Assembly (NCBI RefSeq): GCF_040438885.1
Contig: NZ_CP159218.1
Span: 4,278,001-4,342,000, forward strand
Direction of reading: 5' to 3'
Length of the DNA stretch: 64,000 bases
Origin: Nakamurella sp. A5-74
GTDB lineage: Bacteria > Actinomycetota > Actinomycetes > Mycobacteriales > Nakamurellaceae
Under the pieces are notes generated by a model that was not told the DNA's origin, made no database searches, and saw nothing but the letters and a program-made list of their open reading frames with translations. The first letter of the stretch is position 1; each line of letters starts with the position of its first letter. Shown here piece by piece: positions 1 to 64,000 of the stretch. A program made the position numbers and the translations under genes.

Positions 1-276
1 GGCTGGGGAGCGTTCTCGGTGATCGACCACGACCAACCGTCGGTATTCGCCCATCGTTGCGACGCGGACGGTTCCGCGATGGTGGCCGTGCACAACCTCG
101 GCCCCGATCCGGTGACCCTCGAGCTGCCGATCTCCCGGAAGGGCGACGGCCTGGAGTTGGTCGATCCGCTGACCCAGGAGGTCATCGCCGGGGAGGACGA
201 CGCGGTGCGACTGAGCATGCCGGGCTTCGGACACCGGTGGATGCACCTGCGGCCGGCCGGTCAACCGATCAACTGA
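1..276 (+). CDS. C-terminal end of a GH13 trehalose synthase / alpha-glucosidase-like enzyme (5' end outside window)
   Basis: The reading frame is open from the first base and gives the last 91 residues before TGA. The segment starts GWGAFSVIDHD and carries the pattern MVAVHNLGPDPVTLEL, which matches the all-beta C-terminal domain of trehalose synthase (TreS) and related maltose glucosyltransferase/alpha-amylase proteins of glycosyl hydrolase family 13. These enzymes interconvert maltose and trehalose or feed maltose into glycogen. The catalytic barrel lies upstream of the window, so the exact subfamily cannot be decided. An apparent internal GTG at base 19 is not the true start. Confidence 0.7.
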   Translation, partial: GWGAFSVIDHDQPSVFAHRCDADGSAMVAVHNLGPDPVTLELPISRKGDGLELVDPLTQEVIAGEDDAVRLSMPGFGHRWMHLRPAGQPIN

Positions 277-376
277 GCAGCGCGGGTGGTGCAGTGCTCC
301 CTCCGACGGTGTCGATGACTCCGGATCGCCGTCGACACGCGGCCGACCCGGATCTCGCACTCCGCCCCGGAACGAC

Positions 377-412
377 CTCCGGACCCCCACGCCAGGGCGT
401 CGGGGTCCGGAG
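377..412. terminator. strong hairpin between convergent genes
   Basis: Perfect 11-bp arms CTCCGGACCCC (377-387) and GGGGTCCGGAG (402-412) enclose a loop that can itself pair (ACGCC with GGCGT). It lies between the 3' end of the trehalose-synthase-like gene and the 3' end of the WXG100 gene, so it probably terminates transcription from both sides. There is no U-tract, as is usual in high-GC actinobacteria. Confidence 0.7.
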
Positions 413-462
413 ATGGTGCTGCGGCCGCTACTGGTGCGACCGGATGGTGCTCGCGGTGTGGA

Positions 463-765
463 TCAGCCCGCGCTGGTGCTGAGCGTGCTCTTGACCTTGC
501 CGCGCATCGCGCCCACCGATTCGGTGTTGGAGCCCAGTGCGGTGTGCACCTGCTGCAGGATCTGCTTGACCGTGCCGGCGCACTTGTCCCAGTTCGCCTG
601 CACCGAGGCGTACTGGTCCATCTCGTCGCCGTCCCAGGCGGACTTGACGCTGTTGACGAAGCCACCGAGCTCGTCGAGCGAGCCCTCGAGGCCGGTGACG
701 ACGGACTGGACCTCGGCGTGGGCGCTCTGGGCGACGGACTCGTCGTAGGACTGGATCTGTGACAT
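463..765 (-). CDS. WXG100 family protein (ESAT-6-like type VII secretion substrate)
   Basis: This 100-residue protein is predicted to be all helical, with the W-x-G turn at Trp44 (AWDGDE) between two helices. Length and motif position are those of EsxA/EsxB-type substrates exported by ESX systems as helical-hairpin heterodimers. The start is the second ATG of the open frame (MSQIQSYDES), where homologues begin. It is 100 bp downstream of another WXG100 gene on the same strand, so the two are the likely Esx pair. The C-terminal YxxxD/E export signal is not evident. A cysteine (Cys62) sits in the second helix. Confidence 0.9.
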   Translation of the reverse strand: MSQIQSYDESVAQSAHAEVQSVVTGLEGSLDELGGFVNSVKSAWDGDEMDQYASVQANWDKCAGTVKQILQQVHTALGSNTESVGAMRGKVKSTLSTSAG

Positions 766-865
766 GGGTATCACCCTTCAGGAAGTTCCGGCCGCACGGC
801 CGGGGAGGTTGGTGGGGGTCGGTCCCGGTGTGCGCCAGGAGGGCGCACCGGTGTCCGGGGGTGGA

Positions 866-1201
866 TCAGGCGTTGAACTTCGCGGCACCGAAGTCTGCGC
901 CGCCCATGGTCTTCGCGAGGGCCTCGGCCTGCTCGCCGTGGTACTGGTCGTAGAGCGAACCGGCGTTGCCGACGCGGGTCTTGACGTCGGTCAGCGCCTT
1001 GTTCAGGCCGGCCATCGCCTCGTTCCAGGCGTTGGTCAGCTCCTGCCAGCTACCGAACGAGGTGCCCTTCCAGCTGTCCTCCAGCGGCGCGATGGCCTCG
1101 ATGAAGGCCTTGGCACGCTGGTTCATCTGATCCTCCGAGGTCTGGAGGTTGGAGCCGTGCTGGTTGACGGAGTTGTCACGGACTGCGAATTTCGGACCCA
1201 T
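866..1201 (-). CDS. WXG100 family protein (EsxB-like partner)
   Basis: This 111-residue helical protein has Trp44-Lys-Gly46 (SWKGTS) at the hairpin turn, the WXG100 signature. It is co-oriented with and directly upstream of the other WXG100 gene, the usual arrangement for an ESX heterodimer. The C-terminus (AKTMGGADFGAAKFNA) would be the flexible tail that carries the export signal in the CFP-10-like partner. A canonical YxxxD/E is not present: Tyr84 and Tyr87 are followed four residues later by His and Gln. Role inferred from family and context. Confidence 0.88.
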   Translation of the reverse strand: MGPKFAVRDNSVNQHGSNLQTSEDQMNQRAKAFIEAIAPLEDSWKGTSFGSWQELTNAWNEAMAGLNKALTDVKTRVGNAGSLYDQYHGEQAEALAKTMGGADFGAAKFNA

Positions 1202-1271
1202 CTTCAGTCACACCCTTTTCTGTCGGGGAATCTCGCGGTACGAGTACTTCCCGCACCTGCAGGTACCGACG

Positions 1272-2318
1272 CTAGTGCTGCGGGACCGGTTCCCGCATCC
1301 CACCGAGATGGGGAGGAGTCCCCATCAAGTTCGCGGATCCGGCGGCAGTTTCCGCCCCCGGACCTGCAAGAACAAGTTCACGCGAGCGCTCGGCGGTCCG
1401 GGCGACGGCTGCCGCCAGGTCCAGGCCGGTAGTGACGGTGCGCCGGGAGATCCGGCCGACCGAGCGTCGACGTAGGCCCTCGTCCCGACCCAACAGCAAC
1501 ACCGGATGACCGGGGTCGGTCCACCGTGGGCGCCGCAGCCCCCGCTGCACCACCACGCCGATGAGCGGCCGGTCCGGGTTCCCGCCGGGCGCGGTCGCCG
1601 CCCACTGCCGGAGCGCGCGGAGCCGGGCATCGACGTCACCGTCGCCGCGGACCACCCCGACCAGCTGATCGGCGTGTCGCAGCGCCGCGTGCAGCACGGG
1701 CGCCGTCGGACCTGCCGGGGTGTCGACGATGACCAGGTCGGATCGGAAGGCGAGCCTGGCGATCGCCCGCTCGAGATCCTGGGGAGGAAATCCTGCCGAC
1801 ATCCGGCCGGCCGGCAGGGACAACACCGGCACCGCGGTGCCGGGGGTGAGCGCCGAACGGATCCGCGCCCTGCGCACCACGTCCTGTGCCTTGGCGGCCA
1901 GGACCGAGGTCTGACCTCGGTTGCGGGACGTGGCGGTGGGCCGCGAGGAGTCGTCGACGAGCGCCGCGAGCCGCCCCTGGGCCACGTCACCGGCGAGCAG
2001 CGAAGTCACCGACCGGCCCGCGGTGTCGCGAACTCCGGCGACGCCGTTGACCGGATCCCTGCGCGCTCCGGGCGCGGCGACCGCGTCCAGCACCGTGATC
2101 CGGCGGTCCGACCAACCGGAGACCACGAGCGCGAGCAGCGCGGCGACGGAGGTCCGTCCTTCGCCGGGGGTCAACCCGACGACGGCGACGGTGGTCGGCA
2201 CCGGGCGAGTCGCGGCGAGAGCGGTGCGGGCGGACTCGAAGCCGGCCAGTTCCTCGGTCAACGACGGTCTGATCGCAGCGGCGACCGCCGCGCGCACCCG
2301 TCCGAACTCCGTGTCCAC
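1272..2318 (-). CDS. MinD/ParA-like P-loop protein of an ESX locus, with a substituted Walker A lysine
   Basis: The 348-residue protein has a SIMIBI/MinD-type fold signature: VAVVGLTPGEGRTSVAAL around residues 43-60, and LVIVDTPAGPTAP as a Walker B/switch II-like element further on. Such proteins (EspI-like) sit in many actinobacterial type VII loci and are thought to regulate secretion. The Walker A loop reads GEGRTS, with Arg where Lys is usual, and the deviant ParA lysine is also absent, so ATP hydrolysis may be weak or lost. It starts with GTG at 2318, divergent from the third WXG100 gene and upstream of the WXG100 pair on the same strand. Confidence 0.72.
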   Translation of the reverse strand: MDTEFGRVRAAVAAAIRPSLTEELAGFESARTALAATRPVPTTVAVVGLTPGEGRTSVAALLALVVSGWSDRRITVLDAVAAPGARRDPVNGVAGVRDTAGRSVTSLLAGDVAQGRLAALVDDSSRPTATSRNRGQTSVLAAKAQDVVRRARIRSALTPGTAVPVLSLPAGRMSAGFPPQDLERAIARLAFRSDLVIVDTPAGPTAPVLHAALRHADQLVGVVRGDGDVDARLRALRQWAATAPGGNPDRPLIGVVVQRGLRRPRWTDPGHPVLLLGRDEGLRRRSVGRISRRTVTTGLDLAAAVARTAERSRELVLAGPGAETAAGSANLMGTPPHLGGMREPVPQH

Positions 2319-2571
2319 CGCTGTCCCTCCCGCTGCTCATCCAGTCGATCCGCTCCAGGACCAGACTGTCGCACGTCCGGTGAAGGGCCATGGGGAGTTG
2401 TCCCCAATTGGGTCGATCCACCGTGGAACGAGACGGGACTGCCCCTAGTCTGAACCTCGACAGACCGCGTTGCGAATGCTCCCGCAGGGTCGGCACCGCA
2501 GTTCGGGTTCGCTACCGGGCCGGATCCACCCAGCTCGGTTCACAGGCTCATCACGAGTGGAGGACGTTTTC

Positions 2572-2904
2572 ATGGGAACCCCCAACGCCCAGTATCCGCA
2601 CGAGACGCTGACGCAGATCGGCAGCAAGTTGACCGGCATCCACCAGACGTTGGACTCGGACGACAAGGGCGCCAAGAACGTCGACGGGCTCTCCGGCGAC
2701 CAGGGCGACATCAACGACAAGATCGGTGATTTCCGCGACGAGTGGGACGCCAGCATCAAGAAGCTGAAGGAGAACATCGGCACCCTCGGCACCCTCTCCG
2801 GCAACATCGGCACCATGGTCGCGGGCTTCGACTCCGACCTGGCCAAGGGTCTGAAGCCCAGTGGTGGTTCCGGCAGCGGTGGCGGCGGCAACTCGCCCGC
2901 ATGA
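2572..2904 (+). CDS. WXG100-like small secreted protein, first gene of a divergent ESX operon
   Basis: The 110-residue helical protein has a single Trp in FRDEWDASIKKL near residue 63, about where the WXG turn lies, but without the following Gly. The C-terminus is a Gly/Ser tail (GGSGSGGGGNSPA). The start ATG has a good ribosome binding site (GTGGAGGAC 8 bases upstream). Its stop overlaps the next start (ATGA), so it is translationally coupled to the unknown gene that follows. It is most likely a type VII substrate or a substrate-like component. It differs from the two WXG100 proteins on the other strand and is probably not their partner. Confidence 0.7.
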   Translation: MGTPNAQYPHETLTQIGSKLTGIHQTLDSDDKGAKNVDGLSGDQGDINDKIGDFRDEWDASIKKLKENIGTLGTLSGNIGTMVAGFDSDLAKGLKPSGGSGSGGGGNSPA

Positions 2905-3755
2905 CGCTGCTCAGCGAGCTGACGGACCGCCTCGAGCTCAACCCGGATGCGACCTACCCACCGTTCCCGGTGTACCTGGCCGTTCCGACCACGTGGACCT
3001 TGTTGGACACCAACCCGGCCACCTGGCAGCGCTCCGCTGAAAGCATTGTGGACGAGACCTTCCACGGTTCCCGGGTGACGGGTAAGGAACGCCGGCAGGT
3101 CATCGGGTTCTTCGGACAGTTGGTCGAGCAGTGCCAGCAGGCGGGATCGGCGCTGAGCATCCTGCAGGTCGGCCGGTTGCGGGAAGGCGTCGCCGCCAGC
3201 CTGGGTGTGCACATCGCCTTCGTCGACGAGCAGACCGAGAGCACTGTCGGGCGGATCCGGGATTCGCTGCCCCGCACGGGGACCGTCGTCGAGCTCGACT
3301 CCGGAGTGGGCCCGGCGCTGCAACGCTCCGAACGCACCACCTTCATGCCTCCGGGCAGCGGTGAGCTGGTGTCGATGACCAGCATCCAGATCTTCGCCCC
3401 GATCCAGGGCACCAGCTGGACCGTAGTGCTGGCCACCGCCAGCGCCCACCCCGAACTCACCGAACCGGTGACCATGCTGCTGCAGAACATCGCGGTGTCG
3501 CTGCGGCTCACCGAGGACCCCGATGCGGACCCCGACGACGACAAACACAGTGACGACAACGAGGCGGCCGAGCAGTTCGAGCAGGCTTCGTCGACGCGTG
3601 GGCCGGGCATCGAACGCGGGTTCACCACGTTGATCCGCAAGAAGATCGGACCGGACACCGCGGAGCCGGTAGCCACCGACCCGGACACCACCGACGCGGG
3701 CGAATCGTCCGACGGGGACCCGACAGACGGCCCGGCAGGCAGCGCCGCACTGTGA
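2901..3755 (+). CDS. unknown ESX-associated protein, 284 aa
   Basis: Function not recognised. There is no signal peptide or membrane segment. Residues 1-205 look like a compact alpha/beta domain (FPVYLAVPTTWTLLDTN near the start, then several amphipathic strands and helices). Residues 206-284 are acidic and low in complexity (many Asp, Glu, Thr), interrupted by a basic helix IERGFTTLIRKKIG. It starts inside the stop of the WXG100-like gene and its own stop overlaps the start of the small membrane protein, so the three are one operon. A cytosolic chaperone or adaptor for the adjacent WXG100-like protein, comparable in role to EspG, is a guess from position only. Confidence 0.65.
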   Translation: MTLLSELTDRLELNPDATYPPFPVYLAVPTTWTLLDTNPATWQRSAESIVDETFHGSRVTGKERRQVIGFFGQLVEQCQQAGSALSILQVGRLREGVAASLGVHIAFVDEQTESTVGRIRDSLPRTGTVVELDSGVGPALQRSERTTFMPPGSGELVSMTSIQIFAPIQGTSWTVVLATASAHPELTEPVTMLLQNIAVSLRLTEDPDADPDDDKHSDDNEAAEQFEQASSTRGPGIERGFTTLIRKKIGPDTAEPVATDPDTTDAGESSDGDPTDGPAGSAAL

Positions 3756-3958
3756 GCGACCCCCGCCCGAAGATCATCCTGCAGGCTCACGCCACCCGCA
3801 GCGCGGTCGCGCTGGCGCTGTTGCTGCACGGCCACGACCGGTCGCCGCGGGAGGCGAAGAAGCCGATGTCCGCACTGATCGCCGGGCTGGTGCTGGCCGT
3901 GGTCATCGTGGTCGGTTTCTACGTGGCGTCGCGGCTGGGTTCGCTGCCGAAGAAGTGA
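3752..3958 (+). CDS. small single-pass membrane protein in the ESX operon
   Basis: This 68-residue protein has a basic, helical N-terminal half (RPKIILQAHATRSAV...RSPREAKK) and one C-terminal transmembrane helix (ALIAGLVLAVVIVVGFYVA, about residues 41-60), followed by a short Lys-ending tail. GTG overlaps the preceding stop (GTGA), so it is coupled to the unknown 284-residue gene. The topology suggests a cytosol-facing peptide anchored by its tail. No family recognised; in this context it could be an accessory subunit of the ESX membrane complex. Confidence 0.68.
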   Translation: MSDPRPKIILQAHATRSAVALALLLHGHDRSPREAKKPMSALIAGLVLAVVIVVGFYVASRLGSLPKK

Positions 3959-4575
3959 CTGCGAGCTGCTTCGTCCCCGTCGCAGCGGGTATCGGCTGCG
4001 GCGTGAACGTACTCGATGACATCTGGCGCCCCGGGGTCGGCCTGGTCGTCTGCGGAACCGCAGTCGGCGAGTGTGCGGTGCAGCGGGGCCACCACTATGC
4101 CCAGCGCGGCAACGGATTCTGGCGACTGCTGCACGACAGTGGATTGACGCCACGAATGCTGGCCGCGGACGAGGAGTCGCAGTTGCCGCACCACGACATC
4201 GGGCTGGTCGACCTCGTCAAGGACTCGACGTTGCCCTGCGGCTTCGACGTGGCGCGCCTGGAATCCGTCCTGCGCCAGGCACCTCCGCGGTGGATCGCGT
4301 TCAACGGGCGGGTGGGCGCCGACGCCGTCGCGCTGACCGTCGGCGCACCACGACCGCTGCTGGGCGTCCAGGACTGGATGTTCGCCGGCTCGCGGGTGTT
4401 CGTGCTGCCGAGCAGTAGCGGCGCGAACCAACGCAAGGACCACGGCGGACGGCCCCAGCGACTGGACTGGTGGTCCGAACTCGCCGAGGCCGTACCTGCG
4501 AAGACCCGCCGTCCGGATCGACCACCGGCACCGGCGCTCAGGACTCCGGCGCCTCCAGCAGCACGACCGACTTGA
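3955..4575 (+). CDS. mug: mismatch-specific uracil/thymine DNA glycosylase (MUG family)
   Basis: The protein matches family 2 uracil-DNA glycosylases: GVGLVVCGTAVGE (motif A), NGFWRLLHDSGLTPR and VFVLPSSSGANQR (motif B, which inserts into the DNA helix). These enzymes remove U or T from G:U and G:T mismatches in base excision repair. In E. coli Mug motif A is GINPG, where the Asn positions water; here it is GTAVG, so the catalytic mechanism or substrate may differ. The GTG at 3955 overlaps the upstream stop, suggesting coupling. A GTG at 4003 (MNVLDDIWRPG) matches the usual N-terminus better and may be the real start. The last 38 bp overlap the convergent dehydrogenase gene. Confidence 0.8.
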   Translation: MTASCFVPVAAGIGCGVNVLDDIWRPGVGLVVCGTAVGECAVQRGHHYAQRGNGFWRLLHDSGLTPRMLAADEESQLPHHDIGLVDLVKDSTLPCGFDVARLESVLRQAPPRWIAFNGRVGADAVALTVGAPRPLLGVQDWMFAGSRVFVLPSSSGANQRKDHGGRPQRLDWWSELAEAVPAKTRRPDRPPAPALRTPAPPAARPT

Positions 4576-5551
4576 GCGCTGTCGGGTCGGTGCGGGCCGC
4601 CAGCAGAGCGTCCTCAGCGCGGGCCAGCGGGAAGCTGTGGCTGACGACGGGATCGACCTGCACCGCCCCGGACGCGATGAGCTGCAACGCATCCGGGTAG
4701 GTGTTCGCGTACCGGAACGTCCCGGTCACCCAGATCTCGCGGCTCTGGATCTGCGATACCGGCAGCAGTACCTCGTCCTGTCCCATCCCGATCAGCACGA
4801 CCCGGCCCGCGCGATCCACCCGCGGGAACGCCGCCTGCAGCGCGCGCGCCGATCCCGAGCACTCCAGCAGCACGTCGACCTTTCCCTCATCGACGTCATC
4901 CGGTCGCACGATGTCCAGCCCCAACGATGCGGCGACGCCCAGGCGGTGCTCCGACAGGTCGGTGACGGCGACGGATGCGGCCCCGAAGGCGCGGGCTGCC
5001 TGCGCCGCGAACAGACCGACCGGACCCGCGCCGATCACCAGCACCCGGTCGCCGACGGTGACCGCGGCCTTGCGGCAGGCCCAGATCCCGACCGACACCG
5101 GTTCTGCCATCGCCGCCTGGGTGTCGGTCAGGCCGGCGGGGACCGGGTGGGCGAACGCGGCGTCGAGCACGACGTACTCCGCCAGTGAGCCGTGTACCGG
5201 CGGGGTCGCGAAGAAGACGACGTCGGGGCACAGGTTGTAGCGGCCGGCCCGGCATTGGACGCAGTGACCGCACGGGACCCCCGGCTCGAGGGCGACCCGC
5301 TGTCCGATCCGGGCGACGTCGACCCCGGACCCGACCGCCGTGATCCGTCCGGCGGACTCGTGCCCCAGCACCATGGGAGCTTCGACCACGAAGCCGCCGA
5401 TCCGGCCGTGGTCGTAGTAGTGCACGTCGGATCCACAGATGCCGACCGCAACGACCCTGACCAGCACCTGGCCGGCGCCGGGCTCCGGCATCGGGCAGTC
5501 CTCGATCCGCAGATCGCCCGGACCGTGCAGCACCGCACTCGTATTGCTCAT
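4538..5551 (-). CDS. zinc-dependent polyol dehydrogenase (sorbitol/xylitol dehydrogenase type, MDR family)
   Basis: This 337-residue medium-chain dehydrogenase has a catalytic zinc site at Cys39 (GICGSDVH) and His64-Glu65 (GHESAG), and a full structural zinc lobe of Cys94, Cys97, Cys100 and Cys108. The NAD-binding Rossmann motif is VLVIGAGPVGLFA. The sequence is closest to L-iditol/sorbitol and xylitol dehydrogenases, which oxidise polyols to ketoses. Start ATG at 5551 has an AGGAGAA ribosome binding site. It lies 49 bp downstream of a DeoR regulator gene on the same strand, consistent with one sugar-alcohol operon. It overlaps the convergent mug gene by 38 bp. Confidence 0.87.
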   Translation of the reverse strand: MSNTSAVLHGPGDLRIEDCPMPEPGAGQVLVRVVAVGICGSDVHYYDHGRIGGFVVEAPMVLGHESAGRITAVGSGVDVARIGQRVALEPGVPCGHCVQCRAGRYNLCPDVVFFATPPVHGSLAEYVVLDAAFAHPVPAGLTDTQAAMAEPVSVGIWACRKAAVTVGDRVLVIGAGPVGLFAAQAARAFGAASVAVTDLSEHRLGVAASLGLDIVRPDDVDEGKVDVLLECSGSARALQAAFPRVDRAGRVVLIGMGQDEVLLPVSQIQSREIWVTGTFRYANTYPDALQLIASGAVQVDPVVSHSFPLARAEDALLAARTDPTALKSVVLLEAPES

Positions 5552-5600
5552 CGTTCTCCTGCTCTCGCTGGGCCGGGGGCAGTCGCCTCCGGGGTGCTGC

Positions 5601-6374
5601 TCAGGCCCTGACGACCTCGGGCCCCAGGGCGCTATACCTGGCTGCATCAACCGTGCGCAAGCCCCGATCGGTCACCAGCACGTGGAAGTCGCCCACGTCG
5701 GCGAACCTGGCAAAGCTGTCGACGCCGAACTTGGAGTGCACGCCGACGAACACCCTGCGCCGAGCGCGTCTCAGCGCGCGGGACTTCAATGCTGACACCT
5801 CGGGATCCGGAGTGGTCAGCCCCCGCTCCGGCGAGATCCCGTTGGTTCCCAGGATCGCCAGGTCCAGCACCAGATCGGCCAGCATGTCATCTGACCACGG
5901 GCCCGCGGTGCTCAGCGTCCGGCAGCGGACGGCGCCGCCGAGCACGATCACCGTGTGACCCTCGGCGGCGGCCAGGGTGCCGGCAATCGGGATGGACGTC
6001 GTGATCACCGTCAGCGGTCGATCGAGGGTCACCAGCCGCTGCGCCACCAGGAGGGGGGTGAACCCGTCGTCCAGGAACACCGATTCCGCGGCCCCGAGCT
6101 GGTCGATCGCAGCATCCGCGATCCGTTGTTTCTCGGCTACCAGCTGGGTGGACCGGAATGCCAGGCTGGTCTCGAAGCCCGCCCCGGACAACGCATACGC
6201 GGAGCCGTGGATGCGTCGGACCAGTCCCTGCGCCTCCAGCGCCGTCAGATCGCGACGAACCGTCTCCGGCGCGACACCGAGGCGGTCGGCAAGTTCGGCG
6301 ACCTCGATGTGCCCCTCCGCGCGGGTGGCCAGCACGATGCTGCGCCGACGCTCGGCGTTGACGACCCGACTCAT
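5601..6374 (-). CDS. DeoR family transcriptional regulator
   Basis: The 257-residue protein has an N-terminal DeoR winged helix (AELADRLGVAPETVRRDLTALEAQG, about residues 26-50) and the C-terminal DeoR sensor domain related to sugar-phosphate isomerases, including DDGFTPLLVAQRL, VITTSIPIAGTLA and LAILGTNGISPERGLTTPD. DeoR proteins usually repress sugar catabolism genes and are released by a phosphorylated sugar. It is the first gene of a two-gene unit with the polyol dehydrogenase, which it probably controls. Confidence 0.88.
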   Translation of the reverse strand: MSRVVNAERRRSIVLATRAEGHIEVAELADRLGVAPETVRRDLTALEAQGLVRRIHGSAYALSGAGFETSLAFRSTQLVAEKQRIADAAIDQLGAAESVFLDDGFTPLLVAQRLVTLDRPLTVITTSIPIAGTLAAAEGHTVIVLGGAVRCRTLSTAGPWSDDMLADLVLDLAILGTNGISPERGLTTPDPEVSALKSRALRRARRRVFVGVHSKFGVDSFARFADVGDFHVLVTDRGLRTVDAARYSALGPEVVRA

Positions 6375-6554
6375 CCCCGACCACCTCCGCTCGTGGCCGA
6401 CGGCATCGCTTTTCGTGCACGGCGCTCGACCGGGTGACCGTTCATCAACCCAGCATCGATCCGGTTGGCCTGCCGGACAAGCCCGCAGGCAGCTGCTTCA
6501 GACCCGTTTGCTGCCCGATTCGCCCGCAAGCAGACACCGCATGGTCTCGGAGCG

Positions 6555-7607
6555 TCATCGGGTCAGCTGGTCGACCGCAGCATCGAACACCCTGGGCAGC
6601 CTGGCTGCGGTGCCGACCAGCCGTCGACGCACCGGCTTCTGCCTGCTCGCCGCGAGCAACGACCCGGTGATCCACCGGTAGCGGCGGGTGACCTGCTGCC
6701 AGGCCTGTTCGTAGTCGTCGGGGCGCCCGGCCACCAGACACTGCACCAGCCGCAGTGACGCGCGGGCGGCGATGTCGATGCCCTCCCCGGTCAGGGCGTC
6801 GACGTACCCGGCGGCATCGCCCACCAACAGCACCCGGCCGGACACCCGTCCCTTCACCCGTTGCCGCAGCGGGCCCGCTCCACGGACGTCATCCGCGTTC
6901 GCCCCGGCCAACCGGTCGGCCAGCCCCGGGAACGCGGTCAGGTGCTCGTCGAACGACGCACGGCGCCCGCTCAACACCGCGACCGACACCTCGTCGTCCC
7001 CCACCGGAGTCACGTACACCTCTGCCCCGGTGGCCCAGTGGACCTCCACCAGATCCGTCCAGGGAGCTACCGCCACATGTCGACGCAAGCCCCACCGCGG
7101 TGGGCCGGTGGCCGGCAGCTGCAGACCGAGGCGCTGCCGGATCGGTGAGTGCAACCCGTCGGCAGCAACCAGATGGTCCGCGGTGACGGCGCTCGTCCCG
7201 GACGCGGTGTGCAGCGTCGCAGTGACCGAGTCGGCACTCTGCCGGACGTCACCGACGCGGCCGGCCACCCGTTGGATTCCGCGTTCGGCGGCGAGCCGGG
7301 CGAGCGCGCCCTGCAGGACGTCGCGTCTGACTCCGCGTCCCGGTCTGCCCCGGAAGTGCGCCTCGGCGTGCACATCGCCGTCCAGGTAACGGATTCCGCG
7401 GATCTGACGGCCGGGGACGTCCCGTTGGAGATCCAGTCCCAACGACTCGAGGGAGCGCAGCGCCCCCGGCATCAATCCCTCTCCGCACGCCTTGTCGATC
7501 GGTCCGGTGCGGGGGTCGACGACCAGCACGTCGAGCCCTGCGGCCCGCGCGTGCAACGCCGTCATCAGACCGGCGGGTCCGGCTCCGGCAACCACCAGGT
7601 CGGTCAT
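6555..7607 (-). CDS. FAD-dependent oxidoreductase of the geranylgeranyl reductase / aromatic hydroxylase type
   Basis: The 350-residue flavoprotein has the dinucleotide-binding motif VVAGAGPAGLMTALHA at its N-terminus, an active-site-side segment DKACGEGLMPGAL, and the second FAD motif VLLVGDAAGYVDALTGEGI near residue 270. This layout is shared by geranylgeranyl reductases and p-hydroxybenzoate-hydroxylase-like monooxygenases. Its ATG overlaps the stop of the methyltransferase gene (ATGA), and it ends a three-gene operon with the type III PKS. By analogy with Streptomyces SrsC it may hydroxylate the polyketide ring to a quinol. Reduction of an isoprenoid chain is the alternative, given the nearby UbiA gene. 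Confidence 0.82.
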   Translation of the reverse strand: MTDLVVAGAGPAGLMTALHARAAGLDVLVVDPRTGPIDKACGEGLMPGALRSLESLGLDLQRDVPGRQIRGIRYLDGDVHAEAHFRGRPGRGVRRDVLQGALARLAAERGIQRVAGRVGDVRQSADSVTATLHTASGTSAVTADHLVAADGLHSPIRQRLGLQLPATGPPRWGLRRHVAVAPWTDLVEVHWATGAEVYVTPVGDDEVSVAVLSGRRASFDEHLTAFPGLADRLAGANADDVRGAGPLRQRVKGRVSGRVLLVGDAAGYVDALTGEGIDIAARASLRLVQCLVAGRPDDYEQAWQQVTRRYRWITGSLLAASRQKPVRRRLVGTAARLPRVFDAAVDQLTR

Positions 7608-8116
7608 GCTGTCACCGTGGCCAGCGCCGCGTTCTCCGCCCGGATGCGCACCGTGAGCACGGCGGTGTTCAGGACCGTGAAGCCCACCGCGGTGATCCAG
7701 GCCGAGTGCACCAACGGAAGCGCGGCGCCCTCCACCACGACGGCGACGTAGTTCGGGTGCCGCAGCCACCGGTAGGGGCCGGAGCGCACCAGAGGGACGG
7801 TCGACGCCACGACGATCCGAGTGTTCCACTGCCGACCGAGAGTGCTGATGCACCACCAACGCAGCGCCTGGGAAGCCAGCACCAGCAGGAACATCGACCA
7901 GCCGAGGGCAGGCAGGAAAGGTCGATCGGCAACGAGTACCTCGACGACGCAGCCGACCAGCAGACCGACGTGCAGCACCACCATGGCCGGATAGTGGCCG
8001 CGGCCGAACTCGCGGCCACCGCGGGCGCGACTCCAGGCCAGGTTGCGGGTGCTCACCACCAGTTCGGCGACCCGCTCCAGTCCGACGACGACGACCAGCA
8101 CCAGGTAGGCGATCAC
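7604..8116 (-). CDS. isoprenylcysteine carboxyl methyltransferase-family (ICMT-like) membrane methyltransferase
   Basis: The 170-residue membrane protein has about four to five helices and the family motif GPYRWLRHPNYVAVVVEG, where SAM binds in ICMT/PEMT enzymes. In bacteria, members beside type III polyketide synthases (Bacillus BpsB, Streptomyces SrsB) O-methylate alkylpyrones or alkylresorcinols. The GTG start at 8116 overlaps the PKS stop by 4 bp (GTGA), and its own stop overlaps the next start in the same way, so all three genes are coupled. Protein isoprenylation is not expected here, so a polyketide substrate is the better inference. Confidence 0.82.
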   Translation of the reverse strand: MIAYLVLVVVVGLERVAELVVSTRNLAWSRARGGREFGRGHYPAMVVLHVGLLVGCVVEVLVADRPFLPALGWSMFLLVLASQALRWWCISTLGRQWNTRIVVASTVPLVRSGPYRWLRHPNYVAVVVEGAALPLVHSAWITAVGFTVLNTAVLTVRIRAENAALATVTA

Positions 8117-9177
8117 CACTGCAGCAGTACCAACTCGGAGCAGAATCCGGGCCCCAGAGCCATCATCACGCCGATCTCGCCGGGTGCCGGCCGTCGATCT
8201 CGTTCGATGTCGGCCAGCACGTGCAGCACCGAGGCGGACGACAGGTTCCCGACCCTGGCCAGCGAATCCCACGTCGGCTGCAGTGCGCCGTCGGGGAGAT
8301 CCAAGGTCGTCTCGATGGCCCTGATCACTTTGGGACCGCCGGGATGGGACACCCAGGCGGAAACGTCGTCGATGGTGAAGCCGTTGTCCGCCAGGAACTC
8401 CCGGACATCCGGACCGAGGCACTTCTCGACAAGTTCGGGGACGCCGGCGTCCAGCACGATCTTGAGTCCGGACGGAACGACGTCCCAGCCCATCGTGCGC
8501 ATCGTGTCCGGATAAAGATGACTGCGGGAGGCGATCACCCGCGGGCCGTCCGCTCCCATGGCGGCGGCGCGCTCGGCCCCGACCGCGACCACAGCTGCAG
8601 CGCCGTCTCCGAACAGGCCGGACGCCACCGCGTTGGCCATCGACGGGTCGTCGCGCTGGACCGTCAGCGAACAGAGCTCAACCGACAGCAGCACCGCGAC
8701 CTGGTCGGGGTGTCCGGCCAGGTGATCGTGCAGCCGCGCAACCCCGGCGGCGCCGGCGACGCAGCCGAGTCCGAACAGCGGCATCCGCACCACGTCCGGC
8801 CGCAGACCGAGTTGGCCGGCGATGCGGGCCTCGATGGACGGCACCGCTACCCCCGTGATCGTCGTCGAGATGATCAGATCGACTTCGCCGGGCGCGATGC
8901 CCGCCACGGCCAGCGCACCCTTCACCGCCTGCTCCCCCAGCTCGGAAGCCACCTCGATCCACACCTCGTTGGCGGACCGCACATCGGTGAGACCGGCATA
9001 GGCCTCGAGCGGACGGGCGAGATGGCGGAACTCCACCCCGGCGTTCGCGTGCACCCGCTCCAGGACCCCGCGTCGGGTCGGGTCGGGGAGGCACAACTCG
9101 GCGAACGCGGCCGTCAGCTCGGCCTGCGGATATCGGTGAGGAGGGACCACACTGTGCACGGCGACGAGGGTGGTCAT
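8113..9177 (-). CDS. type III polyketide synthase (chalcone/stilbene synthase family)
   Basis: The 354-residue thiolase-fold enzyme has the complete catalytic triad: Cys139 (LFGLGCVAGAAG), His278 (WVSHPGGPK) and Asn311 (RVGNLSSAS). The GPGFCSE element near the C-terminus is also typical. Such enzymes extend a fatty acyl starter with malonyl-CoA units and cyclise it to alkylpyrones or alkylresorcinols. It is the first gene of an operon with an ICMT-like methyltransferase and a flavoprotein, the same set found in Streptomyces srsABC and in mycobacterial polyketide-quinone clusters. The product is therefore probably a membrane lipid phenol or quinone. Confidence 0.92.
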   Translation of the reverse strand: MTTLVAVHSVVPPHRYPQAELTAAFAELCLPDPTRRGVLERVHANAGVEFRHLARPLEAYAGLTDVRSANEVWIEVASELGEQAVKGALAVAGIAPGEVDLIISTTITGVAVPSIEARIAGQLGLRPDVVRMPLFGLGCVAGAAGVARLHDHLAGHPDQVAVLLSVELCSLTVQRDDPSMANAVASGLFGDGAAAVVAVGAERAAAMGADGPRVIASRSHLYPDTMRTMGWDVVPSGLKIVLDAGVPELVEKCLGPDVREFLADNGFTIDDVSAWVSHPGGPKVIRAIETTLDLPDGALQPTWDSLARVGNLSSASVLHVLADIERDRRPAPGEIGVMMALGPGFCSELVLLQW

Positions 9178-9278
9178 TCCCTCACCGTACGGCCGCGACC
9201 CAGGAGCTGGAGCCGGCAGTGCTGGGGGGTGGACACGCTCGGCGGTACCCGCGGAGCGGTGCCCCCTAACATCGAGGG

Positions 9279-10109
9279 ATGAGCCGGGTGCGCGGTCTGC
9301 TGCTGGCCTGTCACCCGTTGCCGACGCTCGCGGTGACCGTGATGGCGGCCTTCCTCGCTGCTGCCGTCGGCCTGCCGGTGGGTACCGTGCTGCTCGTCGT
9401 GGGCGCAGTACTCACCGGGCAGCTGTCGATCGGCTGGCACAACGACCTGCTGGACGCCGAGCGGGACAGCTCCGCACAGCGCACCGACAAGCCGATGGCC
9501 ACCGGAGGCGTCGACCGGCGGACCCTGCAGGTCGCGACCGCGGCTGCCTCGGTCGCGACGATCGGACTGTCGGTACTGCTGGGCTTCCCGGCCGGCGGGG
9601 CAGCGTTGGTGATCGTGGTGTGCGGCTGGGGTTACAACCTGGGCCTGCGGGCGACCGCGCTGTCCTTCGTCCCTTATGTCATCGCGTTCGGCGTCCTGCC
9701 CGCGGTGCCGACGCTGGCCCTGCCGGGTGCGCCCTGGCCGTTCTGGTGGGCGATGACCGCCGGCGCCGCCCTGGGCGTCGCGGCGCATCTGCTCAACGTG
9801 CTGCCCGACCTGGACGACGACCTGCGCAACGGGATCCGCGGACTCCCGCACCGGATCGGGGTCCGCGGCAGCATGGCGGCGACGATGCTGCTGGTGCTGG
9901 TCGCTGCTGCTGCTCTGCTCTTCGGGCCGGCCGGGCCGGTTTCCTGGTGGCGCTGGGCAGCGTTCGGTGTGCTCGTCGTCGCGGGGGTGTGGGTGCTGGC
10001 GCGGTCGGCCGCGGCTCCGGGGCGGGCGCTGTTCCGGGTGCTGGCAGCCTCAGCGGCGTTGGACGTGCTGCTGCTGGCCGTCTCCGGGACGACGATCGTC
10101 CGCGGCTGA
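9279..10109 (+). CDS. UbiA family prenyltransferase
   Basis: The 276-residue protein has about eight to nine predicted membrane helices and both aspartate-rich Mg-prenyl-diphosphate sites: NDLLDAERDSSAQRTDKP (about residues 55-72) and LPDLDDDLRNGIRGLPHRIG (about 174-193). UbiA enzymes attach prenyl chains to aromatic rings, or to sugars or lipids. It is divergent from the type III PKS gene with about 100 bp between the starts, so it may share regulation and prenylate the aromatic polyketide. That link is inference; an unrelated lipid substrate is possible. Confidence 0.88.
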   Translation: MSRVRGLLLACHPLPTLAVTVMAAFLAAAVGLPVGTVLLVVGAVLTGQLSIGWHNDLLDAERDSSAQRTDKPMATGGVDRRTLQVATAAASVATIGLSVLLGFPAGGAALVIVVCGWGYNLGLRATALSFVPYVIAFGVLPAVPTLALPGAPWPFWWAMTAGAALGVAAHLLNVLPDLDDDLRNGIRGLPHRIGVRGSMAATMLLVLVAAAALLFGPAGPVSWWRWAAFGVLVVAGVWVLARSAAAPGRALFRVLAASAALDVLLLAVSGTTIVRG

Positions 10110-10130
10110 CGGCCCGCTGCAGGCGGCGCC

Positions 10131-10197
10131 GATCGAGCGAACGCAGTGAGTCGAGATCCCGTCGTGATTCGACCGGTCGCGACGGATCGGGGTCTCC
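10131..10197. repeat. dispersed GATCGAGC...TCGAGATCCC repeat, copy A
   Basis: The block begins GATCGAGCGAACGCAGTGAG, followed by TCGAGATCCCGTCGTGATT, and ends in the inverted-type segment GACGGATCGGGGTCTC. It matches, mostly in inverse orientation, the arrays at 26.9, 38.7 and 63.8 kb. It lies in a gap between two convergent genes, just before a terminator-like hairpin. It has no coding potential. Confidence 0.65.
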
Positions 10198-10217
10198 AGG
10201 CGTCCGGACAGCACACC

Positions 10218-10251
10218 TCCGGCCCGCACCGATGCTCTGGTGCGGACCGGA
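10218..10251. terminator. hairpin between convergent genes
   Basis: Arms CCGGCCCGCACC (10219-10230) and GGTGCGGACCGG (10239-10250) pair over 12 bp with one mismatch around an 8-base loop, with an extra T-A pair outside. It sits between the ends of the UbiA gene and the Gfo/Idh oxidoreductase gene, and probably terminates both. Confidence 0.65.
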
Positions 10252-10272
10252 AGTGTTGCAGTGCAGGAGATC

Positions 10273-11394
10273 TCAGAGCGTCGCGGCGACCGGATCCCAA
10301 CCGTCGGGGAGCAGCTCGCTGCGCGGAGCGGTGCTGGTCAGCGGGACGTAGGCCTTCTTGTCCGCGGACCGGATCGCTGCTTCCATCAGCTCGGTGACGT
10401 GCCTGGCTCGCTCGCCGGTCGCTCGGTGCGGCGCACCCGCACGGATCGAGCGGGCCATGTCGAGCACACCCATGCCGCGGCCGTCGGACGGGCCGACCAG
10501 CGGGATGGACTTCCACTCGTCCTCACCGGTCCGGCAGATGCGCAGCTCGCCGTCGAAGTTGTTCGGGTCCGGGATCGACAGCGTCGCCTCGGTGCCGGTG
10601 ACCTCGACGAAACCGGCGCGCACCCGCGGCGACTCGAAGCTGAAGATGCTCTGCGAGGCACCACCTTCGACGAAGTCCGTCTGCAGACCCACGTGCGTCG
10701 GCACGCCGACCTCGAACTCCGTCCCGGCCTTCGGACCGCTGCCGATCACCCGGGTCGCCCTTGCCTTGCGGGAGAGCGCCAGCACGCCGGCCGCCGGCCC
10801 GAACACCTCGACCAGCGTGGTCAGGTAGTACGGCCCCATGTCGAACAGCGGGCCCGCGCCGGGTTGGAACAGGAACTCCGGCGCCGGGTGCCACGATTCG
10901 GGACCGGGCGTCTGGAACAACGTCAAACCGGTCTGCGGAACGCCGATGTCGCCCCGTTCGATCACCCGGCGGGCGGTCTGGATCCCGGCGCCGAGCACGG
11001 TGTCCGGAGCACAACCCAGCCGCAGACCCGCGGCGGCCGCCGCGTCCACCAGGGTGGAGGCGTCCACGCTGTTCATCGCGAGCGGCTTCTCCGTCCAGAC
11101 GTGCTTGCCGGCGGCCAGGGCACGCGAGGAGACCTCGAGATGAGCGGCCGGGATCGTCAGGTTGATGATGATCTCGACGTCCGGATGCTCGAACGCCAGC
11201 TCCGGAGCACCGGAGAGGTCGATGCCGAACTCCTCGGCCTTCGCCGCTGCGACCTCGGGCAGCAGATCCGTGAGTGCGACGACGTTGATGTCCGGGAACC
11301 TGGTGAGGTTCTCCAGGTACGCCCCGCTGATGACGCCGGTCCCGACCAGTGCGACGCCGACCGGCCCGGTGCGGTTCTGGTGCGGAGCCCCCAT
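10273..11394 (-). CDS. Gfo/Idh/MocA family oxidoreductase
   Basis: The 373-residue protein has the N-terminal Rossmann motif ALVGTGVISGAYLENL and the family signature WTEKPLAMN (EKP, Lys for substrate binding) in the first domain, then the beta-sheet substrate domain. These NAD(P)-dependent enzymes oxidise or rearrange sugars, inositols and related polyols. The start ATG shares one base with the stop of the upstream sugar isomerase gene (TGATG), so the two are coupled and probably act in one inositol- or sugar-acid-type catabolic route. The exact substrate cannot be told from sequence. Confidence 0.88.
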   Translation of the reverse strand: MGAPHQNRTGPVGVALVGTGVISGAYLENLTRFPDINVVALTDLLPEVAAAKAEEFGIDLSGAPELAFEHPDVEIIINLTIPAAHLEVSSRALAAGKHVWTEKPLAMNSVDASTLVDAAAAAGLRLGCAPDTVLGAGIQTARRVIERGDIGVPQTGLTLFQTPGPESWHPAPEFLFQPGAGPLFDMGPYYLTTLVEVFGPAAGVLALSRKARATRVIGSGPKAGTEFEVGVPTHVGLQTDFVEGGASQSIFSFESPRVRAGFVEVTGTEATLSIPDPNNFDGELRICRTGEDEWKSIPLVGPSDGRGMGVLDMARSIRAGAPHRATGERARHVTELMEAAIRSADKKAYVPLTSTAPRSELLPDGWDPVAATL

Positions 11395-12200
11395 CAGCCG
11401 GTCGCGGCTTCGAGCCACCGCAGCGAGTTGGTGACACCGTCGAAGATGTCGCCGCCGTAGACGTCGAACTCGACGATCGCCAGATCCAGCCACGGCGCAG
11501 CGGCCAGTGCGGCGCGTAGCGGAACGTCGCCGGTGCCGGCCGGGATCTGCGCGTCCAGTCCGCCGCCGGTCGGGCCGTCCTTGACGTGCACCAGCTGCAC
11601 CCGCTCGCCGAGCCGCTCGAGCAGGCCGACCGGGTCGACACCGCCGACCCAGGCCCAGTACAGGTCGAGTTCGAGCACCACGTCGGGGTCCAGGTGCTGG
11701 GCCAGGAACTCCAGCGCCGGGACGCCGTCGTACTTCGTCGCCAGCTCCCAGTTGTGGTTGTGGTAGCCGACGCGCAGACCGCGCAGGGCGGCAACCTTGG
11801 CGGCCGCGTTCAGCGACTCGGCGATGCGTACCGCGTCCTCCGCGGTCGCCCACTTGTCGTCCCGCACCATCGGCTCGATGACCGTCTTCACCCCGACGAT
11901 CTCGGCGGCGTCGAAGGCGGCGGTGATGTCCTGTCCGACCAGGTGGGCGTGCCCGCTCGGCGCGATCAGACCGGCGGCCTTCAGCGCCTGCGCATAGCGC
12001 TGGGCCTTGTCGGTGGCGTCGGTCTCCTCGACCGCGGCCGGCGCGTCACCGTTATCGCCTGTGTCCACCACGTCGACGGTGCCGACGAAGTCGAACGCCT
12101 CCACCGCGGTGAAGCCGATGTCGGCCAGGCGCTGGAGGGTGCCGCCGAAGTCTGCGACGAGCGGTTCACGGACGGTGTACAGCTGGACAGAGGTCTGCAT
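11394..12200 (-). CDS. sugar phosphate isomerase/epimerase (xylose isomerase-like TIM barrel)
   Basis: The 268-residue protein of the AP-endonuclease-2 / xylose-isomerase-like TIM-barrel superfamily starts MQTSVQLYTVREPL. It shows VGYHNHNWE (metal-ligand strand), VVLELDLYWAWVGG and VQLVHVKDG in barrel order. Members isomerise or epimerise keto sugars, or dehydrate inosose. It is the first gene of a two-gene unit with a Gfo/Idh oxidoreductase, a very common pairing in sugar and inositol catabolism. Confidence 0.88.
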   Translation of the reverse strand: MQTSVQLYTVREPLVADFGGTLQRLADIGFTAVEAFDFVGTVDVVDTGDNGDAPAAVEETDATDKAQRYAQALKAAGLIAPSGHAHLVGQDITAAFDAAEIVGVKTVIEPMVRDDKWATAEDAVRIAESLNAAAKVAALRGLRVGYHNHNWELATKYDGVPALEFLAQHLDPDVVLELDLYWAWVGGVDPVGLLERLGERVQLVHVKDGPTGGGLDAQIPAGTGDVPLRAALAAAPWLDLAIVEFDVYGGDIFDGVTNSLRWLEAATG

Positions 12201-12454
12201 CGACTCTCCAGAGTGTGGTGGTTTCGGGAACCGCCCCATCATCCCCCGCGCTCTTCTGTACCGGTAGTCCACCCCTTCGAGCGGGCGCGATCGGGCATCG
12301 TGGCGGCGGCGCGCCGGCACTTCCGGTCGGCGCAAAAACGCCGAACGGGGCCCGGGAACACGCATTCCTGCCGATCGGATGACATCCGAGGACGGATCCC
12401 GATCAGCGTCCCCGACACACGCTCGATCAGCGTCGGGATGAACGCGCGGGAGGC

Positions 12455-13789
12455 TCAGGCGAGCCAGCGCTGGACGGCGCCGATGACGTCGAACACCAGC
12501 AGCAGCCCGGGCAGCAGGGCGAGGACGGCGAGGAACTCGATCGCCTCGTAGAAGCGGCGCAGCCGGGCCTTCGGCACCTCGGCGAGCGTGCTCAGGCCGG
12601 TGGCGAGCAACAGCACGGCGATCAGCACCAGTACCCCCAGCGTGATGCCGGCGGCGGTCCTGGCATCGGTCACGCCGAACCAGGCCGGGATCCGGAGCCC
12701 GATGGCAGCGCCGGCGAGCACCGGCACCGCGAGCATGGGGACCACCTGACGCACCCGGGAATACATCCGGCTGCGCAGCGCGAACACCAGCGCCCCGAGG
12801 ATGCCGACACCAGGGATCGCCCAGCCGGATTTGATGCCGATGACGGGGGCGGTGATCAGCAGCACCACTGCCGCGGACACCGCGACCGAGACCGCCCAGA
12901 CCATGCCGGTGGCGATCGCGCCGCCCCGGTTCACCGCGCCGACCACCGCGGTCCGCGGCACCTTCTCGCCACGCTCGTCGGCCACCAGCAGATTCACCAG
13001 ACCGGCTCCACCGAGGGCGAACTGACCGGCAAGACCGGCAACGATCACCCCGAGCACGACGATCAGGCCCGCGGTCCGGTAGCCCTGCAGCTCGGTCGCC
13101 GTCATCACCCAGGTGAGGACCGAGAACACCAGGGCGGTGATGCCTCCCGCGGTGGCGACCGGCAGCCGGCGCACCAGGCCGGCACCGAGCAACCCGATCG
13201 AAGCTGCCACCGGCAGCAACACCGTCGCACCCGCGGATGCACCCGACTGAAGTGCCGACAAGCCGAGCACTGCGGCGGGCACGGCCGTCATCGCCGCGAG
13301 CGTCGCGCCGAGCCCGGTCATCGTCGCGCCGATCCCCAGGGCGCCGATCAACGCGAGCGCCGGGGCCACCCAGTCGATCGGCGACGGAGCCACCAACCCC
13401 AGGCCGCACGCCCCGAGCAGCAGGACGGCCAGCAGGCCGGCGATGCCGGAGCTCCGGTCACCCGCGCAGAACGCGGGCTCCTGCGCCACCAGATCGCCGG
13501 CGGTCTGCTCGACGTCGTCGACGAACGGCGGCAGCGCCGCCTCCTGTGCCTCGGTCAGATGCAGCACCATGCCGTCGAGCACGCCGGTCTCGTCCAGCGA
13601 TGCCGAACGCGGGATGACACCCAGCTCCGGCGTGGAGAGCACCCACCGACGCGGGGTCGAGGAGGTCGGGACCGACAGCAGGCGCAGCACCATCGGCAGC
13701 TGCTCGCCCACGGGGGCGGCGGCCGGTAGGGAGACGTCCACCTGACGGTCGGTGGCGGCAATCGTCACCCTGGTGAAGCGGGTCGCCAT
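12455..13789 (-). CDS. eccD: type VII secretion integral membrane protein EccD
   Basis: The 444-residue protein has an N-terminal ubiquitin-like domain (about residues 1-85: FTRVTIAATDRQVDVSLP ... LDETGVLDGMVLHL), then eleven predicted membrane helices filling residues 115-440. This is the EccD architecture. EccD dimers form the cytoplasmic vestibule of the ESX core complex. Start ATG at 13789 gives the usual short N-terminus. It is divergent from eccC with about 270 bp between the starts, so a shared control region is likely. EccB, EccE and mycosin genes are not in the window. Confidence 0.92.
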   Translation of the reverse strand: MATRFTRVTIAATDRQVDVSLPAAAPVGEQLPMVLRLLSVPTSSTPRRWVLSTPELGVIPRSASLDETGVLDGMVLHLTEAQEAALPPFVDDVEQTAGDLVAQEPAFCAGDRSSGIAGLLAVLLLGACGLGLVAPSPIDWVAPALALIGALGIGATMTGLGATLAAMTAVPAAVLGLSALQSGASAGATVLLPVAASIGLLGAGLVRRLPVATAGGITALVFSVLTWVMTATELQGYRTAGLIVVLGVIVAGLAGQFALGGAGLVNLLVADERGEKVPRTAVVGAVNRGGAIATGMVWAVSVAVSAAVVLLITAPVIGIKSGWAIPGVGILGALVFALRSRMYSRVRQVVPMLAVPVLAGAAIGLRIPAWFGVTDARTAAGITLGVLVLIAVLLLATGLSTLAEVPKARLRRFYEAIEFLAVLALLPGLLLVFDVIGAVQRWLA

Positions 13790-14056
13790 CGCGGTCTCTC
13801 CACACCTGCTCGAAAGGAAGGGGCCGGCCGTCGGAAGCACCGGGCGACGAAGCGTCCGGCCACCTGTCAGGCTTCGGCGAAACGACGGTGGCGCCGCCGG
13901 GCCGACCGTAGTCTAGGCATGTCCGGACGCCCGGAACCGGCGTTTGAGCCTCATGCTCGGGACGGCGCCCGCACCGACGGCCGTCGGGTGACCGACGACG
14001 GACCCGACCGGCTCCGCCGCGGACATCGGTCGAACAGCACAGGACGAGGAGGCTCC

Positions 14057-17000
14057 GTGACGCAGCGACTCGTCCACCGACCGGCGCGTAGCAGGCCGCC
14101 GGAGCCCGACCTCCGGCCGATCGAGCTGATCCCGCCGCCACGACTGCCGGATGCCGGCGCCGGCATCCAGGGCGTCATGCAGATGCTGATGCCGATCATG
14201 GGCGGCATGGGATCGCTGGTGATGATCCTGGCCAACCGGAACCCGATCATGCTGATCGCCGGCGGAATCATGCTGGTCGTCACCGTCGTCGGCGGCATCG
14301 TCATGTTCATCGCCCAGCGCACCGGCGCGACCAAGCGCGCCGCCGACATGCGGGCGCGCTACCTCGAGTACCTGGAGCAGGTGCGCGGCAAGGTCTCCGG
14401 CTCTGCCGAGGTGCAGCGGGAGATCGCCGAGTACCACCATCCGCGCCCCGATCTGCTGCCTGACCTGGCCCGGGACACGCTGCGACTCTGGGAACGCCGG
14501 CCGTCGGACCCCGACTTCCTGATCGTGCGGGTCGGCACCGGTGCTGCGCCGCTCTGGCAGCGGGTCGCCGCTCCCGCCGCCGCAGATCCGCTGGCCGAAC
14601 CGGACATCGTGACCGCCGCCGGGGTGCACCGGATCGTCGAGCGTGACCGGATGGTGGGCGGGATGCCGGTCTGCCTGCCGATCGCCGGCCGGGTGACGGT
14701 GCTGGGCCAGCCGGCCCTCGTCCGCCGGACGATGTCCGCGGCGCTCGCCCAGCTCGTCACCTTCCACGGCGCGGAGGAGGTCAAGGTCTTCGCGCTCACC
14801 CCGCGGCACGCCGCACGCTGGGTCGAGTGGCTCAAGTGGATGCCGCACGTGCTGTCCGACGACGAGGTGGACGCCACAGCACCCCGTCGACACGTCACCT
14901 CCGACCCGCAGGAGCTGATGGAGTGGCTGGCCGGCGAGTTGTCCCGCCGGGTCGCCGAGCTCACCCGCAGCGGCCGGGCCAGGTCGGCCGCCCCCTCCAG
15001 CTTCGGCGCGGCGTTGGTGATCGTCGTCGACGGGGTCGGCGGCGGCGCACCCGACGTGCTCGGCGCACTGCCCCCGGACATCTCGCCGGCCCGCCTCAAC
15101 ATCCACTGCATCACCCTGGTCGACGACCCCGGCCACGAACCCGAGCGCTGCGACATCCGGCTGACCTGCGGTGACCCGGCGACGGACGGTCCGAGCGGTC
15201 GGGACGGTGATGCTCCGGCCGTCCGGGTCGACGACCTGCGCGTGGTCGACCCCGACGACACGCACGCCGAGCTCCAGCGCCGCGCAGCCGGCGCCAGGGC
15301 CGGCGACCTCGACCTCATCGAGGACGCCGTACTGCAGGGCCTCGTCCGGGAGCTGACGGCAGTCCGACTGGTCGAGGAGAGCGCGACGGCGGCACCGCTG
15401 GAGTCGACACTGACCCTGTCCGACCTCACCGGCGTCGAGGATCCCGGCCACTTCGACCCGCTCGCCGCCTGGACCAAACGGTCGATGCCCGATTTCCTCA
15501 ACGTGCCCTTCGCGCTCGGCCCGTCCGGCGAGAAGGTGCGGTTGGACCTCAAGGAGAACGCCCTCGGCGGGATGGGCCCGCACGGGCTCTGCGTCGGGGC
15601 CACCGGCTCCGGCAAGTCCGAGGTGCTGCGCACGCTGGTGCTCTGCCTGGCGATCAACCATCCGCCCGAACGGCTCGCGCTGGTGCTGGTCGACTACAAG
15701 GGTGGCGCGACCTTCGCCGGCCTCGAGGAGACCCCGCACTGCGCGGCGATGATCTCCAACCTCTCCGACGACGACGGGCTCGTCGACCGCCTGCACGACG
15801 CCCTGTTCGGCGAGATGAAACGCCGTCAGCAGCTGCTCGCGCTGGCCGGCAACGTCCCCAACGTCACCGAGTACAACCGGCGCCGGGACGCCAACATCGC
15901 CGAGGGCAACGGCACCGAGCTGGAGCCGCTGCCGAACCTGTTCTGCGTGATCGACGAGTTCGGCGAGCTGCTCAGCGCCAAGCCGGAGTTCATCGAGCTG
16001 TTCCTGGCGATCGGACGGATCGGCCGCTCCATCGGCGTGCACCTGCTGCTGGCGTCCCAACGGCTCGAGGAAGGTCGGCTGCGTGGGCTCGAGTCGTACC
16101 TGAGCTACCGACTCGGGCTGCGGACGTTCAACCCGCAGGAGTCCCGCGCCGTGCTGGGCGTGCCGGATGCCTACGAGCTGCCGCCGATCCCCGGGTCCGG
16201 GTACCTGGCCGTGGACACCACCGTCTTCCAGCGGTTCAAGGCCGGCTACGTCTCGGGTACCTACAAGCCGCCGATCACCGGCGACACCGTGATCGACACC
16301 GATCCGATCGTCGCCCCGTTCCCGCTGTTCAACGACACCGCCGCCTATCTGGCCGCGATGGCGCCCGAGGATGCGGTGGTCGAGAAGCCGGAGGACGACG
16401 ACGCGGAGGCGCTGCTGCCGACGGTGCTCGACGTGGCTGTCCGGCAGATGGCCGAGGTCGGCACCCGGACCGCGCAGATCTGGCTGCCGCCGCTGCCGAA
16501 ACGGCTGGATCTGGACACGCTCGCCGGCGACGCGATCGCGGACCCGGTCCGCGGGCTGCGACTGCCGGTCGGCGGCAACCTCCGGGTGCCGATCGGGATG
16601 CTGGACAAACCCGCCGAGCAGAAGCAGGAGCCGTACCTCATCGATCTGGGCTCCTCCGGCGGCCACCTGGCCATCATCGGCGCTCCGCAGACCGGCAAGT
16701 CGATGCTGCTGCGCACCCTGATCGTCGCGGCCGCGATGACGCACCTGCCGGGCGAGGTCGCCTTCTACTGCCTCGACCTGGGCGGCGGCGCGCTCCGGCT
16801 GCTCGAGGGACTGCCGCACGTCGCCGGCGTCGCTGCCCGGCTCGACACCGACCGGGTGCGGCGCACCGTCGCCGAGGTCGCCACCGCCCTCGCCGAACGC
16901 GAGGAACTGTTCGCGCGCATGGGGATCGACTCGGTCGAGCAGATGCGCGACCGCTTCCGCACCGGCCGACTCCGCCAGATGGACGTCGCCGACATCTTCC

Positions 17001-18361
17001 TGGTGATCGACAACTGGCCGGTGCTGCGCGCCGACTTCGAGGACCTCGCCGACCTGGTCCAGGACCTCGCCACCCGCGGCCCCGGCTACGGCATCCACAT
17101 CATCATGACGATGGGTCGCTGGGCCGACGTCCGGACCGTGCTGCAGGCCGCGATCGGTGCCAAGATCGAACTGCGGATCAACGACCCGATCGACTCGACG
17201 ATCGGCCGGAAATTCTCTGCCAACCTGCGCTCCGACACCCCCGGTCGGGCCATCGTCGATCCGGGTCTGCAGGTGCACGTCTGCCTGCCGACCCTCGCGG
17301 CCGACCGCGCTCTCGATCCCGCGCTCGCCGGAGAACCGGTGGAGGACAACGGCTTCGGGCCGCCAGTGACAGAGACGGCCGCCGAGCCGGATGACGAGCG
17401 GGCGGCGCTGGCCGATGCCCTGGATCTGCTTGGTGGCGAGTCCGCGGACCCGGCGGACGGCGCGCCCGGACAGACCGGTGAGCAGCCGGACGAGCTGCTG
17501 GAGCCGGCGCCCGGCGGCGGCGCACCTGACGGCAGCGGCGCCACCGAGCAACTGATCATCCGGATCGCCGGGGCCTGGCCCGGCGAACGGGTGCCGGTGA
17601 TCCGGATGGTGCCGACGCTCGTCGACCATGCCGAGCTGGTCGCCAGGACCGGTCCGACGAAGGGCGCGATCATCGGTGTCGACGGCACCGAGCTGAAGCC
17701 CGTCGTGCTCGACCTGATGGGCCTCGACCAGCACCTGCTGGTGTTCGGCGACGCCGAGTCCGGCAAGACGTCGCTGCTGCGCGCCATCATCACCGACCTC
17801 ACGAGCAAGTACACCGACGAGGAGATGGTCTTCGCCGTCTTCGACATCCGCCGCACGCTGCTGGACGTCGTCCCCGAGGAGTACCTGGGCGCGTACGCCG
17901 GAACCGCGCAGCTGGCCGGACCCACCGCGCAGGCGGTGGCCTCCGAGGTCGGCAAGCGGCTGCCCCCCGATGACGTCACCGCCGCTCAGCTACGCTCCCG
18001 ATCCTGGTGGAAGGGGCCGGAGATCGTGGTGGTCTGCGACGACTACGACCTGCTCGCGACCGGGGGGCCGAGCCCGTTGTCGCCGTTCCTGGAGTTCCTG
18101 CCGCAGGCCAAGGATCTCGGCTTCCACATGCTCATCTGCCGTCGCTCCGGCGGAGCGAGCCGGGCGATGTTCGAGCCGTTGCCGCAACGGATGAAGGAGA
18201 CCGGGGCGACCGGTCTGCTGCTGTCCGGTGACCGGATGGAGGGGCAGCTCTTCCCGGGTGTCTACCTGAGCCCGCAGCCCCCCGGCCGCGGCACCCTCAT
18301 CCGGCGCGGGCGCAAGCCGCAACTCATGCAGGTCGCCTACCTGCCGGATCCTGAGGCCTGA
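14057..18361 (+). CDS. eccC: type VII secretion ATPase EccC (FtsK/SpoIIIE family)
   Basis: The protein of about 1434 residues has two N-terminal membrane helices (about residues 36-80), then three P-loop ATPase domains with intact Walker A motifs: GATGSGKSEVL near residue 515, GAPQTGKSMLL near 877 and GDAESGKTSLL near 1232. It is the single-chain form rather than split EccCa/EccCb. EccC is the motor that recruits WXG100 substrates through its last domain and gates the ESX channel. GTG 14057 is chosen because GAGGAGG lies 6 bases upstream and VTQRLVHRPAR is the typical EccC N-terminus. The frame is also open from an ATG at 13919. Confidence 0.95.
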   Translation: MTQRLVHRPARSRPPEPDLRPIELIPPPRLPDAGAGIQGVMQMLMPIMGGMGSLVMILANRNPIMLIAGGIMLVVTVVGGIVMFIAQRTGATKRAADMRARYLEYLEQVRGKVSGSAEVQREIAEYHHPRPDLLPDLARDTLRLWERRPSDPDFLIVRVGTGAAPLWQRVAAPAAADPLAEPDIVTAAGVHRIVERDRMVGGMPVCLPIAGRVTVLGQPALVRRTMSAALAQLVTFHGAEEVKVFALTPRHAARWVEWLKWMPHVLSDDEVDATAPRRHVTSDPQELMEWLAGELSRRVAELTRSGRARSAAPSSFGAALVIVVDGVGGGAPDVLGALPPDISPARLNIHCITLVDDPGHEPERCDIRLTCGDPATDGPSGRDGDAPAVRVDDLRVVDPDDTHAELQRRAAGARAGDLDLIEDAVLQGLVRELTAVRLVEESATAAPLESTLTLSDLTGVEDPGHFDPLAAWTKRSMPDFLNVPFALGPSGEKVRLDLKENALGGMGPHGLCVGATGSGKSEVLRTLVLCLAINHPPERLALVLVDYKGGATFAGLEETPHCAAMISNLSDDDGLVDRLHDALFGEMKRRQQLLALAGNVPNVTEYNRRRDANIAEGNGTELEPLPNLFCVIDEFGELLSAKPEFIELFLAIGRIGRSIGVHLLLASQRLEEGRLRGLESYLSYRLGLRTFNPQESRAVLGVPDAYELPPIPGSGYLAVDTTVFQRFKAGYVSGTYKPPITGDTVIDTDPIVAPFPLFNDTAAYLAAMAPEDAVVEKPEDDDAEALLPTVLDVAVRQMAEVGTRTAQIWLPPLPKRLDLDTLAGDAIADPVRGLRLPVGGNLRVPIGMLDKPAEQKQEPYLIDLGSSGGHLAIIGAPQTGKSMLLRTLIVAAAMTHLPGEVAFYCLDLGGGALRLLEGLPHVAGVAARLDTDRVRRTVAEVATALAEREELFARMGIDSVEQMRDRFRTGRLRQMDVADIFLVIDNWPVLRADFEDLADLVQDLATRGPGYGIHIIMTMGRWADVRTVLQAAIGAKIELRINDPIDSTIGRKFSANLRSDTPGRAIVDPGLQVHVCLPTLAADRALDPALAGEPVEDNGFGPPVTETAAEPDDERAALADALDLLGGESADPADGAPGQTGEQPDELLEPAPGGGAPDGSGATEQLIIRIAGAWPGERVPVIRMVPTLVDHAELVARTGPTKGAIIGVDGTELKPVVLDLMGLDQHLLVFGDAESGKTSLLRAIITDLTSKYTDEEMVFAVFDIRRTLLDVVPEEYLGAYAGTAQLAGPTAQAVASEVGKRLPPDDVTAAQLRSRSWWKGPEIVVVCDDYDLLATGGPSPLSPFLEFLPQAKDLGFHMLICRRSGGASRAMFEPLPQRMKETGATGLLLSGDRMEGQLFPGVYLSPQPPGRGTLIRRGRKPQLMQVAYLPDPEA

Positions 18362-18398
18362 GGCCCTGATGCCCTGAGGCCCTGAGGCCTGAGGCTGA
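18351..18398. repeat. short CCCTGAGG tandem repeat at the end of eccC
   Basis: About five imperfect 7-9 bp units of the form GGCCCTGA run across the eccC stop codon and 38 bases beyond it, giving several extra TGA stops. It probably arose by replication slippage. No function is evident. Confidence 0.5.
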
Positions 18399-18548
18399 TC
18401 AGCGTCCGTGCCGACGTCAGCCGGACACAGCGGGGGCTGGTGCGTCGAACGCCAGCTCGATGCCGATCGCACCGGGGAGGGTGCCGGTGACCCACTTCTG
18501 CCGGCGCACCCACCCGGGCTTGCTGCGCGCGTCATTAGGCTGGCCGTC

Positions 18549-20501
18549 ATGACCTCACCGGACCGCACCCCCGCGGCATCGACGACCACCGCCGTCCGCC
18601 CGCAGGACGATCTGTTCCTGAGCGTCAACGGCGACTGGCTCGCCGAGGCCGAGATCCCCGGCGACCTGTCGTCCATCGGGGCGATGGTCGACCTGCGGCT
18701 GGAGTCCGAGCGGCACGTCGGCGAGCTGCTGCGCGAGGCCGCCGCCGCCGATCCGGGTGCTCGCGGCCCGTACGACCAGATCGGTGCGATGTTCGCCTCG
18801 TTCGTCGACACCGATCGGGTCGAAGCGCTCGGCGCCACCCCGTTGGCGGCCGACCTGGGCCGGATCGAGGCGCTGGCCGATCTGGGTGGGTTCGCCCGGC
18901 TGCTCGGCGAGTTCGAGCGGTCCGGGGTCAGCGGGATCGTGCGCAGCTACGTCGACAACGACGACCGCAACTCCGACCGCTATGTGGTCAACCTCCTGCA
19001 GGGCGGCACCTCGCTGCCGGACGAGGCGTACTACCGCGAGGAGCAGTTCGCCGAGATCCGTGAGCAGTACCGCAGCCACGTCGAGCGAATGCTCGCCCTT
19101 GTCGGGATCGCCGACCCGGCCGACGCCGCTGCCAGGGTCTACGCCGTCGAGGAGAAGCTGGCCGCTGGGCACTGGGACAAGGTGGCGTGTCGGGACGTCC
19201 TGAAGACCTACAACCTGCGCACCCTCGCCGAGATCGAGGCGCTCTGCCCGGCGTTCGACTGGACCGGTTGGGTAGTGGCACTCGGCGGCACCCCAGGTCC
19301 GGACGGCACCATCGGCGAAGCCACCGTGCGCCAGCCGTCGTACCTGGAGACGCTCTCGACGGTGCTCGCCGACACGTCCATGGACGACTGGAAGCTGTGG
19401 CTCAGCTGGAAGTTGGTGCACGCCTACGCCCCCTACCTCTCGCAAGCCTTCGTCGACGAGAACTTCGACTTCTACTCGCGGATCCTCTCCGGCGCCGAGG
19501 ACCAGCGGGACCGCTGGAAGCGCGGCGTCGCCCTGGTGGAATCCACCCTGTCGGAGGCCGTCGGGCAGATCTACGTCGAGCGTCACTTCCCGCCAGCGGC
19601 CAAGGAACGGATGGACGAGCTGGTCGCGAACCTCATCGAGGCCTATCGGCAGAGCATCAGCACGCTCGATTGGATGAGCGCCGACACCCAGTCGCGGGCC
19701 CAGCAGAAGCTGGACCGGTTCACTCCCAAGATCGGCTACCCGGACACCTGGAAGGACTACAGCGCGATCGTCGTCGACCGCGGCGACCTGGTCGGCAACG
19801 TCCGCAGGGCGCGGGCCTGGGAGACCGACCGGGAGCTGCGCAAGATCGGGAGTCCGGTCGACCGCAGCGAATGGTTCATGTCGCCGCAGACGGTGAACGC
19901 GTACTACAACCCCGGTACCAACGAGATCTGCTTCCCGGCAGCGATCCTGCAGCCGCCGTTCTTCGCCCTTGACGCCTCGGACGCCTCCAACTACGGCGCG
20001 ATCGGTGCCGTGATCGGGCACGAGATCGGCCACGGTTTCGACGACCAGGGATCACAGTTCGACGGTGACGGCAACCTCTCCGACTGGTGGACCGACGCCG
20101 ACCGCACCGCCTTCACCGCCAGGTCCGAGGCCCTGATCAGCCAGTTCTCCGCACTGCGCTGCATCGAGGTGCCCGATGTGCCGGTGAACGGCGGTCTGAC
20201 GGTCGGTGAGAACATCGGCGACCTCGGCGGTCTGACGATCGGCCTGAAGGCCTACGAGATCGCTGCCGGCGACGCCGCCACCGACGAGGACCGCCGCGAG
20301 GTGTTCTTCTCCTGGGCACGCGCGTGGCGCTCGAAGCGCCGCGAACAGCTCGCCCGGCAGTACCTGCAGATCGACCCGCACTCGCCGCCGGACCTTCGGA
20401 CCAACATCGCACGCAACATCGACGGCTTCCACGCGGCGTTCGGCACCACCGAGGACGACGGCATGTGGCTGGCGGAGAGCGAGCGCGTCCGCATCTGGTG
20501 A
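18549..20501 (+). CDS. M13 family zinc metallopeptidase (neprilysin/Zmp1-like)
   Basis: The 650-residue protein has the zinc site HEIGH in AVIGHEIGHGFDDQGSQFD, the third ligand motif ENIGDLGGL (ExxxD), and NAYYNPGTNEICFPAAILQ, which binds substrate in M13 enzymes. Full M13 length, with no signal peptide or membrane anchor at the N-terminus (MTSPDRTPAAS), as in mycobacterial Zmp1, which reaches the outside by another route. It lies 187 bp downstream of eccC on the same strand. A secretion link to ESX is possible but unproven. Confidence 0.92.
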   Translation: MTSPDRTPAASTTTAVRPQDDLFLSVNGDWLAEAEIPGDLSSIGAMVDLRLESERHVGELLREAAAADPGARGPYDQIGAMFASFVDTDRVEALGATPLAADLGRIEALADLGGFARLLGEFERSGVSGIVRSYVDNDDRNSDRYVVNLLQGGTSLPDEAYYREEQFAEIREQYRSHVERMLALVGIADPADAAARVYAVEEKLAAGHWDKVACRDVLKTYNLRTLAEIEALCPAFDWTGWVVALGGTPGPDGTIGEATVRQPSYLETLSTVLADTSMDDWKLWLSWKLVHAYAPYLSQAFVDENFDFYSRILSGAEDQRDRWKRGVALVESTLSEAVGQIYVERHFPPAAKERMDELVANLIEAYRQSISTLDWMSADTQSRAQQKLDRFTPKIGYPDTWKDYSAIVVDRGDLVGNVRRARAWETDRELRKIGSPVDRSEWFMSPQTVNAYYNPGTNEICFPAAILQPPFFALDASDASNYGAIGAVIGHEIGHGFDDQGSQFDGDGNLSDWWTDADRTAFTARSEALISQFSALRCIEVPDVPVNGGLTVGENIGDLGGLTIGLKAYEIAAGDAATDEDRREVFFSWARAWRSKRREQLARQYLQIDPHSPPDLRTNIARNIDGFHAAFGTTEDDGMWLAESERVRIW

Positions 20502-20526
20502 TTCCGACGTGAGCAGGGACGAGTTC

Positions 20527-20545
20527 CCCGACCGAAGCGGTCGGG
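20527..20545. terminator. short GC hairpin between convergent genes
   Basis: Arms CCCGACCG and CGGTCGGG pair perfectly around AAG. It is located between the peptidase stop and the 3' end of the convergent lipoprotein gene, and is a probable bidirectional terminator. Confidence 0.6.
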
Positions 20546-20574
20546 AGAATCGTTCGTTTCCGGGAGCACGCAGC

Positions 20575-21381
20575 TCAGCGAGGAACTTCTTCGGAGACCT
20601 CTGCGGCCAGCGCCAGAGCCTTCTTCTTCATCTCGGCAAGCGAGGTGTCGTCGCTGACGATCACCAGGATCGACATCTCACCGCCGTCCGGCTCGGGCAG
20701 GTTGAAGGTCGCGGAGTACAGCGACTTGGACGAGTTCGTCCAGGTGTACCCGTCGCGGCCGTCGATCTTCACCTTCGCCGCGTCCACGTTGTACGACTGG
20801 TTCAACTCGTTGTCGCTGAAGGCGAAGCCGCCGGTCACGGTGACGGCGCGGTATGTCTTGGACGACTCCGGTGCCCGGTACGTGCAGCTCAGCTCCGGCT
20901 TCCGAGTGGTGTCCTTCTGCAGACCCGTGGTGTACGACTTGGGCATCAGCAGGCAGTAGTCCTTCAGGAACGCGTACTCCTCGGCCGATGCGCTGCTGCT
21001 CGAGGACGTCGGGGCCGGCGCCGAGCTCTCGTCACCGGGGGAGGTCGTCTCGGACTGCTGCGGCGTCACCGGCTGCGGGGTCACGGAGTTCGGGGCGGCG
21101 GAGTTCGCCCCGCCCGTCTGGCCACCGTCCGACGTCGGGTCGGGGGAGGTGGGGGGATCGGCAACGCTGGTGGCCGGTGCGGGCTCCTGTTCGCTGCTCG
21201 AGATCGTGACCTCATCGGAGCTCTCGCCGGTGGTCGTGCCCTGCTGCGCGCTCCCGACACCTGCACCAGCGGGGATCCCACCCTGGGCGGTTCCGGACAC
21301 CTCGGAACCGCAGGCCGCGGTCAGCGCGATCACTCCCGTTCCCAGCAGGACAGCCATCGATCGTTTCCAGTCGGTCTTCAT
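20575..21381 (-). CDS. putative secreted lipoprotein with a Ser/Thr/Pro-rich linker
   Basis: The 268-residue protein has a lipoprotein signal peptide: basic start (MKTDWKRS), hydrophobic stretch VLLGTGVIALTAAC, and lipobox with Cys24. Residues 25-135 are low complexity and rich in Ser, Thr, Pro and Glu. The C-terminal domain (about 136-268) has two Cys that may form a disulfide (DYCLLMPKSY ... LSCTYRAPESS), and ends in an amphipathic helix. The domain resembles DUF3558/LppA-type secreted domains of actinobacteria only in layout. Function unknown. Confidence 0.75.
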   Translation of the reverse strand: MKTDWKRSMAVLLGTGVIALTAACGSEVSGTAQGGIPAGAGVGSAQQGTTTGESSDEVTISSSEQEPAPATSVADPPTSPDPTSDGGQTGGANSAAPNSVTPQPVTPQQSETTSPGDESSAPAPTSSSSSASAEEYAFLKDYCLLMPKSYTTGLQKDTTRKPELSCTYRAPESSKTYRAVTVTGGFAFSDNELNQSYNVDAAKVKIDGRDGYTWTNSSKSLYSATFNLPEPDGGEMSILVIVSDDTSLAEMKKKALALAAEVSEEVPR

Positions 21382-21621
21382 CAGGTAACCCTTTCACTCG
21401 AGACACAGCCGTGCAGTGAACGTCTGACCACCGCATGCACCGCGCGGTTCCGTGATGCGGACAACCACCCGTCGGTGTCGATCGTCACGGTGGGTGCCCG
21501 GCGCGCCGGTCTACGCTGACGGACACCCGCGCAGCGCCGCCGGAGCTCTCCGGACCACGCTCGGCGCCGACACCGAGGCCGAGCCGACTGCGCGGGACGA
21601 GACCCTACGGGAGAACACGTC

Positions 21622-22383
21622 ATGCAGGTGCAGAACACCGCGGCACTGGTCACCGGAGCCGCCTCCGGACTCGGCAGCGCCACCGCCACAGCTCTTGCGG
21701 CGCAAGGAGTCCAGGTCTTCGGACTCGACCTGGCCGGCGGTTGGGAGAAGGGCGGCGACCCGGCCGAGGGCGTGACCGCCGTGCACGGCGACGTCACCTC
21801 CGAGGACGACGTCAAGGCGGCGGTCGCACAGGCGAACGAGGGCGCATCACTGCGCATCGTCGTCAACTGCGCCGGGTTGGGTTGGGCGTCACGGATCCTG
21901 TCGAAGAAGGGCGTCCACGACCTCGGTCTGTTCCAGAAGGTGGTCGCCGTCAACCTCGTCGGCACCTTCAACGTGCTGCGACTGGCCGCCGAGGCCATCG
22001 CCACCAACGACACCGTCGACGAGTCCGGACAGCGGGGCGTGGTCGTCAACACCGCGTCGGTGGCTGCGTTCGACGGCCAGATCGGTCAGATCGCCTACTC
22101 GGCATCCAAGGGTGGGGTAGCTGGGATGACGCTGCCTGCGGCGCGCGATCTCGCTCAGTTCGGGATCCGGGTGATGACGATCGCTCCGGGCGTCATCGAC
22201 ACGCCGATGATGCAGGGCATCACCGAGGAGTTCAAGAAGACCCTCGAGGCCAGCGTGCCGTTCCCCGCTCGGCTGGGAACGCCGGCGGAGTACGCGCAGC
22301 TGGTCGGCATGATCGTCGCGCACGACTACCTGAACGGCGAGGTCATCCGGATGGACGGGTCGCTGCGGATGGCGCCGCGCTGA
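21622..22383 (+). CDS. short-chain dehydrogenase, 3-hydroxyacyl-CoA dehydrogenase type II-like
   Basis: The 253-residue SDR has the cofactor motif VTGAASGLG (TGxxxGxG), the NAG variant VNCAGLG and the catalytic YSASKGG (YxxxK) preceded by NTASVAAFDGQIGQ. The sequence resembles HSD17B10/FabG-like 3-hydroxyacyl-CoA dehydrogenases that act in beta-oxidation or steroid metabolism. The C-terminal IRMDGSLRMAPR is the usual ending of this group. It is a single gene, convergent with the LysR gene 31 bp away. Confidence 0.88.
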   Translation: MQVQNTAALVTGAASGLGSATATALAAQGVQVFGLDLAGGWEKGGDPAEGVTAVHGDVTSEDDVKAAVAQANEGASLRIVVNCAGLGWASRILSKKGVHDLGLFQKVVAVNLVGTFNVLRLAAEAIATNDTVDESGQRGVVVNTASVAAFDGQIGQIAYSASKGGVAGMTLPAARDLAQFGIRVMTIAPGVIDTPMMQGITEEFKKTLEASVPFPARLGTPAEYAQLVGMIVAHDYLNGEVIRMDGSLRMAPR

Positions 22384-22414
22384 CGACGGCGCATCCCCCG
22401 GACGTCGCTGATGA

Positions 22415-23260
22415 TCAGAGTTCGGCGGCGGTGCGGGCCAGCCCGGCGACGGCGAGCGACGTGCTGTGCGGCGGCCAGGCCAGGACGGTGGTGACCTGCG
22501 GCGCATCCGACAGTGGGACGACGGTCAGCCCGCCGCGCAGGTCGGCGCGGGCCGAGTCGGGCAGCACGACGGCGGTGCGCCCGAGCTGCACCAGCTGCAG
22601 CACCTGGGTCAGGTCCCGCAGCTCGGGACCGGGCCCGTCCGGGTAGCTGCCGTCGAGCTGGGGCCAGCGCGGCATCGGCAGGCCGGGGATCGAGGTGGCT
22701 TCGGCAACGGTCATCGAGCTGCGGCTGCTCGCAGGGTGTCCGCCGGGCAGGATCAGCACCTGCTCCTCGACCTGCAGCTCGACGACGTCGAATCCGCTGG
22801 TGTCGTCGAACGGCCGGTGCAGGATCGCGACATCGGCGCGTCCGTCGCGCAGCATCGGCGCCTGGTGCGCGGGCGCGCTCAGCAGGACCTCGACCGCCAC
22901 CGCGTCGGGTGTGCCGGCGTAGGAGTCGAGCAGCTTGAGCATCAGTTCGCTCGAGGCACCGGCCTTGGCGGTGAGGATCACCGGGGACCGACCGACGCCG
23001 ACCGCGCTCCGTCGTGTCCGACGCTCGGCGGCCTCGACCGCGGCCAGCGCGGCCCGTCCCTCCCGCAGCAGCGTCTCCCCCGGCTGGGTGAGCGTGACGC
23101 CCCGCGGTGTGCGGACGAACAGCTGCGCTCCGAGTCGGCGCTCGAGCTGAGCGATCGCCCGGGACAGCGGCGGCTGCGCAATGCCCAGCCGATCAGCCGC
23201 CCGGCCGACGTGCGACTCCTCCGCAACCGTGACGAAGTAGCGCAGTTCCCGGGTCTCCAC
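22415..23260 (-). CDS. LysR family transcriptional regulator
   Basis: The protein has the LysR winged helix at its N-terminus (ETRELRYFVTVAEESHVGRAADRLGIAQPPLSRAI) and the periplasmic-binding-protein-like effector domain after it, about 281 residues in total. The GTG at 23260 is preferred because family members begin at this residue. The other candidate, ATG 23296, would lie inside a perfect LysR operator. It is divergent from an SDR gene and probably regulates that gene and itself. Confidence 0.87.
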   Translation of the reverse strand: METRELRYFVTVAEESHVGRAADRLGIAQPPLSRAIAQLERRLGAQLFVRTPRGVTLTQPGETLLREGRAALAAVEAAERRTRRSAVGVGRSPVILTAKAGASSELMLKLLDSYAGTPDAVAVEVLLSAPAHQAPMLRDGRADVAILHRPFDDTSGFDVVELQVEEQVLILPGGHPASSRSSMTVAEATSIPGLPMPRWPQLDGSYPDGPGPELRDLTQVLQLVQLGRTAVVLPDSARADLRGGLTVVPLSDAPQVTTVLAWPPHSTSLAVAGLARTAAEL

Positions 23261-23294
23261 CTCGACGAGGATACGCCGCGTCTGACCTGCCGTC

Positions 23295-23309
23295 ATACCG
23301 CTGCGGTAT
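23295..23309. promoter_or_regulatory. LysR-type operator (T-N11-A palindrome)
   Basis: ATACCGCTGCGGTAT is a perfect inverted repeat with 7-base arms around one base and contains the LysR consensus T-N11-A. It lies between the LysR start (23260) and the divergent SDR start (23367), the expected place for the autoregulatory and activation site. Confidence 0.65.
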
Positions 23310-23366
23310 CAAGGCACACCCGATCGGTCTTGGCGCTCTTCGGAGCCCTCGGCCCACACTCGGAAC

Positions 23367-24113
23367 ATGACAGTGAACACGACAGACCCCACCCCCACGA
23401 AGAAGATCGCTCTGGTCACCGGCGCCAACAAGGGCATCGGTTACGAGATCGCCGCGGGCCTGGCCCGTCGCGGTTTCCGGGTCGGCGTCGGCGCGCGCGA
23501 TGCCGATCGCCGGGGCGCCGCCGTGGCCCGGCTGCAGGCAGACGGGCACGACGTCTTCGCCGTTCCGCTCGATGTGACCGACGATGCGAGCGTGGCAGCC
23601 GCTGCCACGCAGCTGGAGCAGCAGGGCGGACTCGACGTGCTGGTCAACAACGCCGGCATCACCGGCGGGATGCCGCAGGAGCCCACCCTGGTGAGCCCGG
23701 ATCAGGTCCGATCCGTCGTCGAGGTCAACGTCATCGGCGTCATCCGCGTCACCAACGCGATGCTGCCGATGCTGCGGCGGGCATCCGAGCCGCGCATCGT
23801 CAACGTCTCGAGCACGGTCGGCTCGCTCACCCTGCAGACCGCGCAGGCGGACGCGGTCGGGCCGATCTCGGCGGCGTACTCGCCCACCAAGACCTATCTC
23901 AACGCCGTCACCGTCCAGTACGCCAAGGAACTGGCCGGCACCGACATCCTCGTCAACGCAGGCTGCCCGGGCTACGTCGCGACCGACCTCAACGGTCACC
24001 AGGGACACCGCACCCCGGAGCAGGGCGCGGCGATCTTCCTCGAGCTGGCCACCCTCCCCGCCGGCGGACCGAGCGGCACGTTCCGGGACGAGGAGGGCAT
24101 CCAGCCCTGGTGA
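23367..24113 (+). CDS. short-chain dehydrogenase/reductase (carbonyl reductase-like)
   Basis: The 248-residue SDR has TGANKGIGYE (cofactor motif TGxxxGIG), NNAG and the YxxxK motif as YSPTKTY after NVSS. The TGANKGIG motif and the sequence VLVNNAGITGG place it near carbonyl reductase/menthone reductase-type SDRs that use NADPH. It is divergent from a LysR gene with a palindromic operator between them, so it is likely a LysR-controlled, inducible reductase. Substrate unknown. Confidence 0.88.
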   Translation: MTVNTTDPTPTKKIALVTGANKGIGYEIAAGLARRGFRVGVGARDADRRGAAVARLQADGHDVFAVPLDVTDDASVAAAATQLEQQGGLDVLVNNAGITGGMPQEPTLVSPDQVRSVVEVNVIGVIRVTNAMLPMLRRASEPRIVNVSSTVGSLTLQTAQADAVGPISAAYSPTKTYLNAVTVQYAKELAGTDILVNAGCPGYVATDLNGHQGHRTPEQGAAIFLELATLPAGGPSGTFRDEEGIQPW

Positions 24114-24132
24114 ACCGCCGGCGCCGTCGCGA

Positions 24133-25008
24133 TCAGCACCCGCGGAGCGGCCAGGGGACGAACGCCAGATCGACGCGGACCGGCAGGTGGTCCGAGGCCT
24201 GGGTCGCGATCACCCTGGCGCTCAACGGGAACACCAGATTGCGGGTCAGCACGTAGTCGATCCGGCCCTTCGGGTCGTCGGAGTCGAAGGTGAACCCGGC
24301 ACCACGGCCGACCACCGGCCAGCTGTCGCGGAACTTCTCCAGCAGGTTCGCCATCTCCGGGCTGTCCGGATAGGCGTTCAGGTCACCCATCAGCACCGTC
24401 GGCTGCAGGCAGTTCTTCGTCAGCTCCTTGATCGCCGCGACCTGGTCGAGCCGCTCCTGAGTGCTGGTGTGCTGCAGGTGGGTGCCCAGGATCCGGACCG
24501 GACCCCACGGGGTGCGTACCTGCACCTGCAGCAGCCCGCGCTGTTCGCCCCCGGGTGCGAGCGGAAGCAGCGTGTTGCGGGCCGAGACGATCGGGAACCT
24601 CGACAGGACCGCTGTTCCGAACTCGCGGCGCGGTGCGCCGGGAGTCAGCGGGTCAAGGTCGAGGTTCCTGCCGAAGGCCACCTGCATGCGGAGTCTCTGA
24701 CCCAACCAGGCGGCCTGGTCGAGGTTGCCACTGCGGTCGCCGAAGAACTTGTCGACCTCGGACAGTTGGACGACGTCCGGATGCTGTGTCTCGATCACCC
24801 GGGCGATCCGCTCCAGGTCGAGCTGCTGGTCGACGCCGACCGCGTGGTGGATGTTGTAGGCGACGACCGTCAGCTTCGGCATCGGCGGACGGTGAGCTGG
24901 TGTCGCGGCCGGTACAGCGGCGGATGCGGCCGTGACCCCGGGCAGGGTGGCGAGCAGCGCCGAGACCAGCGCCACCAACAGGAACGTCACCGAATGACGT
25001 CGACTCAT
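24133..25008 (-). CDS. secreted endonuclease/exonuclease/phosphatase (EEP) family protein
   Basis: The 291-residue protein has a Sec signal peptide (MSRRHSVTFLLVALVSALLA, cleavage near ASA-AVPA). The EEP catalytic series appears in order: VAYNIHH, LSEVDK (metal Glu), GTHLQH, MGDLNAY (Asp/Asn), RIDYVL and SDHLPV (catalytic His pair). EEP enzymes cut phosphodiesters in nucleic acids, sphingomyelin or inositol phosphates. Because it is exported, DNA or lipid scavenging is likely. It is a single gene, convergent with the SDR gene at a distance of 19 bp. Confidence 0.85.
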   Translation of the reverse strand: MSRRHSVTFLLVALVSALLATLPGVTAASAAVPAATPAHRPPMPKLTVVAYNIHHAVGVDQQLDLERIARVIETQHPDVVQLSEVDKFFGDRSGNLDQAAWLGQRLRMQVAFGRNLDLDPLTPGAPRREFGTAVLSRFPIVSARNTLLPLAPGGEQRGLLQVQVRTPWGPVRILGTHLQHTSTQERLDQVAAIKELTKNCLQPTVLMGDLNAYPDSPEMANLLEKFRDSWPVVGRGAGFTFDSDDPKGRIDYVLTRNLVFPLSARVIATQASDHLPVRVDLAFVPWPLRGC

Positions 25009-25176
25009 CACAGACCTCCAGGATGTGGCGGATGTTCGCGACCAGCCGACCACGGATCCACCGGGCCCGCCCCTCGAGCGACCTCACGGTCGGAGCGACG
25101 GCCGACACGGGACTCCGTCGGCTCGACAACCGCTCTCACGTCCGAACCGGTTCGTACTCGCTCGTAAACTGGACAC

Positions 25177-26910
25177 GTGCCGACACCTGCCGCAGAGCTC
25201 ACGCCGAGGATTTCCACCGCCATCGCCGCCGCCTTCGGCGACGCGTACCTCGGCACGGATCCGGTACTGCGCGCCAGCCAGTTCGCCGACCTCCAGGCCA
25301 ACGTCGCGCTCGCCCTGGCCAAGCGCGTGGGTGTCCCGCCGAGGGTGGTCGCCGAAAAGATCGTCGCGCAGCTCGACGTCGCCGGGGTGTGCAGCGCCGT
25401 CGAGATCAGCGGTCCCGGGTTCATCAACCTGACGATGGACAACGGCTGGTTGTCCGCCCAGGCGGCGACCCAGTCCGCCGACGAGCGCGTCGGTGTGCCG
25501 GTGCAGCAGACGAAGACGATTCCCATCGACTACTCGGCTCCCAACGTCGCCAAGGAGATGCACGCCGCGCATCTGCGCACCACCGTCGTGGGCGACGCAC
25601 TGGCGCGGACCCTTGAGCACCTCGGGCATCGGGTTGTCCGGCAGAACCACATCGGCGACTGGGGTACCCCGTTCGGCATGCTCATCGAGCACCTGCTGGA
25701 CGTGGGCGTCCAGTCCGACGAGGCCGGGCTGGTGAACACCGATCCGAACGCGTTCTACCAGCATGCCCGCGCCAAGTTCGACGGCGGTGACGCGTTCGCC
25801 GACCGTGCCCGGTCCCGGGTGGTGGCCCTGCAGGCCGGGGATGCCGAGACCCTGCAGTTGTGGCAGGGGCTGGTGGACCTGTCGAAGGTGTACTTCAACC
25901 GGATCTACTCGGCGCTCGACGTCACCCTCACCGACGTCGACCTGGCCGGCGAGTCCCGCTACAACCCGGTGCTGCAACAGATCTGTGACGAGCTGGAGAC
26001 CCGCGGTATCGCCGAGGTCTCCGACGGGGCACTGTGCGTGTTCCTCGATGGCTACACCGGGCGCGAAGGCAAGCCGGTACCGCTGATCATCCGGAAGTCG
26101 GACGGCGGCTACGGCTACGGCACCACCGATCTGGCGACCATCAAGTACCGCGTGCAGGACCTCGGCGCCGACCGGATCCTGTACGTCATCGGCTCCCCGC
26201 AGGCACTGCACCTGAACATGGTGTGGGACACCGCCCGCAAGGCCGGCTGGCTGCCGAACGGGGTCGAAGTGGTGCATGTCCAGATCGGCAACGTCCTCGG
26301 ACCGGACCGCAAGCTGATGCGGACCCGGTCGGGAAACCCGTTGCGGCTGATGGAGTTGGTGGACGAGGCGACCCTGGTCGCCCGGAAGGTGATCGACGAA
26401 GCGCGACCGGATCTGGACGAGGCACTGCGCGCCACCATCGCGCCGCAGGTCGGCATCGCCGCCATCAAGTACGCCGACCTGTCGGTGGCGCACGACACCG
26501 AGTACGTCTTCGACCTCGACCGGATGGTCTCGCTGACCGGCAACACCGGGCCGTACCTGCAGTACGCGACCGCCCGGGTGCGGTCGATCTTCCGCAACGC
26601 CGGGCTCGCCCCCGAGTCCGCGGTCGGGCCGATCTCGATCGTCCAGCCGGCCGAGCGTCTGCTGGCCCTGGAACTGTTGGGCTTCGGGGACGTGGTGGCC
26701 CAGGTCGGCGACCAGCTCGAGCCGCACCGACTGTGCGCCTACCTGTTCTCGCTGGCGCAGGCGTTCTCCGGGTTCTACGAGAGCTGCCCGGTACTCAAGG
26801 CCGACGACGCCGCGGTCCGGGACTCCCGCCTGGCCCTGTGCGCCCTGACGCTGCGGGTGATCGTCACCGGCCTCGGGCTGCTCGGCATCTCGGCGCCCGA
26901 CCGCATGTGA
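25177..26910 (+). CDS. argS: arginyl-tRNA synthetase
   Basis: The 577-residue class I synthetase has the ArgS N-terminal domain, the HIGH-box equivalent HAAHLR in the conserved APNVAKEMHAAHLR segment, and the DALR anticodon-binding domain at the C-terminus. The enzyme charges tRNA-Arg and is normally essential. The GTG start lies six bases after a -10-like TAAACT (25165-25170), so the mRNA may be leaderless. In most actinobacteria argS is followed by lysA-hom-thrC; here a repeat-filled convergent gap follows instead. Confidence 0.96.
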   Translation: MPTPAAELTPRISTAIAAAFGDAYLGTDPVLRASQFADLQANVALALAKRVGVPPRVVAEKIVAQLDVAGVCSAVEISGPGFINLTMDNGWLSAQAATQSADERVGVPVQQTKTIPIDYSAPNVAKEMHAAHLRTTVVGDALARTLEHLGHRVVRQNHIGDWGTPFGMLIEHLLDVGVQSDEAGLVNTDPNAFYQHARAKFDGGDAFADRARSRVVALQAGDAETLQLWQGLVDLSKVYFNRIYSALDVTLTDVDLAGESRYNPVLQQICDELETRGIAEVSDGALCVFLDGYTGREGKPVPLIIRKSDGGYGYGTTDLATIKYRVQDLGADRILYVIGSPQALHLNMVWDTARKAGWLPNGVEVVHVQIGNVLGPDRKLMRTRSGNPLRLMELVDEATLVARKVIDEARPDLDEALRATIAPQVGIAAIKYADLSVAHDTEYVFDLDRMVSLTGNTGPYLQYATARVRSIFRNAGLAPESAVGPISIVQPAERLLALELLGFGDVVAQVGDQLEPHRLCAYLFSLAQAFSGFYESCPVLKADDAAVRDSRLALCALTLRVIVTGLGLLGISAPDRM

Positions 26911-26919
26911 GTCCGCGCT

Positions 26920-27020
26920 GATCGATCAGCGAGGCACGAGCGTGACGACATCCCCGGAAGGCTGAGCCCATCGCCGGACCCGGTGATCGAGCAGCGAGGC
27001 ACGAGCGTGACGAGATCCCC
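26920..27020. repeat. two direct copies of the dispersed GATCGAGC repeat
   Basis: Two 36-bp units, 26920-26955 and 26985-27020, differ at only two positions. The core is GATCGAGCAGCGAGGCACGA followed by GCGTGACGAGATCCCC. They lie between the convergent argS gene and the membrane-protein gene at 27128. The unit is a variant of the repeat at 10.1, 38.7 and 63.8 kb. Confidence 0.75.
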
Positions 27021-27087
27021 GACGATAGGAACCCAGCACCGGGCGCCCGGCATCGAATCGGCTCGTTTGCGTGTTCCCGACGCCCGT

Positions 27088-27105
27088 TCGGCGTGTTTAC
27101 GCCGA
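27088..27105. terminator. small hairpin before the convergent gene end
   Basis: TCGGCGT and ACGCCGA pair over 7 bp around GTTT. It lies just beyond the stop of the gene ending at 27128 on the minus strand, so it may terminate that operon. Confidence 0.45.
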
Positions 27106-27127
27106 CCCGATGAGCTGCCGGGCCGGG

Positions 27128-29005
27128 TCAGTAGCCGGCGAGCTCCCGCAGCTGATCGAGGACGTCATCCGGAGCGGCGACATTGCGCACGCCGTTGCCG
27201 ACCGTAGGTGCGCAGGAGTCGACGAAGTTCAGCAGGACCGGAGGGCGGTCGGCGTACAGGAACACCAGGAACGGTGCCCCTTGAACGAGCTCGAGGCTGT
27301 CGCCGTCCGGGCAGCCTGACGCGTCGACCGGCTCGGACAGACCGTTGATCCTGTCCACCAGGCCCGCCGGCATCTGTACGGCTCCGTCAGCACAGTTGAA
27401 GACCGAGCGGTACCCGGCCGGGATCATCGTCCGCTCCAGCCCTTCTCCTGCAAATCGCGGATTGACACACGCCTCGTTCTGCGGCGAGAGCGAGCTCGGC
27501 GCAGTGCCGGACGACACGTCGAGCGACCCGACTCCGGCAGACGTCGTGAGGTCCGTCGACGGTGAGGTCTGCGGCGCCGACGGCATGGGTCCAGGCATGT
27601 CCGGTAGCAGGTCGACGGCCCTCAGCCCCAGCCACGGCGTGCCGTACAGAGCTTTTCGCACCGACTCGGCAAGGTCACCCTGTGCCCAGATGAGGCCATT
27701 CGTTGCGAGGCCGCAGGTGCCGCCGATGCGCGCGTCGACCCAGAGGGTTCGCCGCTGGCCGCCCTTTCCGTAGGTGAGTCCCAGCAGTTGGGGAGTCGGG
27801 GTGTCCGTGCGACGAGGACACCGCATCTTCGACGGATCAGCCGGTGACGAAGAACGCAATTCGGAGACCAGTGGCACGAAGTTACCCTGCAGCTCGAAGC
27901 GTTGCTGGATAAAACCGATCGGTAGGTCGGACTCGGGCACATCCTTCGCCTCGGGCTGGTTCTCCGGCTGGACCTGCCCGTACCCGCAGAGCACCACGGC
28001 CGCGGGCGTGTCCGTCGGAACCAGCCGGCCGTCGGTGACCACCGTGGGCTTCGGCAGTGCCTCCGGGCCGGCGAACGGGCTGGCGTCGAGCTGCAGTGGG
28101 CATTCGACGCTCGCTCGGTCACTCGGTTGCCAGGTACCGCTTGTCACGGAGCGCACGAACAAGTCGGCGTACGAACCGGTCGATATCGCGACGCTTCCCG
28201 TCGCCACCGTGCATGTGTCGGGTCCGGTCGAATCTGCGAGCCAGACGGTGCCCGTCGCATAGTTCAGGGCCACCCGGAAATCCGATCCCGACGGAGGTGA
28301 CATTCCCAGGCCGCCCGCCGTGAAGAAACTGCAGCCTTCCTCAGTGCTGAGCGCGAATCGGGAGAGGTCATCCGGCACCGATGACAGCCCGGCGGTGATC
28401 GTGCGGGAGCTCCGCAGGTCCTGGAAGTCGAAGGCGACGGTCGCGCCGACACTGTGCGTCGCGTCCGTCGGCTCGGGATGCAGCGGCAGCGGGTACTCGC
28501 AGATCAGCATCGAGATCGGCACCTCGGCCGGGACCAACGAGCCGGCTGCCGGGTCGATCGATCCCGCATCGACGAGCGGGCCGCCATCGGTTCCCGGGCA
28601 CCGCGGCGCGGCAACGGGACTCGCCGAAGCAGCCACCGTCGTCAATCCGACGTCATCCCGACCCGGAATCGGCGCAGCAGTGTGGGACCGATTGGCTACC
28701 AACGGAATGGCGACGGCAGCCACCAGCGCGATGACGGCAGCAGCCACGAGCAACGGCGCCCGCCTGGCCCACGCGCCTCTGGTCGGAGCGGAGACCGACG
28801 GTTCGCTCGTCAGATCGTCATCCCGCTCGACGAGCGGTTCGGGGCCGGTAGCCGCAGCATCGACAGTGCCGGGCGGCAGCGCGGCTGGAGTTTCGGTGAA
28901 CGACGGCATCGTCCCCCGCAGCCAGGACTCGGCATCGGCCGTCAACCGCGCCTCAAGACCATCCTGGAGTTCGGGCTCGCCCTGATCACGATCGCGGAAC
29001 TTCAT
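27128..29005 (-). CDS. membrane protein with large extracellular region, likely sigma-factor partner (anti-sigma-like)
   Basis: The 625-residue protein is predicted to have a cytosolic N-terminus of about 82 residues, one membrane helix (residues 84-105) and an exported region of about 520 residues. The exported part holds repeated Cys-containing segments (LICEYPLPL, VVLCGYGQVQ, GGTCGLA, SVFNCADG) that look like disulfide-linked domains of one type. Its ATG overlaps the stop of the ECF sigma gene (ATGA). This arrangement, a sigma factor followed by a single-pass membrane protein, is that of sigma/anti-sigma pairs, but the N-terminus shows no zinc-binding HxxxCxxC anti-sigma motif. The exported part could sense an envelope signal. 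Confidence 0.7.
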   Translation of the reverse strand: MKFRDRDQGEPELQDGLEARLTADAESWLRGTMPSFTETPAALPPGTVDAAATGPEPLVERDDDLTSEPSVSAPTRGAWARRAPLLVAAAVIALVAAVAIPLVANRSHTAAPIPGRDDVGLTTVAASASPVAAPRCPGTDGGPLVDAGSIDPAAGSLVPAEVPISMLICEYPLPLHPEPTDATHSVGATVAFDFQDLRSSRTITAGLSSVPDDLSRFALSTEEGCSFFTAGGLGMSPPSGSDFRVALNYATGTVWLADSTGPDTCTVATGSVAISTGSYADLFVRSVTSGTWQPSDRASVECPLQLDASPFAGPEALPKPTVVTDGRLVPTDTPAAVVLCGYGQVQPENQPEAKDVPESDLPIGFIQQRFELQGNFVPLVSELRSSSPADPSKMRCPRRTDTPTPQLLGLTYGKGGQRRTLWVDARIGGTCGLATNGLIWAQGDLAESVRKALYGTPWLGLRAVDLLPDMPGPMPSAPQTSPSTDLTTSAGVGSLDVSSGTAPSSLSPQNEACVNPRFAGEGLERTMIPAGYRSVFNCADGAVQMPAGLVDRINGLSEPVDASGCPDGDSLELVQGAPFLVFLYADRPPVLLNFVDSCAPTVGNGVRNVAAPDDVLDQLRELAGY

Positions 29006-29619
29006 CGGGCACGCTCCTGGGATTCCTGCTCGGCCAGAGTGGTTCGCAACTCAGCACGGGCCGCCGCGAGGGTCGCGCGGACGGTGCCGTCGGCGCAGCC
29101 CATCACCGCGGCGACCTCGGCGATCGGCAAACCGACGTAGTAGTGCAGTTCTACGGCCAGCCGCCGCCGATCGGACAACAGCGCAACTGCGGCGCGGAGC
29201 ACCAGGTCGTCGTCCCGATCTGTCGTCGGAGCGGCGGCGTCACGGCGGTCATCGAGCGCAACCGGAGGTCGTGCACGCACCCGGAACCGGCGGGCACGAT
29301 CGGCGGTCACCGCAAGCAGCCAACTCTGCGCGGAACCGCGTGCCGGATCGAAGGTGTGGCGCTTCCGCCAAGCCCGTTCCAGGACGTCCTGCAGCAGGTC
29401 GTCCCGATCATCGGCCGGGACCAGCCTGGCCGCGAATCGTTGCACCACCTGCCAGTGCGGCTGCACCCAGTCGGCGAACGACAGCTCGGTGCCCGCCACC
29501 GGGGACAGCTCCGGGGCGGCCGGCACCAGCTCGTCCACCCGTCGCCCTCCCCCGGTCGTCGCCAGCGCCCGACGTAGCGTCCCCGCAGCGGGAAGGAAGC
29601 TGTGCGCGTCGATCGTCAC
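29002..29619 (-). CDS. ECF RNA polymerase sigma factor
   Basis: The protein of about 205 residues has sigma region 2 (VQRFAARLVPADDRDDLLQDVLERAWRKRHTFDPARG ... SWLLAVTADRARRFRVR) and region 4 (LSDRRRLAVELHYYVGLPIAEVAAVMGCADGTVRATLAAAR), with no regions 1 or 3, as in extracytoplasmic function sigma factors. Start GTG 29619 is a best guess: the frame stays open to 29796 and no good ribosome binding site settles the choice. It is coupled by a 4-bp overlap to the membrane protein gene. The 443-bp gap upstream carries a perfect 19-bp tandem repeat. Confidence 0.85.
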   Translation of the reverse strand: MTIDAHSFLPAAGTLRRALATTGGGRRVDELVPAAPELSPVAGTELSFADWVQPHWQVVQRFAARLVPADDRDDLLQDVLERAWRKRHTFDPARGSAQSWLLAVTADRARRFRVRARPPVALDDRRDAAAPTTDRDDDLVLRAAVALLSDRRRLAVELHYYVGLPIAEVAAVMGCADGTVRATLAAARAELRTTLAEQESQERAR

Positions 29620-29846
29620 ACGAGGTCTACGCCTACGGACACGCGTACGGGTTATCGACGGTCCGGAGTTCACTCGTCGGGTGGCTGGGACATCAGTGAG
29701 CGCCCAGCCGATCGGTACGGATGCGTGCTCCCGGCGCCGGGTCGGCATTCTCACGTCGAGCGGACGTGACGAACCGGCCGCAACCCCATGGCGCATTCCG
29801 AAGTGTCGTCGAACGGGCTTTCAGCGCCCGCAGACGACCATCCAGG

Positions 29847-30003
29847 ATGCGCCGGGCACAACAGCATGCGCCGGGCACAACAGCATGCGCCGGGCACAAC
29901 AGCATGCGCCGGGCACAACAGCATGCGCCGGGCACAACAGCATGCGCCGGGCACAACAGCATGCGCCGGGCACAACAGCATGCGCCGGGCACAACAGCAT
30001 GCG
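29847..30003. repeat. perfect 19-bp tandem repeat, 8 copies plus a partial
   Basis: The unit ATGCGCCGGGCACAACAGC occurs eight times with no mismatch (29847-29998), plus ATGCG. The unit joint forms the palindrome GCATGC. The period is not a multiple of three, so it does not encode a simple peptide repeat in one frame, and no gene covers it. It lies in the 443-bp gap between the end of the MFS gene (30063) and the sigma factor start (29619), about 230 bp upstream of the latter. Copy identity implies recent expansion (VNTR-like). The rest of the gap shows nothing recognisable. Confidence 0.92.
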
Positions 30004-30062
30004 TGAACCGCTCGACCACCGTCACCCGGGCGCGGCAACAGTGGTCGAGTGGGACGAGCCGG

Positions 30063-31637
30063 TCAGTGACCGGCCGCTGCCGGAGCGCCCTGACCGGCGC
30101 GGGAGTGCGTCGGTGCGGCGAAGCAGAGCACCGCGACGACACCGACGAGCAGGACGGCTGCCGGCAGGAAGATGCTCTGCCCCATGGCATCCGCGAACGG
30201 GGCCTTGAGAAAGTCCGGCAACGGACCGGTGCTCGCCTGCACGGACTCGCCCGAGCCACCACCACCGGTAGCGGCACTCAACTGGGCCGCGATCCGGTTC
30301 TGCATCAGCACCCCGACGGCGGCGCTGCCCAGCACGGCACCGACCTGACGGGTCATGTTGTAGACGCCCGCGCCCGACCCGGCCAGCTGCATCGGCAGGT
30401 TGCGGGTCGCGGTTGCCGACAGCGGCGCCCAGATGAACGCATTGCCGATGCCCATCAGGGTGATCGGCAGCAGCACAGCGATCACGGACGCGGTCGGGCT
30501 GACGACGGCGCCGAGCCAGAACATCGAGATGGCCGTCAGGACGAAGCCGGCCCCGGCCAGGTAGCGGGGATGGACACGGTCGGTGAGCGTACCGACCGGC
30601 CTGGCCAGCGCGCCGGCGGTCACGGCGAGCGGAACCAACAGCAGGGCTGCCCGGGTCGGGGTGAGACCCATCGCCTTCTGCGCGAACAGCATCAGCGGAA
30701 TGGCCTCGCCGGTGATGGCGAAGCCCATCGTCGCGATGCCGATGTTCGCGAGCGAGAAGTTGCGATCCTTGAACAGCGAGAGGCTCATCAAGGGCTCGGG
30801 CGCGCGGGTCTGCCACCACACGAATGCGACCAGCAAGACCAGTCCGACGATGATCAACGACCAGACGGAGATCGGGCCGGCGATGGTGCCCCAGGAGTAC
30901 TTCTGACCCTCCTGGATCCCGAACACCAGGGCCAACAATCCGAGCCCGCTGAGCGCGATGCCCGGGAAGTCGAACCGGTGGCGGTGGGTCGGCAGCGTCG
31001 GGACCAACCGCCAGGCCAGCACGAACGCAACGATCCCGACCGGGACGTTGACGAAGAAGATCCATTCCCAGCCAAGGCTGTCGACGAGCACCCCGCCGGC
31101 CAACGGGCCGACCAGGATCGCCACGCCGGCAACGGATCCCCAGATACTCATGGCCGTTCCGCGCTGGTGCGGCGGGAAGGTCCGGGTGATGACGGCCATG
31201 GTCTGCGGCGTCATCAGGGCGGCACCGAGGCCCTGCACGGCGCGGGCGGCGATCAGCATGCCGATGGTCCCGGAGAACCCACAAGCCAGCGAGGCCAGGG
31301 TGAAGATCGTCAGGCCGATCAGATAGATCCGCTTGGGCCCGAACTGATCTCCGAGCCGGCCGCTCACCAGCAGCGGCACGACGTAGGCGAGCAGGTAGGA
31401 GCTGGTGACCCAGACGATGTTGTTCAGGTTCGGGTCGACCTCCTCCAGCAGCGCATTCGTCGCGACAGACACGATGGTCGAGTCGATGAGGATCATGAAG
31501 AATCCGATGACGAGCGCCCAGAGCGCCGCCCACCGCTTGGAGTCGGTCACCGCAGGGGCGGGCCCAGCAGGCGTGGTGAGGGTCGGCTCGCCGGTCGGTC
31601 GCTGCGCGTCGGCAGACGAGGTGTCGGTGGAGGTCAT
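30063..31637 (-). CDS. MFS drug efflux transporter, DHA2 (14-helix, EmrB/QacA) family
   Basis: The 524-residue protein has about 14 predicted membrane helices and DHA2 motifs: FFMILIDSTIVSVATNAL in helix 1 (motif D1), SGRLGDQFGPKRIYL (motif A), AARAVQGLGAAL (motif B) and GSVAGVAILVGPLAGGVLVD (motif C, typical of antiporters). It probably exports hydrophobic drugs or metabolites in exchange for protons. Its ATG overlaps the PadR gene stop (ATGA), so pump and regulator form one operon. The C-terminal loop is Gly/Ser rich. Confidence 0.92.
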   Translation of the reverse strand: MTSTDTSSADAQRPTGEPTLTTPAGPAPAVTDSKRWAALWALVIGFFMILIDSTIVSVATNALLEEVDPNLNNIVWVTSSYLLAYVVPLLVSGRLGDQFGPKRIYLIGLTIFTLASLACGFSGTIGMLIAARAVQGLGAALMTPQTMAVITRTFPPHQRGTAMSIWGSVAGVAILVGPLAGGVLVDSLGWEWIFFVNVPVGIVAFVLAWRLVPTLPTHRHRFDFPGIALSGLGLLALVFGIQEGQKYSWGTIAGPISVWSLIIVGLVLLVAFVWWQTRAPEPLMSLSLFKDRNFSLANIGIATMGFAITGEAIPLMLFAQKAMGLTPTRAALLLVPLAVTAGALARPVGTLTDRVHPRYLAGAGFVLTAISMFWLGAVVSPTASVIAVLLPITLMGIGNAFIWAPLSATATRNLPMQLAGSGAGVYNMTRQVGAVLGSAAVGVLMQNRIAAQLSAATGGGGSGESVQASTGPLPDFLKAPFADAMGQSIFLPAAVLLVGVVAVLCFAAPTHSRAGQGAPAAAGH

Positions 31638-32215
31638 GATGCGGTCCATTCGAGACGGCCGTCCTGCAGGGCGGCGATGGTGGTGTCGACCCAGGCGATC
31701 TCAGCCCGGATCTGGTGGATGATCAGGTCGATGTCGAGCACGTACCGCGCAGGCTTGCCGCGGTCGTCGATCACGTGTCGGTAGATGTCCTCGACCTCGG
31801 TCAGGTCGCGGGCGAGGACGGAACGGCGGTGCGAGAGGTGTTGCAGCACATCCTCTTTCGCCAAATGGTGCGCCTCGGCGACAGCCAACGGGAAGATCGG
31901 GTACTCCTTGCGCGGGTTCGCCAGGCGGTCGGCGATCGTCGATCTCAGGACGACTCCGCCCGCCCTGGTGATCCGGTAGGTCGTCCGTTCGGGACGGTTG
32001 CCCTCGCGGTCGGTACCGATCTCCTCGATGTACTTGTTCTCGGCCAACTTCCCGACGGCGTGGTAGAGCGAACCGGGACGGATCTTGACGAGGATGTCCT
32101 CCCGGCGATGCATCATCACCTGGTACACGTCGTACGGATGACGTGGTTCCTCGTCGATGAGGGCGAGCGCAGCGATCGCCAACGGACTCAGCTGCGCGTC
32201 GAGCAACTTGCTCAT
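31634..32215 (-). CDS. PadR family transcriptional regulator
   Basis: The 193-residue protein has a PadR winged helix at the N-terminus (LSPLAIAALALIDEEPRHPYDVYQVMMHRREDILVKIRPGSLYHAVGKLAENKYIEE) and a long helical C-terminal Vir-type dimerisation domain. PadR proteins repress efflux and detoxification genes until they bind a small molecule. ATG 32215 has AAGGGG upstream. It is the first gene of the operon with the DHA2 pump; a perfect palindrome lies 36 bp before the start. Confidence 0.9.
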   Translation of the reverse strand: MSKLLDAQLSPLAIAALALIDEEPRHPYDVYQVMMHRREDILVKIRPGSLYHAVGKLAENKYIEEIGTDREGNRPERTTYRITRAGGVVLRSTIADRLANPRKEYPIFPLAVAEAHHLAKEDVLQHLSHRRSVLARDLTEVEDIYRHVIDDRGKPARYVLDIDLIIHQIRAEIAWVDTTIAALQDGRLEWTAS

Positions 32216-32250
32216 CACTCGAAACCCCTTCCCGAGAATCTGTTCGGCGC

Positions 32251-32274
32251 CGACTATTCCAACTGGAATAGTCG
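32251..32274. promoter_or_regulatory. perfect palindrome, probable PadR operator
   Basis: Arms CGACTATTCC (32251-32260) and GGAATAGTCG (32265-32274) are exact inverse complements around AACT. It lies 36 bp upstream of the padR-like start, where an autoregulatory operator overlapping the promoter is expected. The AT-rich arms stand out from the GC-rich surroundings. Confidence 0.75.
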
Positions 32275-32442
32275 ACCTGGAGTATGAGACCACATCGCAG
32301 GGCCCGCGGGCAAGGTCTGTGCCCGGGGTCACCAACCGGGAGCGGGAGGTGGCCGAGGATCGGCGAGGCCGGTCGCGTCCGACGCCGGAACGGGGTCAGC
32401 AGACACAGCGCGGTGCCGTGGGCCAAGCGGGATGATGGGGGC

Positions 32443-33402
32443 ATGCACGACGATCCCGTGACGCCGACGCAGGGCACCATCGTCCAGCTGCGCGACGGCA
32501 CTCCCCAGGACGTCACCGGTCGGCGGCGACTGACGGGACTCACGGTAATCGCGGTCGCCGTCATCGCGATGATGCTGCTGACGGCCGGACGTGCACGGCA
32601 GGTGTCCGGGGTGGCGGTGGTGCCTCCACCGCCGCAGATCGGCGACTGCGTCTCGATCCCGGACACCGATCAGGTACTGGAGCAGATGAACGAGGGTGAG
32701 GTTCCGGTGCTCGTCTCCGGACCCTGCCAGGGCGCCCGCGCAGGCGAGGTGGCGTCCCTCGAGGACCAGCGCGCGTACGCACAGGGCGACTGTTGGACCC
32801 CGACGCTGGGCTATCTGGGTGTTCCCGCGACGGCCGGCCCATTCCTGAAGTCGGAGACGGCATGGCAGACCCGAACAGCGGCGATGAGCTACACCTTCGG
32901 CCCGTCACCGCTGCAGGTCGCGGCCGGTCAGCTCTGGTCCGCCTGCGTGCTGGTGGGCCTCGACACCGAGAACTTCCGGCCACGGCCCCTCATCGAGAGC
33001 GCCCGGGATGCGGCGACGCGAGGCGGCACCGCGTTCGACCCGTTCGCGATCTGCTCGGATGCGCCGTTGTCGACCGAGTTCACCCCCTGCGGCGGGCCGC
33101 ACCGCTACGAGATGGTCGCTGACGGGTTCAACCTGGGACCGAGCGAAGCTGAAGGCCTGGAATCCTGCCGGGCCTTGGTGTCCGAGCTGACCGGACTGCA
33201 GGATCCGTCTGCGAACGGACGACTGCGGGTCGAGCTGATTGCTTACCGCTACGACGACGGCGGCTCCCTTCGGAAAGCCGACTACCAGCAGGCCCGCACT
33301 GCAGGAGGCGGCGTGACGTGCACCGTTTCGCCTGTCGCTCCCGGCGAGGTGCTCACGATGACCCTGGTCGGACTGGGCGAGCGCCCACTGCCCATCGGCT
33401 GA
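32443..33402 (+). CDS. membrane-anchored exported protein of unknown function
   Basis: The 319-residue protein has a short cytosolic N-terminus, one membrane helix (LTGLTVIAVAVIAMMLLTAG, about residues 30-50) and an exported region with at least eight Cys. The Cys are spaced as IGDCVSIP, GPCQGA, GDCWTPT, SACVLVG, ICSDAP, TPCGGPH, ESCRAL and VTCTVS, suggesting disulfides. The pattern CVSIPD...CGGPHRYEM...AYRYDDG resembles septum-formation/DUF4333-like exported domains in layout only. The frame is open from 32284, but ATG 32443 is the first start that gives a normal anchor. It is divergent from the PadR operon. Confidence 0.75.
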   Translation: MHDDPVTPTQGTIVQLRDGTPQDVTGRRRLTGLTVIAVAVIAMMLLTAGRARQVSGVAVVPPPPQIGDCVSIPDTDQVLEQMNEGEVPVLVSGPCQGARAGEVASLEDQRAYAQGDCWTPTLGYLGVPATAGPFLKSETAWQTRTAAMSYTFGPSPLQVAAGQLWSACVLVGLDTENFRPRPLIESARDAATRGGTAFDPFAICSDAPLSTEFTPCGGPHRYEMVADGFNLGPSEAEGLESCRALVSELTGLQDPSANGRLRVELIAYRYDDGGSLRKADYQQARTAGGGVTCTVSPVAPGEVLTMTLVGLGERPLPIG

Positions 33403-33653
33403 CACCCCCACGTTCTGGGCGAACGAAGACGCCCACCCAGTGTCCGGATCGCAGTCGGCATCGAGGCCGACGCTTCGGGGACGCCCCGGAGTGTGGAGCG
33501 CGTCGGTCCGGGCGCCGGCAGCCGGACCGCTGTGGCGGCCTGCTCGGTCAGCAGTGCTTCGACCGAGTCGTGGAGCGCCTGCACGCGGAGCTACGCCCGG
33601 TGTCGATCGCCTCGCTCGACCGGCACTCGCGCCGGCACCGGAAGCCTGTCCGG

Positions 33654-35342
33654 CTACTGGGGCGGGGCCTGATCCAGCAGGTCGGACACCGTCGGCAGCT
33701 CGAGGCCGGGCCCGGACATCCACCGGCGGATGGCGGCGGTCGCCAGCACGTCATCCTCGTTGTAGGCCAGGATCCGTTGCTGCAGCGACGATCTCAGTGC
33801 CTCGTCCACCTCCCCGTTGGCCTCGTCGAGCCCGAGCGCGCCCCGGAACCAGGCCATCGAGTTCTCGCCACCGGGAGCTTCGTCCCGCCAGCGGAATCCG
33901 GCCACCGGGGCGATCGCCTTGAGCCGCATGGAGCCGGGCACCACGAAGACCCGCTTCACCTCCGCGAACAGGTCGATCCACTGCACCGAGGTGCAGAAGG
34001 CGCGCACCTCGTCCGTCGACGGCACCCCGGAGTGGTCGCCGAACAGGGCGGGGACGGCGTACATCCACCGCTCCTCCGCGGTCCGCGACCAGCAGTAGGC
34101 GGCGAAGGACAGCCCCCGCTCGGCGCAGGCCGCGCGCACCAGCGTCAGGAAGGCCCAGAACTCTGCGAAGGCAGCAGCGCCGCCGTCCGGCAGCTCGTCC
34201 CACTGGACGAACCCGCGGTAGCCGTGCTCGATCCCGATGTCCCGCCCCTGCAACAGCGCACCCCAGAGGTAGGCGCCCTGATCGAGATAGGACTCCATGT
34301 CGACGTCCAGCTCGACGTCGGCCCGACGTGCCTCACCACTTCGCTGGCGTCGCACGAGCGGCCGACCCTGGAGCCGCGCACGTGCCTTCACCCGGAGTTC
34401 GTCGACCCGCACCGCCGTCAACTTGAGGTCCGCCAGCACCTCGGCAGGTGCAGCGATCAGGTCGTCCAGGGTGCGCAGTCCCACCGCGTGCAGCGCCTCG
34501 ACGTCCGCTCCCGCCGCCAACAGCGAGACATCATGGGCTGCCTCGAGTTCCGGCTCGCAGACCGGCCACCACGGGCACCGGCGACACTCCGCGACCTTGG
34601 ACGGGCGGGCCAGCTCACCACCGGCCCGCGCCGCGGTGGCCACGGCGTAGCGGTCGTCGAAGCGTTGCTGGTAGTCCAGCTCGACGGTGTCGAGGTCGTG
34701 CCAGAGCACGACGGCCCCGTCGTCGACCCCCTGCACGCCGGCAGCTGCCAGCTCCGCCGCGAGTTCACCGCCCTGGAACGGCGAGCCCCGCGCGATGACG
34801 CCACCCCTGGACGACGACGACGCCAGGCCCAGCTCGCGCAACATCGCCCGGTGATGGGCCAGTTGCAGCTCGTCGCCCGGATGCCTGCGGGCCCGCCGAC
34901 CGGGATCGACCACCGTCCGGAGCGGATCACCCACCGGCGAGACCCGGGCACCCGAGCCGGGGTCGAGCGTGCGGTGGCCGCGGATCAGCACCGGCAGATA
35001 GCCGTCGCCGTCCCAGATCAGCAGGTCAGGAGTCCCGAACCGGGTCGCCGTCCGAAGTACGGGCGACCGGACGATCGCCGGCCGGGTCGGATCGTCCGGT
35101 GTCCAGCCGCCCGAGAACGCGGGCAGCACCTCCAGCACCTGTACGGCGTGCACGTCCATGTCTGCCAGCCGCATCTTCAGCCCGTCGTCGGGCTCGGACC
35201 GCGCGGTCCGCGCCGCATCAGGTGCATGGTCCAGATGCACCCGCCGCCGGCAGCGCCCGGCCGCGGTGGGCGTCAACCGCAGCGCGCTCCTGGGCCGCGC
35301 GGACGGGGCGGCTGCGGCGGTCATGATCGGGTCGGTGGCCAT
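33654..35342 (-). CDS. TM0106-family RecB-like nuclease (Cas4/RecB fold plus RNase H-like exonuclease domain)
   Basis: The 562-residue protein has an N-terminal PD-(D/E)XK RecB-type part with a Cys near the start (GRCRRRVHLD) and the Cys cluster CRRCPWWPVC near residue 275. These four Cys match the 4Fe-4S ligands of Cas4/AddB-like nucleases. The C-terminal half begins with VELDVDMES and ends with YNEDDVLAT, the acidic residues of a DnaQ/RNase H-like 3'-5' exonuclease. This is the layout of TM0106-type nucleases of unknown DNA-processing role. It is a stand-alone gene with no CRISPR components nearby. Confidence 0.82.
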   Translation of the reverse strand: MATDPIMTAAAAPSARPRSALRLTPTAAGRCRRRVHLDHAPDAARTARSEPDDGLKMRLADMDVHAVQVLEVLPAFSGGWTPDDPTRPAIVRSPVLRTATRFGTPDLLIWDGDGYLPVLIRGHRTLDPGSGARVSPVGDPLRTVVDPGRRARRHPGDELQLAHHRAMLRELGLASSSSRGGVIARGSPFQGGELAAELAAAGVQGVDDGAVVLWHDLDTVELDYQQRFDDRYAVATAARAGGELARPSKVAECRRCPWWPVCEPELEAAHDVSLLAAGADVEALHAVGLRTLDDLIAAPAEVLADLKLTAVRVDELRVKARARLQGRPLVRRQRSGEARRADVELDVDMESYLDQGAYLWGALLQGRDIGIEHGYRGFVQWDELPDGGAAAFAEFWAFLTLVRAACAERGLSFAAYCWSRTAEERWMYAVPALFGDHSGVPSTDEVRAFCTSVQWIDLFAEVKRVFVVPGSMRLKAIAPVAGFRWRDEAPGGENSMAWFRGALGLDEANGEVDEALRSSLQQRILAYNEDDVLATAAIRRWMSGPGLELPTVSDLLDQAPPQ

Positions 35343-35583
35343 CGTCGTCGAGCGTAGGCGCCGCCACCGACGGTCCTTCAGGATCCGCCGGGCGCGTCCG
35401 GATCCCGGAACGTGCCCGAGTCAGCTCAGGTTCCCAGCCCTCCCTGTCACAGACAGCGCTGCGCGGACCGCTTAGGGTGGAGACGGTCGTCTTGCGCCGG
35501 TACGAGGCCGCGGCACGACCACAGGTCCAGCAGGGTCGTCGCGTCCGTCGGACGCTCGTCGATCCGCGGAGTGAGGAGCCATC

Positions 35584-36207
35584 ATGTTCGGCCGGAAGAA
35601 GTCCGCATCCACCCGGGCGGCGGAGAAGGCCGACAAGGCCGCGGAGAAGGCGCAGAAGAAGGCAACGCGCGCCGCAGACAAGGCTGCGAAGAAGGGCACT
35701 GGCAAGGCGACCGCCGTCGCGAAGCGGGCGGACCGCAAGGCCGCCAAGGCTGCCGCGAAGATCGCGCCGAAGAGCCTGTTCGACCGGGTCACCGATCCGA
35801 AATCGGCGCGTCGGGCGATGAGCGCCGCCAAGATCGTCGGCCCGGCACTCGCGCCGTTCGCGCTCAAGGCGGCGACCTCCACCCGCGACTACCTGGACAA
35901 CCGCAAGGCTGCCAAGCTGGGTGTCTCTCCCGAGGAGGTCGGCGCCTTCCGCGGCCCGACCGGCACGACCGAGGCCCGTCTGAAGGGGCTCAAGGGCTCG
36001 ATCGCTGAGCTGCGAGCACGGCGCACCGGAGATCTCCAGGTCACCCGCTTCTCCGACGTCGCCGCCACCCGGATCGCCGATCTGACCACCGCCGTGCGCG
36101 CCGCCATCACCATGCCCGCCGGCCGCCGTCGGGTCACCCTGTCGGCCGTCAACAAGGAGCTCGACCAGATCGACGCCGATCTGATGACGTTCCTCGTCAC
36201 CCGCTGA
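35584..36207 (+). CDS. DUF6474-like protein with Lys/Ala-rich N-terminal helix
   Basis: The 207-residue protein has a long, highly charged Ala/Lys helix at residues 1-62 (AEKADKAAEKAQKKATRAADKAAKK) that may form a coiled coil or bind nucleic acid, followed by a conserved domain from about residue 63 (PKSLFDRVTDPKSARRAMSAAKIVGPALAPFALKAAT). This domain occurs in many actinobacteria and matches my memory of DUF6474; that name needs a profile search. No membrane helix or catalytic motif is evident. It precedes a copper-related operon by 14 bp but looks unrelated to it. Confidence 0.7.
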   Translation: MFGRKKSASTRAAEKADKAAEKAQKKATRAADKAAKKGTGKATAVAKRADRKAAKAAAKIAPKSLFDRVTDPKSARRAMSAAKIVGPALAPFALKAATSTRDYLDNRKAAKLGVSPEEVGAFRGPTGTTEARLKGLKGSIAELRARRTGDLQVTRFSDVAATRIADLTTAVRAAITMPAGRRRVTLSAVNKELDQIDADLMTFLVTR

Positions 36208-36220
36208 GCTCGCTCCCGCA

Positions 36221-36856
36221 GTGAACCCGCCGACCGCACGGGCGTCTGCCCCGCACCGTCGGTGGCGCGCGTCGATCCTCGCGGTCGTGATGGTCCATAT
36301 CGCCGTCCTGGGGCACCTGACGGGCGGCGGGATGGCGCCAGGGCCATCGGTGGTGGCCGTCGCGTTCGGCCTCAGCTGGCCGGTCTGCTGGCAGTTGAGC
36401 ACGGTCCGCCGCGGCTTCCCGGCGATCCTCGCGGTCCTCGCCCTGGCCCAACCCGTGCTGCACGTCGTCCTCGAGTTCGGCGGTGCCCTGTTCGCCGGCG
36501 CCGCCGGCCACTCCGTGGACCACCACCCCGCCGCCGTGATCGACACCCCGCAGAGCGCGGTCCCGCACGCCGCAGTAGGAACCGGCGCCGTCGCCATGCT
36601 CTCCTTCCACGCCGTAGCGGCCCTGGTCAGCGCCGTGGTGCTGGCCAGCGGCGAGCGGGCGCTCACCGGGGTGTTGTCGGCCGGCCGCCGGGTGGCCGGC
36701 TGGGTGGTGTCGGCGCTGACGGCACTGGCCGGCGCACCGGCTCCCGTGGTAGCTGCACCTCCGCGACCGGACGACAGTTGGTTGCCGAGCCCGTTGTCGA
36801 TCGCACTCCCGGCTCGGCACGGACGCCGCGGACCACCGCAGGTACTCGGCGCGTAG
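36221..36856 (+). CDS. polytopic membrane protein preceding ycnI-copC
   Basis: The 211-residue protein has about four to five hydrophobic helices (ILAVVMVHIAVLGHL, VVAVAFGLSWPVCW, ILAVLALAQPVLHVV, AVAMLSFHAVAALVSAVVLA). It has His-rich exposed segments (GHSVDHHPA, VMVHIAVLGHL, LSFHA) and a Pro-rich C-tail. GTG start at 36221. It is the first gene of a three-gene set with YcnI and CopC, both copper-binding exported proteins, so a copper-related role is inferred. No family is recognised with certainty. Confidence 0.65.
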   Translation: MNPPTARASAPHRRWRASILAVVMVHIAVLGHLTGGGMAPGPSVVAVAFGLSWPVCWQLSTVRRGFPAILAVLALAQPVLHVVLEFGGALFAGAAGHSVDHHPAAVIDTPQSAVPHAAVGTGAVAMLSFHAVAALVSAVVLASGERALTGVLSAGRRVAGWVVSALTALAGAPAPVVAAPPRPDDSWLPSPLSIALPARHGRRGPPQVLGA

Positions 36857-36947
36857 TGACGCGCCCTCAGCCGTCCTGCACCCGTCACCCCTCGCGACGG
36901 GTTCCTCGCGCGTACCCATGCGCATCCACACCAGGAGTTGCACTCGC

Positions 36948-37766
36948 ATGAATTTTCGACGTACCGCGGCCACCGCCGCACTCACCCTGGCCGGTCTCGC
37001 GATCGGTACCGGCGTTGCCGCTGCCCACGTCCGGGTCTCGGCCGACACCACCGTTCCTGGCGCCTACTCGGTGCTCACCTTCAAGGTGCCGACCGAATCG
37101 GCCGCCGCCTCCACCACCGGCATCACCATCACCCTCCCGACGGCCACACCGCTGGAATCCGTGAGCTTCCAACAGCTACCGGGCTGGACGGCCGAGGCCG
37201 TCACCGAGAAGCTACCCACCCCGGTGAAGGTGGGTGACACCACGATCACGGAGGCGATCGCCTCGGTCAGCTGGACCGCCCAGCAGGGTGGCGGCATCCC
37301 GCCGGGCGGGTTCGGCTTCTTCGCGCTCTCCGTCGGTCCGTTGCCGCAGACCGCTGCGCTCGCGTTCCCTGTCGACCAGCAGTACTCCGATGGCACGGTC
37401 GTGAAGTGGGCGGATGCCCAGGCCGCAGGGGCGGCCGAACCCGAACATCCGGTCCCCACGCTGACGCTCGGCGTTGCGGCCGACAGCGGCACGGACCACC
37501 ATGGCGCAACAGTCACCAGTGACGCCTCCGATGCGGCCGCACTGGTCGCGGCGAACACCGACACCACCGCGCGGGTCACCGCCATCGCGGCTCTGGTGAT
37601 CGCGGCCTTCTCCGTCCTGATGGGCGCCATCGCGCTCCGCCGCCCGGCGGCCGTTGCTGCGGCGACCGCGCTCGCTGCGGAATCCGCTGAGCCGCAACCG
37701 AAATCACCGCCCACTGCGCCCTCGGCACCCCGGACCGGCAGCCGGCCGAAGAAGCGCAACCGATGA
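36948..37766 (+). CDS. ycnI: YcnI family (DUF1775) copper-binding membrane-anchored protein
   Basis: The 272-residue protein has a signal peptide ending AVAAA/AHVRVS, so that the mature protein would begin with His after cleavage; YcnI domains bind Cu(II) through this N-terminal His. The DUF1775 domain follows (VPGAYSVLTFKVPTE ... SVSWTAQQGGGIPPGGFGFFALSVG ... YSDGTVVKWAD). A C-terminal membrane helix (IAALVIAAFSVLMGAIAL) and a basic tail come last. Start ATG 36948 has AGGAG 11 bases upstream. The stop overlaps the copC start (ATGA), so the two are coupled. Confidence 0.9.
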   Translation: MNFRRTAATAALTLAGLAIGTGVAAAHVRVSADTTVPGAYSVLTFKVPTESAAASTTGITITLPTATPLESVSFQQLPGWTAEAVTEKLPTPVKVGDTTITEAIASVSWTAQQGGGIPPGGFGFFALSVGPLPQTAALAFPVDQQYSDGTVVKWADAQAAGAAEPEHPVPTLTLGVAADSGTDHHGATVTSDASDAAALVAANTDTTARVTAIAALVIAAFSVLMGAIALRRPAAVAAATALAAESAEPQPKSPPTAPSAPRTGSRPKKRNR

Positions 37767-38563
37767 GCGGCCCCCGCCGCAGAGGATCCCGCCTGCTGGG
37801 TCCCACGCTCGCCGTAGGGTTGGCCGCCATCGCGGTCCTGCTCAGCAACGGTGTCGCTTCGGCCCACGCGTACCTGCGCAGTTCCGATCCGGCCGACGGG
37901 ACGACCGTCCAGACGCTGCCGGCCACCGCCACCCTGGACTTCAACGAGACGATCCAGAACTTCGAGCCGGTCGTGGTCGTCACCGGCCCGGACGGCAAGA
38001 ACTACGCCACCGGCGCTGTCTTGGTGGTCGGTAACGCGGTGAGCACCGCCGTGTCAACGGACGGGCCGACTGGTGCGTACTCCATGGCCTATCGGGTGGT
38101 CTCGGCCGACGGACATCCCGTGACGGGCGAGGTGAAGTTCTCCGTCACCGCACCGCCTTCCAGCAGTCCCGGCACGAGCACTGCATCGTCGTCGTCCGGC
38201 TCAGCAGGTGCTGGAACGTCGGGCTCGACGACACCCGGGTCGTCGACGAGGGCGCCGTCCACGCCCGGTGCGCCGAGCGCGACCGGATCGAGCAGCTCGG
38301 CCGCGGGCAGTTCGGGGTCCAGGAGCTCGCAGACGCTCAGCAGCTCCAGCAGCTCCGGCACTGCCGCACCGAGTGCCGGCAGCAGCAGTGCCGCGGTCAC
38401 TGCCGGCTCGAGCTCTCCGGTCGCCGCCGACCCGGCGGCCGTGAGCCCGGTGCAGCAACCGTCCTTGAGTCCCGACTGGTGGATCTGGGTCGCGATCGGG
38501 ATGGCTGCCGTCATCCTGGCCGTCGCCGGCATCATCACCCTGCGCAAGCCGCACGAGGACTGA
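37763..38563 (+). CDS. copC: CopC domain copper-binding protein with C-terminal anchor
   Basis: The 266-residue protein has a signal peptide ending GVASA, then the mature N-terminus HAYLRSSDPADGT, whose first His is a Cu(II) ligand in CopC. The second ligand region is VVSADGHPVTGEVKFSV near residue 120. A Ser/Gly/Pro-rich spacer of about 100 residues leads to a C-terminal membrane helix (WIWVAIGMAAVILAVAGIITL) and a short tail. The fused CopD domain found in many actinobacterial CopC proteins is absent. It is coupled to ycnI by a 4-bp overlap and likely traffics copper in the envelope. Confidence 0.9.
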   Translation: MSGPRRRGSRLLGPTLAVGLAAIAVLLSNGVASAHAYLRSSDPADGTTVQTLPATATLDFNETIQNFEPVVVVTGPDGKNYATGAVLVVGNAVSTAVSTDGPTGAYSMAYRVVSADGHPVTGEVKFSVTAPPSSSPGTSTASSSSGSAGAGTSGSTTPGSSTRAPSTPGAPSATGSSSSAAGSSGSRSSQTLSSSSSSGTAAPSAGSSSAAVTAGSSSPVAADPAAVSPVQQPSLSPDWWIWVAIGMAAVILAVAGIITLRKPHED

Positions 38564-38674
38564 TCGCCGGCGGGCCCGCCCGCTCTGCGCAGCGAACGGT
38601 TCTCACTTGCCGGGCAACGGTTTCGGCCCTTGCTCGGCGCCAGGACTGCTCTTTCGACCACCGAGAACTTCGAT

Positions 38675-38745
38675 GATCGAGCGAGGAACTAGTCGAGATC
38701 CCCTCAGCGACAACCGGTCTCGACGGGGTCTCGACTTCCTCCTCG
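38675..38745. repeat. dispersed GATCGAGC...TCGAGATCCC repeat, convergent gap at 38.7 kb
   Basis: GATCGAGCGAGGAACTAG followed by TCGAGATCCC (38675-38703) is followed by the inverted-type segment GGTCTCGACGGGGTCTCGAC (38716-38735). It lies between the ends of copC and the Ser/Thr kinase gene. It is the same family as at 10.1, 26.9 and 63.8 kb. Confidence 0.65.
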
Positions 38746-38778
38746 TCAGCAGACCCGGTGGCGCCCGGTGCGGTGCGG

Positions 38779-40626
38779 TCAGTGCACCTCGCTGGTGAGC
38801 ACATGGGAGTAGTCGATGTCGAGCTGTTTGCCATCCCGCACCAGGGTGAACAGGGTCGCTTCGACCGCGACCCGACCATCGTGGAAGTAGTAGGTGATCT
38901 CCGCGCCGGCCGTGTCCGGAGCCGAACCCTCGGCGCCGCGGATCGTGACGCGATCGACACTGTCCCAGAACCGTTGGTAGTACTGGCGATCGACCGCGGT
39001 GTCGCTCTGGAATCGAGGGGTCAGCCGCTCCCACGCCGCGTCCGTGTCGCCGGGCAGCAGCGCGTAGTAGTCGGTCACTGCGCGAGCCAGCTCGGTGGTC
39101 GACGGCGCGCCGGCGGGGCTCGTCGCTGTGCTGGTCGACGACTCGGTGGACGACGTTGTGCTCGACGACGTTGTGCTCGACGACGTTGTGCTCGACGACG
39201 TGGTGGACGACGACGTGGTGCTCGAAGACGCTGTGCTCGAAGACGCTGTGCTCGACGACGCTGTGCTCGACGACGTTGTGCTCGAACGTGCTGTGCTGGA
39301 CGACTGGGTCACCGCCGCCGACCGAGTCGATGACGCGGTGGTCGACTGTGTGGTGGTCGACGGCGCGGTTGCTGCGGTCGATCTGGGTGCGGTGACTGGG
39401 GGCCCGACTGCGACACCCGACCGCCTGGATACCACGGACGATCCCGCTGCGGACGATCCCGATGGGGTGGTCCGGCCACTGGATGCGCTCGCACTCGGCG
39501 ACGGTGCGGGCGGTCCGGCCTGGTCGTTGCCGGCGCGGTTCGACACGAGCACAACAGCGACGACGATCGCTGCGGTCAGCACCGCAGCGAGGATGGCGAG
39601 CGGCACTCCGCCGATCCGCCGACGCCGCCCGGTCGGTTCCAGCAGGGTGGCGGTGCGCGGCTGTTCGACGGGTACCTGGGGTACCTCCGACACGGTGGGC
39701 GGGTGGGCCGACGTCGCGGCGGCGGGTGAGTTCGTCCGGACAGTCTGCAGAGTTTTGGTGACAGGCACGGGAACGACGGACGGCGGCGATGCCGCACCCC
39801 CCGCGAACTCCTGGTTGAGCCGCGTCAGCGCGTTGCCGACTTCGGTGATCGTCGGTCGATCTGCTGGATCGTGGGCCAGCATCCGCAGGACCAGCGGAGT
39901 CAACGGTCCGGTGTGCTCAGGAGGGATCAGATGACCGGAGGCCACCCGGTGCAGCACTGCCATCGGATTCTCGTCCGTACCGGACGGCGGGCCGCCTTCC
40001 ATCGAGGCGTACAGCGTCGCGCCGAGGGAGAACACATCAGCAGCGAAGCCGGACGCGGCGCCGCGAGCCACCTCCGGCGCCAGGAACGCGGGCGTACCGG
40101 TGATCATGCCGGTGGAGGTCAGCGTCGCATCCCCGACTGCGTGCGAGATACCGAAATCGGTGAGCTTCGCTGAACTGTCGTCGGCGATGAGGACGTTGCC
40201 GGGCTTCACGTCCCGATGGATGATGCCGACCTCGTGGGCGGCGCCCAGTGCCGAGGCGAGCTCTACCCCGATCCGGGCGGCGAACTGCGGCTGGATCGTT
40301 CCTTCCATCCGCACCAGCGTGCTCAGGGTCATCGATGGTACGAACTGCATGATCAGGCAGGGCCGGCCGTCGTATCCGACGACGTCGTACAGCGTCACCG
40401 CATTCGGGTGGTGCAACCTGGCGGTGTTCCGCGCCTCCCGGATCACCCGGTCACGCGCAACGGCCGCGTCATCAGCGCTCAGGCCCGGCTGCGGCAGCAG
40501 TTGCTTGACCGCGACCCGACGCTGCAACAGCTCGTCCCAGGCCTCCCACACCGAGCCCATCCCGCCGGCGCCTACCGGCCGGACGAGCCGGTAGCGACCC
40601 GCGATCAGGACGCCGACTGCCGTCAT
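38779..40626 (-). CDS. membrane Ser/Thr protein kinase (PknB-type) with extracellular domain
   Basis: The 615-residue protein has a Hanks-type kinase domain (residues 1-270) with glycine loop VGAGGMGSV, Lys41, catalytic HRD (137-139) and DFG (157-159), all intact. A juxtamembrane region, one membrane helix (VPLAILAAVLTAAIVVAVVLV) and an extracellular Ser/Thr linker follow. The linker is built of tandem SSTTS repeats encoded by a 15-bp DNA repeat. The C-terminal domain of about 100 residues (ELARAVTDYYALLPGDTDAAWERLTP) resembles NTF2-like sensor modules. It probably phosphorylates cytosolic targets in response to an envelope signal. There are no PASTA domains. Confidence 0.92.
   Translation of the reverse strand: MTAVGVLIAGRYRLVRPVGAGGMGSVWEAWDELLQRRVAVKQLLPQPGLSADDAAVARDRVIREARNTARLHHPNAVTLYDVVGYDGRPCLIMQFVPSMTLSTLVRMEGTIQPQFAARIGVELASALGAAHEVGIIHRDVKPGNVLIADDSSAKLTDFGISHAVGDATLTSTGMITGTPAFLAPEVARGAASGFAADVFSLGATLYASMEGGPPSGTDENPMAVLHRVASGHLIPPEHTGPLTPLVLRMLAHDPADRPTITEVGNALTRLNQEFAGGAASPPSVVPVPVTKTLQTVRTNSPAAATSAHPPTVSEVPQVPVEQPRTATLLEPTGRRRRIGGVPLAILAAVLTAAIVVAVVLVSNRAGNDQAGPPAPSPSASASSGRTTPSGSSAAGSSVVSRRSGVAVGPPVTAPRSTAATAPSTTTQSTTASSTRSAAVTQSSSTARSSTTSSSTASSSTASSSTASSSTTSSSTTSSSTTSSSTTSSSTTSSTESSTSTATSPAGAPSTTELARAVTDYYALLPGDTDAAWERLTPRFQSDTAVDRQYYQRFWDSVDRVTIRGAEGSAPDTAGAEITYYFHDGRVAVEATLFTLVRDGKQLDIDYSHVLTSEVH
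39145..39300. repeat. 15-bp tandem repeat inside the kinase linker
   Basis: About ten units of CGACGTTGTGCTCGA, some with one to three changes, lie in frame in the minus-strand kinase gene and encode SSTTS/SSTAS. Length variation would change the reach of the extracellular domain without breaking the frame. Confidence 0.8.
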
Positions 40627-40818
40627 CGAACACCTCCGGTCGATCGTGGGTACAGCGTCGCGACACAGGTCGCCTGGAACGCTACCGACAGCTGCCCTTG
40701 CTGCGGCACCGTCCTCAGGGGTGAAAGTTCCTGGCCCCCAAGGTCGTTGATGGCCGGCATTCCCCCCGCAGCACACGACTCCCGAAGGGTGGTTGGAAGC
40801 TCAAAAAACGGACATGTG

Positions 40819-40843
40819 GTTTGCATGTGAAGCTTCTGGGTAT
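40819..40843 (+). promoter_or_regulatory. SigB/SigF-type stress promoter
   Basis: GTTT (40819-40822) and GGGTAT (40838-40843) are separated by 15 bases, matching the general-stress consensus GTTT-N(14-17)-GGGTAT of actinobacterial SigB/SigF. It is placed about 54 bp upstream of the stress-response membrane protein start. Confidence 0.7.
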
Positions 40844-40896
40844 CAGTTGAAAGAGCGCGCGAAAACCGTTCGCGACACCAGCCAGAAGGAGTCCCC

Positions 40897-41175
40897 ATGC
40901 TCGGGTTCATCATCAGCATGATCGTCGTCGGCCTGATCGCCGGTGCCATCGGGCGCCTCGTGGTGTCCGGCACCAGCGGCATGTCCATCCCGCTCACCAT
41001 CCTGCTCGGCATCATCGGCAGCTTCATCGGCGGCTTTCTCGGCTACCTGCTGTTCCACAAGGATGCCCAGGCAGGCGCCTTCCAACCGTCGGGTCTGATC
41101 GGCTCCATCATCGGAGCCATCATCGTGGTCTTCCTGTGGGTCCGCTTCTCCGGCAAGAAGCACGTCACCCGCTAG
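40897..41175 (+). CDS. GlsB/YeaQ/YmgE family stress response membrane protein
   Basis: The 92-residue protein has three predicted membrane helices and the family pattern GLIAGAIGRLVV, GIIGSFIGGFLGYLLF and GLIGSIIGAIIVVFLWVRF. Members are small inner-membrane proteins induced by general stress; their biochemical role is unclear despite the old name transglycosylase-associated. Start ATG has AGAAGGAG eight bases upstream. A SigB/SigF-type promoter lies upstream, consistent with stress induction. Confidence 0.92.
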   Translation: MLGFIISMIVVGLIAGAIGRLVVSGTSGMSIPLTILLGIIGSFIGGFLGYLLFHKDAQAGAFQPSGLIGSIIGAIIVVFLWVRFSGKKHVTR

Positions 41176-41291
41176 TCGGGCAGTACCTCGATCAGGTCGC
41201 CGGACGCCGCACTCCCTCGGGGGGCTGCGGCGTCCGTGTTCGTGGGGCATCGACGACATGCTCGACCGCTGTCGGCGACGTCGCGATCGGG

Positions 41292-41640
41292 TCAGGCCTG
41301 CCGATGGTGTCTCGGGGTGGATTCCACGGCGTGCTCTGCCTGGAGGACGGCCGCGTGCACCAGTTCGACAGCGTGCTCGTCGCTCAGCCGGTAGTACACC
41401 CGGGTCCCGTCCTGCCGGGTCGTGACCATGCGCCATGCGCAGCTTCGCCAGATGCTGGGACACCGCGGGCGCCGCCTTGTCCACCAGCTCGGCCAGCCGG
41501 TTGACCGGCAGTTCGACGTGGTCCCGCAGCGCCAGGATCAGCCGGACCCGGGTGACGTCGGCGAGCATCGCGAACACCTCGACCGCCAGCTCCACATGCT
41601 GACTGTCCGGCTCCGAATCTCCGGCCCGTACATGTGCCAT
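41292..41640 (-). pseudogene. ArsR/SmtB family regulator disrupted by a frameshift
   Basis: The first 70 codons (41640 to 41431) encode a good ArsR winged helix (LAVEVFAMLADVTRVRLILALRDHVELPVNRLAELVDKAAPAVSQHLAKLRMA). The rest of the family domain (MVTTRQDGTRVYYRLSDEHAVELVHAAVLQ...RHHRQA, stop at 41292) is in another frame starting at 41429. The join is a GCGCATG run where two bases seem lost compared with the expected Arg codon. Together the parts would give about 115 residues, normal for ArsR. It is divergent from an MFS gene 76 bp away. It may be a real mutation or a sequencing error. Confidence 0.75.
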
Positions 41641-41715
41641 GCCACGATGATCCCACCACGCCCTCCGAACCGTGCATAGTTGCGTATCTGCGCAGAAACG
41701 CGGCAATATGGGGAG

Positions 41716-43014
41716 GTGAAACGAGCACTCGCGCATCCGCTGTACCGGCGCCTGTTCCTGGCGCAGGTGCTGTCGCTCGCCGGTACCGGCCTGGCCACCG
41801 TCGCTCTGGGGCTCCTGGCCTACGACATCGCCGGCGCGGGTGCTGGGCAGGTGCTGGGCACGATCTTCGCGATCAAGATGATCGCCTATGTGTTGGTCGC
41901 ACCGATCGCAGCAGCTGTCGTCGCCCGATGGCCCCGCCGGGCCGTGATGATCGGATCCGACAGTCTGCGGCTGCTGGTCGCCGCGTCCCTGCCGTTCGTC
42001 GGGGTCACGTGGCAGGTGTATCTGCTGGTGTTCGTGCTCCAGTCAGCTTCCGCCACCTTCACCCCCACGTTCCAATCCGTCATCCCCGACGTCCTGACCG
42101 ACGAGGAGGACTACACCGCCGCACTGTCGTTGTCCCGCATGGCGTACGACCTGGAAGCCGTGCTGTCCCCGATGCTTGCAGCGGTGCTGCTGGTGCTGAT
42201 CCCGTCCTCCGCGCTGTTCTTCGGCACTGCGGCCGGCTTCGCCGCATCCGCAGCCTTGGTGCTGGGCTCGCGGTTGCCTGGCCGCTCGGACGGCGGCACC
42301 GACACCGACGAGGTGCCCGCGCCGTTCTGGTCGCGGGTGCGTCGGGGCGCCGTCCTGTTCACCTCGACACCGGCGTTGCGTCCGGTCCTCGCCCTGAACC
42401 TCGCGGTGGCCGCGACCGGCGCATTCGTCCTCGTCCAGACGGTGGTCATCGTCCGCTCACTACTCCACCAGGGCGACGGTCTGGTGGCTGTCATGCTCGC
42501 GATCAACGGTGCCGGCTCCATGACGGCCGCGTTCGTCCTGCCGCGGGTGCTGCGCACCGTCCCGGAGAAGCGGTTGATGCTCGGCGGCGCCGTCGTCCTG
42601 ACCGCGGCAGTCGCCGCCGTCCCGCTGGCCCTGACGGCATCCGGGGTGCCGGCGGGCCTGTCGATCGGCGCATTGTGGCTGGCCGTCGGCATCGGCTGGG
42701 CCAGTGCGGAGACTCCCGTCGGTCGGATACTCCGACGAGCGGTCGCCGACCGCGACCTCCCCGCAGCATTTGCTGCGCAGTTCTCCCTGTCCCATGCCTG
42801 TTGGCTGATCACCTATCCGGTCGCCGGCTGGCTCGGCGCCATCGACCTCGATCTGGCCGCCGGCGTGCTGGCCGTCGTGGCAGCGGTTGCCACGATCACT
42901 GCCGCGGCACTGTGGCCCAGCGCGGGTCGGGCTGGGCGCTCCGTCGTTGCGCCACAACAGCTTTCATCGATCAGCCAGATCTCAGACCGCAGCCCGATCA
43001 CGCGGTCGGACTGA
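41716..43014 (+). CDS. MFS transporter (12-helix efflux type)
   Basis: The protein of about 432 residues has twelve predicted helices; the N-terminus VKRALAHPLYRRLFLAQVLSLAGTGLATVALGLLAYDIAG is typical of the MFS_3/enterobactin-exporter-like group. Conserved VARWPRRAVMIGSDSLR stands in the loop 2-3 position (motif A-like). The substrate is unknown; it is divergent from the broken ArsR gene and probably was controlled by it, suggesting a metal or toxic-ion efflux role. GTG 41716 fits homologues, although GGGGAGG abuts it closely. An in-frame TTG at 41680 is a less likely start. Confidence 0.82.
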   Translation: MKRALAHPLYRRLFLAQVLSLAGTGLATVALGLLAYDIAGAGAGQVLGTIFAIKMIAYVLVAPIAAAVVARWPRRAVMIGSDSLRLLVAASLPFVGVTWQVYLLVFVLQSASATFTPTFQSVIPDVLTDEEDYTAALSLSRMAYDLEAVLSPMLAAVLLVLIPSSALFFGTAAGFAASAALVLGSRLPGRSDGGTDTDEVPAPFWSRVRRGAVLFTSTPALRPVLALNLAVAATGAFVLVQTVVIVRSLLHQGDGLVAVMLAINGAGSMTAAFVLPRVLRTVPEKRLMLGGAVVLTAAVAAVPLALTASGVPAGLSIGALWLAVGIGWASAETPVGRILRRAVADRDLPAAFAAQFSLSHACWLITYPVAGWLGAIDLDLAAGVLAVVAAVATITAAALWPSAGRAGRSVVAPQQLSSISQISDRSPITRSD

Positions 43015-43045
43015 TGATTGCTTGCACCGTGGTCGTCGTGCGTGA

Positions 43046-43771
43046 TCAGTGGGCGCAGCAGGAACACGTCCCGGAGCAGCCCGCCTCCGCCGTCGATGGC
43101 GCGTCGGTTCCAGCCCCGGCCGGATCCGGGTGCGGAACCCGGGGTGCGCAGCACGCATCACCCTGCCAGGCCAGTCGGCCCTCCTTGATCGCCACGGCCG
43201 CGATGAGGAGCGCCACGACCGGGTCTGCCCACGACCACCCGAACAGTGAGTTCAACAGCAAGCCGACCAGCAGCACGCCGGACAGATACGTGCACAGCAT
43301 GGTCTGCTTCGAATCGGCGACCGCGCTGCGCGAGTCGAGCTCGCGGCCCGCACGTCGTTGCGCCGTGGACAGGACCGGCATGATCACCAGACTCAACCCG
43401 GCCAGCACGATGCCCACCGTGGAGTGCTCGGCCTGCCGACCACCGGTCAGTGTGATGAGTGCATCGACCCCGACATACGCGGCCAGGGCGAAGAACGACC
43501 ACGCGATCAGCCGGAGCGCTGCCGGTTCCCGCGCCTTCGGATCAGCACCGGCGAACTGCCACGCCACGGCCGCGGCGGACGCCACCTCGATGACCGAGTC
43601 CAATCCGAACCCGACCAGGGCGGCGGAGTTCGCAGCAGCGCCGGCGCTGATCGCCACGACGGCTTCCATGACGTTGTAGGTGATGGTGGCGGCCACGAAC
43701 CAGCGGATGCGTCGGCCGAGCACAACCCGACGCTCCAGGAGCGTCGGACTCGGGTAGTCGCGGGCGACCAT
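43046..43771 (-). CDS. cation diffusion facilitator-type transporter with Cys-rich tail
   Basis: The 241-residue protein has six predicted membrane helices of the cation efflux family (VGFGLDSVIEVASAAAVAWQF with the helix-2 Asp; WADPVVALLIAAVAIKEG with the helix-5 Asp). The cytosolic C-terminus is short and Cys-rich (GDACCAPR ... AGCSGTCSCCAH) instead of the usual CDF dimer domain, which suggests delivery of a soft metal such as Cd, Pb or Zn. Its start shares one base with the stop of the CmtR-like regulator (TGATG), or begins nine bases earlier. The two form an operon. Confidence 0.85.
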   Translation of the reverse strand: MVARDYPSPTLLERRVVLGRRIRWFVAATITYNVMEAVVAISAGAAANSAALVGFGLDSVIEVASAAAVAWQFAGADPKAREPAALRLIAWSFFALAAYVGVDALITLTGGRQAEHSTVGIVLAGLSLVIMPVLSTAQRRAGRELDSRSAVADSKQTMLCTYLSGVLLVGLLLNSLFGWSWADPVVALLIAAVAIKEGRLAWQGDACCAPRVPHPDPAGAGTDAPSTAEAGCSGTCSCCAH

Positions 43772-44103
43772 CAGCAGCATCCGCGGTCGGAGGCGTCGCA
43801 ATGAGCGGGATCCACCGCGACAACCACGCCCAACAGGTCCGTCAACGCACGACCCAGGCCCGGATCAGCGAGCTCGTACCGGGCGCGACGGCCTTCGGGC
43901 ACCGCAACGACCAGGCCGCACCCTCGCAAACACCCCAGATGGTTGGACAGGCTCTGCCGCGAGACGTCGAGCAGTTCAGCCAGCTCGGCCGGGTAGCCGG
44001 GACCGGTCCGGAGAGCCAGCAGGATCCCGGTGCGCGTCGGATCGGACAGCGCATGCCCGAACCGCGCCAGCACCTGATCATGGGTCGTGCTGAGGGTCGC
44101 CAC
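43771..44103 (-). CDS. CmtR-like ArsR/SmtB family metal sensor
   Basis: The 110-residue winged-helix protein is close to mycobacterial CmtR, the Cd(II)/Pb(II) sensor: DPTRTGILLAL, SRQSLSNHLGCLRGCGLVV and a C-terminal AVDPAHC. The three CmtR metal ligands are all present (Cys58 and Cys62 in the DNA-recognition helix and Cys102 in the tail), plus an extra Cys109-Cys110. Metal binding would release DNA. It is the first gene of the unit with the CDF transporter; a palindrome lies 10 bp upstream of its start. Confidence 0.88.
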   Translation of the reverse strand: MATLSTTHDQVLARFGHALSDPTRTGILLALRTGPGYPAELAELLDVSRQSLSNHLGCLRGCGLVVAVPEGRRARYELADPGLGRALTDLLGVVVAVDPAHCDASDRGCC

Positions 44104-44113
44104 CGACTCATTG

Positions 44114-44129
44114 TACAGCTATATCTGTA
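44114..44129. promoter_or_regulatory. inverted repeat upstream of the CmtR-like gene, probable operator
   Basis: TACAG (44114-44118) and CTGTA (44125-44129) flank CTATAT. The AT-rich dyad lies 10 bp before the regulator start and overlaps its probable -10 region, as expected for ArsR/SmtB autoregulation. Confidence 0.6.
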
Positions 44130-44226
44130 TCCAGCAGGGAATGTACCCTTCCGACGGACGAGACCCTGCTGGTCCCCGGGCCCGACCTCGACCGCTTTCA
44201 ATGCCCTCGTCACCGCCCCGGCGGTT

Positions 44227-44410
44227 TCATCCCGCCCGGGATTCGTGGACGTCGATACCCTTGCCGAAGGCAATCACGGCGACGACGGCTCCGGCGATCA
44301 GCGCGGCGAAGATTGCGAACGCCAGTGGAAAGCTGCCGACGGCCGTCCCGACAGCGGTGCCGGCCCAGGGTGCCAGCGCGGTGGCGATGGTCAGTGCGGC
44401 AAACCAGTGA
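44227..44410 (-). pseudogene. 3' remnant of an MFS-type transporter gene
   Basis: The minus-strand frame ending at 44227 encodes DHWFAALTIATALAPWAGTAV followed by two hydrophobic helices (SFPLAFAIFAALIAGAVVAVIAF) and the tail GKGIDVHESRAG. It looks like the last two helices of a transporter. No plausible start or ribosome binding site precedes it, and the frame upstream turns into non-coding-like sequence next to the flavoprotein stop (44459). It is best read as the leftover of a deleted third gene of the ars operon. The rest of the 355-bp gap (44104-44458) holds only the CmtR promoter region. Confidence 0.4.
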
Positions 44411-44458
44411 TCAGCGCCCGCCGGAGCGGGCGCCGATCGACGTTCGATGGGGCAGCGG

Positions 44459-45895
44459 TCACTGGCGCGAGCTTGCCAGTTCGTCCTCGTCCTCCGATGC
44501 GGGAGTTCCGCAGCAGGCCGATGGGGGGGCACTGACGACCGTCGGTTGCTCGCCGGACCAGTCGTGCTCGGATCCGGTGGTGAACCCGCGAGCGGCATCG
44601 TCGTCCGGGGCGGTGGGGTTGCTGGAGCAGACACCGGTTTCCGGTAGCTGCAGCTCGACCCGCCCGGCTGCCTCGTGGTCGCCGGCCAGGGCGGCGGCGA
44701 TGGAGCGGACCTGCTCGTACCCGGTGGCGAGCAGGAAGGTCGGGGCGCGGCCGTAGCTCTTGGAGCCGGCGAGGTAGAAGTTCTCGTCGGGGTGGGCCAG
44801 CAGCGTCGCGCCGTGCGGCGGCACCGTGCCGCAGGAGTGGAAGTTGGGATCGATCAAGCCGGCCAACCGCGACGGCGCCTCCACGCCGGGGTCGAGGTCC
44901 AGGCGCACTTCACGGAGCATCGCCAGGTCGGGCCGGAATCCGGTCGCCCCGACGAGTACGTCGACCTCGAAGGTCACCTCGCCGTCTCGGCCGGTACCGG
45001 AGACCGTGAGCATGCCGGCACGATCATCCGGCGCGGTGAGCGCCGTGATGGTGAATTCCTTCTGCAGGACGATGCTTCCGGAGCGGACGGCGTCCTTCAG
45101 GTGGCTGCCGAGTGCGCCACGGGCGGGTAGGCCGTCGCCGGATCCGCCGCCGTACAACCGGGCGGGTGAGCGTCCGCGGATGGCCCAAGTGATGGTGGTC
45201 GCGGGTTCCTGGTTGCGGAGCCTCACCAGGGCGAGCAGGGTGCTGGCGGCGGAGTGGCCCATGCCGACCACCAGGACGCGCTTGCCGGCGAACCGGGTGC
45301 GGTCGCGGCCGAGAACGTCGGGCAGGGCAGGTGCGATCCACGGGGCTCCGGTGTCCTCGCCGCGGGCCGGCAGACCGGACACACCGAGCGGGTTCGCATG
45401 CCCCCAGGTGCCGGAGGCATCGATGACCGCCGAGGCCAGGATGTTGTCCTGCACGGCGCCGTCGGTGGTGACGGTGCGAACAAGGTACGGGCGGCCCTCC
45501 CGGCCGATGGTGCGGGTCTTGTCCACCCCATGGCGACTGACCGCCGTCACGGTCGTTCCGGTCCGGATCCGGGATGCCATGGCGTCGGTCGCGGCGAGCG
45601 GAGCGAGGTACTTCTCGACCAGTTCGGCTCCGGTGGGCAGACCACCGCCGGCCGGCCGCTGCCAGCCGGTGGGCTCCAGCAACCGTGCTGCGGCGGCGTC
45701 GATGTCGTATGCCCACGGGGAGAACAACCGCACATGGCCCCATTGGCTGATCGCGGCACCGACCGCCGACCCTTGCTCCAGGACCAGCGGTTCCAGACCC
45801 TGCTCGAGCAGCTGCGCCGCGGCGGCCAGTGCCACTGGGCCGCCGCCGATCACCACGACCGGAAGTGTGGCGTTCTCAGGGATGGTGGATGTCAT
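44459..45895 (-). CDS. FAD/NAD(P)-dependent flavoprotein of an arsenic operon
   Basis: The 478-residue protein has two dinucleotide-binding motifs, VVVIGGGPVALAAAAQL near residue 15 and VLVVGMGHSAAST near residue 208, and conserved WGHVRLFSPWAYDID. This is the fold of flavin monooxygenases and thioredoxin-reductase-like oxidoreductases. Such genes are frequent in actinobacterial ars operons (ArsO/ArsT-type), where they may supply electrons or oxidise arsenicals. The C-terminus has a vicinal Cys pair (SACCGTP) that could bind As(III). A good ribosome binding site (AAGGAGAAC) precedes ATG 45895. It lies 91 bp downstream of arsC in the same direction. Confidence 0.82.
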   Translation of the reverse strand: MTSTIPENATLPVVVIGGGPVALAAAAQLLEQGLEPLVLEQGSAVGAAISQWGHVRLFSPWAYDIDAAAARLLEPTGWQRPAGGGLPTGAELVEKYLAPLAATDAMASRIRTGTTVTAVSRHGVDKTRTIGREGRPYLVRTVTTDGAVQDNILASAVIDASGTWGHANPLGVSGLPARGEDTGAPWIAPALPDVLGRDRTRFAGKRVLVVGMGHSAASTLLALVRLRNQEPATTITWAIRGRSPARLYGGGSGDGLPARGALGSHLKDAVRSGSIVLQKEFTITALTAPDDRAGMLTVSGTGRDGEVTFEVDVLVGATGFRPDLAMLREVRLDLDPGVEAPSRLAGLIDPNFHSCGTVPPHGATLLAHPDENFYLAGSKSYGRAPTFLLATGYEQVRSIAAALAGDHEAAGRVELQLPETGVCSSNPTAPDDDAARGFTTGSEHDWSGEQPTVVSAPPSACCGTPASEDEDELASSRQ

Positions 45896-45986
45896 GGCTG
45901 TTCTCCTTGCTGATCAGCTGCTGCCTCGGGCGTTGGGCAGGTTGATGTTCTCGGCCGAGGACTGGTCCCGGTCTGACCGCACTTCT

Positions 45987-46400
45987 TCAGCTCAGCCGAT
46001 CGGCGAGCTCGTCGACGCGAGCGGCGATGTCGTCGCGGACCAACCGCATCCGCTGCATCCCTTCGATGCCTCGCTCGAACGGCTCATCGGTGTCCCACAC
46101 CTCGACCGGGGTCCCGCCGACCGACCACACCTGCGCATCCCGGCCCAACACCACAACCAGGTCCGCACCGGCAATCATGTCGTCGGTGAGTTGCCGGGTG
46201 TGCTGGTCGGAGATGTCGATCCCCCACTCCTGCAACGATTCCACCGACTGCGCGTTGAGCTTGTCACCGGCCTTGGTGCCGGCCGAACAGACATCCACGG
46301 TGTCGCCGACGCGGTGGCGCATCAGGCCGGCCGCCATCTGTGACTTGCCGCCGTTCTTCACGCAGACGAACAGCACGGACGGACGGGAGGATTTGCTCAT
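45987..46400 (-). CDS. arsC: arsenate reductase, mycothiol-dependent LMW-phosphatase type
   Basis: The 137-residue protein has a low-molecular-weight phosphatase fold with the active-site loop FVCVKNGGKSQMAAGL and the general-acid loop VWDTDEPFERG. Corynebacterium glutamicum ArsC1-type enzymes share the CxxNGGKS loop and reduce arsenate through a mycothiol adduct resolved by mycoredoxin, rather than by an intramolecular Cys relay. Only one further Cys (Cys in VDVCSAG) is present. Its ATG overlaps the acr3 stop (ATGA), so it is translated with the exporter. Confidence 0.92.
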   Translation of the reverse strand: MSKSSRPSVLFVCVKNGGKSQMAAGLMRHRVGDTVDVCSAGTKAGDKLNAQSVESLQEWGIDISDQHTRQLTDDMIAGADLVVVLGRDAQVWSVGGTPVEVWDTDEPFERGIEGMQRMRLVRDDIAARVDELADRLS

Positions 46401-47509
46401 CGGGCGGCCTGCTTCGCTGCGAGGGCCGGCGGCGCGGTCGCGTCGCCGGGGAAGTACCGGCGCCCGGCCCACAGCGCCACGTAGACGAGTCCGACCAGCA
46501 CGGGAACCTCGATGAGCGGTCCGACGACACCTGCGAGTGCCTGTCCGGACGTCACCCCGAAGGTGCCGATCGCGACGGCGATGGCGAGCTCGAAGTTGTT
46601 GCCGGCAGCAGTGAATGCCAGTGTCGTGGTGCGGGCGTAGCCGAGCTCCAGTACGCGGCCCAGGAAGAAGCTGACGCCGAAGGTGATGGCGAAGTAGACC
46701 AGCAACGGCAGCGCAATCCGCGCAACGTCCCACGGGCGGCTCGCGATCTGCTCACCCTGCAGTGCGAACAGCACGACGATGGTGAACAGCAGGCCGTACA
46801 GCGCCCACGGTCCGATCCTGGGGAGCACCTTGGCCTCGTAGCGTTCACGCCCGATGGTCTTCTCGCCGATGAGCCGGGTGAGAAACCCTGCCACTAACGG
46901 GATTCCGAGGAACACCAGCACGCTCGCGGTGATGGCCCGGACGGAGAACTGCACGCTGGTGGTGGACAGACCCAGCCAACCGGGCAGCACCTGCAGGTAG
47001 AACCAGCCGAGCGCACCGAAGGCGATCACTTGGAACACGGAGTTGATGGCGACCAGCACGGCAGCTGCCTCGCGGTCGCCGCAGGCCAGGTCGTTCCAGA
47101 TGAGCACCATGGCGATGCAGCGGGCGAGTCCGACGATGATCAGGCCGGTTCTGTACTCCGGCAGGTCCGGCAGCAGCAGCCAGCCGAGCGCAAACATCAG
47201 CGCGGGCCCGATCAGCCAGTTCATCACCAGCGACGAGATCAGCAGCCGCTTGTCGCCGGTGACCTTGCGGGTCTCGTGGTAGCGGACCTTCGCCAGCACC
47301 GGGTACATCATCACCAGCAGACCGATCGCGATCGGCAGCGAGACCGACCCGATCTTCACCGTGTCCAACGCTGTCGGCAGACCCGGGATCACGCGACCCA
47401 GGATCAGACCGAGGGCCATCGCAGCGATGATCCAGACAGGGAGGAAACGGTCAAGGGTGGAGAGTTTCCGCATCCCCGGCGCGGCGTCCGGGGCGGTGGT
47501 CGTGACCAT
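46397..47509 (-). CDS. acr3: arsenite efflux transporter Acr3
   Basis: The protein of about 370 residues has ten predicted membrane helices and conserved Acr3 motifs: GLLVMMYPVLAKVRY, GLARCIAMVLIWNDLACGD (the Cys needed for As(III) transport) and FTAAGNNFELAIAVAIGTFG. It exports arsenite made by ArsC. ATG 47509 (MVTTTAPDAAPGMRKLSTLDRFLPVWI) fits homologues and has AGGA upstream; an in-frame ATG at 47527 is also possible. It is first in the acr3-arsC-flavoprotein operon and divergent from arsR. Confidence 0.95.
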   Translation of the reverse strand: MVTTTAPDAAPGMRKLSTLDRFLPVWIIAAMALGLILGRVIPGLPTALDTVKIGSVSLPIAIGLLVMMYPVLAKVRYHETRKVTGDKRLLISSLVMNWLIGPALMFALGWLLLPDLPEYRTGLIIVGLARCIAMVLIWNDLACGDREAAAVLVAINSVFQVIAFGALGWFYLQVLPGWLGLSTTSVQFSVRAITASVLVFLGIPLVAGFLTRLIGEKTIGRERYEAKVLPRIGPWALYGLLFTIVVLFALQGEQIASRPWDVARIALPLLVYFAITFGVSFFLGRVLELGYARTTTLAFTAAGNNFELAIAVAIGTFGVTSGQALAGVVGPLIEVPVLVGLVYVALWAGRRYFPGDATAPPALAAKQAAR

Positions 47510-47536
47510 CTGACAAACATTCCTCATAGACGCTGA

Positions 47537-47567
47537 TCGATGTCCGTCATCATCACCAAGACATCGA
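47537..47567. promoter_or_regulatory. inverted repeat between acr3 and arsR, probable ArsR operator
   Basis: TCGATGTC (47537-47544) and GACATCGA (47560-47567) are exact inverse complements separated by 15 bases. They are centred in the divergent acr3/arsR intergenic region, where an ArsR dimer would block both promoters. Confidence 0.55.
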
Positions 47568-47598
47568 CTTCTGTCAATGTGACCGGCATACTGCAGTG

Positions 47599-48012
47599 AT
47601 GAGCCCGACCACGATGCTGCCGATCACGGACGTGTCTCCGGCGGGAGCGTTGGTACGCGAGCCGATGACGGCCGAGGCCGCAGCCGATCTGTCCCGCGCG
47701 TTCAAGGCCATCGCCGACCCCGCGCGCCTGCGGTTGCTCTCGCTCATCGCCGCACATCAGGGCGGCGAGGCCTGCGTCTGCGACCTGACCGAGCCCCTCG
47801 GTCTCACCCAACCGACCGTGTCGCACCACCTCAAGGTGCTCCTCGACGCCGGACTGCTGACCCGCGACAAGCGCGGCGTCTGGGCGTTCTTCGCCGTCGT
47901 TCCGGCCACCTTCGACCGACTCGCCGCCGTGCTGTCCAGCGACACCCAGTCGGGTCCCTTCGTTTCCCCTGACCTCGGCGCGAGCCGCGCGTTGGCCGGG
48001 GGAACGCACTGA
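47599..48012 (+). CDS. arsR: ArsR family arsenic-responsive repressor
   Basis: The 137-residue winged-helix protein has a CxC pair (Cys59, Cys61 in GGEACVCDLTEPLGLTQPTVSHHLKVL) at the helix preceding the recognition helix, the As(III)-binding position of classical ArsR. It starts with ATG 47599, preceded directly by an in-frame GTG. A CATACT box seven to twelve bases upstream with no ribosome binding site suggests a leaderless message. It is divergent from acr3 and followed closely by the acetyltransferase gene. Confidence 0.92.
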   Translation: MSPTTMLPITDVSPAGALVREPMTAEAAADLSRAFKAIADPARLRLLSLIAAHQGGEACVCDLTEPLGLTQPTVSHHLKVLLDAGLLTRDKRGVWAFFAVVPATFDRLAAVLSSDTQSGPFVSPDLGASRALAGGTH

Positions 48013-48026
48013 CCCACATCCCGGAG

Positions 48027-48506
48027 GTGCGGATCCGACGCCTGCTCAGCCGGGACTGGCCGGAGGTCGAAGCGATCTACGCCGCCGGCATCGCCCAGGG
48101 AAATGCCACCTTCGAGACGTCCACCCCCAGCTGGGACGAGTTCGACCGGTCGAAACTGACCGACCACCGCCTCGTCGCTCATGACGATGACGCCGTTCTC
48201 GGCTGGGTGGCCGCATCCCCGGTGTCCGCACGAAGTGTCTACGCGGGCGTGGTCGAGCACTCCGTCTACGTCGCTCCTGCGCACACCGGCCGCGGAGTGG
48301 GCGCCGCACTGCTCGACGCACTCATCACGTCCACCGAGGCCGCGGGCATCTGGACCATCCAGTCATCGACCTTCCCCGAGAACACCGCCAGCCTCGCGCT
48401 GCACCACCGCGCCGGGTTCCGCACCGTCGGAGTCCGCGAACGAATCGCCCGACACCACGGCGTCTGGCGCGACACCATCCTCATCGAACGCCGAAGCGCG
48501 CGCTGA
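48027..48506 (+). CDS. GNAT acetyltransferase, phosphinothricin/arsinothricin N-acetyltransferase-like
   Basis: The 159-residue protein is of the PAT type: IRRLLSRDWPEVEAIYAAGIAQGNATFET at the start, VEHSVYVAPAHTGRGVGAALLDALI (acetyl-CoA loop) and a TFPENTASLALHHRAGFRTVGVRERIARHHGVWRDTI end. PAT enzymes acetylate the amino group of phosphinothricin. ArsN1 homologues in ars operons do the same to the arsenic antibiotic arsinothricin. Position 14 bp after arsR favours the latter role. GTG 48027 abuts GGAGG, so the exact start is uncertain. Confidence 0.85.
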   Translation: MRIRRLLSRDWPEVEAIYAAGIAQGNATFETSTPSWDEFDRSKLTDHRLVAHDDDAVLGWVAASPVSARSVYAGVVEHSVYVAPAHTGRGVGAALLDALITSTEAAGIWTIQSSTFPENTASLALHHRAGFRTVGVRERIARHHGVWRDTILIERRSAR

Positions 48507-48650
48507 GAGGCAACGATCCGGTCGCCCGTGGTCGACCAACGGCCGGTTGAGGCCGGTGCACGACGTCGAGCGGCCAGATCGTTGCGGACGACTCAGCCGA
48601 CCAGCCGCTGCTCGCGGCCGCCCTGCGACATCTGTGGGGGCGGGCCGGAC

Positions 48651-49349
48651 TCACATGCCCTGGAGGAGTGCCTTCATCTCGGCGATCTCGGCGGTCTGGC
48701 TGGTGGTGATGGTGTCGGCCAGGGCCAGGGCGTCAGGGTTCTGACCGGAACCCTTCTCGGTCTTCGACATCTCGATCGCGCCCTCGTGATGGGCGATCAT
48801 CATCTCGAGGAACATCTTGTCGAACGCGGCGCCGGTTGCTGCGGTGAGCTGCTGCATCTGCTCATCGGTCATCATCCCGGGCATCGCCGAACCGGAACCG
48901 TCGTTTCCGGTGCTGGAGCCGTGGTTCATCCCGCCCATGCCGCCCATGCCGGAGGACTGCGTCATCGGGGGCATCCCCCAGGCCTGCAACCAGCCGGTCA
49001 TCTGCTCGATCTCCGGAGCCTGCGCGGCCTTGATCTTCACGGCCAGGGCCTTGACCTCGGGGCTCTCGGCGCGGTCCGGGGCCAGGTCGGCCATCGCGAT
49101 CGCGCCCTGGTGATGGACGGTCATCATCTGCGCGAACATCACGTCCGCGGCGTTGTGCGCAGTGTCCACGGCTGACGAGCCGCCCGCGGCGGACCCGGCG
49201 GTCGCGCTGCCGGCGCCGTTGCCCATGGTGATGGACATCGAGGTCGCGCCGGGGGCGCCGGCGGTGGTGGTGTCGGTGCCGCACGCTGCGGCGGTCAGGG
49301 TCAGTACTGCTGCGGCGGCGAATGCGCCGACGCGTGATCGAACGTTCAT
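48651..49349 (-). CDS. DUF305 family lipoprotein
   Basis: The 232-residue protein has a lipobox (VLTLTAAAC, Cys about residue 23) and two DUF305 halves, each with the His/Met pattern of this family: MFAQMMTVHHQGAIAMADLA and MFLEMMIAHHEGAIEMSKTE. A Met/Gly/His loop lies between them (MGGMGGMNHG). The fold is a ferritin-like four-helix bundle, often found with copper resistance genes. It is likely a surface copper-binding or metallo-chaperone protein. It is followed upstream on the same strand by the DUF6153-like protein and the Cu-ATPase. Confidence 0.9.
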   Translation of the reverse strand: MNVRSRVGAFAAAAVLTLTAAACGTDTTTAGAPGATSMSITMGNGAGSATAGSAAGGSSAVDTAHNAADVMFAQMMTVHHQGAIAMADLAPDRAESPEVKALAVKIKAAQAPEIEQMTGWLQAWGMPPMTQSSGMGGMGGMNHGSSTGNDGSGSAMPGMMTDEQMQQLTAATGAAFDKMFLEMMIAHHEGAIEMSKTEKGSGQNPDALALADTITTSQTAEIAEMKALLQGM

Positions 49350-49434
49350 GACAGAGGTCTTCCTGTGTGGTTGGGGGGTGTGGGAGCACGGCGAACACAC
49401 TGATCACCAGGAGGTGGTCGGTGTGGGTGCTCTT

Positions 49435-49905
49435 CTAGACCCGCAACACGCAGAGAGATATCCGAGGCGGCCCGATGAGTGGTGGGCCCCTCGGGATCGA
49501 CGTCGCCAGGCTCGCTGAACTGCGGGCGGCAAAGGGTTCGATGCGGCGGCGCACCGCCGCGAGCACGGCAAGCAGTACGGCGGCGCCGGCCCCGATGACC
49601 AGGAACAGGATGCAGGCGGTCATCGGAAGATCGCCCCCGCTCGGCGCGGCGGGCATCACCATCGCTGCCCCGGCAACGGGCATGACCGCGGCCATCTCGA
49701 CAGCACCGTGCCCGTCGTGCGAGTCGGAGACAGCCGACACGGCCGGGGAATCACCCAGCATCGAGCCGTGATGGCCGCCCGCCGCGTCGTGCTGGCTGAG
49801 CACATGCATCGCGATCACACCGGTGAGAACCAGCGACACCAGCAGCCAACGCAGCACTGCGGACCGCACGCTCGGGCGCGGTGCAGCGGGCGTTGACGGG
49901 GTCAC
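49435..49905 (-). CDS. DUF6153-like His/Met-rich membrane protein
   Basis: The protein of about 156 residues has two membrane helices (WLLVSLVLTGVIAMHVLSQH near residue 25 and ACILFLVIGAGAAVLLAVLAAV near residue 105). The exposed loop between them is rich in His, Asp and Met (HDAAGGHHGSM, DSHDGHGAVEMAAVM). I associate this pattern with DUF6153, common beside copper exporters in actinobacteria. GTG 49905 has GGGAGG upstream. It lies between the DUF305 gene and the Cu-ATPase on the same strand, so copper binding at the membrane is the inferred role. Confidence 0.68.
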   Translation of the reverse strand: MTPSTPAAPRPSVRSAVLRWLLVSLVLTGVIAMHVLSQHDAAGGHHGSMLGDSPAVSAVSDSHDGHGAVEMAAVMPVAGAAMVMPAAPSGGDLPMTACILFLVIGAGAAVLLAVLAAVRRRIEPFAARSSASLATSIPRGPPLIGPPRISLCVLRV

Positions 49906-50003
49906 GCCTCCCAGTGTGCACGCCCGCAACCGGGTCACGGAAAACTTCCGCAGCGATGGCGGCGCTGGAGTTGTCAGCATCACCTGCGGTCGGTGGCTGT
50001 CCG

Positions 50004-52169
50004 TCACGGTCGCGCCGCAGGAGTCGCGGGCTCAGATTCCCGCGGGTCGAGCACGGCGCGCAGGGTGGCTTCCGGTCGCAGGTCCAGGCGTCGCAGGAGC
50101 TGAGCGTTGAGCGCGACGACGATCGTCGACAGCGACATCAGGATCGCGCCGATGGACATCGGCAGGACGAACCCGATCGGCGCCAGCACCCCAGCAGCAA
50201 GGGGAACGGAGAGCAGGTTGTAACCGGCGGCCCACCACAAGTTCTGCTTCATCTTGCGGTAGCTGGCCCGGGACAGTTCGATCACCGACAGCACCGACCG
50301 GGGGTCGTCGCTGGCCAGGATGACCCCGGCGGAGGCGATGGCGACGTCGGTACCGGCGCCGATGGCGATGCCGACATCGGCCTGCGCGAGTGCCGGCGCG
50401 TCGTTGACTCCGTCCCCGACCATGGCAACCTTGCGGCCCTCGCTCTGCAACTGCTGGACCTTGTCTGCCTTGTCCCCGGGGCGGACCCCGGCGAAGTACC
50501 GGTCGATGCCCAACTCGGTGGCCACCGAGTGCGCGACCGCCTCGGCGTCACCGGTGATCATCACGACCTGCACATTCCGGGCGTGCAGCGCGTCGATGGC
50601 CTTGCGCGATTCGGGGCGGATCTCGTCGGCCAGCTTCAGGGCGCCGACGACCTGCCCGTCGAACAGGACGTGCAGGATGATCGCCCCATCGGCCCGCCAG
50701 GCGTCGGCCACGTCCAGTTCGTGGCCGTTCTCCTGATCCAGCAGGTTCGGGCCACCGACCTGGACCCGGTGACCGTCGACCTGCGCGGACACCCCGACGG
50801 CCGGCGCGGAGCTGAAATCCCTTGCGGCACCGGGGTTCAGCCGGCGCGCGTGCGCCGCACCAACGATGGCCCGTGCCAGCGGGTGCTCGGAGTCGGTTTC
50901 GGCGGCGGCCGCGGCCGCCAGGACCGTGTCGGCGTCGTGGTCACCGACGGTGTGGATGTCTGTGACGGTCGGTTCACCCTTGGTGAGCGTGCCGGTCTTG
51001 TCGAACAGCACGGTGTCGACGGTGCGCATGCTCTCCAGGGCCAGGCGGTCCTTGATGAGCACGCCGCCCTTGGCCGCGCGTTCGGTGGCGATGGACACCA
51101 CCAACGGGATCGCCAACCCCAGGGCATGCGGGCAGGCGATCACCAGAACCGTGATGGTCCGCACCACGGCGTCATCTGGCAATCCCACCAGGGTCCAGAC
51201 GATCGCGGTGATCACCCCGGAGATCAGCGCGAACCAGAACAGCCAGCCTGCGGCGGTGTCGGCGATCCGCTGCGCCCGGGACGACGAGTTCTGCGCGTCG
51301 GCGACGAGCCGCTGGATGCCGGCCAGCGCGGTGTCACCACCCACCGCGGTGATCTCCACCCGAATCCCGGAATCGGTGGCCACCGTGCCGGCGACGACCT
51401 GGTCGTTCTCGCTGCGGCGCACGCTGCGGGATTCGCCGGTGATCATCGATTCGTCCATGCTCGCCGACCCCTGCACGATCCGGCCGTCAGCCGGCACCCG
51501 GCCGCCCGGCCGCACGATCACCAGATCGCCGACCTGCAACTCCGCCGGCGGAATCTTGACGACCTGCTCGCCGTCGAGCTTCTCCGCCTCGTCGGGCAGC
51601 AGCGCGGCCAGCGAGTCCAACGCAGACGTGGTCTGCGCGAGGGAACGCATCTCGATCCAGTGCCCGAGCAGCATGATCACGATCAGCAGGGCCAGTTCCC
51701 ACCAGAAATCCAGCTCGTGATCCAGGATCCCCAAGCTGGAGCCCCAGGACGCCAGGAACGCCACCGTGATCGCCAACGCGATCAGCAGCATCATTCCGGG
51801 CTTGCGGGAACGCAGCTCGCTCACCGCCCCGGTGAGGAACGGCTTGCCGCCCCAGCCGTACATGAGCGTGCCCAGGATCGGGGAGATCCAGCTCCACCCG
51901 TCACCCCGTGGTAGCTCGTAGCCCAGCAGCATCGCGAACATCCGCGAGAACCCGACCACCGGGACTGCGACGACGAGCATGATCCAGAACAGCCGCCGGA
52001 ACTGCCCGACGTGATCACCGTGACCGCCGTGACCGCCGTGACCGCCGTGGCCGGCGTGTTCGGTCGCCGCGGCGCGACCCTCGCGACTGCCGGAATCCGC
52101 TCCGGGGTCTCGACGGTCCGCCACTGTCGCCGTGTCGTGACCGTTGTGGTGCGCGCCCTGTTCGTTCAT
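50004..52169 (-). CDS. copB: CopB-type copper-translocating P-type ATPase
   Basis: The 721-residue P1B-ATPase has a His-rich N-terminus (HAGHGGHGGHGGHGDH, residues 38-53), eight predicted helices, the ion site Cys346-Pro-His348 (CPH, the P1B-3 mark), phosphorylation site Asp390 (DKTGT), TGES, and MITGD and GDGVNDAP in the ATP-binding domains. CPH pumps export Cu(II) or Cu(I) from the cytosol. There is no CxxC N-terminal metal domain. ATG 52169 is chosen because GGAGG lies eight bases upstream; a GTG three codons earlier is too close. Two CsoR-type boxes precede the gene. Confidence 0.95.
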   Translation of the reverse strand: MNEQGAHHNGHDTATVADRRDPGADSGSREGRAAATEHAGHGGHGGHGGHGDHVGQFRRLFWIMLVVAVPVVGFSRMFAMLLGYELPRGDGWSWISPILGTLMYGWGGKPFLTGAVSELRSRKPGMMLLIALAITVAFLASWGSSLGILDHELDFWWELALLIVIMLLGHWIEMRSLAQTTSALDSLAALLPDEAEKLDGEQVVKIPPAELQVGDLVIVRPGGRVPADGRIVQGSASMDESMITGESRSVRRSENDQVVAGTVATDSGIRVEITAVGGDTALAGIQRLVADAQNSSSRAQRIADTAAGWLFWFALISGVITAIVWTLVGLPDDAVVRTITVLVIACPHALGLAIPLVVSIATERAAKGGVLIKDRLALESMRTVDTVLFDKTGTLTKGEPTVTDIHTVGDHDADTVLAAAAAAETDSEHPLARAIVGAAHARRLNPGAARDFSSAPAVGVSAQVDGHRVQVGGPNLLDQENGHELDVADAWRADGAIILHVLFDGQVVGALKLADEIRPESRKAIDALHARNVQVVMITGDAEAVAHSVATELGIDRYFAGVRPGDKADKVQQLQSEGRKVAMVGDGVNDAPALAQADVGIAIGAGTDVAIASAGVILASDDPRSVLSVIELSRASYRKMKQNLWWAAGYNLLSVPLAAGVLAPIGFVLPMSIGAILMSLSTIVVALNAQLLRRLDLRPEATLRAVLDPRESEPATPAARP

Positions 52170-52233
52170 CTCATCCACCTCCGGTCAGAGCGCTGCCCGA
52201 CAGGTGTTGGCGGACGGTGATCGCTCTGTGCAG

Positions 52234-52279
52234 ATACCCCCAGGAGGTATCCAACCCACACCATACCCCCTAGGGGTAT
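52234..52279. promoter_or_regulatory. tandem CsoR-type copper operator boxes
   Basis: ATACCCCCAGGAGGTAT (52234-52250) and ATACCCCCTAGGGGTAT (52263-52279) are two related palindromes spaced 29 bp centre to centre. The second is perfect in its 7-base arms, the first has one mismatch. G/C-tract palindromes flanked by AT are the operators of CsoR-family Cu(I) repressors. They lie 65-110 bp upstream of the Cu-ATPase start. No csoR gene is in the window. Confidence 0.78.
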
Positions 52280-52374
52280 GGGCGTCGATGGGGAGCACCG
52301 CAGTCCGCAATCCGGACGACAGCACGAGGAAAACCGGGGCTTGACCAGGTCACCTGCTACGGCCCACGGTCAGG

Positions 52375-53109
52375 TCACCGCCCCGGGGACGGGTGATGCG
52401 CGGACACCGGGTCCGTCTTCGGGAGGTGGGTCGGCATCATCCGGCGCAGCACGGCCAGTTCCAGCAGCAGCACGGCGGTGCCCAACAGGAGCGCACCGAC
52501 GATGTCGCTGGACCAGTGGACGCCGAGGTACAGCCGATCGAGCACCACCAGGACGACGAGGACCGACCAGATCGTGACGACCAGGAACCTGCGGACACCG
52601 CGGAGAACAGCCACCATTGCCAGCGCGCCGAACACCGCGACGACCCCGGTGACGTGTCCCGACGGGAAGGAGTTGTTCGTCTCCGGCATCAGCTGCATCG
52701 CGGCCGGCGGTCGGGGCCGGTCCACCCACAGTTTCGCCGCTTCGAGTGCGACAGCTGTCGCCACAGCGGCGCCCACCAGGAACGCAGCGCTCATCCGGTC
52801 CTTGCTGCGCATCAGCAACCACAGCGCCGCCGCGATGACGACGCCTGCGGTGACCGCAGGATCCGTGCCGACGGCGATCGCCTGGGCGATGATCGTCAAC
52901 AGACCTGTGCGGATCTGGATGAACCCGTTCATCACATTCGCGTCCGCGGCGAACGGTCCCGGGTGATCCACCACCAGGGCGGCCAGCCAGCAGAACAGTG
53001 CCACCGCGACGAACGCGCCGGGAACGTACAGAGCTGCGACCGGGTTCAGCTTCGGGCGGGTGGACAGCTCGACGCGGGGCAACGGCGAGCTGGCGTGGTG
53101 GGCGGTCAT
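52375..53109 (-). CDS. PAP2 superfamily membrane phosphatase
   Basis: The 244-residue protein has about six membrane helices and the three PAP2 motifs: KLWVDRPRPP (KxxxxxxRP), NSFPSGH (PSGH) and RLYLGVHWSSD (with the nucleophile-side His). These phosphatases act on lipid phosphates such as undecaprenyl diphosphate or phosphatidate at the outer face of the membrane. ATG 53109 is preferred over an upstream frame extension that overlaps the histidine kinase promoter. It is divergent from the two-component kinase. Confidence 0.88.
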   Translation of the reverse strand: MTAHHASSPLPRVELSTRPKLNPVAALYVPGAFVAVALFCWLAALVVDHPGPFAADANVMNGFIQIRTGLLTIIAQAIAVGTDPAVTAGVVIAAALWLLMRSKDRMSAAFLVGAAVATAVALEAAKLWVDRPRPPAAMQLMPETNNSFPSGHVTGVVAVFGALAMVAVLRGVRRFLVVTIWSVLVVLVVLDRLYLGVHWSSDIVGALLLGTAVLLLELAVLRRMMPTHLPKTDPVSAHHPSPGR

Positions 53110-53225
53110 CCCGTCAACAGTGCCGACCTGCTGCTGAGAGGACGCTGAGAACGATCCGGCACCGCAGACGGGCGGTGCCAGACTGTGGCGATGTGCTTCG
53201 CAGACGCACCGCTCGGATCCGGGTG

Positions 53226-54647
53226 ATGCGCAGGCTCCCCGCTCCCTCACGCTGGAGTGTGCGTGCCCGCTCCGCGATGGCGTCCGCGCTCATCCTGGCT
53301 GCCGCACTGTTCCTGGTCTTTGCTGCGGTGCTGTTCATTCTGAAGGTGTCCCTGGAGGCTGTGTCACACGATGCCGCGAGGGCGAGGGCACACGAGATCG
53401 CCGCAGCTCTGAGCGGCGAAGGACCCGCAGCCCTCGACGAGGGTCTGTTCGCAGACGCGGGGTCGGCCGTCGTCGCGCAGGTACTCGACGATTCCGGCCG
53501 CGTGGTGCGTCAGTCGCCGTCGGCGCCGCGCGTCGTCCTCACCACCGAACGTCCCGGCCCCGGCGTCGAGACCGACGGCGGACTCCTCGAGGTACCCGGC
53601 GCCCTGGCCGACTACTGGGTGGTCTCCGTCGGAGCGACGAGCGGGTCAGCCACCTACGTCGTGATCACCGGTTCGTTCCAGGGCTCGACCGAGTCGACGG
53701 TCTGGGCAGTGTTCAGCGCGCTGGCGATCGCCTGGCCGCTCACCATCGCACTGGCATGGGCAGCCACGTACCTGTTGGTGGGCAGGGCTTTCCGCCCGGT
53801 GGACACCATCTCGGCGACGGTGTCCCGGATCCGTGCCGAGGATCTCGGCGAGCGGATAGCGGTGCCGCCCAGCGAGGACGAGATCGCTCGACTGGCGGTC
53901 ACGATGAACACCATGTTGGACCGCCTGCTGGCCGGCCGACAAGCCCAGCAGCGGTTCGTCGGGGACGCGTCCCACGAGTTGCGCAGTCCGTTGTCCGGCA
54001 TCATCGCCGCGCTGGAGTTGGCCACGATCCGGCCGGGCACACTGGATGCGGACGTGATCGGCAGCTCCTTGCTGCCCGAAGCCCGTCGGATGCAGTCACT
54101 GATCGACGACCTGCTCCTGCTGGCGACCGCGGACGAGCGGGGCCTGCATCCGGTGGTGGTGGACGTCGACCTCGACGACATCGTCGACACCGTGGCGGAC
54201 ACCACCCGGGTGGGCCTCGCCGGCTCGGATCGCCGACCCCGGATCGTGGTGCGCTCAACCCCCGTCCGGGTCAGCGGCGATCACCACCAATTGACCAGGA
54301 TGGTGCGGAACCTGGTGGACAACGCCGTGCGGTACGCCGACTCCGGGGTGCTCGTGGAGCTGAGCTCGCGCGGCCCCGATGCGGTGGTGCGGGTGGCCGA
54401 CGACGGACCCGGGATCGCCCCGGAAGATCGCGTCCGGGTGCTGGATCGATTCGTCCGGCTGGATGCCGGCCGGTCCAGAGCGGCCGGCGGCGCCGGGCTG
54501 GGTCTGGCGATCGTGGCCGAGGTAGTGGCTGCGCACCGCGGCACCGTCGAGGTCAGCGCAGCCGATTCCGGCGGAGCATGTTTCACCGTACGGATCCCGC
54601 TGCCACCGGCTCAGCCGGACCCCCTACCGGAGGCCTCGAGCCGATAG
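53226..54647 (+). CDS. two-component sensor histidine kinase
   Basis: The 473-residue protein has two membrane helices (about residues 20-42 and 160-185) that enclose an extracellular sensor of about 115 residues. HAMP follows, then the HisKA domain with phospho-acceptor His250 (FVGDASHELRSPLSGI), then the ATPase domain with N box (RMVRNLVDNAVRYA), DDGPGIAPEDR and GGAGLGLAIVAEVV. It is convergent with its probable response regulator gene and shares 37 bp with it at the 3' ends, an uncommon layout for a pair. The signal is unknown. Confidence 0.92.
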   Translation: MRRLPAPSRWSVRARSAMASALILAAALFLVFAAVLFILKVSLEAVSHDAARARAHEIAAALSGEGPAALDEGLFADAGSAVVAQVLDDSGRVVRQSPSAPRVVLTTERPGPGVETDGGLLEVPGALADYWVVSVGATSGSATYVVITGSFQGSTESTVWAVFSALAIAWPLTIALAWAATYLLVGRAFRPVDTISATVSRIRAEDLGERIAVPPSEDEIARLAVTMNTMLDRLLAGRQAQQRFVGDASHELRSPLSGIIAALELATIRPGTLDADVIGSSLLPEARRMQSLIDDLLLLATADERGLHPVVVDVDLDDIVDTVADTTRVGLAGSDRRPRIVVRSTPVRVSGDHHQLTRMVRNLVDNAVRYADSGVLVELSSRGPDAVVRVADDGPGIAPEDRVRVLDRFVRLDAGRSRAAGGAGLGLAIVAEVVAAHRGTVEVSAADSGGACFTVRIPLPPAQPDPLPEASSR

Positions 54648-55291
54648 CCGTGACCGCGGACCGTGACGATCCGCGCGGTGCTGCCATCCAGCTTGCGCCG
54701 CAGGTAGCCGGCGTACACCTCGACCACGTTCTCCGAGCCCTCGTGGTGCTCGTCCCAGACCCCGCGCAGGATCTCGCCCTTGCTCACCGCTGCGTCGCGC
54801 CGCTTCATCAGGAAGTGCAGGAATCCGTACTCCCGCGGGGTGAGCGTCACCTCCGCACCGCGCACAGACACTTTGTGCCGCAACGGATCCAGTGCGAGAT
54901 CGCCGCACGACAGGATGACCGGCCGCGCGGGGGCGCCGCGCCGCTCCAATGCTCGCAGCCGGGCGATCAGCACCACGAAGGAGAATGGTTTGGTCAGGTA
55001 GTCGTCGGCACCGAAGTCGAAGGCGTCCGCCTGGTCGTACTCTCCGTCCTTCGCGGTCAGCATCAGGATCGGGGTCCAGACCTGCGCGGCGCGCAACTCC
55101 CGGACCACGTTGTAACCGTTCAGCCCGGGCAACATGATGTCCAACACGATGACGTCGAACTCGCCGGTCAGGGCCTGTTCGAGTCCGGCAGTGCCGTCAC
55201 CGACGGAGCTCACCCGGAACCCTTCCTCCGTCAACCCACGGACCAGTGTGGCGGCCAGCAGCGTCTCGTCCTCCACCACCAGGATCCGCAT
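54611..55291 (-). CDS. OmpR/PhoB family response regulator
   Basis: The 226-residue protein has a receiver domain with the acidic pair Glu7-Asp8, phospho-acceptor Asp51 (VIVLDIMLPG), a conserved Thr and Lys (MLTAKDG, YLTKPFS), then a winged-helix DNA-binding domain (LTPREYGFLHFLMKRRDAAVSKGEIL ... ENVVEVYAGYLRRKLD). It probably pairs with the kinase encoded tail to tail beside it. ATG 55291 is the conserved start. Confidence 0.92.
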   Translation of the reverse strand: MRILVVEDETLLAATLVRGLTEEGFRVSSVGDGTAGLEQALTGEFDVIVLDIMLPGLNGYNVVRELRAAQVWTPILMLTAKDGEYDQADAFDFGADDYLTKPFSFVVLIARLRALERRGAPARPVILSCGDLALDPLRHKVSVRGAEVTLTPREYGFLHFLMKRRDAAVSKGEILRGVWDEHHEGSENVVEVYAGYLRRKLDGSTARIVTVRGHGYRLEASGRGSG

Positions 55292-55572
55292 CAGGCGCCA
55301 GCTTTCTCTCACGTCGGGGGCGGGTATCCGTCCGGGGCTGCAGCACCTCTCGCTCCGACCCCACTATGTCCGATCGGGCGGCCGGCAACGCTCCGACGCG
55401 GTCCGATCTTTCAGCAATCCCACAGCAGGCCGGCGGCACCATCGCCCCAGCACGCCCCAGCAGGCCCCCGCCGCCAGCTGTACGCCAGGCCCACTCGCCG
55501 AGAACGGAACCCCGAATGGACCACACCACCGACCGGCGGCCACGCGGATCGCGGCCGAGCTCCCGGCAGACT

Positions 55573-56451
55573 TCAGCCCGGGATCTCGCACCCGGTCAGC
55601 TCGGCCGCCAGGGCGAACAGGAAGTTGGCGTCATCCTCCCGGCGGGCCCCGGCCGAGACGGTCGCCGGGTGAGGCTTTCCACGAACCAGCAGCGAAGGTC
55701 CCCAGAACTGGCCACCCTCGACCCCGGCGCCGATCGCAGCGTGCACCTGCGACAGCGCACCGTGCGCGGGTGACGACCCGAGCAGCTGGCTGATCCTGCG
55801 GGCGAAGACCAGCCCGAGGCCGGGCGCGTCACCCCGCTCACGCGGCGGCCGTTCGTCCGTGGCCGACCAACCGGGATGCGCCGCAACGGCTTTCACTCCA
55901 CTGCCGGATCCGCGCAGCCGACGGTCCAGCTCGAGGGAGAACATCAGCGTGCACAGCTTGGACTGCCCGTAGGCCTGACCGGGCGCGTAGTCGGCACCGA
56001 GGCCGAACTGCCGATCCAGGCGTCCCGCGGACCGGTGGGCGATCGAGGAGAGCGAGACCACCCTGGCGTCAGCGGTGAGCGTTGGCAGCAGCAGCCCGGC
56101 GAGCAGGTAGTGGCCGAGAAAGTTGACGCCCCAGTGCATCTCGAAGCGATCCGCGGTGAGCGACTGCTCCGGCACGAGCATCACCCCGGCATTGCAGAGC
56201 AGCACCGAGATCGGATCGGTACTGCCCTCGGCGAACCGCCGCACCGACCCCAGGTCGCCGAGGTCCACCTGCTGGACCCGCAGATCGGCAGCCGGCTCGC
56301 TCGCCCGGATCGCCGCGGCCGCGGCCGCGCCCTTGTCCGTGCTGCGGACCGCCATCGTGACGGGGATCCCGGCGGCGACCAACGCACGGGTCGTCGCCAG
56401 ACCCAGGCCGGCGTTGGCGCCGGTCACCACCGCACGGGCGCCGTCGGTCAC
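55573..56451 (-). CDS. short-chain dehydrogenase (retinol/protochlorophyllide reductase-like SDR)
   Basis: The 292-residue SDR has VTGANAGLGLAT (cofactor motif TGxxxGLG), LLCNAGV (NAG), SLSSIAH and YGQSKLCTLMF (YxxxK), with DLGDLGSVRRFAE typical of the retinol dehydrogenase/WWOX-like group. GTG 56451 overlaps the stop of the AI-2E transporter gene (GTGA). The frame runs further upstream but only as the other gene's shadow. Substrate unknown; coupling to the transporter may be only organisational. Confidence 0.87.
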   Translation of the reverse strand: MTDGARAVVTGANAGLGLATTRALVAAGIPVTMAVRSTDKGAAAAAAIRASEPAADLRVQQVDLGDLGSVRRFAEGSTDPISVLLCNAGVMLVPEQSLTADRFEMHWGVNFLGHYLLAGLLLPTLTADARVVSLSSIAHRSAGRLDRQFGLGADYAPGQAYGQSKLCTLMFSLELDRRLRGSGSGVKAVAAHPGWSATDERPPRERGDAPGLGLVFARRISQLLGSSPAHGALSQVHAAIGAGVEGGQFWGPSLLVRGKPHPATVSAGARREDDANFLFALAAELTGCEIPG

Positions 56452-58010
56452 CGGCGTTCCTGCACCGGCATCAACACTTCCCGGACGATCAACTGGAGGG
56501 CGGCTGCCACCGGCACGGCCAGCAGCGCGCCGGTCACCCCGAGCAGCGCGCCGCCGACGAGGATCGCCACGATCACCGACCCGGAGTTGATGTGCACCGT
56601 CCGGCGCATCACCCTGGGGTACAACCAATATGCCTCGAACAGGTGCTGGATCAGGTAGAAACCGCCGGCGATGACACCGATGGTCAAGGACTGGGTGAAC
56701 CCGATCAACGCCATCGAGATGCCGACGACGATCGGACCGACGACGGGGACGAAATCGAGCATCGCGGCGCCGAGCGCGATGGCCCACGGGTACGGCAGAC
56801 CGACGACGGTGGCGAAGATCCCGGCCACCAGACCGGCCTGCAGGGCGATGATCGTGGCGCCCGAGAGGTACCCGCCCATCTGCTTGAGGATCTTGTCGCC
56901 GAGGTCGGTGACCCGCAGCCGCTGGGACGCAGGCGCCAACCGGTAGCCGGCCGCCTTGATCCGCGGGAAGCCGGCAACGAAGTACAGCGCCAGGATGAGG
57001 ACGACGAACAGGTCGAAGACGATGCCGGCGACCGTGGCCGCACCGGTCAGGATCCCGGTCGCCGCACCGGATCCGATCTGTTGGACGAAGTTCGAGCTCT
57101 GGATCTGTTGGATGATCCCGAACTTCTCGTCCAGGTTCTTGATCGTCGGATTCTGCTGCAGGTTCTCCAGCGTGGTCGGCAGGTTGACGACGAACGCCGT
57201 CAACTGTTCGACGATGGGCGGGATGATGGCGTAGACCGCGCCGGCGATCGCGCCGAGCAACACCAGGAACACGACCAGCACCGCCAGGCCGCGCCGCAGG
57301 CCGCGCCGCTCGAACCAGCGCACTGCCGGGTCGAGTCCGATGGCCAGCAGCAGCGCGACGGCGATCACGATCAGCGTGGAGCGGATCGTGTCGAGGGCGA
57401 GGTACGTGGTGTAGGCCAGCAGCAGACCGACGCCACCGAAGAAGCCCGCCTTGAACGGCGAGAACTGCCGCTCCTCGGCTCGTTCGTGGGCCGCCGTCAT
57501 CACCGCCCGGCTGTCCGCGGCGGCCGACTCGGCGGCGCGCATCGCGCGCTCCGATGCAGTCACCCGGGTGACGAGCTGGCCCACCACGTCGCGCAGGCCG
57601 CCGCGCCGGGAACCGTCCTTGCGTCCCCGTGCTTCGTCGGAGCCCTCGTCCCGAGCAGGGCTGCCCAGGGGCGAGCCGTCCTCGCCGTCTTCGGAAGTCT
57701 CGTCCAGAGCCGCTGCGAGCTCGGCAACGACGGCCCGGGTACGCAGGTCGATGCCCCGCTGGGCGTCCATGTCGTCCTGTTCCAGCTCGCGCGGCTTCGG
57801 ATGACGGGGCGGCGTGTCCGGCGCATCGCCCACGATCGGGTCGGGTGCTGGGCCGGGTCCGGGTACCGGGGCAGGTCCGGAACCACTCACCGGGTCGCGG
57901 AACGGACGGTCGACATCGGTCGGGGTGTCGGCATTGCCCGGGCCGGGGCCGGGGATCGGCCAGGGCACCGGAGCGGGGCCGGGATTGCCGGGATCGAGCG
58001 GCCGGCTCAT
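56448..58010 (-). CDS. AI-2E (PerM/TqsA) family transporter
   Basis: The 520-residue protein has a Pro/Gly-rich and acidic cytosolic N-terminus of about 170 residues (repeated PGPGPAP), followed by the AI-2E domain with eight predicted helices: FFGGVGLLLAYTTYLALDTIRSTLIVIAVALLLAIGLDPAVRWFERRG, MLDFVPVVGPIVVGI and GSVIVAILVGGALLGVTGALLAVPVAAAL. Family members export autoinducer-2 in some bacteria or act as Na+/H+ antiporters in others. The long N-terminal extension is not part of the usual family length (about 350 residues). Confidence 0.9.
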   Translation of the reverse strand: MSRPLDPGNPGPAPVPWPIPGPGPGNADTPTDVDRPFRDPVSGSGPAPVPGPGPAPDPIVGDAPDTPPRHPKPRELEQDDMDAQRGIDLRTRAVVAELAAALDETSEDGEDGSPLGSPARDEGSDEARGRKDGSRRGGLRDVVGQLVTRVTASERAMRAAESAAADSRAVMTAAHERAEERQFSPFKAGFFGGVGLLLAYTTYLALDTIRSTLIVIAVALLLAIGLDPAVRWFERRGLRRGLAVLVVFLVLLGAIAGAVYAIIPPIVEQLTAFVVNLPTTLENLQQNPTIKNLDEKFGIIQQIQSSNFVQQIGSGAATGILTGAATVAGIVFDLFVVLILALYFVAGFPRIKAAGYRLAPASQRLRVTDLGDKILKQMGGYLSGATIIALQAGLVAGIFATVVGLPYPWAIALGAAMLDFVPVVGPIVVGISMALIGFTQSLTIGVIAGGFYLIQHLFEAYWLYPRVMRRTVHINSGSVIVAILVGGALLGVTGALLAVPVAAALQLIVREVLMPVQERR

Positions 58011-58209
58011 CGGCGCTGGAGATTCATCGGGCGATCCACCTTGCGATCGTGACACACGGCGGAGCTTCCGGCGCGCTTTCGTATGCTGATCGGGTCCGAT
58101 CGTCGACGACGGACCTCGTTTCCGCGGATCGGTCGGCTGTGATCGATGTCCAGGTGCGGGAACCCAGCGGCCGGCCGGAACTCGGTCCACAACATCCAGG
58201 AGCAGCCAG

Positions 58210-59280
58210 ATGTCCGATTCCCTCGTCCGCGTCCGGCAAACCCCACACCCCGGCGGGCGCCGTCGATCTGCCGCCGTCGCCCTCGCCGTGATCGCCGTCG
58301 GAGCTCTCACCGCCTGCGGCAGCGACGCTTCGACGGGCGCCGGCACCACCCCGTCCACCGCGGTGACCAGCTCGTCGTCGGCGTCATCCGACCCGTCGTC
58401 CGTCGGCTCGTCCAGCGCGGGCACCTCCGTCGGCTCGTCCAGCGCGGGCACCTCCGTCGGCTCGTCCAGCGCGGGCAGGTCGGTCGGCTCGTCCAGCGCC
58501 GCGGTGACCTCCAGCGCCGGGTTGGGCAGCGAGTGCACACCGGCAAGCCTGCAGACCCTGAAATCCGGGGCGCTGACGATCGCCACCTCGGAGCCCGCGT
58601 TCGAGCCGTGGATGGTCGACAACGACCCGACCAACGGCAAGGGCTACGAATCGGCCGTCGCCTACGCCGTCGCCGACAAACTGGGCTACACCAAGGACGC
58701 GGTCGCCTGGACCAGGGTCGGCTTCGACGAGGCGATCGCGAAGCCCGACGGCTTCGACTTCGACATCAACCAGTTCTCGATCAGCGACGCCCGTAAGAAG
58801 CAGGTTGACTTCTCCACCGGCTACTACGACGTCACGCAGGTCGTCATCACCGTGAAGGGATCGCCGATCGAGGGTGCCACCACGGTGGCCGCCCTCAAGA
58901 GCGCCAAGCTCGGCGCGATGAACGGCACCACCAGCCTGGATGCGGTGAACTCGGTGATCGCCCCCACCGACAAGCCGAGCGTGTTCGACGACAACGCCCT
59001 CGCCGCCCAAGCCCTGCAGGGCGGCCAGATCGACGGTCTGGTCGTCGATCTGCCCACCGGCTTCTACATGGTCGGAGCCCAGCTCAAGGACGGTGCGGTG
59101 CTCGGACAGCTTGCCGGGACGGCTGCGTCGTCCGAGCAGTTCGGACTGCTGCTGGCCAAGGACTCCCCGCTGACCAGCTGTATGTCCGCGGCCGTCGACG
59201 CCCTGCGTGCGGACGGCACCCTCGCGAAGCTGAACACGGAGTGGCTGGCCGGCAAGGACGTCGCGCCCGTGCTCCAGTAG
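58210..59280 (+). CDS. ABC transporter substrate-binding lipoprotein, polar amino acid type
   Basis: The 356-residue protein has a lipobox (VIAVGALTAC, Cys36), a Ser/Gly linker with four 9-residue repeats (SVGSSSAGT), and a family 3 solute-binding domain from about residue 115 (GALTIATSEPAFEPWM, GYESAVAYAVADKLG, FDFDINQFSISDARKKQVDFSTGYYDV). It captures an amino acid or similar ligand at the cell surface. The permease gene begins six bases after its stop. Confidence 0.92.
   Translation: MSDSLVRVRQTPHPGGRRRSAAVALAVIAVGALTACGSDASTGAGTTPSTAVTSSSSASSDPSSVGSSSAGTSVGSSSAGTSVGSSSAGRSVGSSSAAVTSSAGLGSECTPASLQTLKSGALTIATSEPAFEPWMVDNDPTNGKGYESAVAYAVADKLGYTKDAVAWTRVGFDEAIAKPDGFDFDINQFSISDARKKQVDFSTGYYDVTQVVITVKGSPIEGATTVAALKSAKLGAMNGTTSLDAVNSVIAPTDKPSVFDDNALAAQALQGGQIDGLVVDLPTGFYMVGAQLKDGAVLGQLAGTAASSEQFGLLLAKDSPLTSCMSAAVDALRADGTLAKLNTEWLAGKDVAPVLQ
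58399..58500. repeat. 27-bp tandem repeat in the binding-protein linker
   Basis: Nearly four copies of a 27-bp unit start at 58399, 58426, 58453 and 58480 and encode SVGSSSAGT in frame. The first two are identical; the third and fourth carry single changes. They lengthen the flexible linker between the lipid anchor and the binding domain. Confidence 0.85.
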
Positions 59281-59285
59281 TCGAG

Positions 59286-60146
59286 GTGAGCAGTCCAGAC
59301 GGGTGGATCCCGTCCGACACCCAGCTGGAGCGGATGGCCTTCCGCCGCATCAGGACTCGGCGGGCCGTGGCGATCGGCGCTGTCTCCTCGGTGGTGGTGC
59401 TGACGGCGCTCGTGCTGCTGGTGGTGAACACCCCGGGGTGGCCGCGGTTCCGATCGACCTTCCTGGATCTGGGCTACGGCTGGCAGGTGTTGCCGGACGT
59501 CGCAGAGGGGCTGTGGCTGAACCTCCGACTGATGGTGGTCTGCGAGATCGGCGTGCTGATCATCGCGCTGGCAATGGCGCTGCTCCGCTCGCTGCGCGGG
59601 CCGGTCTGGTTCCCGTTGCGCGCCCTGGCCGTCGTCTACGTCGATCTGTTCCGCGGCCTGCCGCTGATCCTCACCCTCCTGCTGCTCGGATTCGGTGTCC
59701 CCAGCCTGCGGCTCGACTGGCTGCCCCGGTCAGCGCTGTTCTGGGGCTGTGTCGCGCTGATCCTCACCTACGGCGCGTACGTCTCGGAGGTGCTGCGGTC
59801 CGGGATCGAGTCGGTCCACCCTTCGCAACGCGCGGCCGCCCGGTCGTTGGGTCTGAGCCACGCGAAGACGATGCGGTTCGTGGTGGTGCCGCAGGCGGTG
59901 CGCAGGGTGCTGCCGCCGCTGCTGAACGACCTGGTGGCGATCACCAAGGACACCGGCCTCATCTCGGTGCTCGGCGTCGTCTACGACGCCGTCCTGAACG
60001 CGAAGATCCAGACGGCGCAGACGTACAACTACACGCCCTACGTCGTCGCCGGTCTGCTGTTCATCGCGATCACCATCCCGCTGACCCGACTCACGGACTG
60101 GGTCGCCAAGCGGCAGGGCTGGAACGGCACCGGAGGGACGGTATGA
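59286..60146 (+). CDS. amino acid ABC transporter permease
   Basis: The 286-residue protein of the HisM/GlnP type has an N-terminal helix, then the transport domain with about five helices. The EAA loop is SEVLRSGIESVHPSQRAAARSLGLSHAKTMRFVVVPQAVRRVLPPLLND. GTG 59286 follows the binding-protein stop by five bases, and its own stop overlaps the ATPase gene start (ATGA). There is one permease gene, so it probably forms a homodimer. Confidence 0.92.
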   Translation: MSSPDGWIPSDTQLERMAFRRIRTRRAVAIGAVSSVVVLTALVLLVVNTPGWPRFRSTFLDLGYGWQVLPDVAEGLWLNLRLMVVCEIGVLIIALAMALLRSLRGPVWFPLRALAVVYVDLFRGLPLILTLLLLGFGVPSLRLDWLPRSALFWGCVALILTYGAYVSEVLRSGIESVHPSQRAAARSLGLSHAKTMRFVVVPQAVRRVLPPLLNDLVAITKDTGLISVLGVVYDAVLNAKIQTAQTYNYTPYVVAGLLFIAITIPLTRLTDWVAKRQGWNGTGGTV

Positions 60147-60916
60147 CGGAGGAGTCGAAGCGCACGCCGGCGGCCGGATCCCACCTGCTGCAGATCACCG
60201 GTCTCCGCAAGGCCTACGGCGCCAACGTCGTGCTGCGTTCGCTCGACCTCCAGGTTGCCGAGCACGAATGCGTCGTCCTGATCGGCGCCTCCGGTTCCGG
60301 GAAATCCAGCCTGCTGCGCTGCATCAACCTGCTCGAGGATGTCCAGGACGGGACAATCCTGTTGCAGGGCACCGACATCACCGATCCTCGGGTGGACGCA
60401 GATGCCATCCGGTCGCAGGTGGGCATCGTCTTCCAATCGTTCAACCTGTTCCCGCACCTGAGCGTGCTGGACAACATCACGCTCGCCCCCCGGAAGGTGC
60501 ACGGGCTCTCGCGCGCCGAAGCCGACCGCCGTGCGCGCGCGATGCTCGACCGGGTCGGTCTCGCGGATCGGGCCACGGCCCGACCCGACGACCTGTCCGG
60601 CGGTCAGCAGCAGCGGGTCGCGATCGCCAGGGCGCTGGTGAACGATCCGGTGCTGATGCTCTTCGACGAGGTCACCTCGGCACTGGACCCGGAACTTGTC
60701 GGTGAGGTCCTCGGTCTGATGGCCGAGCTCAAGAGCGACGGCATGTCGATGGTGGTGGCCACCCACGAGATGGCCTTCGCCCGCCAGGTCGCCGATCGGG
60801 TCGTCTTCCTCTCCGGCGGTGAGATCGTCGAACAGGGTCCTCCGGAACAGCTGTTCACCGCACCGAAGGACGAGCGGACCCGCAGGTTCTTGCGACGGGT
60901 CCTGCCCACCCCCTGA
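60143..60916 (+). CDS. amino acid ABC transporter ATP-binding protein
   Basis: The 257-residue ABC ATPase has Walker A GASGSGKSS, Q-loop FQSFNLFPHL, signature LSGGQQQRVAIARAL, Walker B VLMLFDEVTSALDPE and H-loop ATHEM, all intact. This FQ-NLFPH and TSALDPE pattern is characteristic of polar amino acid importers (GlnQ/HisP). It is the last gene of the binding protein-permease-ATPase operon. Confidence 0.95.
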   Translation: MTEESKRTPAAGSHLLQITGLRKAYGANVVLRSLDLQVAEHECVVLIGASGSGKSSLLRCINLLEDVQDGTILLQGTDITDPRVDADAIRSQVGIVFQSFNLFPHLSVLDNITLAPRKVHGLSRAEADRRARAMLDRVGLADRATARPDDLSGGQQQRVAIARALVNDPVLMLFDEVTSALDPELVGEVLGLMAELKSDGMSMVVATHEMAFARQVADRVVFLSGGEIVEQGPPEQLFTAPKDERTRRFLRRVLPTP

Positions 60917-61094
60917 CTGCCATCCCCGGATCATCCGCCCCCGAAAAGCACCGATCAGCGGTCCATCGGATGCACCCTTCCCGATCGTGGCGGCTTCGGC
61001 ACCCTTGAGACCGGTGGGATTCACCACTCTCGCGGCCGACAACATGACGTATCAACAGAAGTAGGATGGAAAAGTCTCCGTTGTGGGACTTCGC

Positions 61095-61115
61095 GGCATC
61101 GCATCTGGCGATGCC
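61095..61115. promoter_or_regulatory. inverted repeat upstream of the alcohol dehydrogenase gene
   Basis: GGCATCGC (61095-61102) and GCGATGCC (61108-61115) pair exactly around ATCTG, 68 bp before the dehydrogenase start. It could be an operator or an mRNA hairpin. The 267-bp gap 60917-61183 holds nothing else recognisable. Confidence 0.4.
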
Positions 61116-61183
61116 AGGTCACGCCGAGGAGCTGCTCCGCTGAGCGGCCGGCGTTCGGCCTCGAACACTGAAAGGCTGCACCT

Positions 61184-62236
61184 GTGACGATCACCGTCCC
61201 CGCACTGCTCACCAAGTCCGCCGGAGCTTCGTTCGAGCGCGGCACGATCGAACGCCGTGAACTCGGTGACGACGATGTCCTGATCGACATCGCGTTCGCG
61301 GGTATCTGCCACTCGGACATCCACCAGGCCCGCGAGGAATGGGGTAAGGCCATCTTCCCGATGGTCCCCGGCCACGAGATCGCCGGCACCATCGCCGCCG
61401 TCGGTTCGGCCGTCGACAAGCACGCAGTCGGCGATCACGTCGGCATCGGCTGTTTCGTCGACTCCTGCGGCGAGTGCGAGAACTGCACCGCCGGCAACGA
61501 ACAGTTCTGTGTCAAGGGGAACGTCGCGACCTACAACGGTCGGGAGTACTCGGGCGAGCCGACCTACGGCGGCTACGCGACGCAGATCGTCGCCAAGGCC
61601 GACTACGTGCTGAAGGTTCCGGCCTCCATCCCGCTCGACCAGGCGGCACCGCTGCTCTGCGCCGGCATCACCACCTATTCGCCGCTGGCACGCTTCGGCG
61701 CCGGTCCCGGCAAGAAGGTCGCCGTCGTCGGTATGGGCGGCCTCGGTCACATGGCCGTCAAGCTCGCCGCCGCGATGGGCGCCGAGGTCAGCGTCATCAG
61801 CCAGACGATGTCCAAGGAGGCGGACGGCAAGCGCTTCGGCGCCGATCACTACTATGCCCTCTCCGACTCGGACACCTTCGGTACGTTGCGCGGCACCTTC
61901 GACCTCATCATCTGCACCATCTCCGCCGACCTGCCGATCGACAAGTACCTCTCGACCCTGGCGATCAACGGCGCGATGGTGTTCGTCGGGCTCCCCCCGG
62001 ACGCCCAGCAGCTGCGGGTCGGCTCGCTGATCGGTGGCAACAAGACGTTGGCCGGCAGCAACATCGGCGGCATTCCGGAGACCCAGGAGATGCTCGACTT
62101 CTGCGCGGAGCACAACATCGGCGCCGAGATCGAGACCATCGGCGCCGACGAGGTCACCGAGGCGTACGACCGCATCGTGAAGTCGGACGTCCGCTACCGG
62201 TTCGTCATCGACACGAAGACCATCCCGGCGAGCTGA
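61184..62236 (+). CDS. zinc-dependent NAD(P)-linked alcohol dehydrogenase (AdhC/cinnamyl alcohol dehydrogenase type)
   Basis: The 350-residue MDR enzyme has catalytic zinc residues Cys42 (GICHSDIH) and His64-Glu65 (GHEIAG), structural zinc lobe DSCGECENCTAGNEQFC, and the cofactor motif VAVVGMGGLGHMAVKLAA. It belongs to the CAD/YahK/AdhC group that reduces aldehydes with NADPH, mycobacterial AdhC being a relative. GTG start at 61184 with GAAAGG 9 bases upstream. It stands alone, followed by the repeat-rich convergent gap. Confidence 0.93.
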   Translation: MTITVPALLTKSAGASFERGTIERRELGDDDVLIDIAFAGICHSDIHQAREEWGKAIFPMVPGHEIAGTIAAVGSAVDKHAVGDHVGIGCFVDSCGECENCTAGNEQFCVKGNVATYNGREYSGEPTYGGYATQIVAKADYVLKVPASIPLDQAAPLLCAGITTYSPLARFGAGPGKKVAVVGMGGLGHMAVKLAAAMGAEVSVISQTMSKEADGKRFGADHYYALSDSDTFGTLRGTFDLIICTISADLPIDKYLSTLAINGAMVFVGLPPDAQQLRVGSLIGGNKTLAGSNIGGIPETQEMLDFCAEHNIGAEIETIGADEVTEAYDRIVKSDVRYRFVIDTKTIPAS

Positions 62237-62320
62237 CCGCTCGCGGTTCCACTGCACCACCGTGATGTCGAACGACCTGCCAGGACCGCGAGGACCGGGC
62301 AGGTCGTTCGTCGTTCCGTA

Positions 62321-62451
62321 CCCGATCGCTGGCAGAGTCCGCGACCGCTGGCGATCGGTAGGTGAACGCTGGCCGAGTCCGCGAACGCTGGCGATCGGTA
62401 GGTGAACGCTGGCCGAGTCCGCGAACGCTGGCGAAGTTCCGCCAGCGTTCG
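62321..62451. repeat. 40-bp direct repeats ending in a GAACGCTGGCG hairpin
   Basis: Two 40-bp units (62341-62380 and 62381-62420) differ at one base. Each holds two related 20-bp halves with the core GAACGCTGGC. A degraded half copy precedes them (62321-62340). A third unit begins at 62421 but turns into a hairpin with arms GAACGCTGGCG (62423-62433) and CGCCAGCGTTC (62440-62450). One more inverted core follows near 62460. Not coding; it lies between convergent genes (329-bp gap 62237-62565). Confidence 0.85.
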
Positions 62452-62509
62452 TCGATGTCGCCAGCGTTCTCGAGAGCGGGGCGCGGGGCAAGGCCGGCGC
62501 GGATCGCCC

Positions 62510-62555
62510 GCCCTGAACGCCGGCCGGCGGCGCGGCGCCAGCCGGCGTTCAGGGC
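62510..62555. terminator. 15-bp perfect-stem hairpin between convergent genes
   Basis: GCCCTGAACGCCGGC (62510-62524) and GCCGGCGTTCAGGGC (62541-62555) pair completely around a 16-base GC-rich loop. It lies 11 bp beyond the end of the PNPOx-family gene and is probably the bidirectional terminator. Confidence 0.75.
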
Positions 62556-62565
62556 GCGGTGCCGT

Positions 62566-63249
62566 CTACGGCTTCGACGGTCCTTCGTAGAGCGTCGCAG
62601 CGGCGTAGGCGGCGACCGACCGGTCGTAGTCGCGGGCGTCCGGCTCGCTCATCGCTCCGACCTCGGCCTGCAGCCGGCCGGGGGTCGGCAGGCTCGCCGG
62701 GTCGACGTGCGGCGCCTGCCAGAGTGCTGAGCGCAGGGTGGCCCGCCGGCACTGGAAGTAGATCCTGTCCACCCTCACCACCAGCACCGTCACCGGCTCG
62801 ATCCCACGGACAGCATTGTCCCGCAACAGATTCGGATCGGTGGAGATCGTCGCAACGCCACGGACCCTGACTGCCTCGCCGATCCCGGGGATCACGAAGA
62901 CGAGCCCGATCCGACTGTCTCGCGTGATGTTGCGCAGGGTGTCGAGCCGGTTGTTGCCCCGCCGGTCGGGGATCATCAGCGTCCGTTCGTCCAGGACGCC
63001 GACGAACCCGGGCGCATCGCCGCGCGGCGAACAGTCGATCCCGTCGGGTCCGTTGGTCGCGATCACGCAGAACGGCGAGGCGGCGATCAGCTCGCGATAG
63101 CCGGGGGTGACGACGCTGCTCTCCTTGGCCCAGGACCTGGCCACCGGGGTCGGGTACAGGGCGAGCAACTGTTCCTCCGACCGCACGGCGTGCGGGTCCG
63201 GGACTGCCGCCTGGACAAGTCTCTGCGTGTCCGGGTGGGGCTCGTCCAT
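62566..63249 (-). CDS. pyridoxamine 5'-phosphate oxidase-family FMN-dependent protein (MSMEG_1061-like)
   Basis: The 227-residue split-barrel flavin protein shows [46 protein letters not shown] and [18 protein letters not shown], in the order found in the MSMEG_1061 group of PNPOx-like proteins. RRGNNR lies in the FMN phosphate-binding position. Actinobacterial members bind FMN or F420 and reduce various substrates; the true substrate is unknown. ATG 63249 gives the normal family N-terminus. Confidence 0.87.
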
Positions 63250-63463
63250 GGGCCGACGGTACGCGGCGAGCGGCAACCGGGTGAAAGTCCGACCCCCGGA
63301 TTGGCCCGCCACGGTGATCCGTGCGACACTTGTTCTCGGTCACTCCCCGTCGGGGAGGCGTCGATGGTCAGCGGGTCTCGGTTCCCTGAGAAGTCGTTAT
63401 CAGTTGGCGGACCCGGGCTCGGGACATTCCAGGCTCGCATCACCACTGTTTTGGAGAAGTTGC

Positions 63464-63667
63464 ATGGCACAGGGAACCGTCAAGTGGTTCAACGCCGAGA
63501 AGGGCTATGGTTTCATCACTCCCGATGACAATGGCCCGGACGTTTTCGTCCACTACTCGGAAATCCAGTCGTCCGGATACCGGTCGCTCGAGGAGAACCA
63601 GCGCGTGGAGTTCGAGGTGACCCAGGGCAACAAGGGTCCCCAGGCCACCGCAGTCAACCCCGTCTGA
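63464..63667 (+). CDS. cspA: cold-shock protein (CspA family)
   Basis: The 67-residue single cold-shock domain has RNP1 ([10 protein letters not shown]) and RNP2 (DVFVHYSEI) intact and the typical [14 protein letters not shown] start. It binds single-stranded RNA/DNA and melts mRNA structure. A 214-bp gap separates it from the divergent gene start, leaving room for the long structured leader common in csp genes. It is followed 16 bp later by a strong terminator. Confidence 0.97.
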
Positions 63668-63683
63668 TCCACCTCAGACATCC

Positions 63684-63720
63684 ACTCAGGGCGCCGCTCA
63701 TCACGAGCGGCGCCCTGAGT
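63684..63720 (+). terminator. strong intrinsic-type hairpin after the cold-shock gene
   Basis: Sixteen-base arms beginning ACTCAGGGCGCC (63684-63699) and ending GGCGCCCTGAGT (63705-63720) pair without mismatch around ATCAC, and one further C-G pair can form outside. It is 16 bp after the cold-shock stop. Confidence 0.85.
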
Positions 63721-63812
63721 GCTGTCTCGGGGTAGATTTGCTGGTCCCCCAGGTCTCGTTCCTCGCTCAGGACAGGGAGCAGACGGAGGAGTCGGAACCC
63801 CGCTGTCGATCG

Positions 63813-63970
63813 GACGGGATCTCGACGCGCTCGTCCCTCGCTTGCTCGATCACCGAAATCACGACGGGTCGGGATCTCGATGCGCTCGTGCCTCGCTTGC
63901 TCGATCACCGAAATCACGACGGGTCGGGGTCTCGACGCGCTCGTCCCTCGCTCGCTCGATCACCGTCGGG
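63813..63970. repeat. tandem array (about 3 copies, 55 bp) of the dispersed TCGAGATCCC repeat family
   Basis: Units start at 63813, 63863 and 63918 with GACGGG, followed by (TCGG)GATCTCGA, CGCGCTCGTCCCTCGCTTGC and TCGATCACCG. The first lacks 5 bp. Read on the other strand they match the copies at 10.1, 26.9 and 38.7 kb. The 333 bases after the cold-shock gene contain only the terminator and this array; no gene was recognised. Confidence 0.85.
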
Positions 63971-64000
63971 CGTCAGATCGCCTGCGGCGCAGCAGGTTCG

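Follow-up and report, generated by a model that had tools for sequence, protein, structure and literature searches.

The window analysed here, a stretch of 64,000 nt from Nakamurella sp. A5-74 (contig NZ_CP159218.1), carries a type III polyketide synthase (PKS) gene followed by two tailoring genes, with a UbiA-type prenyltransferase gene running in the opposite direction, and this raises the question of whether the prenyltransferase belongs to the same pathway and, if so, which lipid the four genes may produce together.

Organisation of the locus

The locus consists of four genes and one intergenic region:

9177–8113, minus strand: type III PKS, 354 aa, Chal_sti_synt_N and Chal_sti_synt_C domains above the Pfam cut-offs
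8116–7604, minus strand: ICMT-type integral-membrane methyltransferase, GTG start, PF04140
7607–6555, minus strand: FAD-dependent monooxygenase-like protein (FAD_binding_3), ATG start, PF01494
9279–10109, plus strand: UbiA-family prenyltransferase, 276 aa, PF01040, both Asp-rich motifs
9178–9278, no strand: intergenic region of 101 bp separating the divergently read PKS and UbiA genes, from gene coordinates

The coupling of the first three genes by 4-bp overlaps, as described in an earlier note on this DNA, was confirmed, with the PKS stop overlapping the methyltransferase start (GTGA, 8113–8116) and the methyltransferase stop overlapping the start of the FAD protein gene (ATGA, 7604–7607). 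The same note placed a divergent UbiA gene with both Asp-rich motifs about 100 bp away, which agrees with the 101 bp gap and with the motifs N55-D56-x2-D59-x3-D63 and D177-x3-D181, which do not vary among 24 aligned sequences. This gap presumably carries the promoters of both genes; no match to a σ70-type promoter was detected in it on either strand, and a scan of positions 6300–10400 gave 0 promoter-like sites (0.2 in shuffled sequences) and 0 terminator-like sites (0.6 in shuffled sequences). The Pfam matches were above cut-off for the PKS (PF00195 53 bits and PF02797 58 bits, cut-off 27, the domains of the chalcone/stilbene synthase fold), the methyltransferase (100 bits, cut-off 24) and UbiA (84 bits, cut-off 34.2), and the FAD protein also passed its cut-off with 82 bits. 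A sequence search of the PDB gave no match for UbiA at E 1e-3.

Relationship to known phenolic-lipid gene sets

Operons combining a type III PKS, a methyltransferase and a flavoprotein have been described as srsABC in Streptomyces griseus and pkqABC in Mycobacterium smegmatis (PMC6669644, PMC9927152), and when compared with the available parts of these descriptions, the window contains the same gene types, also contiguous. The claim that the trio reproduces this gene set was borne out by the PKS, ICMT and FAD protein genes with their 4-bp overlaps, and four Streptomyces loci (L167, L175, L188 and L189) are alike, having the three families of the window in order. The srsABC and pkqABC systems are described in these sources as three-gene pathways, whereas the window has a linked UbiA gene; a Streptomyces with a pkq-type trio is reported to make a polyketide quinone, prenylation being unmentioned in the text available (PMC9927152). 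All four gene types of the window are neighbours in the T3PKS locus of Gephyromycinifex aptenodytis NJES-13 (UbiA ctg1_2034, stilbene synthase-like PKS 2035, ICMT 2036 and FAD oxygenase 2037; PMC8779670), but section 2.4 of that paper assigns the locus to a proposed angucycline pathway and proposes no prenylated phenolic lipid. A literature search, with thin coverage of subscription journals, found no published proposal of a prenylated product for an ICMT/FAD-type set.

The agq cluster of Actinoplanes missouriensis was reportedly studied by Awakawa in 2011. Its proteins AgqA to AgqD lead to 6-alkyl-4-O-dihydrogeranyl-2-methoxyhydroquinones (product name from PMC3569393), and the likeness to the window, on the published material available, lies in a type III PKS with a linked UbiA-type prenyltransferase and, probably, in alkylresorcinol formation followed by conversion to a methoxyhydroquinone. 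The agq-like type B loci of Micromonospora and Paractinoplanes share their UbiA family with the window, but their PKS (PKS-B) is only ~30–40% identical to that of the window, and they encode Methyltransf_11 and often acyl-CoA-dehydrogenase-like proteins instead of ICMT and FAD_binding_3, with these agq tailoring types being read from agq-like Micromonosporaceae loci that stand in for A. missouriensis itself. Since the locus lacks the agq-type PKS and tailoring set, it is not a member of the agq group and would only work like it, and its gene content identifies it as a variant with srsABC/pkqABC-type tailoring enzymes in place of the unrelated agq-like ones. The earlier note is supported in part, namely in the gene types of the trio and in the linkage of UbiA, but making a PKS lipid and then prenylating it is already known from agq.

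Phytohabitans strains with agq-like clusters gave no agq masses, according to the part of the report available (PMC7692728). The losA locus of Micromonospora endolithica is like the window in having UbiA adjoining a type III PKS, but has agq-like methyltransferase and acyl-CoA dehydrogenase neighbours; activation of its PKS in S. albus led to alkylresorcinols, with no prenyl group reported in the accessible text and the promoter placed on the PKS gene only (PMC7587189).

Proposed pathway and position of the prenyl group

By analogy, with the trio taken as a counterpart of srsABC/pkqABC and UbiA as a counterpart of the agq O-prenyltransferase, we propose a four-gene phenolic-lipid pathway, to which we give an even chance of being correct, where the trio would produce an alkyl-methoxyhydroquinone that is O-prenylated by UbiA to give a capped quinol, and no new membrane quinone. 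The PKS would use a fatty acyl-CoA with malonyl- or methylmalonyl-CoA and cyclise the chain to an alkylresorcinol, which could be O-methylated by the ICMT-type enzyme and hydroxylated on the ring by the flavoprotein, giving an alkyl-methoxyhydroquinone that can be oxidised to the quinone. UbiA may then transfer a prenyl group, most likely geranyl from the agq analogy, onto a free hydroxyl, so that a membrane lipid with a prenyl ether would result. The alkyl-methoxyhydroquinone is the most likely UbiA substrate because this UbiA family adjoins two unrelated methyltransferase/oxygenase sets that are both able to make it.

In primary metabolism, UbiA-family enzymes prenylate ring carbons, and the enzyme of the window could do so in the manner of the ubiquinone enzyme, yielding a redox-active alkyl/prenyl hybrid quinone with a possible membrane role. 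We consider this rather unlikely, although in M. smegmatis and Streptomyces, according to the available text (PMC9927152), what the trio makes can already serve as a quinone of respiration, as the UbiA-type enzyme acting on the agq alkyl-methoxyhydroquinones is reported as an O-prenyltransferase (PMC3227686), in line with the product name (PMC3569393). Since this characterised relative in kind is reported to prenylate oxygen in the partial record available, the membrane quinone suggested earlier is not favoured, and a prenyl ether of the hydroquinone, which could not undergo quinone cycling while capped, is the likelier product by analogy.

The polyketide synthase and its product

Sequence comparison places the PKS in a subfamily, here called PKS-A, of srsA/pkqA/PKS11-like enzymes, with M. 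tuberculosis PKS11 as its best match in the PDB (401 bits). The Cys-His-Asn catalytic triad is complete (C139, H278 and N311), with C139 and H278 present in 113/113 aligned PKS rows including that of the window, and N311 located within a GNLSS motif. Residues that are published for pyrone- and resorcinol-type enzymes of M. marinum, carried onto the window PKS by our own mapping with a numbering offset, gave a mixed signal and were rejected as a discriminator, with L53 as in the pyrone-type enzyme, and G190, W231 and V284 as in the resorcinol-type enzyme. The W275 residue, perhaps equivalent to the W281 position of ArsB, is found in 111 of 114 PKS rows, and does not discriminate between resorcinol and pyrone formation because PKS11 also has it.

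The PKS might alternatively make alkylpyrones that are decorated by the neighbouring enzymes. This would fit L53 and the match to PKS11, an enzyme named for alpha-pyrone synthesis, but is improbable given the resorcinol-type G190, W231 and V284, and given that the accessible parts of the literature (PMC6669644, PMC9927152) connect a PKS accompanied by a methyltransferase and a flavoprotein with alkylquinones.

The role of the flavoprotein

The best NCBIfam match of the FAD protein was the geranylgeranyl reductase superfamily (GG-red-SF, 121 bits, below the cut-off of 158.8), which suggests that it is distant kin of that superfamily. The flavoprotein might accordingly be read as a prenyl-chain reductase working on the UbiA product, and no ring hydroxylase, which would also fit the dihydrogeranyl group that citing papers give for agq products in the text available (PMC3569393). 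We consider such a role very improbable, since the match remains below cut-off, f7 genomes (L106 and L108, probably Mycobacterium), where the UbiA family was not found, have a homologue alongside their PKS and methyltransferase, and in other genera a separate GGR-family protein is present near UbiA or the cluster end, with 7 of 10 proteins scanned above cut-off (162–187 bits). The idea that the pathway always needs a prenyl reductase of the GGR family as its fifth gene found no support in the genus, as a strong orthologue was present in 5/17 Nakamurella genomes; all five of these carry UbiA (Fisher P 0.24, 17 genomes).

Linkage of PKS and UbiA across genomes

The earlier note named lack of conservation of UbiA beside the PKS as grounds for abandoning the idea, and the opposite was found. 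Of the 13 Nakamurella genomes that carry the PKS, 12 have UbiA at a distance of ≤8 kb from it, and UbiA was absent from all four genomes without the PKS (Fisher P 0.002, ignoring kinship). Placed at random, UbiA would fall within 10 kb of the PKS with a probability of about 0.004 per genome (P ~6e-25 for ≥11/13, ignoring kinship). In a sample of the class, 51/91 PKS-A genomes had UbiA no more than 10 kb away, at a median distance of 140 bp, 20/91 had it elsewhere, counting any match at E 1e-25 and hence possibly other UbiA subfamilies, 18/91 lacked UbiA, and 2/91 had no listed UbiA places; 13 of the 18 UbiA-less genomes belong to one family, probably mycobacteria. Among the best 80 of at least 576 confirmed named UbiA loci, 40 lay beside PKS-A, 38 of these having an ICMT as well as an FAD gene, and a further 18 beside PKS-B. 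The two subfamilies were told apart here by whether the match to P0001 scored more or less than 230 bits. The four-gene version with ICMT/FAD tailoring and UbiA is present in many actinobacterial genera. A hand-counted table of 249 genomes, pooling both PKS subfamilies, had both genes in 144, only the PKS in 43, only UbiA in 7 and neither in 55 (Fisher P 1.4e-20, ignoring kinship).

The surroundings of the cluster have changed, as in 12 Nakamurella loci none of the six genes flanking it in the window had a match close to the cluster, whereas the PKS was matched in 12/12. In one Nakamurella genome (G010) both PKS and UbiA are nearest to those of Ornithinimicrobium and Janibacter, with which it shares a same-strand layout, and the sequences indicate that the two genes were gained jointly. 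Path lengths of PKS and UbiA were correlated over 57 loci (r 0.50, 0/2000 permutations as high), which partly reflects shared species history; the trees excluded nine named loci duplicating genomes already present, and UbiA pieces ≤600 bases and PKS pieces ≤800 bases. That UbiA stands here by coincidence and does something unrelated, as might be read from its separation from the PKS in f12 and f16 and from 10 of the best 80 named loci (many Microbacteriaceae) that lack a PKS despite ≥5 kb read on each side, is rejected as extremely improbable in view of the conserved linkage and co-occurrence, the changed flanks and the joint acquisition.

Implications

Work on srs/pkq-type operons treats them as sets of three genes that supply a quinone with a protective or respiratory function. 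A wider reading, which we put forward tentatively and hold to be somewhat unlikely, is that the 'three-gene' alkylquinone operon is a four-gene one with a prenylated end product in most actinobacteria outside the mycobacteria, the srs/pkq-type quinones being either intermediates or partners in a capped/uncapped pair, and in its boldest form the product would be a C-prenylated hybrid respiratory quinone. That a single prenyltransferase family is accompanied by two tailoring sets unrelated to each other gives a pointer to the substrate of the enzyme, and searches for the product may have sought the wrong mass if the pathway includes this prenyltransferase in many hosts. The prenyl cap would then be a way of storing or silencing a redox-active lipid.

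The four-gene cluster and its surroundings

The window carries genes for a type III polyketide synthase (PKS), an ICMT-type methyltransferase and a FAD protein (the trio), with a divergent UbiA prenyltransferase gene, and a re-reading bore out the coordinates in the earlier note. The four genes are:

9177-8113, minus strand, PKS (Pfam match above cut-off)
8116-7604, minus strand, methyltransferase, overlapping the PKS by GTGA (Pfam match above cut-off)
7607-6555, minus strand, FAD protein, overlapping the methyltransferase by ATGA (Pfam match above cut-off)
9279-10109, plus strand, UbiA (Pfam match above cut-off)

The PKS and UbiA genes start 101 bp apart on opposite strands, and the UbiA motifs N55-D56-x2-D59-x3-D63 and D177-x3-D181 showed no variation in an alignment of 24 sequences. 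In the host genome (4.75 Mb, single contig), family searches matched the chalcone-synthase C-terminal family once, the UbiA family three times and polyprenyl synthases twice.

The cluster looks as if it had been inserted into a sugar locus. Sugar-catabolism-like genes lie on both sides (window 4538-6374 and 10273-12200), with a DeoR-type regulator and an alcohol dehydrogenase on one flank and a Gfo/Idh oxidoreductase and an isomerase-like ORF on the other, followed by:

12455-18361, EccD-like and EccC-like ORFs (type VII secretion-like, judged by eye)

A tblastn search of 12 Nakamurella loci, each 13-20 kb long, found none of these six flanking genes at E 1e-20, with the PKS query matching in 12/12 in the same search.

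Clusters of this kind are already known from agq, the Actinoplanes missouriensis cluster for alkyl-O-dihydrogeranyl-methoxyhydroquinones, and so is the trio, from the three-gene alkylquinone and polyketide-quinone operons srsABC and pkqABC. The same four gene types are described side by side in Gephyromycinifex, where they were placed in an angucycline pathway (PMC8779670). A type III PKS cluster of S. niveus is listed as '100% alkylresorcinol' (PMC7987185), and a different S. niveus strain (locus L167) has UbiA beside its type III PKS cluster. No statement that the hybrid set is widespread and likely yields a prenylated product was found in searches of an open-licence library.

Conservation within and beyond Nakamurella

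The PKS was present in 13/17 Nakamurella genomes and UbiA in 12/17, all 12 belonging to the 13 with the PKS. UbiA adjoins the PKS in 10 of these 12, including the window (nine divergent, one same-strand), adjoins the FAD gene in one and sits 7.5 kb off in the other; in the thirteenth PKS-bearing genome (G009), the PKS and methyltransferase alone were detected within the stretch read.

The hybrid four-gene set is widespread. An order-level sample of 249 genomes contained a PKS in 187 (E 1e-20) and UbiA in 151 (E 1e-8). PKS-A, the srsA/pkqA/PKS11-like subfamily of the window, was found in 91 of 296 genomes sampled at class level (E 1e-80), with UbiA at most 10 kb away in 51/91 (median gap 140 bp), a UbiA match elsewhere in 20/91 and one at a position not listed in 2/91; 18/91 had no UbiA match at E 1e-25, 13 of these 18 being from f7 (probably mycobacteria). 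Linkage in this sample was 7/7 in f33 (probably Streptomycetaceae), 13/13 in f34, 10/10 in f31 and 12/13 in f41, and nil in f23 (0/6) and f39 (0/4). In a scan of named genomes, the best 80 of at least 576 confirmed UbiA loci were examined: 40 lie by PKS-A (38 of them with ICMT and FAD genes), 18 by PKS-B, the subfamily of agq-like loci, and 22 lacked any PKS over the stretch read, 12 of these 22 lying <5 kb from a contig end. Ten of these best 80 were PKS-less despite at least 5 kb read on each side (L155, L163, L191, L193, L205, L207, L211, L216, L218 and L220); six are from Microbacteriaceae (L191, L193, L207, L211, L218 and L220), most of whose PKS-less loci group in their own UbiA clade.

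Two architectures were distinguished. Type A, that of the window, consists of PKS-A, ICMT, FAD and UbiA, and its hosts include, not exhaustively, Nakamurella, Jiangella, Georgenia, Herbidospora, Streptomyces, Kitasatospora, Propionicimonas, Nocardioides, Terrabacter, Janibacter, Ornithinimicrobium, Amycolatopsis, Planobispora, Nonomuraea and Actinospica. Type B shares the UbiA family but has PKS-B and a Methyltransf_11 protein, often accompanied by an acyl-CoA-dehydrogenase-like one. It is probably agq, orthologous clusters of which have been described from Micromonosporaceae (PMC7692728), and its genes agree with those listed for losA (PMC7587189). In Micromonosporaceae (probably f15), the type B site is bounded by a RadA-like gene and disA at one end and by carD-ispD-ispF at the other. 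The ispD and ispF genes are isoprenoid precursor genes. UbiA relatives recur at this site with the PKS present or absent, as in L110 (5978-13597) and comparable loci of f15, f16, f12, f9 and f8. UbiA stands there without a PKS in the two genomes read of f16 (probably Geodermatophilaceae), which have PKS-B with its methyltransferase elsewhere, and likewise occupies the site in the four f12 genomes read, with PKS-A, ICMT and FAD elsewhere.

Probable joint acquisition of PKS and UbiA in one Nakamurella

Both trees were quick, with SH-aLRT support only and many weak forks. In the UbiA tree (129 rows) the type A label required 11 changes vs a shuffled mean of 42.8 (0/500 shuffles as low), and 32/37 type B rows fell in one supported 41-row set with nine unlinked and no type A rows. 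Nakamurella G008 provides the sister of the window UbiA and, in the PKS tree, of the window PKS as well; the UbiA pair belongs to a supported set of 17 rows, 13 of them type A and four unlinked. In Nakamurella G010 both genes were probably acquired together, since the nearest rows of each are Ornithinimicrobium and Janibacter and the same-strand layout is common to all three. The nearest rows of the two genes disagree in G004, so the pairs are not uniformly congruent. PKS and UbiA path lengths were correlated over 57 loci (r 0.50; 0/2000 permutations as high), in part due to shared species history.

A candidate prenyl-chain reductase

The NCBIfam geranylgeranyl-reductase cut-off was passed by 7/10 flavoproteins scanned (162-187 bits), from other genera and both architectures, all seven standing near UbiA or at the cluster end. 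Four candidate prenyl-chain reductases beside UbiA, each above the cut-off, are:

L222 10798-11847, Nocardioides
L159 10828-11859, Jiangella
L200 10995-12032, Pseudonocardia
L228 10938-11984, Nonomuraea

A reductase of this type, as a possible fifth gene, would be consistent with the 'dihydro' in dihydrogeranyl. The genome of the window has a homologue 120 kb from the cluster, 45-63% identical to eight such proteins, and strong orthologues occur in only 5/17 Nakamurella genomes; we take the reductase as accessory.

Proposed pathway and product

The gene families, their motifs and their linkage are established by the analysis, together with the probable joint acquisition in G010; we infer all of the chemistry, the prenyl donor and what the cluster is for. 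The srs and pkq trios are reported to form an alkylresorcinol that is then O-methylated and hydroxylated (PMC9927152, PMC6669644), and the trio of the window would do the same. UbiA would act as an O-prenyltransferase, the activity described for the agq enzyme (PMC3227686). Against this, the best PDB match of the window PKS is PKS11, named as an alpha-pyrone enzyme, and the window PKS shares L53 with the pyrone-type M. marinum enzyme, whereas at G190, W231 and V284 it agrees with the resorcinol-type one (comparison residues from PMC5916927; numbering carried over by our own offset through PKS11). A polyketide quinone is the reported product of Streptomyces MNU77, which has a pkq-type trio, and neither 'prenyl' nor 'UbiA' was found in the text of that paper (PMC9927152). 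Activation of losA is described as yielding alkylresorcinols (PMC7587189), and agq masses were reported absent from Phytohabitans strains with agq-like clusters (PMC7692728). The hybrid four-gene set likely makes a prenylated product. By general chemistry, a hydroquinone carrying a 4-O-prenyl ether must lose the prenyl group before it can become a quinone, so a storage, masked or structural lipid is favoured over a respiratory carrier.
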